In this document: positions 1-64,000 of the stretch, in pieces | Layout: each line of letters starts with the position of its first letter | Position numbering within the stretch: position 1 is the first letter of the stretch | Source: Glandiceps talaboti | Taxonomy: Eukaryota > Hemichordata > Enteropneusta > Spengelidae | DNA length: 64,000 bases | Reading direction: 5' to 3' | Assembly (NCBI RefSeq): GCF_964340395.1 | Contig: NC_135556.1 | Span: forward strand, 19,451,642 to 19,515,641 | Notes under the pieces: generated by a model | Told to the model about the DNA's origin: nothing | The model's database searches: none | Seen by the model: only the letters and a program-made list of their open reading frames with translations | Made by a program: the position numbers and the translations under genes

Positions 1-60
1 GTACAGTGTATGACTAAAACACAACTACAATGTATGACTGTAAAACACTTTTCATAAAAA

Positions 61-410
61 TATGTTTGTGTGCCAACTGACTAGAAATTTTAGAATACTT
101 TTCAGAAATATATGTTTGTAGGCCAACTAACAGGAAATTTTAAAACAGTTTTCATAAAAATATGTTTGTGTGCCAATTGACTAGAAATATTAGAATACTT
201 TTCTTGAATGTATATTTATGGTCCGATTGACAGGAAATATTAGAATACATTTTATAAATATATGTTTGTGTGCCAACTGACTAGAAATATTAGAATACTT
301 GCCAGAAATATATGTTTGTGTGCCAACTGACTAGAAATATTAGAATACTTGCCAGAAATATATGTTTGTGTGCCAACTGACTAGAAATATTAGAATACTT
401 TTCTTGAATG
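61..410. repeat. 50-bp tandem repeat, 7 units
   Basis: Seven consecutive units of exactly 50 bp start at 61, 111, 161, 211, 261, 311 and 361. Each begins TATGTTTGTG or a close variant and contains a CCAACTGACTAGAAATAT core. Units 261-310 and 311-360 are identical, so the expansion looks recent. There is no coding potential. The stretch 411-800 that follows holds nothing I can identify. Confidence 0.9.
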
Positions 411-814
411 TATATTTATGGGCCACATCCGTGAAACATGGAAATGAAACTAGATATCTAGGTAGTAGAAATGATTTATTTTTAGTGAAGACGTAAACAT
501 CATGTTGTTGAAAAATTCTAATAATTTTTGTCTTTCTCTTCCAATATTGCTGTTTATATAATTTAATTGATGAAAGATTCTTATTAAACTGCTATTAAAT
601 ATTCATCTATTAAAAGATTTACTTTTATATGTGACTATATTTGCTATTAACAGACAGGTGTTCTAGTCATTTGTTCATTTTTGGCCTTGACCCCCAGTCA
701 TCAGTAGCATAACTGAATAAAAAATGACTTATTATATAGACTCCGTCAAATGACGGTTAACCTTAGGCTAATAGTCTCCATACTGAACATATGTGAGTTG
801 CAAAACATTGTAGA

Positions 815-1985
815 ATGTCCATCTATTATAAGTGGTAGATTGTATAGACTGTCCATCTATTATAAGTGGTAGATTGTATAGACTGTCCATCTATTATAAG
901 TGGTAGATTGTATAGACTGTCCATCTATTATAAGTTGTAGATTGTATAGAATGTCCATCTATTATAAGTGGTAGATTGTATAGACTGGCCATCTATTATA
1001 AGTTGTAGATTGTATAGACTGTCCATCTATAAGTGGTAGATTGTATAGACTGTTCATCTACAAAATGTATTATAAGTGGTAGATTGTATAGACTGTCCAT
1101 CTATTATAAGTGGTAGATTGTAGACTGTCCATCTATTATAAGTGGTAGATTGTAGACTGTCCATCTATTATAAGTGATAGATTGTAGAATGTCCATCTAT
1201 TATAAGTGATAGATTGTAGACTGTCCATCTATTATAAGTGGTAGATTGTATAGACTGTCCATTTATTATAAGTGATAGGTTGTAGACTGTCCATCTATTA
1301 TAAGTGATAGATTGTATAGACTGTCCATCTATTATAAGTGATAGATTGTATAGACTGTCCATCTATTATAAGTTGTAGATTGTATAGACTGTCCATCTAT
1401 TATAAGTGATAGATTGTAGACTGTCCATCTATTATAAGTTGTAGATTGTATAGACTGTCCATCTATTTTAAGTGATAGATTGTAGACTGTCCATCTATTA
1501 TAAGTGGTAGATTGTAGACTGTCCATCTATTATAAGTGGTAGATTGTATAGCCTGTCCATCTATTATAAGTGATAGATTGTAGACTGTCCATCTATTATA
1601 AGTGATAGATTGTAGACTGTCCATCTATTATAAGTGATAGATTGTAGACTGTCCATCTATTATAAGTTGTAGATTGTAGACTGCCCATCTATTATAAGTA
1701 ATAGATTGTAGACTCCATCAATTATAAGTCGTAGATTGTAGACTCCATCAATTATAAGTTGTAGATTGTAGACTGTCCATCTATTATATGTGGTAGATTG
1801 TAGACTCCATCTATTATAAGTTGTAGATTGTAGACTGCCCATCTATTATAAGTGGTAGATTGTAGACTGTCCATCTATTATAAGTGGTAGATTGTAGACT
1901 CCATCAATTATAAGTGATAGATTGTAGACTCCATCTATTATAAGTTGTAGATTGTAGACTGCCCATCTATTATAAACAGTAGATT
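815..1985. repeat. 30-34-bp minisatellite, about 35 units
   Basis: A long array of a 30-34-bp unit built on CCATCTATTATAAGT followed by a GGTAGATTGTATAGACT-type half. Length variants (34, 32 and 30 bp) come from loss of the TATA or TGTC bases. The short open frames on the minus strand here are translations of the repeat and are not genes. It lies in the presumed upstream intron of the START-domain gene. Confidence 0.92.
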
Positions 1986-3449
1986 AATCATGATACAAGG
2001 TCATCCTGTTACAATGGTGACACCTGTGTTACATGTCAACAATGATTATTAGTAATAGATGACTAATTAATTGATAGAAATACCATTATATAATTTGTAC
2101 ATTTTTGAATGTAGTTATGATTTGGTAAAGTGCATTGTATAAGTCTTACATTGAGAATGTCAATGAGTATAGGCAGGATCTGATAAGTACATTGTATCGA
2201 TCTTAAACGTGTAGTGTCAATGAATGTAGTCAACTGGCATGATCTGATTAAGTACATATAATATGGGTCTAAGACTTTTACATGGACAATATCGGGTAAA
2301 GACAAAAATGTACAATGTACAATCAAATATTGACAGTTTACGTTTGTAAATAAACAGTGTACCCAGACCACCTAAGACATTGCAAAAAAATAATAATAAT
2401 GTCATACCATGTCAGAAGTGGTGATGGTATTGCTGCCAATATTAGACTGGTTTCAAATGAAAGTCTTCATAATTGGGCATACAGTGTATTGGCATTTTCG
2501 ACCCAATGTTTTAAGGTGGTTTGGCTATCATATTTATTTAGGATTATAAATTTTCAATATGTATTGTACAGTGTATGTGTTGTTGAAACCCAACAATATC
2601 AGTAGCCTACAGGTATATTATATCTACATGTATGTTACTTGTACCCATGTGACATGACCTCTCAATGAATTACTTGTACAATGTATGTGTAACAAGAATT
2701 TAATGATTACTGGGTTCCTGTTGTATTTATCAACCATTTATTAATATCCAGCTAAATACCAGTAGTTTTTACAGGTGAGCAAAAGGAAACAGCAGGAAAT
2801 GGTTGAGTGGGAGGAATTTGTCAGTTTTCTGTTATTAATAGAATATTACAGTCATATAGTCAAAGCACTATGACATTTGATATTAATATTGATATAGGTA
2901 ATAATTAAAAATGACTAGTCATACATTTATAGGCTAAATATTAAAGTTAATCATAGGACAGTGACAAACTAGTATGGATGCCAATGTGGTCTCTAAACCA
3001 CACAGTGAGTGGAGGTGTCAATCGCAATGATACCGTATAGAGACTAGAGTAGTGACAAACATACATGTAGGTAAAGATTGTATGATAGTAATAGCATAAA
3101 AATATATCATTTTGATGAAGTGCTAACAGATAACGTTAATCTAATGGATTTTTGTCAGTCGATACCACTACTAGTACCGATAGACTCCAAATGTGGTAAC
3201 ATGATTGTATGTATGGCATCATTTGTGCAGTATTGTCACATTGTCTTTATTTCATGACCATGGTTTATTTCATTTCCTGTAAAAATACAACACGATGAAT
3301 TATGATGCTAGTTTCGTCAATTGCGTTTAGCCTCACCATCGGAATCTATGATTTGCATGTTAATTTACATAGTAATGATGTCAGTCATGGTCAGTGCTAT
3401 GACAAGTCCATTGGTCATTGAACTTGTTGTGTTTCTCAACACCTTGAAC

Positions 3450-3840
3450 ATGCACTGTGGTACAACCAGCGACAAAGAAGCATTGACAAGTGGAGCATGT
3501 TACAAACAGGGAAAGTAAATAAACGAATTGGATTAATAGTAATTGGCACAGCATGTTGGAAATACAGAGACTTGTATTTAATGCCATTGTTGTTTAAGAA
3601 CACTTTTATGGCCTCTTTACAAAATGAATGTCAATTTTAGTTTCCCTGGCTTTTCATGTCCTCAGAAAGAGGCCATAAAACTGTTCTTATCAAACCACTG
3701 TACATGTAATACCTATTACTTGTCTCTCTGTATTTCCGACATACTTTGTCACAAGTGTTATTAATCCAATTCAGTTGTTTACTTTCCCCATGCTTGTAAC
3801 AAATTCCACTTGTTAATGTTTGCCTGTCACAGGTTGTAGT
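3450..3840. mobile_element. Foldback (MITE-like) element
   Basis: The left arm (about 3470-3615) and right arm (about 3660-3840) are reverse complements with some divergence. Both contain the AAGTGGA, GGGAAAGTAAA, GAATTGGATTAAT, GGAAATACAGAGA and TTATGGCCTCTTT blocks in mirrored order around 3640. No open frame of transposase type is present. It is most simply a non-autonomous inverted-repeat element in an intron. Target-site duplications were not identified. Confidence 0.7.
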
Positions 3841-4099
3841 AGTTTAGTGTGTATGTGTAATATGTAATTTACACATATGATGAATGAGATCGAGAGCGGA
3901 TACTTGACTGAATGACCTAGGGTTAAATTAGCCATATGGATGACAAATAGGGTATTTATTTTAGATTTTTAATTCATAAATGACTTTACCAGCATGTTGT
4001 CTTACTTAAAAAAAATGACGTGAAGCTGTATAGGCAAAGTCCAAATTTGTATAAATGCAAAAAATTGCAAAAATTGAGACAACATGTGAAAATTTGTGT

Positions 4100-4780
4100 G
4101 TATAAATTAGATTTTATTCCCTAGCCAAGGAAAGTATGAATGACAAAAGGGGCCGTGTTGAAAACAAGTAGCGACAGATCCTTAAAAGTCGAGAGTAGTT
4201 TCTGGCTGAATGAAGAAAAATAATGGAGAACAGGATAATTATATCTCCCTCATAAAAGTTTTAATTTTAGAAAAAATGAGACAAATAATGGCTATGTTTT
4301 GACTGAAACCAATTACATCAATGGCATAGGTATGCATTATCTTGATATTTAATGACCAGGTGTAAACACTGTATTTTCTGTCCAAACATGTACATTTTGG
4401 CTTGTGCATGGTATAATTAGTAGATATTATTCCCCAGTATTTTTCTTTGTTCAGCTAAGGAAAATATGATTGCTGTAAAAGGGTCTTGTTCCTACATGTT
4501 GATAGATGAATCGTGACCAACTTTTTAGGTCATGAGTATCTTCTGGTGAATGAAGAAAAATATTAGGGAAATTAAATATTTAATTATATAGTTATAATCC
4601 TCAAGCGTAATTTTTGACAAATTGTGAAAAATCACAGTGATTTGGAAGATTTTGACTCATATTTTGAGCTCCCTAAATTGATGTAGAAACTATTTTTTGT
4701 GATGTAGAATGACCAAGGTATAAAATCCATATTTTCTGTTTAAAGACAATAACTTGACTTGTGCATGTTATAATGAATTC
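4100..4780. repeat. Two diverged copies of a ~330-bp repeat with internal foldback
   Basis: 4100-4430 and 4435-4780 align in order. Shared blocks include AGGAAA.TATGA, AAAGGG, GAATGAAGAAAAAT, AATGACCA.GTGTAAA or a variant, TATTTTCTGT and CTTGTGCATG. The section from the ATTCCC side to TGAATGAAGAAAAAT is itself an imperfect palindrome. A third related copy lies at about 56255-56460 in a PDS5 intron, which shows a dispersed family. Confidence 0.65.
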
Positions 4781-5127
4781 TGTCATATAAGAAAATGCAA
4801 ACACGTGATGTACAATATTGAAAACTTTGTGGAAAAACATGATTTTATTAAAATAATGCTACTTGGAGAAAACAAAGTCATTTCCTAGTATTATACTAGT
4901 CAAGCTGTTTCTTCCATAGCATGCACCTATCTTGTCTTAGTTCACGCCATAACCCCTCCCTGCAAAGCTTATCAGAAATGAGGGTGATGTTCTTAAGAAA
5001 ATGAGATGGAGAAAATGATAATTCTCCAACCAAAACTGAGACTTATCAGAAATGAAGACTGTGTTCATGAGAAAGTCATAGAAAACCTGAAGTATAATGT
5101 GATGAAAGCTCATATGTTCAAATGGTC

Positions 5128-5395
5128 AGATTAAGTTCATGAATTTAACTTCGTAATGCACAGAAATTTTCAATTAGCCAAAGCTTTCAGCAGGTATCCA
5201 CCATGGCTTTATCAGTGTTTTGTTTTCTGAAGTCAAGATGCATCCATGACTTCAGACAAATGCCCCAAATTCTTATAAGTTGACGAAACCATGGTGGAGA
5301 CCTGGCGAAAGCTTTGGTGAGCTTGGTAAGGTAATTGAAAAATTATGTGCATTACAAAGTAAAATGCATGAACTTAGACTAAAGTATAATACTTG
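5128..5395. mobile_element. Foldback (MITE-like) element
   Basis: The arms at 5130-5212 and 5286-5393 are mirror images. AAGTTCATGAATTTAACTT, GTAATGCACA, TTTTTCAATTA, CCAAAGCTTTC, CAGGT and TCCACCATGG recur in reverse order and complement. The loop is about 70 bp. It sits about 145 bp upstream of a START-gene exon and has no coding capacity. Confidence 0.72.
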
Positions 5396-5538
5396 GTGCT
5401 CAATGAATGTTGACTATTTGTCTCATATTTAGTTATGATTTGTATGGTATATAGCTCAAAGATGATCTGATGTCAATACATGGTGTAGTTTCACAGTTGT
5501 TTCTAACTGTTACTATCATTGTATGCTTCCTTTTACAG

Positions 5539-8500
5539 TGAAGTGCCCATCACCTATCAAAAACCGTGACTTTGTTATGCAGAGATCATGGCTAGAAACC
5601 AGTACAGAGTACATTATCTTTAACCATTCAGTATGTCACAAGGTAAGTCTCTCATCTCCTACTTTCCTAGCAAACCTGTAGATGTGTAGGACTAATGCTG
5701 CAACATTATTTCCGTTAACCTGGCTGACATTTGGATTTTTTGAATTTTAGCGCGTCCAACAAGTCTGCTCTGACTCTTCATTTAATCTGGTATTAGGCCA
5801 CACCCTGCAACACATGACATGTGCAAAACATTAACATAAATTAGAATAGAATAAAATCTGTTTCCCAAGTAACCTCGCATGGAAACACCTAATTATGGAT
5901 TCATCATGTGACCTGATTGCATGTATGTATTTGACCAATCATGTTGTATGGTGGAATGCCATTCGAGACCAGTGTGAATGAAGAGCGAGAGTAGACTTAG
6001 ACAGTAGCTTTAGTCCTACATGTCTACAGGTAGGCTACTACCTTCCTTGTGTAATAGTAGAAACCTGTTGTTTGGCAGAACTATAGAAAAAGTTGATCCA
6101 GAACCAAAGAATGATCCTATGTAATCCTTATTACAATATCACTAATGCAATGACCCAGGATTGAAACATAGTCCCAATTTACAGACTGTGTGTTTAGTCA
6201 CTAATATGGAGACATCTCTGATTTGAATTCAGTCCATCTTATTGAAAAATACCTCACACATCAAATATACTTGCATGACTTGTTCTGAATGGCCTTGTTA
6301 ATTCCTTGGTAATCTTCTAGAAGCTGACATATCCTAACTTTGACAAGATACACTGACCCTAAATTCAAAGTTCACTGATGTTTCACATGATGTACTGCAT
6401 GCTTTCTGAGAAGTTGTAGAAAACACAGACGCTGGCATGCATAACTGATATGAATGGTGGTATCTGTACACTATGTATTGCAGTAAACAAGTGTACAATT
6501 CATGACCTCAAGTGAACTCGAGAAATTAGAATGACCCAATGACCATAGATGAATTTATAATAGAATCTTTGACATTCCACTTCATTAAATGTCTGTATTA
6601 AAATATGGTCTAGCTTGTTGTTACAGTTGCGTGATATTATAGTGAAATTTTCGTACAATTTTGCCTTAAAATTTGATTGGTATTCTGCTGTTTATAGAGT
6701 GCATAGCTGGGTTGTATATAGTGATATTAAGGTAGGGCTGTTAGAGTGCATAGCTAGCTTGGTATATAGTGACATTAAGGTAGGGATGTTAGAGTGCATA
6801 GCTAGGTTGGTATACAGTGACATTAAAGTAGGGATGTCAGAGTGTATAGATAGATTCCTATATAGTGACATTAAAGTAGGGATGTCAGAGTGTATAGATA
6901 GATTGTAATACATCATGTGAAACATCAGTGAACTTTGAATTTAGGGTCAGTGTATCTTGTCAAAGTTAGGATATGTCAGCTTCTAGAAGATTACCAAGGA
7001 ATTAACAAGGCCATTCAGAACAAGTCATGCAAGTATATTTGATGTGTGAGGTATTTTTCAATAAGATGGACTGAATTCAAATCAGAGATGACTCCATATT
7101 AGTGACTAAACACACAGTCTGTAAACTGGGGTATATGTTTCAATCCTGGGTCATTGCATTAATGTTATCGTAATAAGGATTACATAGGATCATTCTTTGG
7201 TTCTGGATCAACTTTTTGTATAACTCTACCAAACAACAGCTTTCTACACCAGTCCTAAATTTTAATCCTAATCCAGAGTGGATAGAGCTTACAGTGTAAA
7301 ATACAGGGGTGTGTTGTGTATTGTGTGGTGCAGAGACAGGACTTACAGTGTGAAATACAGGGGTGTGTTATGTGTTGTGCAGAGACAGGACTTGCAGTGT
7401 GGAATACAGGGGTGTGTTGTGTTGTGTTGTGCAGAGACAGGACTTACAGTGTAAAATACAGGGGTGTGTTGTGTTGTAAAGAGACGGGACGTACAGTGTG
7501 AAATACAGGGGTGTGTTGTGTGGTGCAGAGACAGGACTTCAGTGTAAAATACAGGGGTGTGTTGTGTTGTGCAGAGACAGGACTTACAGTGTGAAATACA
7601 GGGTGTGTTGTGTTGTAAAGAGACAGGACTTACAGTGTGAAATACAGGATGTGTTGTGTGGTGCAGAGACAGGACTTACAGTGTGAAATACAGGGGGGTG
7701 TTGTGTTGTGCAGAGACAGGACTTGCAGTGTGGAATACAGGGCTGTAATAGATATATTGCTATAAAAATGAATATTTCAAAAAGAAATCAAAGGTATATT
7801 TGTAATAATTTTTCTTATTTTAATACTGTGTTTTTGAAATGGACAGATATCAGAGGTGTGCTTTTGTGAAGAATAAATTGTGATAATTTGTAAATGAAAA
7901 GAAAAATGTTTCATTTCAATATCAATATCATTTCAGTATAACAAGTCGAAATGATTTGTTCATATATCTATGATATCGTTTATGCTTGCTAAAATGTATA
8001 ATTTGTCTTGATGTTATAATTTATGTTTGCTAATGTAGATATTTCTTATTGTTCTCATTTTGCAGGATCTTCAACCAAAGAAGGGGTTTGTGAGAGCAGA
8101 CACATACATCACAGGTTATCTTATAAGACCCAAGGGGAAGGGTTGTGAAATGACATACGTGTCACAGTCAGATCCTAAAGGTAGAAGTCTTTCTGATAAC
8201 AATTCTTCTTACCCCTTGTGTCTGCCAGGCTGTGGTATAACCCCAAGTCTTTCTGATAACAGTCCTTGTACCCCCTGTGTTGCCAGGCTGTGGTATAACC
8301 CCAAGTCTTTCTGATAACGATCCTTGTACCCCCTGTGCTGCCAGGCTGTGGTATGACCTAAAGTCCCTCTGATAATGATCCTTCTACCCCTTGTTTCTGC
8401 CAGCTATAGTATGACCCTGCTTTAGTACATGATACATTATTTTTAAAAAATGGCCTGATTTTCTTTTGCATTTGTGTTTATTATTACATATTTCAAGAAA

Positions 8501-9121
8501 GGACAAGAACAAATTTTTGAGTTCAGTTCAGTTGATTTACAAGTTAAATTTGAAAAATGTAGTAACAGCCTTGAGAATGCATATTAATCCAAGTGTTATA
8601 TTATGTCTTTACCACAGGTTCACTTCCTGCTTGGTTGATAAATAAAGTAACACAGTTGGTTGCACCAAAGGTAAGCAACAACTCTTGAAGACAAGCTACA
8701 GAATGTTTCTTATTTTCATAGACTCTAGTTCCTTACTCTGAGCAGCAGAGTTGTGTATTTAGTGTTAAAGTAGAACACCACATTAGAAAGTAAAAGCATT
8801 ATAGTAAACTCTGGGTTCTGGAATGGAGTCATGTCATGTTTTTTACATCACATACTATTCAGTGCACACATTTGTCAAGAAACTCCATATTGTTTGACAT
8901 GTATTGTCCTAGCAGGGGTCTAGTGTTGCCTCATGGGAGTTTTAAGTCCTTGACCTTTGACTTTGGCATTCATCACTTATCAAAATCAAGCCATTTCCTG
9001 CATATTGCAGACTCTTCATGGTATTGAAGTGTGACATTTCTTTAAATTTTTAGCAAACGGGACAGAGTCATACACACATCATTTGCCGATTATATCACTT
9101 CAGTAGCTTTGGGTGTCGTGT

Positions 9122-9205
<84 letters not shown>

Positions 9206-9724
9206 ATGTATACTATGTATGTATGTATGTATGTATGTATGTATGTCTGTCTGTCTGTCTGTCTGTGGACATGTTATGTAAAAAACCTACTGCATCAACT
9301 CTTAACTATTATGCTCAATGGCTTCACATTTCCTTATTGGCAAACACCAATTAGGTTTTGGTAAACATCCTGTGAATGTTAATGAGTAATTTGCATAAAT
9401 AACAATTTCCAGTAATTGGGCATTATGTATGCAACATGTGTATAGAGCCTATTAGAGGGTATCCAGACTTACAATTTATATTTTGTTATGTGACTTTTTT
9501 TACAGATCATGCAGCGTGTCTATAAAGCCTGTCAAAAGTATCCAGGTTGGAAAGCCAAAAACAACCCCAAATACAAACCATGGTTGTACCCAGAACAAAT
9601 CAGACTAGAACGGCTCAACATAGACGACATACTACCAAGAACAAATACTTCCAGTGAATCACTGGATGAAAGTCAGCTTGTAGAAGGAGATTTTCAAGCT
9701 TCTGAACTTGACTTTGAGGATTAA
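5539..9724 (+). CDS. STARD10: STARD10-like START-domain lipid transfer protein, 3' exons (partial gene)
   Basis: Four exons: 5539-5642, 8066-8180, 8618-8670 and 9506-9724 (TAA 9722-9724), all with GT-AG introns and compatible phases. Together they give the last ~162 residues. Landmarks are [39 protein letters not shown], a [11 protein letters not shown] segment and KPWLYPEQ, which are START-domain C-terminal features closest to STARD10. An acidic Ser-rich tail ending SELDFED follows. STARD10 binds and shuttles phosphatidylcholine and phosphatidylethanolamine in the cytosol. The first exon starts in phase 1, so the N-terminal START half must lie upstream; none was found back to base 1. The intron before exon 8066 hosts a foldback element and a minisatellite. 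Another START family member is possible, but the NRD and KPWL segments favour STARD10. Confidence 0.92.
6057..7247. mobile_element. Long-arm foldback element in STARD10 intron
   Basis: The left arm (about 6057-6395) and right arm (about 6907-7247) are near-complete inverted copies. They run from GTAGAAA/TTTCTAC at the tips through AAAAAGTTGATCC, GACCCAGGATTGAAACAT, CTTCTAGAAG and CATCATGTGAAACATCAGTG at the inner ends. The ~510-bp middle contains a 47-bp tandem array (6699-6905). There is no open frame suggesting a transposase. I could not see a target-site duplication. Confidence 0.8.
6699..6905. repeat. 47-bp tandem repeat, ~4.5 units
   Basis: Units begin GTGCATAGCT or GTGTATAGAT and contain TATAGTGA.ATTAA.GTAGGG. 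They lie exactly between the two arms of the 6057-7247 foldback element. The overlapping open frames on both strands are translations of the repeat. Confidence 0.88.
7280..7745. repeat. ~55-60-bp minisatellite in STARD10 intron
   Basis: About eight units contain CAGAGACAGGACTTACAGTG, AAATACAGGGGTGTGTTGTG and slippage variants. Unit length varies through the TGTTGTG run. Short open frames across it are repeat translations. Confidence 0.88.
8181..8412. repeat. ~63-bp repeat adjacent to a STARD10 5' splice site
   Basis: Four units start almost at the donor of exon 8066-8180. Each contains AAGTCTTTCTGATAAC, a pyrimidine-rich ACCCCTTGT or ACCCCCTGT tract and TGCCAGGCTGTGG. Every unit thus carries a 3'-splice-site-like pyrimidine tract plus CAG/G. 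Confidence 0.85.
9117..9262. repeat. Compound (TG)n-(TATG)n-(TCTG)n microsatellite
   Basis: An uninterrupted TG run passes into TATG and then TCTG tetranucleotides, in the last STARD10 intron about 245 bp upstream of the final exon. The long Val/Cys/Tyr open frames here are artefacts of the repeat. Confidence 0.95.
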
Positions 9725-9854
9725 TGACATCTTGGGAACGTGATAACTCTTTTTTTTCATCTCTAATGAATATATTTCCTTCTTGGTGAGAACCTTCATC
9801 TTAAAACACAGATTTTATTCTTATATACAAACCATTGACAACTTCAAAAAAAAA

Positions 9855-9860
9855 AATAAA
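9855..9860 (+). terminator. Poly(A) signal, STARD10
   Basis: AATAAA lies 131 bases after the stop codon, following an A-rich run. It is the first canonical hexamer downstream on this strand. Confidence 0.6.
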
Positions 9861-11647
9861 CACTGCTGTGCACTTTATCATACTGACCTTAATTAAACAA
9901 GTCTGAAATATTTCATGAATCATGGATTCTTTTTTGAAATTTCCTGTATGAAGTTTTATCTCAAAGGTTCACAAAATGAAGCACACTGTGTGATCAGATT
10001 GACTCTGTTGGTTCACAATCTAAGGAAATATATTCTGGTTGTATTTCTCTCTTTTACTCTGCCTTAAATTGGTGAAAACAATATTACAAAATAATGTATA
10101 AAGACACTGACTTTTATTTTATTTTATCTTATTCTATTTTTAATGACACTGTCTTTTCCTTGTCTTTGGAGTTTTGATTTTTGCTGTGATTAGGAGGAAC
10201 GATTTTATTTATCGATTTGTGCAATTTGTATCCAGCTTTGCTGAGTGGAAATTTTGACAGTGGGAGAATAGAAATCTCCTTAGATGAACATTCCATCGTT
10301 ATTTTATTAGAATTATAGTAAGCATATGCAAATGTCATAAATTTTACTGTTTGGTTGTTAGCTAGCAGTGCAATGCAGTATAAGTTGCCCCTGTACAGAG
10401 ATGTTGATAACACTTGATAGGAAAGAAACACCCTAACTTCCACCCACCCTCACCTCACCCCCAACATTCACCCTCACCTCACCCCAAGCTTCACCCACCC
10501 CCACCTTAGGATTTGTATGATATATTTATTGTCTGCTTTTCTCATCGTTTTTTTTCGCCAGATACATATAGAAAAATATGTACAGATAATAAAGGATTTT
10601 ACAAATATGTGAGGAAACACAATGTCATTCTGAGTAGGCATAAAAAGTTGCAGATGAAAGTAAACAACTTTAATATGAGGAATGTATTCATCAGAATTTT
10701 GTGAGATCTGCAGGCACTCTGCTTGAGAACAACCTTCTATGTAACCTATACACAAGTAAAATATACTGTGTGATTCTTATAGCTGTTACTGTATCATATC
10801 TAAAACTCAGTGTTTAAATCATAGACGAGTCTTTGTGAGCTTGAGGCACAGTTTGGATTGAAAATCTGCAGGTCAGATGCTGAAAATGTAGATATTGTGA
10901 TGAGGGTATCGGGAGGTGGGGGTGTACATGATGGTGGGGTTTACATACATATGGGGGTTGGGGGGGAGGGTGTATGCATGTTGACCATTACCAACATGTT
11001 TTTGGTAGTAAATGTGACTACAAACTGTATTTGAAGAGAACTTGTAAATGTATTATTAGAGATTTTACTTCTAAGGATTTGATTTCACTGAACAGGGTTT
11101 TGCGTTTATCTTATTTTCAGTTAGCTAAGATGAAATACAATGAGTTTTACAACAAGATCTCCACCAAAACAACTTCCATGTGGTATTACAGTATTTCATT
11201 AAAGTTGGTAGTTGCAAAAATAGTGGTTGACATTTTGATCGGACGGATGATTGTGGGTTTCCATAGAAGAGCATCTAAAGATTACTCTGTGTGAATGTAG
11301 GAAACACAGCATGAAAAAATTACGCACATGAATTGAACTTTTATGGCAGAGTTTTAGAAGTTTTCAATGGTGTTCACTGCCTCACATGAATTAAACTATT
11401 AAGGCATAGTTCATTTTCAAGAATATCTACTGCCTTTCTGTGCCTGTATTTATATGTACAGTCGTATATTTGAAGTAATGAAAGTTGTTTAAAACAAACA
11501 TTTGAAGGTCTCGATTTACAGACAGACTAATGTTTTAGATCAATTGACCTTGATAGTTTCACAACAATGAAACCAATGATAGAGATTGTAGATAGATAGA
11601 ATTAGATACTGTAGTTTGCTAAACTAGTGTCTAGACATGTTATGAAA

Positions 11648-11995
11648 TCTCACACATGACTACATTTCACATGTGACATGATGTCTCACACATGGCAACA
11701 TTTCACATATGACATGACATGGCATGACAACATCACACATGTCACACGTGGCATAACATCTGACACGTGATGATATCTCATACATGACATGGTAACGCCT
11801 CACACATGATATGACATCTGATACATGGCATGGCAACACCTCACACACTATATGGCGTCTCTCACACATGACATGGCAACACCTCACACACGATATGACA
11901 TTTCACACATGACACACCAGCTCACATATTATGACGTCCCACTCATAACATTATGGCTCACACATGGCATGACGACACCTAACACATGTTGCACA
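11648..11995. repeat. Imperfect CACACATGACATG minisatellite
   Basis: Degenerate repeats of 20-45 bp are built from CTCACACATGACATG, GGCAACACCTCACACA and GATATGACATCT words. The minus-strand Cys/His/Met-rich frame is a translation of the repeat. Confidence 0.8.
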
Positions 11996-13892
11996 TGCTG
12001 ACATCCATGTCACTATGTAAAGAATAGCTCTGGTTGATATCACAACTTTCTTACAATTATTCACATTTTAGCAAGCATTGCTCTTAGATGTACAAAAGCC
12101 TTCAATGCAATAAATAAAATCATGAGGGGGAAAATATTCTGGTAATTCATTTTCATATTTTGGTGACATTTTGGTTTGGTTTTTTTGTCTCTTTGGGGCA
12201 GGTTTGAATTTTTTACAATCTGGGAAAGGTGCTCTGTGACTTATGTAACTTTTATCTTCAAGATAATTATGATAAACTTATTGATGTAGTGATACCGATA
12301 TGACAAATACACATACAGTAGTGTGTTATTTTGTAAATACTTAGCAAAAATGAAATAAATTGCCTTGTCACAGCATTTCATCAGTTATTAAGATTTCATG
12401 CACACAAACAAAACTAGTCTGAAAGGTCCATTCATTGGTCCGCTTATGTAACCCCTCACTATACCCATATTTAGCATATTACATACGCAGAAACAAAATG
12501 GATCTATTCAGACTAAAATAAAATATAAGTCTAGAAATGCTTAGGAGGGAATCAGAGAATATGATATCAGCCCTTGTATATAGTGATATACATAATGTGT
12601 TGCACACACACTGTTTGTTGTCCAGGAATCTAATGTAAAATTTGTATATTCAAAGTCAGTTTTGTGCACTGAATTGCAAGGATATTACATCAATATTCAT
12701 ACAATGAAACTTTGAATCTCATTGTGTGTAGGAAGTTGGTTATTTCATATGTTAATCCTACCTTCCTGACTGACAATACAATTTCAGTGTGCATGAAATC
12801 GTGATAAATGAACAAAACCATTTTCTATGGTCGTACACAATTTTATAAATATTTTTCTTATGGTAGTATGTGAGTTGCTGGGTATGTCTGTCCGTTATCA
12901 ACTTTGTACAAGAGATTAGACTTCCTGTATCAAAAAGATGGAGGAAGGAAGAAATTTGAAAGAAAAAAAAGTTGAGTGTGTCTCTACCTCCAGTCAAGTA
13001 AACTTTACTTTTGATTGTGACTACTTACTGTGTTTTATTTGACCCTAACAACAGTTCTGGCAAGCTTTCTCAGTACCTGCAATAACTATTTTACCTCATG
13101 CTAGAGGATCAAACTGGAACTAGTGCATTTATAGTATTGTATGTGGTGCATGCCGAAGTCATTGCGTCGACCAAGAAATTGAATGATTGTTATTTTTATG
13201 ATGCACCCAGGAGGTATTTCAGGTACCGAGAAAAAGTGTGTTAGTAGGAGAAGTGAAAACAGACTGTTTGTGGGCTCAAAAGTTTTATCATGTTTTATCA
13301 GGAAGATTAAATTTGAAATGTAAGAATCAAATGGAATATCTACTTTCACAAAGGGACACAAACTTAAATCACTGAAAAAATCATGACACAAAATGACGTA
13401 GATACATTGTCAGTTGTTTTGTTTCTGAGCTGTTGGTGCTATCAATGTCTGTTTTAGACTAACACCTCACACTATGCTCAGAATTCATAGTAATATTTGG
13501 TCATGTCACAATTACAATCTACAATTGTATTTTATATTTTTTTGCTACAGATGTAATAGCTTCATATAAATTACATTTAGTGGCATGGTCACATGATCTA
13601 TTGTCAGCTGATAGTCATGTGATTGATATGTGGTACAACTACAAGATCATTGGAAAGAATATACCTGTCAAAGAAGTGTGCCCTCTTGAGGTGAAATATA
13701 GAAATGATGTTATTATTTGAAGTTTGTCAAAATGTTCTAATTTGAGGCTGACATTTCAATGACTAGTTGGGTTTCAGTATTAACAAATAACCAACTTCTA
13801 CTTAGTATTTACCAATGTACAAGGGGAAGATATTTTACTTGTGTCATTTTATTTTTCTAAAAGCAACACAGGAATTGATTTTTTACACAGTA

Positions 13893-14052
13893 GTTGTAAA
13901 GTCATTGTACAGATCCACCATGGTAGTGAAGAGGTGTACAGATCCACCATGGTAGTGTAAGGTGTACAGATCTACCATGGTAGTGTAGGGGTGTACAGAT
14001 CCACCATTGCTAGTGTAGGGTGTACAGATCCACCATTGCTAGTGTAGTGGGT
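13893..14052. repeat. ~30-bp tandem repeat, five units
   Basis: Units contain GTACAGATCCACCAT and GGTAGTGTAGG or GCTAGTGTAGG, ending where the TAGTGGGTTTG sequence diverges. Non-coding. Confidence 0.85.
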
Positions 14053-15547
14053 TTGTAAGAATGTCCCAAATCCACTTTGTTAGTGGGTCTGCATGAGCAT
14101 TGTTTTCAGGGCACCTTATATATGTTGTGGATGAGAAAGATAGTATCACAGGTTCCAAACTTTGGTATTCATAAATACCAGTGTTTTAATATTGAGACCA
14201 TAATTCTGCTTGACATGTACTTACTTAAAGTTTATTGTTGTCTGTGATCTATAACAATAGATGAAGTCATTCCAAGTGAAGCATGTAATGCCATGTTGTC
14301 ATGGTAACACAAGTGAGATTGTGAAATCATGTGTACTATTTGCACTCGGTATTTTGAGTATATCAATTTTGTCTTAGTATGACACAAATAATGAAGTCTA
14401 GTTTATAGCACTTTCCCTAAAACCATATACTGTATGGTTATATCAACAAGATGTTACATCTAAACTAAGTAATTACCCAACGCAAATCATAGCAAGTGTC
14501 AGCTTTACATAAATAGTGAATTATTTTAGATTAAACTTACTAGTACTTTCAATTCTGGAGAGGTTTTAAATTTGACTGGTATTCTCAACTTGTGTTCTGA
14601 AATGCATAATGCATTCTAGGAAAGAAAAGTGAACGTTTTCAGCCGAGTAGGCTGTGTGACCTACATATATATACCATCAAATAATCTAACACAATCTAGA
14701 GGACAAAAAAGAAGGTCAAAAAATAGTACAAACACAGATGTCTACTAATTTTGTTGAATATAAGAAAACCAAAATATTGCAAATGAATAAACATTGCCAG
14801 ATGTTCTTGGCAAACATAAATTCTACAACAGATGACAAACTACATTGATTGCACACCGGAAATGAACTCTTTTAAAACTTTTTCAAGAAAACTCCAACCC
14901 ATTCTCATTTAAAATTAATTAATAAAATCAAGAAAGTAAATCAGGGGTCACCGCACAAATTTTGAAATAGAAGTCAAACTGATATAAAAATTTAGCCATT
15001 TTGGAATCCAATATGGCTGCCAAATCCAATATGGCTGCCGAATTCTGTGTTAACTCTATGGGAATATAAAAGATTGATGATTTCCTTGAAAACAAGATGG
15101 TGAACCCACAATTTTCTTTTATTAATTCAAAAGAACCAAGAACAAGCTGTCATATAGCAAAGTTTGGAGTGAACTGAAAAACTTTGATTTTTCAAGGATA
15201 TTTAGGAAGACTATAAATTGATAGTAAGAAAACGAATTGACAAATTACTTTGATATAACTTGTCTGGAATCATGTTCTAAGATATACATGTCTTCAATTT
15301 AAAATATAAATGCAAAGTTTTATTTGATATTTGGATTCATAGCTGGAAACAATGTTTGATAGATTGGTTTGAGATCTTCGTTCCATTCCATTGTACACAT
15401 AGTTACTGTAGATATCTCTCACTTTTCAAATTAACTACAAATTAACTTTATGGAAATATCATGGAAATAGTATTGGAAAACTTTTGAGCAGACATTCTAT
15501 AATGGTTTCAGAGAGTGAGATATATGTAATGCAAATTTTTTTTTTAA

Positions 15548-16035
15548 ATATCTGTACCATTTCACGGTTCTGCCAATATCTGTACCATTTCATAGTTACA
15601 TGTCAATATCTGTACCATTTCACTGCTTTCAATATCTGTACCATTTCACAGTGCTATCAATATTTGTACCATTTCACATTTCTGTCAATTTCTGTACCAT
15701 TTCACAGTTTTGTCAATATCTTCCTTTTCACAGTTTTGTCAATATCTACCATTTCACAATTCTATCAATATCTGTACCATTGCACTGTTTGATTAATGTC
15801 TGTACCATTTCACATTTGTGTCAATATCTGTACGATGACAATACCATTTCACTGTTGTCAATATCTGTACCATTTCACAATTCTGTCAATACCTGTACTA
15901 TTTCACAAGTCTATCAATACCTGTACCATTTCACAAGTCTATCAATACCTGTACCATTTCACAAGTCTATCAATATCTGTACCATTTCACAATCCTGTAC
16001 CCTTTCATTGTTCCATCAATATCTGTACCACCATG
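15548..16035. repeat. ~28-bp minisatellite, about 17 units
   Basis: Repeated ATCTGTACCATTTCACA plus a short spacer such as GTTCTGTCAAT. The unit length is not a multiple of three, so each frame reads open for long distances. This explains the apparent 196-codon frame at 15600-16190, which is not a gene. Confidence 0.9.
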
Positions 16036-16379
16036 TACTGTTTCATAGTTTTCAAGAAACCCTTATCCATGAACGTTACACGCATACAAACTATTGTCAG
16101 AATTTCTTGACTCTGATTTACATGAATTCAATCTCTTCAAAACCCTCCAGTATTTTAGAAATTAAACTTGAGGGGAAGGGAGTGTTGTAAATATTGGAGG
16201 GATATTTCTAATGTCTTCCGTAGTTTGAGACTTTATATTCCCATGGTTTTTGTTGTTCTTGATTTCATGACTTAATTGCTAGGTGTGGCATGATTTCTTT
16301 GAATAGTGAAAATATGTAAATTTATGTAAAGTGTAGATTTTTTCTTTTGCAGATAAATTTTCTTGATCGAGTGTTCTTC

Positions 16380-17110
16380 AAAGCACAACTGAGCTGAGGT
16401 CAAATATTGCTATAGGAATGGTTAAATGTCTCTGTCTGAACAACTTAAAAGTCAAAAACTGCTGGGTCCATTTGCTTGTTGATATTTGGGGATATTGTTT
16501 AGGGTGTCTAGTTGGGAAATTGTTCAAATCAAAACGATCACACCACAGGTGTGTGTGATATAGGTTGAAAAGTGTGATTTGTGATTTTTTTAAATCAATG
16601 GGAAAAAGGTGAGGCTGGTTTTATTTTAACTGCATTCCTGTACAGGAACCAAAAAGTCAATTTCACCAACTTAGCATAGATGACCCTATGTTTTGATATT
16701 CAAAACAGGCCTAAAATGTTACAATTTTTGTGCCGAAAATTGTGAAACTCAAAAACAACAAGGCAGTTTGGACTGAAATTGGTTGAGATTGATCCCAGGG
16801 ATGTATACAGGTAGAGTTTATAATGGTGACCCAGTTCTTAAATAAAGTAGAAAAATATGATTTTTTTTTTGGTCAAAAATCTTGAATTCAATATCTATCA
16901 TGCTGATTGGTCTGAATTTGATAGTGTGTGGGGCTGTGTTGATGAAAAATTGTTCACAACATGATGACTCCACCGTTGATTTGCAAATTAGATCTAAAAT
17001 TATTATTTTTTCGTCATCGATCTAAAACTCAGTGAATACATTGCAGATTGGTTTGGTAGGGTAGTGAAGTTCCCTGGGATGTCCGGATTATATTTGTTAC
17101 TCAAGATGAG
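16380..17110. repeat. Dispersed repeat, copy 1
   Basis: Begins AGCACAACTGAGCTGAGGT and continues through GCTATAGG, AACTTAAAAGTCAAA, GATTGGTCTGAATTTG and GATGAAAAATTGTTC words. A related copy lies at 57864-58130 and a shorter one at about 55625-55790, both in PDS5 introns. The family is unidentified and has no coding frame. Confidence 0.6.
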
Positions 17111-17589
17111 CTGATGTTATCGTGTGCAATAAGATCGATCTTAGTCAAATATTAAGTAAAACTGAATTGATATGTATGCAGTTGTGCTACAATGCCATTG
17201 CCTGTAGTGGATGCTGTGCAATGAAGTTAGAAATTGACTCTATAAAGTTCTCAAATAGTGACATATCAATTTGAAATCGGGGGTTGTCACTCTTACACAT
17301 TTCATAAGTGTTTCATTTTTTTGTCAGATCAATCTTTTGAAAATTTGTGCAGAGATATTTAGAGATTTTGAAGTACACCACTACACCTTTAATACATTCA
17401 ATTTACTGTTGTTAGATCATGTAAAAAATCATATTTTTATTATGTATGATACGAGTTTCAGTTTGGAAAGACAAATTAGTGTATTACAAACTAATATACA
17501 ATAAGAATTGAGGATTTTATGGAATGGAATAATTTCTGAAATGCAAAAGCAAATAAAGAATGGAAATCTTTTTTTCATCACGATTTGCT

Positions 17590-18090
17590 TGTATAGTGTT
17601 ATGTTCTTTGTGTTATGTTAACTATGTCCTATGTGTGTATGCTGTTAACTATGCGTGTATGCTGTGAGCTGGACATGTTCTATGTGTGTGTTAGCTGGAC
17701 ATGTTCTATGTGTGTATGTTAAGTGGACATGTTCTATGTGTGTATGCTAGCTGGACATGTTCTATGTGTGTATGTTGTTAACTGGACATGTTCTATGTGT
17801 GTCTGTTAGCTGGACATGTTCTAAATGAGTGTATGCTGTTTACTGGACATGTCTAAGTGTGTATGTTGTTAACTGGACATATTCTATGAGTGTTGTTAAC
17901 TGGACATGTTCAATGAGTGTTGTTAACTGGACATGTTCCATGTGTTATGCTGTTTACTGGACATGTCTAAGTGTGTATGTTGTTAACTGGACATGTTCTA
18001 TGTGTGTATGTTGTTAGCTGGACATGTGTGAGTTATGCTATTAACTGGACATGATTTATGCATTTATATTGTTACCTGGACATGTTTTAT
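17590..18090. repeat. ~30-bp minisatellite (GGACATGTTCTATGTGTG)
   Basis: About 14 units of GGACATGTTCTATGTGTGT with a variable GCTGTTAACT or TTAGCT spacer. Open frames across it are repeat-derived. Confidence 0.88.
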
Positions 18091-18576
18091 AAGTTTTGGG
18101 CTTGTTGGGCTCTGAGTGTTATAAATATTGCTTGGCTAGTCAGAATCACACATGCCCAAAGAATAAAAAACAAACAACACTATAAATACAAAATATGTGT
18201 AATCAAATTGCCATTTAATCAATATTACAGAACTTTGAAAGTTATTCATCAAGCTATATTATACTCTACAATGTACACCAAATTTTGATGGGTTCCTTGT
18301 GACCATCTCTTTGACATTATGGAGGCTATATTAGCTGGTAATAAGTCGAACACAGCTACTAACTCACAAGAATGGCAGCATGTATAAAGAATCATGGGAG
18401 ACGTGCTGCTGGAGCAAAACTTGCCTCTGGGGCATTACATACAAAAGTCACTCCAATGACAACAGCCATTGGAACATACCCTGCAATGTAGTGGAATCAA
18501 CTTACATGAAGTTACACCGCCATGCTGTGACATTGCAGATTTACTACAGATTGTGATTTCAATTTTCATATCACAT

Positions 18577-18582
18577 TTTATT
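18577..18582 (-). terminator. Poly(A) signal, PDZD11 (minus strand)
   Basis: TTTATT on the plus strand reads AATAAA on the minus strand, about 470 bases beyond the PDZD11 stop. Another signal could be used. Confidence 0.4.
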
Positions 18583-19051
18583 TCTTCAAATTTAATATAT
18601 TATACAATGGGGCTACCTTTCAGTCATTATTACAGATATATATATTATTAGATATTCGTATCAAAGCATATTATGCAAATTTCACCTTCAGGGTATATAT
18701 TTACCCATATATCACTTTGCTGGTCTATTCAAACCCCAAAATGTATCAAAGTCAAAGTGAGTCCTTCAATAATCGGGCTACTAAAGATTGTGACACCTTT
18801 GTTGCAGCAATTTTTAACTTACTGGGAGAGTAAAAAAGGTAGAAAGATAAAAAACAGTCTTTCCTAGAAATAGCTTACAGCTACAATTTCTGTATACAAA
18901 ATAGACAATGTATTGACTTGAAATACAAATTTATATATATAAAGTTAGAAAATTCCTCTGTAATGTTCAAATTGATATGGAAGGAGTAAGTATGCTGTTA
19001 TACAGAAGAACATTTTAGACAATTCTTTACAGAAGTAGAAAAAAACCTTTC

Positions 19052-21747
19052 TTATCCATACATAAAACCACCATTATTAGAAGTACCAGGACTAATAGGT
19101 GATCTTTCAAAAGTTTTCTCAAAACCTGTAAAAAATGAAAAACAAGAAACAAGTTATTCACACCACATCATTGTCAAAGTCCCTCTCTCACATAAATATG
19201 CCGACTGTTATTCAATCTACAAATGACTAATCCTCCATTGGTTGATTTGTAGTGTATATAATAACTAAAGTATCTCGTCCGTAGCTTATACTAAATTGTA
19301 CAATGACTAACCACACCCTGACATTTTAGTAGGTTGCATCCCTTGAAAGAACATCTCACACTCAGATCAACACACTCCCTTCTGTAGGAAAAGCTGTCAA
19401 TAATGTCCATGCTGGAATAGTATGGTGGCAGTCAAGCAAGTATGGTAAGAACTTAGCTTTCCCCTTTCCCACCACAGCCAACTGATGTGATAAATTGTCT
19501 GTCAGGGACTTGACTACAAACATGTAAAAGTTAGAAGTGAAAAATATCTAACCCTTTGATAAAAGTGGATTAATTTCAATTGTGACTCTCCCTCCATCTT
19601 AGACAAATAAATTAGGATCAATATCAAAAATAAAAAAAGAACTTTCAGACTCACCATATGGAAAGTATCTGATTGCCATTTCAATTTCATTGGAAGACTT
19701 CAGTATTCTAACAGCCTTTATAATCAAATTAAAGAGAAAAAGAATTACACTGTAAACCAGTGAAATGGTTGAATGTTGATAGACACAGAGAATGACCAGT
19801 GAAAAAATTCAATGTTGACAGAGTACCTTGGGAATATTAAAGTAGAAGAAACATATGTATGTACAAAACAATGCTATAGACATATTTCAAATTAAGTTTA
19901 GAAATAGCATCATTGTCACTGCTTGTCATTGACATATCACAGAGCTCACTTATATGTATGTAACTTGTATTTTCCTTGACTGAATACTGTAAACTTTGGC
20001 GATATGGCAATTTTGGACATGTCAGGCGCACTTTGATTTCAGTGCAAGGGGAAAGTAAATATTACAAATATGTATTTGCAACTGTTGTTGACACCTTTCA
20101 CAACAACTATGTATAGAAATATGACACCTTGTAAAGTATGTTAGCGAGATTTATTTCAAAGGAAAAACCGAAAAACATACAACAACAGTAATGAAAAATA
20201 CTGCAGCAAATACAATGAAAATATCATCTACTTTCATAGAACTATGCAGTAACAGTGGCATATAATAAAAATATCTCTACCGAAACTTATGCCATATCTG
20301 TTTATTGTTGTGACCTGAATGCTTAACTGTATCAGCATTTTTTTTGCTAATGTTGGGGAACCCTAGTAACAGAAATGAGGAAAGGGGTAAATGTAGCATA
20401 GTTTTCCATACAATCTACCATAATTTTGTTTGAGAACCCCAGTAAAATGACTGGGTAGCCCCAGTAGATTTTACCTCCTTACCACCCTTAAAAAACAGTG
20501 TATAAATAGATGTAGATGGCAATTCAGGAGTATTCAGTATGAGGTATTTTACTGAAAGAATGGAAGAGATGTAGAGTAGTAACAATAAAGACATATACAC
20601 TACTTACATCATCATGTCGGAGATCTTCAAAATCCATTCCATTGACGCTGAGAAGTTTGTCACCAACTTGAATGCCTACTCTCTCAGCATTAGAATCTTG
20701 GTAGACCTGGCAGTGGCAGTTGAATGTGTACAAAGTATTAGCTAGTGTTATGTGTGACAAGGTATAGGCTTGTATTACAATTTTGAGTTTGGGCAAATAC
20801 TGATATTTTTATGAGAAATATGGTTGACATTCAGTCACATTTGATGATGAAACAAAATACTGTTATTAGGGTCAGCAGTGAAAAACTAGTTGGGGTTGGG
20901 TGACCGGAACCAAATATTTTTTAAGGTCTTATAATAAGAAAGATTACCTAAATGAACAATGACAATGATATACTTACCTTTGAAACATAAATCCCACATC
21001 TGTGTTCTTTGCCACCCCGGATATTGAAACCCAACTAATATTGGAATAAAAAAAGAAAGATAATACAAAGAATAAATTGTCTCCATGGGGTTCATAAATA
21101 TTGGTAGAACTTTTGTGGTGCTGTTATAAGGTAATCACTCTGGTCAAGTAGTTGCCTAGAACTCTATCATTTCAGTCCAGTTACAAGAAACTGTTTTGAT
21201 TGGCTAGTAAAATGATGACATCATTGCATGTAATTGATGTATTTATTACATGTAACTAACCTTGTAACTAACTCATGGTATAATGTAAAGTTTTGAAAGG
21301 AAATGAAATCTACAAACACAGGGGCAAAAATATCTTACCTGATCATTGTATTTGTTTCTCTTAAATCTGACAATCCTTGGTAGAAATAACCTGATATCTG
21401 TGTCATATTCTGGATGACCTCTCCTCTATGAGAATTAACAAAAGTGGAATGTTAACTTAGGTTCCATCAATTCAAAGGCCTGTACTACTATCTGTAGCAG
21501 ATTCTAAAACATAATTAAATCTCTACACATTTATTCATACATAATCACATACCATAAATTATGGGGGTTTTATCAAAACACAGGCATGATTTCACTGAAC
21601 AATTAGTCTTAATATTGGGAATGAATGTTCACAAAATCTGGGTTTATAATTTCTTTTCAAAGTCAAAAAAGATAGAAGCAAAGTCAAAATGTTTGCTCAC
21701 ATTTCACAACTAGACACAAAAAGTAACATCCTTGCCATTTACATGTA

Positions 21748-21789
<42 letters not shown>

Positions 21790-22407
21790 CGAACTGACAC
21801 AATAACACACATGATGCACTACCAAACTTTAGTGTTCAGTAAGTTGCGCTTACAAAAACCATTGGCCTTATGACAATCCAAAAATACAAGATAAAGTCAT
21901 ATATTCATGACATCTTGCAGGTTTATCAAGTTTGAGTCAGTTTTTTTTAATTTACCATTTACACAGATAAATATACAGATTGTCACACACTCACAATGAA
22001 TCTCATTCTTCTCAAAAGGATCATGTTTCCATCTATAAGCTAGAATATGTTGTGCTGTTCAGCCCTATAAGGCCCTATTTATCAATCACTGTATTGTATA
22101 TTTTTACTTTGGCCCTCTGAGAAGATTAGGCTTTTCCTAACAGGGTCAACCTTGTTTCTTAAAAATAAAAGTTGTTATTATTGTCATAAGGCTTCTCAAA
22201 TTAGCTGATAGCAGTGGTATTAAATTCATGTAGTCCAGTATCTTATTTACAGACTACACAATCTACACCCACTGACCATACCATACGATACCATCATACA
22301 TATTTACTCACCTTATTTGGTGGCATCCATTCTGGAGGATGTTCATAAGGTGGAAGTATGACTTTGACCATTCTATCTCCAACTTTTCCATTCCGGACAC
22401 TTCCCAT
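19052..22407 (-). CDS. PDZD11: PDZD11-like single-PDZ protein
   Basis: Six coding exons in transcription order: 22407-22312, 21425-21339, 21034-20978, 20706-20608, 19715-19655 and 19125-19052 (TAA 19054-19052). All are GT-AG and join in frame to 157 aa; the human protein is 140 aa. The N-terminus carries the family proline segment VILPPYEHPPEWMPPN (about residues 16-31). One PDZ domain follows (about 45-133), with carboxylate-binding loop QLGF (61-64), IRGGK, GDKLLSVNG and His111 at the start of helix alpha-B (class I type). PDZD11 binds C-terminal tails of plasma-membrane Ca-ATPases and ATP7A, and PLEKHA proteins at junctions. The C-terminal tail ends GGFMYG, unlike the vertebrate tail. The start ATG follows the acceptor at 22415 closely. 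Convergent with STARD10, divergent from RPS3A. Confidence 0.93.
21749..21785. repeat. (AC)n microsatellite
   Basis: A dinucleotide AC run of about 36 bp in PDZD11 intron 2 (minus-strand transcript). No further function is visible. Confidence 0.95.
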
Positions 22408-22529
22408 TGTGTTTCTGCAAACAAATTACATGTAATTGTGTTTTTCCCAACTTGTTGTTTTTTATGTAAAAACAAATACCCCCCTGGTAGAAAGAGGATA
22501 AGCAATTATATAAGAACAGTATGCTACTC

Positions 22530-22615
22530 TATTAGTCCTGCTTGCATGCGGAGTAATCCGGGACTCGACAATTGTCCCCCTAGACTCGTGCACCGTCATG
22601 TAAGCAGGGCTACTA
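22530..22615. repeat. Compact GC-rich foldback sequence
   Basis: GTCCTGCTTGCATGCGG on the left mirrors CCGTCATGTAAGCAGGGC on the right. Between them lie GACTCGACAATTGTC and GACTCGTGC words. The result is a hairpin of about 85 bp, more GC-rich than its surroundings. It could be a small MITE. It is not a convincing tRNA, lacking proper A and B boxes. Confidence 0.5.
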
Positions 22616-22763
22616 CTCTATATGATTCAGACACCCCAGATCATGAGTCTGCAGCCCAGCTCAGTTATAATACCTTGGGGTCTCTTTGTATGGATCTGTA
22701 TACATATGAACATAGCAGCAAATACAGACCTGTATACATGGAAATATAGATAGTTATGAGTTC

Positions 22764-22806
22764 ATGGTACCATGGAAGTATACGTTATACTTCCATGATG
22801 GTACAT
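22764..22806. repeat. Short palindrome
   Basis: CATGGAAGTATA and TATACTTCCATG are separated by CGT, giving a 12-bp perfect stem with imperfect outer pairing through GGTAC. It lies in the first PDZD11 intron and its function is unknown. Confidence 0.6.
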
Positions 22807-23416
22807 ATACATATATATATGTATACTTTCATTCATTCACACATACTTTCTTTGTTAGTTTATTTACTTTTGTTTGTTTGTTTATAACATGCCTGGCCTG
22901 CTGCTTATGGGCCAATAAAGGCAAAATGACACAACATATGCGCAGTCTTTTTTAAACACTGTTTCTTTTTTAGTGTAATTATATGCGAATACTTGTTGAT
23001 ACACCAATGGAAATATTACATGTAAGCTTTTCTGTAATGTTAAAATTATTTTTATGATAGAACATAGTTATCAAAAATAACCATTCATATTATTGCATCC
23101 CTCAAAGATTTATTTTGGGACTGTCATGTCCGGGATTGACACCCTGTTCATACCCAATGACTTTGTCAACTGTAAACAAAAGACCCTGACGTCACGGAAT
23201 GTATGCATCTGATCACGTCTGTGTGTGTAGTACATACTACGTTCATATGCATTTGATTACAAGTAACACACATCATGATCAGGGGTGTAAGTCTAACTCT
23301 ACTGTAGGACAGTGAAACACTGTGAAACTCAATATAACGTAAGACCTTCTCATATAAATTTTTACAGTTTCTACTAGATATATGTCTGTGAATTGTGTTA
23401 GAGCGAAAATACTTAC

Positions 23417-23464
23417 CAACAACTGCCAACTGTCGATGCTATGATGAGTACGAGTCTAACATGT
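23417..23464 (-). other. PDZD11 5' UTR exon and start region (predicted)
   Basis: On the minus strand GTTGGCAGTTGTTG is followed by a perfect donor, GTAAGT (23416-23411). The next acceptor (AG at 22416-22415) precedes the coding start by seven bases. The exon's upstream limit is not visible, but the 9-bp target duplication of a transposon lies at 23465-23473. The transcription start is therefore inside this stretch or, in the present allele, in the transposon arm. Confidence 0.6.
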
Positions 23465-23473
23465 CAACATCCT

Positions 23474-23979
23474 ACGAGTATAAAGTTGGCGTCAGATTCA
23501 GATTCAGATTCAGCTAGCGTCATATTGAGCGTCAGATTCAGCGTCAGATAGCGTCAGCTAGCGTCAGATCCGAAGACACCCGACGGACTCAATCAAACCT
23601 GAAATAATACTGTTTGGACGACAAGGGAAGATTCCACTCCACAAGCTTTTGATCGAAATTGGGATGTCTCTGCTTTTACAATTTTTATTTGGGGAATATA
23701 CGTGAAATAGAGTTGAAATACTTGTCACCGAGACATTGATAGCCCCAAGTTCAGCCACTGTATGTTCGTTGGTTGATACGTTTTGCCAATAATTTACACG
23801 GCGTCAGTAAAGGTGTCAGTAAAAATTAAGTTTACGTACGTAATATGTTGCCATACTTATGTTTTATTTACATTTGAAAGACTCTGAGATCTAGCTAGAC
23901 ATGTACCAGAGTTTGGTGTTACTGATAAACAACCTAGGAGGCCTCCAGATCTAGACGCATTGGTAAGTGTTACATTGTA
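23474..23979 (+). repeat. Left terminal inverted arm
   Basis: Mirrors 30204-30697. The outer part is rich in GCGTCAG and GATTCA words, giving clustered TGACGC motifs. The inner part contains the GAGATCTAGCTAGACATG block. It ends GACGCATTG followed by GTAAGTG, a good splice donor conserved in the other arm. It carries an extra ~12-bp GTGTCAGTAAA duplication relative to the right arm. The 64-codon minus-strand frame is shared with the other arm but shows no coding pattern of change. Confidence 0.88.
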
Positions 23980-24056
23980 TGCTGCGTTTGGAATACTGTA
24001 CACATGTAATAACATGGAAGTAAAGTCCAACTAAAGGAAGTAAAGTACAACTATAC

Positions 24057-24110
24057 ATATACACATACAACATTTGTACATACATACATACATGCATACA
24101 TACATACATG
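24057..24110. repeat. (CATA)n microsatellite
   Basis: CATACATACATGCATACATA tetranucleotide run inside the long-TIR element. Confidence 0.85.
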
Positions 24111-24758
24111 TCTGTCATCAGGTAAGGTTTAAAATCTGATTCTAGCTTTGCTGCTTGTTCAAACTCAAATGTCGGCTTAGTTGCATGCCCCACCGACCCC
24201 CTCTTTACATTACATAATAATTTATAGCATGTAGGGTATGTCTAGATTGTACACCCGAATTCGCCTGACTTGACATGAAGAGTTCTTCATAATGATTTAT
24301 TCACCACCATATTAGGCCCTAGATTATCATTTTGTCAAGTTCTGAAGATATATAACTATCTCGAATTGACAAAGGGCAAAAAATTGATCTCTGTTTATTA
24401 AACGCGTGGTTTTTGGTCATTCCACAGGTGTGTGGGTTCAGTGGGGATAAATTAAATAATCCCACATGAACAAAAGTACGTTTTTGAACTTTATCCTGAG
24501 CGGACAGCTTATGACAATTCCGATGACAAGTAACTTTAGCAAACCATTCTTCTGTTTAATCTTTCCCTGGTTCCAATAACAATCATTTAGAAAGGCCAGT
24601 AAATCAAAGCAGCAAAGTGTAAGAGATTAATTAACTTGTTGTAAAAGTTAATTTTGGGACATCAAGGCTGAATATTAATTCCTCCTCAGACTGTTTAATG
24701 GATGGAATAAAAATTTTGAGTAACCAGAAAGACGTCAACAGATCTCAGTGATAAGGCA

Positions 24759-24829
24759 TAGACAGACACACACACAAATATATATACACACATGCAGACA
24801 CATACATATAATATACATGCATGCATACA

Positions 24830-24871
<42 letters not shown>

Positions 24872-24982
24872 ATACATACATACACACACACACATACATA
24901 CATACATACATACATACATACATGATACATACATACATACATACATACATACATACATACATACATACACACATACACATAC

Positions 24983-25014
<32 letters not shown>

Positions 25015-25020
25015 GATACA
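24759..25020. repeat. Compound (CA)n/(CATA)n microsatellite
   Basis: Alternating CA and CATA runs of about 260 bp inside the long-TIR element. They generate spurious His/Thr/Ile frames on the plus strand and Val/Cys/Tyr frames on the minus strand. Confidence 0.95.
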
Positions 25021-25309
25021 TGCATATATGGTGCATGTATTCATACAGAGAGTCAATCAATCAAACAAGCAGCCAAAATTATACAGATGAAAATTAAATG
25101 TAATGTTCTTTGCTAGCTTTAGTAGATTGTAACTTTCTCTTTCCTTTTGTGTTACAGTGATGTCAACTTCAACACTAGGCTGGTGTTAATAAAGTGGTGA
25201 AATTATGAAGTGAAATCAAGATTAAATAATATTGAATTTGATTTATTTCCATGTCTGAACATTGGGCATAAAATGTACAATGCATCAAGCGCACTACAGT
25301 ACATTGAAG

Positions 25310-27317
25310 ATAGTACAGTACAGTACAGTACAGTACATTACAATACAGTACAGTATAGTATCGGTATAGAGTATAGTATAGTCTAGTAAAGTATAGTATA
25401 GTATAGTATAGTATAGTATAGTATAGTATAGTATAGTATAGTATAGTATAGTATAATGTAGTGTAGTACAGTACAGTACAATACAATACAGTATAGTATA
25501 GTACAGTACAGTACAGTATAGTATCGCATAGTATAGTACAGTACAGTATAGTACAGTACAGTTATAGTACGGTACAGTACACTATAGTATCGCACAGTAG
25601 AGTACAGTACAGTACAGTATAGTATAGTACTTTACAGTACAGTACAGTATAGTATAGTATAGTATTGTACAGTATAGTATAGTATAATGTAGTGTAGTAC
25701 AGTACAGTACAGTACAATACAGTACAGTATAGTATAGTACTGTACAGTACAGTATAGTGTAGTGTAGTACAGTACAGTACAGTATAGTATAGTATAGTAT
25801 AGTACAGTACTTTACATTTACAGTACAGTACAGTACAGTATAGTATTAGTGTAGTGTAGTACAGTACAGTGTAGTGTAGTACAGTACAGTATAGTATAGT
25901 ATAGTACAGTACTTTACATTTACAGTACAGTACAGTTCTATATAGTATTAGTATTAGTATAGTGTAGTACAGTACAGTACAGTACAGTACAGTATAGTAT
26001 AGTATAGTACAGTACACAGTATAGTATAGTGTAGTACAGTACAGTATAGTATAGTACAGTACTTTACAGTACAGTACAGTATAGTAAAGTATAGTATTAG
26101 TATAGTATAGTACAGTACAGTACAGTACAATACAGTATAGTATAGTATAGTATAGTACAGTACAGTATAGTATAGTATAGTGTAGTACAGTATAGTACAG
26201 TACAGTATAGTATAGTATAGTATAGTGCAGTGTAGTACAGTACAGTACAATACAGTACAGTATAGTATAGTATAGTACAGTACAGTATAGTATAGTATAG
26301 TGTAGTACAGTACAGTATAGTATAGTATTAGTGTAGTGTAGTACAGTACAGTACAGTATAGTATAGTACAGTACTTTACATTTACAGTACAGTACAGTTC
26401 TATATAGTATTAGTATTAGTGTAGTGTAGTACAGTGTAGTACAGTACAGTACAGTACAGTATAGTATAGTATAGTATAGTACAGTACTTTGCATTTACAG
26501 TACAGTACAGTTCTATTTAGTATTAGTATTAGTATTAGTGTAGTGTAGTACAGTACAGTACAGTACAATACAGTACAGTATAGTATAGTACAGTACACAG
26601 TATAGTATAGTGTAGTACAGTACAGTATAGTATAGTACAGTACTTTACAGTACAGTACAGTATAGTAAAGTATAGTATTAGTATAGTGTAGTGTAGTACA
26701 GTACAGTATAGTACAGTACAGTATAGTACAGTACAGTACAATACAGTACAGTATAGTATAGTATAGTACAGTACAGTGTAGTACAGTATAGTACAGTATA
26801 GTATAGTGCAGTGTAGTACAGTACAGTACAATACAGTACAGTATAGTATAGTACAGTACAGTATAGTATAGTATAGTGTAGTACAGTACAGTACAGTATA
26901 GTGTAGTACAGTACAGTACAGTATAGTATAGTATAGTGTAGTGTAGTACAATACAGTACAGTATAGTATAGTGTAGTGTAGTACAGTATAGTATAGTATA
27001 GTACAGTACAGTATAGTATAGTACAGTTTAGTATTAGTATAGTGTAGTGTAGTACACTACAGTATAGTATAGTATAGTATAGTATAGTACAGTATAGTAT
27101 AGTATACTAGTACAGTACTTTACAGTACAGTACAGTATAGTATAGTACAGTATAGTATTAGTATAGTGTAGTGTAGTACAGTACAGTGCAGTATAGTAGA
27201 GTATAGTACAGTACAGTACAGTACAGTACAGTACAGTATAGTATAGTATAGTATAGTATTGCATAGTATAGTACAGTATAGTATAGTACAGTACAGTATA
27301 GTATAGTATAGTATAGA
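25310..27317. repeat. 2-kb AGTAC/AGTAT pentamer satellite with ~580-bp higher-order period
   Basis: Almost every five bases read AGTAC or AGTAT (AGTAY), broken by recurrent islands such as CTTTACATTTACAG, TTCTATATAG and ATTAGTATTAG. Island combinations recur: AGTACACAGTATAG appears at 26011 and 26592, and the flanking order matches, implying a unit of about 581 bp. On the minus strand the pentamer contains no stop in any frame, which explains frames up to 310 codons of Tyr/Thr/Val/Leu/Cys. I do not regard these as proteins. Confidence 0.93.
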
Positions 27318-27913
27318 GGGGCTGACTGATGTATTAGTGTAGAGTCCCATCATGGCATACCTTCCAGCCCAGAATAAACAAGTTACATATTTATATTAAT
27401 GTATGGTTAACTATGTGCCACAATGTGGTGATGTTATTAAAGTTTATTTGGCCAGTCAGCAACTTTAGGTTGACCAGTCACACTTGTTTACTTGTGATAA
27501 TTAGAGACATTATTACTCGCATACAATTTAAGGTAAATTGTAAATTAGCATGATATGTTACAACCGATGACTTACTGTACATAAACAACTTTTGTGAATT
27601 TGCATAACATATGAAGGACACCTGGTGGCAAGTACAATCATCCAATAATATGGAGTATAGTTGTTTACATGTAACACTAGTATAAATGGACAATATTTGA
27701 AAGTTATGGGTGCTGATCCACAGAATTTGATGTGTGATAAAAGTACATTTCTGTAGTACTGTATGCTGTTGGATTCCTATACAATGTATGAGGAAGTTCT
27801 GAACTCTGTTACTGCTTGGAAACTCAACACTTTGCTGGGACTGTGAATACTACATTGCTTTGAACATAACTTGGCATTCATGAACAATGACAATCTTATC
27901 CATGAGGTGTGCA

Positions 27914-27956
<43 letters not shown>

Positions 27957-30203
27957 TGCAGTGCCAACAGTGTGTCCCAAGTCTACGCTTTGATACAACA
28001 CAAATGAGACTTTACAATAAACATTACCAGTAGTTTTATTTTCCATAACCAGCCATCAGTAATTTTATAGGTTTAAGCATAGTTTTTTTCATACAGGCAG
28101 ATTCGCTGTACAAGTGTTGTATTTTGTTATTTAGAGATAAATGAGATAAAGTAAAACCTTTGATGTGTGTGTGAGTTCTTTCTTATTTCTCCAGTAGTTG
28201 TGTTCCTCCTCCATCTGGTACTTAGAAAAACTTGGCTTTCATGACAATATGGTAATATAGTACCATGCATGCAGCACAGTAAATTATAGCACAGAACAGT
28301 GTAGTGTAGTGTAGTATATTGTAAAGTACAGTGCGTGTTCCAGAAAATATTAAACATGAGGTTTCTAAGCCTTGGCTTCCACATTTCTAATTAGTGATGT
28401 TGGGGAGAGCAATGATGTTATTCTGTTCAGTAATTGCATTGTGGGAATTTATTGGTATTTGAAATATAAACAAGTAGAGAAGAAATAAACACAAATATGC
28501 ACAATGCAAAAAAAAGTACTTTCATTCTCTCCATTGAGATGTTGAATGGGCATATCAGACTGGTTTATTTGTAAGTCTGATAGGAACTCAGCTGGTAGAA
28601 ATATATTCAATTATCAACATAAAACAATACACAATCCTTTGTAAAGATTGTCTCTTCTAAAATAGATTCCATCTTGTAACTTCGACAAGGCAGAACTGTG
28701 TGTTGATTCCTCTTTTTAGCTCCTGTGTGGGAGCTGATGTCATGGTGCTGTGTGTCTGCAGAATTCCACTGCAGAATTTCCATTGATGTCTCAAAAAGCA
28801 CTGAAGCAAATGTTCTGCAACTTACTATGTGGCATTGTCTGGCAGTAATTTGGCACTGATTAGGTTTTGGTGGGAGTGGATTCAAAAATTAATACTAATT
28901 TGCATAATGATTTATGCATAATTATGATAAATGGGGCTATACATGCAGAAGAAATTCAATGAAACTTGCTACATCTACAGATCATACAATGATATAAAAG
29001 AGTTGTCAAGTTAATTAAGGGCTAATTTGCATAATAAATGTATGTTTGTAACTCCGGTTATGCATCTAGAAGGGTTTTATCAAATTTGATGAAACTTGCC
29101 GCAGATATTGATCATACAGAGATATGATAGTTCTTAATGAAATTTAGTGCTGTCAATTTGGATACTTAACGAATGTTGTCAGTTAGGGCCTAAACCGAGA
29201 TTACACCAAATTTGATTAAACTTGCTAAATATATTGACCAAGCAAATATTTGATGTTATTGAGTCAATCAATTGCTAATTTGTATAGTTGATGAACTTTT
29301 GGAACATGGGATATATTTCTCTGAATGGGAGCATGTTCAGTTTATTGCTGGTTGATATGTGTTGTGTTATTGATCAGTACAGAACAAGGGGCAGCAAGAC
29401 TACATCTTTCACCAATTCCTACCCCAGTTGATGATATTTTCCTCTAGGACATCCTGAATACCATAACAATTATATACTTCCATCTTGGCTTCTAAGGCAT
29501 AGATAATTCAGTAGAAGCATGCAAAACTTATTTGAAAGCAATGATGCTCACATCTTTGTTAAATAATTGACCCAGGGAGCACAATTTTAAGTGGAAAAAC
29601 AATAAGTTACTTGTAAGAAAAATAAATGTTTGATTTTATAATAATGCACTGCCTCTACCCACACAGTGTTAAATTCAATGAATTAATTCTTTCGATGGTA
29701 AATGAAAAATTACAGTTAATGTTGTGATTATTAAGCCTTATATGTACCAACTTCATGGGGATAGGTAAATAATGCAATAAAGCACATCAATTCATACAAA
29801 CTGTATATACCTATAATTGTATTTGATACTTATTAGAAAATGTAACGAACATCACAATGATATCTTGTAATTATACATCCTTTACAATTATGATCCATCA
29901 TAGGGTGACAGACATTATTAACTAACTCAGATTAATATCATCTTGACTGCACTGATCTATCAGCCCAATGCTGTTGTTTTCTAGATAAATAGCCAATGTA
30001 CTACAGGTTATATACTTTTCAATGTGTGATTTAAATGTGTTAATCTTCAGGCCACTTCAAAATGGACATAAATAATAAACTTATGATACATTACACACAT
30101 ACACAAAGTGAAAGGTAGACACAGTTTCATGAACAATACTCTCAACAAAAATCTTTATTCATTAAATACCTAAAATAGGTTAATGCATCGATGGTTACAA
30201 CGA
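27318..30203. other. Interior of the long-TIR element, no gene seen
   Basis: Contains a GT microsatellite at 27911-27953. At about 28890-29290 a diverged repeat of about 120 bp recurs three times, marked by TTTGATGAAACTTGC-type and ATTGATCATACA words. No spliced or intact transposase was recognised on either strand. Confidence 0.5.
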
Positions 30204-30697
30204 CACAATGTAAGACTTACCAATTGCGTCTAGATCTGGAGGCCTTCTACGTTTTATCAGTAACACCAAACTCTGGTACATGTCTAGCTAGATCTCAGAG
30301 GCTTTCAAATGTGCATAAAAACATAAGTATGGCAACATATTACGCACGTAAATTTAATTTTTACTGACGCCGTGTAAATTATTGGCAAAACGTATCAACC
30401 AACGAACATACAGTGGACGAACTTGGGGCTATCAATGTCTCGGTGACAAGTATTTCAACTCTATTTCACGTGTTTTTCCGAAATAAAAATTGTAAAAGCA
30501 GAGACATCCCAACTTCCATCAAAAGCTTGTGGAGTGGAATCTTCCCCTGTCGTCTCAACGGTATTAATTCAGGTTTGATTGAGTCCGTCGGGTGTCTTCG
30601 GATCTGACGCTAGCTGACGCTATCTGACGCTGAATCTGACGCTCAATATGACGCTAGCTGAATCTGAATCTGAATCTGACGCCAACTTTATACTCGT
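30204..30697 (-). repeat. Right terminal inverted arm
   Basis: Inverted copy of 23474-23979, with the same clustered TGACGC words at its outer end and the same inward-facing donor (ACTTAC on the plus strand at 30215-30220). Its outer tip is 282 bp from the RPS3A start codon. Confidence 0.88.
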
Positions 30698-30706
30698 CAA
30701 CATCCT

Positions 30707-30979
30707 CTCTCTGTTTGTTTGAAATCAAATGTTCGCTGTTTCTCGCCTCCAATTTGTATGTGGCGTGTAATTTTTGATAAACATTTGAAAATTATATTCA
30801 AACTTTTTAAAAGGAATCTTGTGGTTCAAGAATCAAGCCACCCAAGATGGAAGAGAGCAAACGAAATATTCTAACTTGCTCATTACTATTATTACTAATA
30901 TTAGCTATCACTTTATTTTTGGTGTACGAGATGTGAATTAACCAACAAACATACGCCCTTTTCGTCAAGATCGTCCATC
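30707..30979 (+). promoter_or_regulatory. RPS3A proximal promoter and 5' UTR with TOP-like tract
   Basis: A 273-bp stretch between the target duplication and the ATG. CCCTTTTCGTC at 30956-30966, 14 bases before the ATG, matches the C-plus-pyrimidines start typical of translationally regulated ribosomal protein mRNAs, so transcription probably starts at that C. AAGATGG at about 30846 resembles a YY1 site. No TATA box is evident. Confidence 0.55.
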
Positions 30980-35483
<4,504 letters not shown>

Positions 35484-35498
35484 ACATTGAACATTTCA

Positions 35499-35555
35499 AA
35501 TAAAAAATGTGAAAAAAGGGATGTTGGCATAACAGCAGCTAAAGCTATAAATAAA
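35499..35555 (+). terminator. RPS3A poly(A) signals
   Basis: Two AATAAA hexamers, at 35499-35504 and 35550-35555, lie 16 and 67 bases after the stop. This fits the short 3' UTR usual for ribosomal protein genes. Confidence 0.7.
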
Positions 35556-35599
35556 AAAGCTCTGTTGTACACTGGACATTATTGTGGTGTTTTATGATG

Positions 35600-37600
35600 T
35601 TTTTGCAGTGTGATGTGATATGATATTGCAGAGTGAGTTGATACAGCTAATACAGGCAAAGTTCACCAGAAGACTTTATGTAACATACATTTATGATCAA
35701 AGATTTGCAAGTTTGGTGTACTTCATAAATGACACCACTTTTACTGCTAAACACAGCATGATTGTTATTGAGGGAAGTTTCAAAGACTGAATGAACGTTT
35801 ACAAATCTCCTTTAGTCACAATCCTGCCATGTTCAGAAATAAAAATGTTCGTCTCGTCAGGATAACAAGAAACTAAACTTGCCAAGTGATCTACATATGC
35901 AGTGTCATGCACAGTCTTCTGGCAAAAACTCCCTTTTTTTAGCTGTATGCATATTTAAATTACTTCATATAATGAAATCACTATGGATTAGAATCAGGCA
36001 ATTCCTGCTGGAAGATCAAAAGCCGAGTCTTTTGCCATATATGTTCCAACACCTAGGTCTTTTAAATTTAGAATCCTTTGCTTCCATACATGGTAATTTT
36101 CATTAATTATGCAAATGACATACTAGAACAGCTGTTTTGGACATGTCCTTTAATATTACTTCACCTAGATTGGTGTTGAAGCCTTGCTAACGTTACCTAT
36201 CAATTAGTTACTGTATGAAGGTCTTGTGATTAAAATTACTGTTAACCTTGCATTACATTTGAATGCAACTAGTCTTTGTACATAGAGTTGGAATATCAAA
36301 AAAGGGGGGTTTTCCACAGTATTATGATAGTAACAGATGGGGAAAGTATGAGGGGTATATGTCTGGACATTTTTTGACTCTTACGACCATCCGAAAACCC
36401 TCTTGGGCAATAGTTTGTTTAACAAGAAAGCACCACCATGTAATAGAAATAATTTTTTATACATATAGGATAGGAATGTGAAAAAAAAAAGTTTGAGTGC
36501 CCCCCTCATCTGGGCCTGCCCCTAGAAGCTCTGGGTTTTTTACTCTTTTAAGGCAAAAACTATCCATTGCAATAAATTTCATAGCTTTGAAGAGAATTGA
36601 ACTATTTGTTACAGTACATTGCCCCATGTAGGCTTTCAAGGTCAGAGTGGTCAGTTTCAGAAACCTATGCCCAACTACAACCCCCACCCCCATGGCAGTT
36701 AAAAAATAAGGCCTAATAAAAAATTCTTTGGTTCCGGTTACCCGACCCCAACTAGTTTTTCACGCCAACCCTAAAAAATTTTTATGTATTCGAGAGAAAA
36801 AAGTAATAATTGCAAAAATTGTGAAGTCTTGCAAGAAATAGTGGATACAGAAACTGACAACATGAAAGGACAATATAAAACTGTTCTTCCAATCTATAAT
36901 GGCTGTACATCTGATGGGAAGAAACCAATAACACAGAAACCATATGGAAAACACCAGAAAACATAACAACCTGAACTAGACACTCACATATGAAATATAT
37001 ATATATATATATAGAAATAAAATGAAAAATCTACCTACCTATTCTACCACAATTTTTTTGTTAATAGGCCTATTAAACCAACTCACTATATTACCCTCCC
37101 AAAACGAATTTACTGTGTGTATAGCCACAAACAAATACTATCAAATTGACATGTTACTGCACACATACACGAAACAACTAAAGAAAATCTTTGTTGTACA
37201 ATTTATTTTATCTTTCCAAGTTTCCATATTCCGGTTTTCCACTTGCCAGATTTGCCACTCCCTACACTATCTATTTTTCATTTACAGTTATGCATGTGTT
37301 GCCTTCATTGCGTGGTGGCGCTAGGCTAGGCCTCTGCAAGTAGATTTGGTATATCAGCATATCCCATAATGCCCCTATAAGAGCGAGAAGTTCATGATGG
37401 ACGCCTCTTTTAAAAGAGGATTCTGATTGGCTGCTTTATGAAGAAGGGGAATTGTAAATAATTCGTTTTATCTTCAGGAGTATGGTAATTAAAAGTGTAA
37501 ATCTAGCCATATCATACCTTTCGAAATCTTTTAAGAACAAAGAGATCCAATACATGGTATTCCTTGGAGAAAGGTTTCATCTAATGCTTTTGTTATTATA
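35600..37600. other. Intergenic region RPS3A-PDS5
   Basis: No gene recognised. A dispersed element at about 36700-36785 (GGTTCCGGTTACCCGACCCC then AACTAGTTTTTCAC) matches the reverse complement of 20865-20945 in a PDZD11 intron. An (AT)n run lies near 36998-37013. Confidence 0.55.
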
Positions 37601-37826
37601 TTCGGGACTGGGATATCAACCAATGAACGAGAAGATAACATTTTGAGCTACTTACAACCTGCTTACATTTGGCGCCATTTTGATTCAAACGAAAGAATCT
37701 AAAGTCGGAAGGACAAAACACAGGGTTTTCTGACTGAAAAGTCACGAACCAGGTCGCAAAATAGTGCGACACTCTGTTCTATGTTTACAATCCTCCAACT
37801 GTACGGCACAATATAGCTGTTTGCAG
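37600..37826 (+). promoter_or_regulatory. Putative PDS5 promoter and non-coding first exon
   Basis: TTTGGCGC at 37668-37675 matches the E2F consensus, and the overlapping GGCGCCATTTTG matches a YY1 site in reverse. A perfect donor (GCAG then GTAAGT at 37827) ends a likely 5' UTR exon. The next acceptor in frame context is at 43155, 34 bases before the PDS5 ATG. Cell-cycle control by E2F would suit a cohesin regulator. Assignment of this exon to PDS5 is inferred. Confidence 0.5.
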
Positions 37827-38938
37827 GTAAGTATATTCTGAAAATTGCAATGAATGTAACATCAGAGTGAACTAGCAATAGTAGCATCCTGGCATTGATC
37901 GTGATTTGTAGGGGTTTTTAACAATGCATTAGTTACTGGTTTGACATAGTTATAGGGTAGGATCTTGCAATTTTGAGTAAGTTTTGTGAACGTTGTACAC
38001 GACACGGTAGACAGTACTTATTATCTTGTGATAATTAGGTTTCAATCGCCCCGTCCAGCGAATCAAATCGTGTGCGTCGTGTTGCGACTGTGTGCTTTAT
38101 CGGTATTTACATCCAAAAATACTTCACTGTGCACATTCGCTCATAGTGTGAAAATGGGAACCAATTTGTTAAAATTATGTGTCCATGTGAGAAATAAAAT
38201 TAAACATAACTACACACATTTTCATACAGCTTTCCGTCTGTATATTTTAATGCGGCGTGTACGAATATACAATATTTTGGCACCGTCGTATTTGAAAATA
38301 ATTTACGACGCTCGCCGTACTGGTGTTTATGTATGTCGGCTTTGTGACGCCCAGACGAAAGAAGCCTTCCGTACCAGGCTGTGGTTCATAGAATTTAGGT
38401 GAACGTCTTCAAAAGCAAATTGGTCAGGTTTCAATTTATATGATCAAGGTGAAAGGAATTAAGATTTCAGATCGCAGGTCCAGTTCATGTAAATTGTAAG
38501 ATGACAATATGAAATTAAAATGTAAAAAGGGCAAAGAAAATTGGCAAGTGGAAATTCATATGTAAACATATACTAACAGTAACACTAACAGTGCAGTGCA
38601 GTGCAGTGGAATGAGCTGCGGAAATTTTATTTTTCTTTGGAAATAGGTTAATTTTAATTTTAAGGACAATCTCAGAATGTTGTATGAGCTCCATTAAGTT
38701 CCCCCATGGGGCAGATGATTTTGGTTCATTTTGTTTGCTGAATTTCATTTTTGCAAATTGAGATAATCGACCATGATACCTTCACATTCATACATGTACA
38801 CCAATGGACACAAAGAGTCCGATATATTTGCTTGGGATAACATTAACAACATTAAAATGGGTTTAGGAAATTCATTTTGTGTTTTTCTGTTTCACTTGCA
38901 CACCATTTCTGTGACACCCACATTCTACCTTGATGTAC

Positions 38939-39342
38939 CAGTGTAGCAGCCAGCCTTTTGAAAGAGTGGGACAGTGTCCCGAGACTTTCATTTTTCTGGG
39001 TCATCATAAATTTTTTGGGGGACATTATTTTTAAAAATGCGCCAATGGCATTGTAGCACAGCTATGCAGTTTTTAAAAATATTTACCCACATGTTGATCC
39101 ATGCTAGATATTTGCTGAATGATTTATGCAGTTGCTAGTATCAACCCTGTTGTTATCTATGAAATATACTAGTATGTGATCATTTGGCTGTTGCTGGAGG
39201 CGTGGTCATGTTGCTAAACATGTTTGCAAACAATTTTAGTGTGGGTCATCTATGACCCGTCACTTCCAAAGTTGTGGGTCAGGTCCAAAAAAATTAAAAT
39301 GTGTGTCAAATGACCCAAAAAAACCCTCTGGCTGCAACACTG
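38939..39342. mobile_element. Small hAT-like non-autonomous element
   Basis: The ends CAGTGTAGCAGCCAG and, in reverse complement, CAGTGTTGCAGCCAG are terminal inverted repeats. GATGTAC stands just outside each end, as a 7-of-8 match if the duplication is counted as GATGTACC/GATGTACA. CAGTG ends and 8-bp duplications are typical of hAT elements. No transposase is present in the 404 bp. Confidence 0.6.
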
Positions 39343-42300
39343 ATGTACAGTCAGACTCAACAGAAAAATAATCTGTAATGGAAACCAATATTCAGTACAA
39401 AACATCAATTTTTCATGGAATATCTTGACCTCAGGTCAAGATTTATTAATAATACATGGTTTTTATTTTACTCTCTTAACTACAACATTTTAATGCTGAA
39501 ATATTTCTATTTCCAGCCCATTTAAAGATGTGTAAATTGTATATATTCACATAAACAAGAATCAACACAAGATGTGTTGAATAGTAATCAAGATTTCCAC
39601 CACCCCCCACCCCCACCCCCCAGTATAGACCGTGGCATGGGCTCAGACCACACATTTACTTGTTACACTAAAACTTACATACTCCTACCTTTTGAAGTAA
39701 GGAATGATCGCAATATGTCACATAAGCTCACCAAACGAACTTCACTAATTTAGGGGGAGGGGGTCTGGCGTCAGTGCAATTGCTGAGCTTCTTTTTCGCA
39801 CTTCTAACCATATTTCAAAAATGTTCACACCTTCAAATCTGCTTCTGTATTTACTACTGAGGTGTTGATATTAAAGTTGATTTAAAAAATTTACTTCTTG
39901 TAATGTGATATACACATGTACATTGCTGGAATTCAGATTGTATTTTAATGTGTTTACCATCATGTTTTTATATTGCATTGATTGTAGTTGTGTGACTGTT
40001 ACAGTTTTCATTATGGTTTACATATAATGTAAACATGTCAATATCACAACTGAATGTTCGCATAGGGGGAGGGGGTTTATCCTGAGCAAACTTCGTTTGA
40101 GCATGTGCGACATTGTGCGATCGTCCATTAAGGACTAAAGAATGATTGCTATGGATGGCATGAAAAGTGAAGCCTAGGACTGGATGTAAGGTTGGGAAAT
40201 CAAAGTTTTGTCAATTAAGGAAATAATATAGTATTTTTAGCAATATGTAACATTGACTGTATTTCATTAAGACTCAGCTAAAAATTGCCCCTTGCAGAAA
40301 GTGCAGACAATATAAAAATTGAAAATTACTGGCAAAAAACACTAGCACGCAAAACTTGAATTAATTCTGGCGGACTTCAATCTTCTATCACATCTTGAAC
40401 GGGCTGACTTGACATGAACAATGGCAGTTACCATTACATATTTGTTGAACTGTGTAACAGCTATAAAATTGAAGTAAACATTTACAGTTTCCTCTGATAA
40501 AAACAAAGAAATACAAAACAATTTTTTACTGTCATGGTTAGTTACTACTCAGACTTTGCTCAAAAAACTTGTCTCATTATTTCTCTAAATATTCAGGTGT
40601 ATGAAGTTTTAAAGAATAACTAAGACAGGTCTCTACATGTAAGCTACCCAAACTGTCAGTTTTCTAAAGTTTATCTGAAATTGAGTTGTGGGATTGAATT
40701 AAATCCAGGGTTAAGATTTGTCAAAACGTGAAAATGAAAACTAGTCCTGATTAATTGATTTTCCACTAGTGATTAGTTTTTAAGACAATATTAATAAATT
40801 AGTCATGTATGAATTGATCTTGTATCAACATTGAATGGATTTAATATTTTTATGGTGCCTTATAATATATTATTAAGAATAATAAACGTGTCTATTAATA
40901 TTATTTACACCTTATTTCTCCTAACAAATGACATATTTAGTTTCGATATTCTACATTTAAACCATTAACTTTTGAGAGGATTTTATGAAGTGAAATGTTT
41001 GTTCTTGATCAGCTGATGAATCATTAACAGGGGCATGGACTTTTTTTGTTGTAAAAGTCACTTGAAATTTCAAGCTTTTCAAGGATAAGGAGTCTTGAGT
41101 TGAAGCGCATTTCCAGGGGTATGTGAGGTGCATAGTACACCACATGGCATCTTCCAAGAGTGTGGATGTATCATCAGTTCATTCCACAATACTCTTGTGG
41201 TAAATTTATTGTTATTTATGCTGACATGAAGGTGCAGTTTTCCTTGGTTTCATCATGGTTGCACAGGAAAAAAAAAATTACCGTTTTATAATAACTGCTT
41301 ATCATGAAATTGGTGTAAATGCCTCAGGTCATTTCAAGGCTAAATATAAACTAATGACTTTTTGACTTTGGGAGAATGTTAACAATGAAGATATTCCATA
41401 TTTATTCTAAATAATAGTGTAAATACATAGCGCAGTCACTGTTCTCAATCTCTATAACAGGTTTTCGATGGCCACCCTCAGGCCTCGAAAATTCACTCTT
41501 CCCAACACCTGTGGCAAGTAAAATTTGTGTCCAAGCAAGTGAATGCATCAATCCTTTCACCTGACAGACAAATAAACTTCACATAAAATAACAGGGATTT
41601 TTAAAAAACCATTGACAATTCTAAATAAATGAATTTATCTTGATGGAAAACACTAAGTCTTTAGCACAGATTGTCTGCCAAAGCTATATTTGATCGTGAT
41701 ATGATAGTACTTTCAGTGCAACACCCATGATGTCCATGAAACAGTCTGTCGGAATCGCGTGTGTCTCTTAGTTCCAAATCACATGAGTTCGTAATGATTA
41801 TGTCAGTTTCAAGACTTCTTTGATGTACTATCCATAGTTAGATGTACAAGGGGGAACATGAAACTGTTATACTATCCTGTCAGTGTTGAGGTCAAATTCA
41901 AATTAGCACTGCACTTTATGAATTATGTGGCCACAACCTGGAACTATAAACCACTTGTAATGGCATTATCACATACATTCCCATCCCATCTCATCTTCCA
42001 ACAATCCATGAATCTATGCACTTTACTGGATTGTTCTCTGAAATTCCACACTATTCCCATTGACCTGTGCATACTATGTGTCCCTATTATACCCCATCAT
42101 CACCATGCAGGGTTTTACATCAGTTTGGGGGTTTTGGGGGTTATTTGCACCTTGTGTCCTAAGATTTGAGGTCATCACTGAAAGTCTCTGGCCATCAAAC
42201 TTGTCAACAATGGCAAAATTTATGTTAGCAGGAATTAATATTGTCTTTGTGTGTCTTCATTTCAGTAGAATATTAGTATTACTATCTCAGTATGCAAGAT

Positions 42301-42889
42301 CAAAATGGTAACTTCATTGTTAATTCTTTGAATACCTGTAATCATACTGTATACACAATGTATTTAGCTATGTGTTCACTTTCTGGAATCAGGTACAGCA
42401 ATTTAGGATTTCTCAAATTTACAAATTAAAGAAAAAATTATCAATATTCAGACAAGTCTTTATTGAAAACGAAAATGGAAATTTATTTTGCATTTAGAGG
42501 ATAGCAACCCAAAATACGTATACGAACAAATAAAGCAAGACAAAAAGTATAATGATTTCATATGTGCATGGAACGAAAAAATACAACCGAAAAAAGTCTT
42601 TATTCAGGTATTGTATTATACGTTAACAAGTGATTATTTCACTGTCCAACAAGTTTATAGCTTAATTAATGTTCATAGTGTACATTGTACATGAAGTTCC
42701 TTGTTCAAACATCTCACCAGTTTAATCATGTGTCCATGTATGAATATAAACATACAATGTAAATGCAGAAGACTAGCTCACTGGTACAATGGAAAGTGAC
42801 ATATATAATCAGTGGGCATGACCACTTATGCAAGTGTTCAGGGATAAAAATAAATATAAGTAAGGTGATGGCATATGTTGAAATAAAAA

Positions 42890-43095
42890 ATGGACTGATA
42901 AAAATTTACTAAAATTCTATGATTCATTCTAAATTTTCTTTGAATGCCTCAGAAATTAGGACGTTTTGTAAAGTGGTCACTAAAATTCTATGATTCATTC
43001 TAAATTTCTTTGAAAGCCTCAGAAACTAGGACGTTTTGTAAAGTAGTCACTAAAATTCTATGATTCATTCTAAATTTCTTTGATGCCTTGATATT
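42890..43095. repeat. 69-bp direct repeat, three units
   Basis: CACTAAAATTCTATGATTCA followed by TTCTAAATTTCTTTGAA-type sequence and AGGACGTTTTGTAAAGT occurs three times. It ends just before the duplicated acceptor of the first PDS5 coding exon. Confidence 0.85.
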
Positions 43096-43189
43096 ACAGA
43101 GTATTGACTGTTTAGGGAATAGACTGATGTTGTCTGTGTTGCCTTGATATTACAGAGTATTGATTGTTTAGCTGGTAGACTTGACCAAG

Positions 43190-61519
<18,330 letters not shown>

Positions 61520-62374
61520 TGCAAGGAGCCCAGATGATCCCCAATACTCTGAAGAACTTCCATTGTACATACATGGTTATTTTTAAATCAATTCCTGTCC
61601 AACTCTCGGCATCAAAAAGTTGCTTGCTTTGTTAAAATTTAGTATGTTGATTTGATTTCTGAATGTTTTAGTTAGTCATTGAGAAATTAACAAACAAGAA
61701 AGGTTTCAAATGAAAAAAATGTCTATAACTATCATCTGTCACACACATGCATACACAAAGTTAAAAACGGATAAACTGAAAGCAACGACATAGCTACATG
61801 GACAAGGTGTGCATCTTTTGTTCTAAAGTGTGCAACTTTATTTTACTATTTGTACAGGTTAAGGTACATGAGTATGTTAATTGTCTTTTTTTTTTAATCA
61901 GTATGCAATATTTAAATTGGAACATTGACTTTACCAAGGCAAACATAATTCTCTTTTTTTTAGTTTGTCATTCCAATGTATTGCTTGTAAGCTTTTTACA
62001 TGATTTGTAATGTCAGACTTTGAAATTATATTTATCTACCGTAGTGCAGAAACCATGTTTTAACTGTTGCACATCCCCCAACCCAACCCCCCAACCCCCT
62101 CCTTAATGGTATGTATGGTGTATTCTTTGGTAAAGGCTAGACACATTGGTTCAACCATTATAATGATAGGGAGGGAGAGGGGAAGACAAGTTTTGTTTCT
62201 TATCACAATATCACTGCTTGGGACAAGTTGTACAGAAAGAAATAGTTTATCAAAAGACAGATTCAGAATGATGTACTCTCCATTTTGTTCGATGTTTTTA
62301 TTGATAAATACCCCTGTAGTAATTTATTCATTGATTTTTGGTATGACATAATTGATCTTTTCGTATTAGCCATA

Positions 62375-62625
62375 TAAGGGATAGGTATGCAGAGTGTGGA
62401 AGGCTGTTTACCATGTATTATATCTCATTTAGTGCAGCCCACAGAGTGTGGTAGGCTGTTTACCATGTAGATCTCACATAGTGCAGCCCAGGGTGTGGAA
62501 GGCTGTTTACTGTGTAGATCTCATAGGGTGTGGTAGGCTGTTCCTTCTAGATTTCACATGGTATGGTCCACTGAGTGTGGAAGACTGTTTTTCATGCAGA
62601 TCTCACACAGTGTAGTCCTTTGTGG
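62375..62625. repeat. ~55-60-bp repeat in PDS5 3' region
   Basis: Five units of GAGTGTGGAAGGCTGTTTACC, ATGTAGATCTCACATAGTGCAG or variants. Probably within the 3' UTR. Confidence 0.82.
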
Positions 62626-62823
62626 GATTCTAAAGTGTATGCACAAATATGACTACATTGACCTAAAGGCTATACCATGCAAATATAATGTGATGTAGTA
62701 CACAGGTACTTGAATGCTACACCACACACAGATCTTGTGATGCAGTACACAGTGACTTGAAGGCTACGCCACACAAATCGCATGTGATGTAATATGCAAA
62801 TCCTGTAAAAAAAAAATAATAAT

Positions 62824-62829
62824 AATAAA
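62824..62829 (+). terminator. Candidate PDS5 poly(A) signal
   Basis: AATAAA after an AATAATAAT run, 1.3 kb beyond the PDS5 stop. I saw no earlier canonical hexamer, but non-canonical signals nearer the stop are possible. Another AATAAA lies at 63710-63715. Confidence 0.45.
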
Positions 62830-64000
62830 GTTGAACCCATAGTGTCAAAATAACATCTGCCTTCAAATGTTAGGTGTTATTTCAAAATACACATTTATAT
62901 ACAGTGGTTGTGAATGTCAATATGATTGAACTGGTAAAAAAAAACTAGACCAAATTTATCCATTCAGAATGAGGATTTAATAGAGAGTGCAGCTGAATAA
63001 TTGTCACTCAGGTTTGTAGAATTTAGATCTGTAGAAAATTAAAGTTGTTTCATTTGATTCAAATATTGCTGGTATCACGTGAACATGAACTGCTTGGTAT
63101 GGATTCTGTACAGTTTGGATTTAACTAACATATACAAAACTTAAATCTAATATGTTGCAGTTTTATATCTTCTTAATGGTGACTACATTTAGATTCTTTT
63201 TATAGTTGCAGCTGTGTTACTGTACATGTTCAAACAGGTGATATAACATCAACAAATCATTTATCCTTAGCAGTTTGTCCTGTATGTAAGCCAGTTTGAC
63301 ACGTCGCTGACACAGCAATTACTTCTGACCCTCGAAAATTTGGGTTTTCCTAACTCTCACTGTGGTGACTCACAATTAATTTTATCTTATGTCAGTGGAC
63401 ACATTGATGCTTAGCATGCCTGTTCCTTATATGACAAATTGTCCCCCTCCTTTTCTCTGTAACTTTGTGTTGTAGAAACCTCTGCCATGGAGTAGGTTTT
63501 TGATTTCAGATAAATACAACTCAGTACCGTCATAAATTTGAATACCTAATCTTAAAATTGGTTTTAAGTCAGTCATGCTTGACATGAATGACATACCAAA
63601 AGAGAAAAAAATAGTAGTATTATACAGATAATGAACCGTATGATTTGCTGGTTGTAACTTCAAGTTGAAAGTAATAGCGTGTTTATCTTATTTCCCTGCT
63701 TGAATTAACAATAAAGGAGTTGTCTCACTTGAGATATCTCAGTGTTTGTTACCCAGACTTGTCGTGATTGCTCTCCATCCCAACAGGAGGAGAGTGCCAC
63801 CAACGATGATTCTGGTAACCATGACTACATATACCAAATTAGCACAGCGGACATGTCATGACAGCCCATCATTTTTTACTACAGATATTGTATATGTAAT
63901 ATGAATTCTTAATTTGGTGGCTACTGCTGACAGATGGCTGTGGCTTCCTATGGATTTCACACAAAAAAATGATGGCATTGACACACTGTTAAAATTGCCA
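62830..64000. other. 3' flank, no gene recognised
   Basis: Single-copy-looking AT-rich DNA. The 78-codon minus-strand frame at 63427-63663 has no family resemblance and no splice support. No repeats of note. Confidence 0.5.

Follow-up and report, generated by a model that had tools for sequence, protein, structure and literature searches.

A Foldback-shaped, probably Mutator-like family of non-autonomous transposons in the hemichordate Glandiceps talaboti

The window, a 64,000-nucleotide stretch of DNA assigned by its PDS5 exons to the acorn worm Glandiceps talaboti, harbors a 7.2-kb element (body at 23474-30697) which, judged from its sequence, is best read as a copy of a recently active transposon family. 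The family is new, but of a known kind: it is probably a non-autonomous cut-and-paste family with long, composite arms of the Foldback type, mobilized in trans by a transposase of the Mutator-like (MULE) kind. Our literature text searches retrieved no account of a hemichordate transposon family that is both Foldback-shaped and recently mobile, and the present analysis adds one.

Results

The terminal tips of the window copy (ACGAGTATAAAG on the left, CTTTATACTCGT on the right) mirror each other, and CAACATCCT lies immediately outside both of them, as had been claimed in a preliminary description of this DNA (Table 1). Given the base composition, two fixed positions would share a 9-bp match by chance with a probability of about 8e-6. 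In a control, identical 9-mers at an equal distance were found at 4 of 56758 window positions, three of which represent the target duplication itself, since GT closes the left flank as well as the right tip and thereby extends the direct repeat to 11 bp (GTCAACATCCT). From the symmetry of the tips and from the other copies, the length of the duplication is put at 9 bp. The window contains four occurrences of CAACATCCT against an expectation of 0.72, two of them being the target site duplication (TSD), and a count of four was reached in 1 of 100 shuffles.

The two arms, previously estimated at about 500 bp and here delimited by alignment, are 92.7% identical over 507 columns including gaps. They differ by 22 substitutions, none of which falls within the first 130 bp. 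The outer arms had been described as built of GCGTCAG and GATTCA repeats. Such repeats are present, but fill only about 80 bp per arm (23489-23569 on the left), with steps of 28, 12, 12, 10 and 10 bp between the starts of the GCGTCA-type repeats in the left arm. GCGTCAG itself occurs 13 times in the window, 12 of these inside the arms, compared to 0.92 expected. Some arms of the family lack stretches of 10, 22 or 44 bp of the outer domain, and that of copy L013 deviates at several places; long arms whose outer domain is repetitive and varies in repeat number are a trait of Foldback elements, in line with the earlier assignment to this shape. The GCGTCA-type repeats are putative transposase-binding sites. 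As a single strand, a single arm folded no better than shuffled sequences.

Table 1. Positions of the features of the element and its target site in the window.
Feature	Position	Strand	Remark
Left 9-bp TSD, CAACATCCT	23465..23473	+	perfect match to right copy
Left terminal inverted repeat (TIR), 505 bp	23474..23978	+	homologous arms elsewhere in genome
Outer 130 bp of left arm	23474..23603	+	also found unchanged in right arm and in either arm of L009 and L010
Subterminal GCGTCA-type repeats, left arm	23489..23569	+	starts 23489, 23517, 23529, 23541, 23551, 23561
Left-arm counterpart of ACS-like gene-model exon, 68 nt, frame broken	23895..23962	+	donor TTG/GTAAGT at 23963
Left interior	23979..24799	+	without Pfam match; common to sister copies
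ACAT microsatellite	24800..25026	+	
2.0-kb array of 5-bp units (AGTAT/AGTAC)	25310..27316	+	
Right interior	27317..30204	+	no coding signal found
Right TIR, 493 bp	30205..30697	-	arm alignment
Right-arm counterpart of ACS-like gene-model exon, 67 nt, open, LDMYQSLVLLIKRRRPPDLDAI	30221..30287	-	donor at 30220
Outer 130 bp of right arm	30568..30697	-	identical to left-arm outer 130 bp
Mirror subterminal repeats, right arm	30602..30682	-	counterpart of left-arm repeats
Right 9-bp TSD, CAACATCCT	30698..30706	+	perfect match to left copy

The interior had been characterized as almost entirely satellite and microsatellite, a statement that proved wrong, as the four tandem arrays counted account for 2332 of its 6226 bases (37%). 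A six-frame search of the window copy outside its satellites identified no Pfam domain and hence no transposase domain, as previously noted, and no codon pattern was detected in the right part of the five long copies. A coding interior was rejected on these grounds, and the absence of coding capacity between the arms, judged by Pfam for the window copy and by codon pattern for the right part of the five long copies, agrees with both a non-autonomous element and a Foldback trait. Pack-MULEs carry captured pieces of host genes in their interior; in the window copy, the Pfam search recognized no domain that would point to such a piece. An Rfam search gave no match, and neither a protein search with a 79-aa open reading frame of the arm nor a scan for the tip across viral contigs was informative.

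The genome contains 274 exact occurrences of the 22-bp tip and none of its reversed control. Genome-wide searches with the arm yielded at least 73 matches, listed from 40 scored of 470 candidates. Arm homologues ending elsewhere would argue against a transposon; 66 of the 73 listed matches start at query positions 1-14, the tip being position 10. Four other long copies (L009, 6891 bp; L010, 6420 bp; L011, 5770 bp; L012, 6594 bp) have the same interior as the window copy, whose right interior and right arm are 97.8-99.5% identical to theirs (99.5% over 3361 bp with L009). In these sister copies the array of 5-bp units measures 895-1680 bp, determined by another rule than the 2.0 kb of the window copy. 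The family also has short, MITE-like forms of about 240 and about 590 bp. One further element, L053, is 2.2 kb long, and its interior resembles a reverse-transcriptase fragment by eye.

Tips were paired for the first 100 of the 274 exact occurrences. Among 16 two-ended copies, ten are flanked by a perfect 9-bp TSD, as the preliminary description had anticipated for other copies: the window copy, L009, L010, L011, L012, L017, L018, L019, L020 and L027, thus including all five long ones. The TSD of L027 is mostly a T run and is weak when taken alone, and that of L011 is perfect with the inner right tip, while there is none with the outer right tip. The remaining six match at 8 (L024 and L053), 7 (L023), 6 (L028), 3 (L021) and 2 (L025) of the 9 positions. 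The count left out L022 and L026, in which the right end is incomplete, and L013-L016, which are one-ended in the 10 kb taken and of which L014 and L016 are duplicates of each other.

The long copy L011 lies within a short member of the family. When the element is removed and one TSD is left, the remaining sequence aligns without a break to short copies, best to L027 (96.3% over 429 bp). The L011 site is a related empty site, and the removal restores the short member. This long copy caught within a short one demonstrates precise insertion, and the traits of cut-and-paste transposition are found both as an empty site with a single target copy, for the sister copy L011 only, and as the same inverted ends with target duplications at many sites. 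A plain inverted duplication or an assembly artefact, which the inverted geometry alone might suggest, has practically no probability left: other sites share the ends and the interior and have 9-bp TSDs of their own, and the 274 tips and the related empty site at L011 likewise refute it.

Divergence between the arms was considered as a clock for the age of the insertions and rejected. Left arms share a mean identity of 97.6% with the left arms of other copies, which exceeds the 95.1-96.7% between the left and right arm of the same element, so that the difference between the arms is older than these insertions.

According to the gene model, a 67-nt exon of a predicted ACC-synthase-like gene of Glandiceps is derived from the arm of L011. 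Of the arms found, 13 extend to the inner arm end, and every one of them keeps the splice donor TTG/GTAAGT; in nine of these (or 8 of 12, counting the duplicate pair L014/L016 as one) it is preceded by the open stretch MYQSLV..RRPPDLDA. Most short copies end before the exon-like stretch, which is therefore confined to a long-armed minority. Tentatively, full-length arms might act as a mobile splice cassette, a reading which we regard as doubtful and have graded slightly lower on account of this confinement. If true, long-armed copies landing in introns can provide their hosts with a ready-made exon of 66-68 nt. The coding sequence of the missing transposase may also have this stretch as its first exon. 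With the arm-derived exon of the ACC-synthase-like gene model, the contribution of a transposon arm to host splicing becomes testable.

Discussion

Both the 9-bp TSD, which falls within the 8-11 bp range of MULEs, and the TIRs of 505 and 493 bp, commonly hundreds of bp long in MULEs, point to a Mutator-like element, and we infer membership in this superfamily from them. A TSD of 9 bp is not exclusive to MULEs. The genome has 31 hits to the MULE domain PF10551, some of them in long open frames. The search for an autonomous relative proposed earlier did find MULE sequences, but none of the 22 hits examined (12 in stretches of 3.2 kb, which may miss element ends, and 10 in stretches of 10 kb) showed a match to the arms of the family at E 1e-3, and the Mutator-like assignment stands as the best inference without an autonomous partner among these 22.

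Probably, a transposase made elsewhere binds the GCGTCA repeats, spaced by 10-12 bp in the outer 80 bp of the arms, brings the two tips together, makes its cuts at ACGAGT...ACTCGT and integrates the element at a staggered break of 9 bp. The interior would then be mere filler in which the length of the 5-bp satellite changes from copy to copy, and the inner part of full-length arms, with its exon-like stretch and splice donor, could splice into a host transcript. The closely related copies of 5.8-7.2 kb, with about 0.9 to 2.0 kb of satellite, form a natural series in which a satellite can be followed as it changes within a transposon.

TSDs left by P-type and hAT elements measure 7-8 bp. All ten perfect TSDs of the family are 9 bp long, which argues against a mover of these two types. 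A mover from another superfamily (Merlin, P/Galileo-like or undescribed), in which 9-bp TSDs and Foldback-shaped arms would coincide by happenstance, appears improbable, even though the 22 examined MULE loci include no partner with the arms of the family and, as excerpts of PMC3688188 and PMC3169594 indicate, the Foldback shape arises in unrelated superfamilies, such as in Galileo with its P-type transposase.

A transposase of the Rehavkus type, the sister group of MULEs, is also an unlikely mover, if somewhat less so. The excerpted text of PMC6446971 lists Rehavkus with 9-bp TSDs, TIRs of 26-400 bp, a PHD-finger transposase and a minisatellite adjoining the 3' TIR, and the family resembles it in its TSDs, its long TIRs and its internal tandem array. 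Unlike Rehavkus, the family has arms of about 500 bp, a distance of 2.9 kb separates the array of 5-bp units from the right arm, and no PHD-finger domain was identified by Pfam in the window copy; in addition, Rehavkus is reported in that text from arthropods and annelids only.

Comparison with known systems

TU elements of the sea urchin, from a related deuterostome phylum, have long terminal inverted repeats as well, and are likened to the Glandiceps family by description alone. With Tetris, a Foldback element of Drosophila virilis, the family shares Foldback arms, TSDs of 8-10 bp in Tetris, arrays inside the element, a MITE with shared ends and no transposase found, as given in parts of PMC4079207; Tetris arrays, in contrast, consist of 220-bp units within the arms, while the 5-bp array of Glandiceps lies between them. 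Similarly, the Mutator/Foldback element Tm1 of Meloidogyne is described in passages of PMC3169594 with 9-bp TSDs, composite TIRs, a variable number of short repeats and both non-coding and MITE-like forms, but its outer motifs are asymmetric and 7 bp long. A kinship with Tm1 through its 14-bp arm repeat was rejected, as the score against the outer domain was reached by 68 of 1000 shuffles. Phantom, MULE group 20, has TSDs of 8-10 bp, TIRs of 18-613 bp, hosts including tunicates and, in aphids, a minisatellite after the transposase ORF (excerpts of PMC6446971); in contrast to the window copy, in which no transposase was seen, Phantom is defined by its transposase.

Animal MULEs of a like design are covered in sections of PMC5225508, with 8-9-bp TSDs, long TIRs, subterminal repeats of 9-15 bp and non-autonomous copies with heterogeneous interiors. 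As in Muta1 and related MULE families of Aedes aegypti, the TSD falls at 8-9 bp and the ends are kept by non-autonomous copies. Unlike Muta1, which encodes a transposase of 504 residues, the Glandiceps family, here likened by description, was amplified as a satellite-bearing 7-kb form without coding signal. A parallel in architecture described there is the long TIR itself, which in the Aedes MULEs, as in Glandiceps, consists of a short terminal motif followed by subterminal tandem repeats, such repeats of 9-15 bp being present in 10 of 12 long-TIR MULE families of Aedes aegypti (PMC5225508).

Structure of the window element and its family

The window element is a long-armed transposon copy with a perfect target site duplication (TSD). 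Its arms, the terminal inverted repeats, measure 505 and 493 bp and are 92.7% identical (507 alignment columns with gaps), and all 22 substitutions between them lie nearer the element's middle, none falling in the outermost 130 bp (Fisher p 0.002, computed on an estimated 491 aligned bases). Inward of a 15-bp tip, GCGTCA-type units of the left arm start at 23489, 23517, 23529, 23541, 23551 and 23561, i.e. at spacings of 28, 12, 12, 10 and 10. The window contains 13 copies of GCGTCAG against 0.92 expected, 12 of them in the arms, and the arm's inner 400 bp is non-repetitive. The interior comprises 6226 bases, 2332 (37%) of which belong to four counted tandem arrays, the main one being 2.0 kb of AGTAT/AGTAC units; a six-frame scan of the rest of the interior matched no Pfam family.

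Positions of the element, of a neighbouring exon and of the ACC-synthase-like gene around L011, a long family copy on genomic contig C6
Feature	Sequence	Position	Strand	Remark
Window element	Window	23474-30697		TSD CAACATCCT at 23465-23473 and 30698-30706
PDZ exon	Window	near 20.6-20.7 kb	minus	left of element
ACC-synthase-like gene, residues 1-72	C6	~17220932-17220717	minus	
ACC-synthase-like gene, residues 73-134	C6	ends 17219291	minus	
L011 copy	C6	17213270-17219039		inside intron of ACC-synthase-like gene
ACC-synthase-like gene, residues 135-157	C6	17218639-17218573	minus	predicted from L011 right arm
ACC-synthase-like gene, following exon	C6	from ~17209104	minus	

Searching the genome with the arm, with 40 out of 470 candidates scored, yielded 73 matches; 66 of them have their first aligned base within query positions 1-14 (tip at position 10). 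The exact 22-bp tip is present 274 times in the genome (142 forward, 132 reverse) and its reversed control not once. Among the first 100 of the 274 tips, 23 inward-facing neighbour pairs lie less than 20 kb apart, spaced by 64-145 bp (4), 236-250 bp (6), 546-594 bp (11), 2223 bp and 5770 bp. Four long copies share the window element's interior, namely L009 (6891 bp), L010 (6420 bp), L011 (5770 bp) and L012 (6594 bp), and match its right part (27317-30697) with identities of 99.5, 98.8, 98.9 and 97.8%, respectively; given this similarity, the family has probably moved recently. Their satellite spans 1680, 1309, 895 and 1420 bp, respectively, and 2007 bp in the window copy (Tandem Repeats Finder). 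Exact tips in the same orientation recur at C6:14707665-14846540 and C6:22911154-22926016, with spacings of ~33-39 kb and 7.4 kb, which suggests arms within larger tandem duplications.

Target duplications and a related empty site

Base-by-base comparison of 16 two-ended copies revealed a perfect 9-bp TSD in ten, comprising all five long copies (window, L009, L010, L011, L012) as well as L017, L018, L019, L020 and L027, the TSD of the last consisting mostly of T. The remaining six are imperfect, with 8 (L024 and L053), 7 (L023), 6 (L028), 3 (L021) and 2 (L025) of 9 positions matching; no consensus among the TSD sequences was obvious by eye. The flanks of L011 are the two halves of one short, MITE-like family member. 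With the element and one TAGTATTTC removed, the rejoined flank aligns to short copies without a break across the junction, most closely to L027 (96.3% over 429 bp). The rejoined flank is a related empty site, the long copy having jumped precisely into a short one. The nesting, at L011:262-6466 on C6, leaves two right tips that form a compound end.

Evolution of the arms and a predicted exon

Left arms are on average 97.6% identical to the left arms of other copies and right arms 98.2% to other right arms, while the two arms within one copy reach a lower 95.1-96.7%. As same-side arms are thus closer than the arms of one copy, the left-right difference is ancestral. The outer 130 columns depart from this pattern, all six arms of the window copy, L009 and L010 being identical; L011 lacks the same 10-bp stretch in both arms, the two arms of L012 differ from each other, and L013 deviates at several places. 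Counted along each left arm, outer-domain differences number 0, 0, 0, 2 and 2 for the five copies. Such sameness fits constraint on, or homogenisation of, a part needed for transposase recognition.

Close to the inner edge of each arm, the sequence TTG/GTAAGT scored 8.06 as a splice donor against a profile built from 24 PDS5 introns, inside the range of real donors; about 0.34 equally good sites are expected per 500 bp, so the score alone is weak. When the open stretch preceding this donor was searched against proteins, one of 10 candidates matched (E 3.2e-4). It is an ACC-synthase-like protein from Glandiceps, identical at 23/23 residues, the match ending at the arm donor. Of the 73 arm matches, 13 extend to the arm's inner end; every one of these retains the donor and nine retain an open frame. 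Most short copies end before the exon-like stretch. The acceptor in the window's arms scored -1.8 and -2.2, close to the bottom of real acceptors, which counts against the exon. At L011, the right arm is predicted by the gene model to supply an exon of the ACC-synthase-like gene.

Genomic neighbourhood

To the right of the element lies the gene for ribosomal protein S3Ae (PF01015, E 1.4e-51), with its start codon read at 30980, 283 bp beyond the right arm; its first exon is assigned by resemblance. With this gene on one side and the PDZ exon on the other, the element lies between two genes, near a likely promoter. A preference for genic regions has been suggested for Muta1 and plant MULEs in passages of PMC5225508; the single window site proves nothing about such a preference in this family. 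Between S3Ae exons, a 248-bp near-palindrome with TA at each end (32052-32299), read by eye, is possibly a mariner-type MITE.

The exons of PDS5 follow one another between 43190 and 61047, and the residues they encode equal those of a Glandiceps talaboti protein except at exon edges. Within a PDS5 intron, a 56-bp minisatellite of 13 copies (45078-45823) repeats the 3' splice acceptor together with the beginning of the next exon, so that a ladder of look-alike acceptors precedes the real exon. Also in a PDS5 intron is an inverted repeat (46104-46500) whose ends measure roughly 35 bp. At 6057-7247, a second inverted repeat of ~1.2 kb encloses a 48-bp minisatellite between its arms, which are 90-97% complementary; no target duplication was seen there by eye.

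Search for a transposase partner and relation to known elements

The genome contains 31 matches to PF10551 (MULE). Six MULE-locus frames (282-607 residues) were scanned, five scoring above the Pfam cut-off and one just below. None of 22 MULE loci examined (12 of 3.2 kb, 10 of 10 kb) carried an arm match at E 1e-3, and therefore no partner transposase was identified among them. Beside a one-ended arm, L015:2656-6245 holds two open frames, 482 and 428 aa long, which, by eye, look like another transposon's proteins.

Open-literature text searches found no paper on the Glandiceps talaboti genome and transposons; for Foldback or Mutator-like elements in hemichordates they returned papers on a Medicago family and on a snail-parasite LINE, and no hemichordate element of that kind. 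The acorn-worm element mentioned in passages of the latter paper is a LINE, not a MULE. The main text of PMC11175523, one of the papers listed for hemichordates and transposons, contains neither MULE nor Mutator. Judged from these searches, we file the element as a new family of a known type.

In Galileo, the transposase is bound by repeats within long TIRs, according to passages of PMC3688188, and by analogy we infer that a transposase may bind the arm repeats here. Rehavkus is the nearest rival as mover of the family. In design, with 9-bp TSDs, long arms and 10-12-bp subterminal repeats, the family matches both animal MULEs and the Mutator/Foldback family Tm1.
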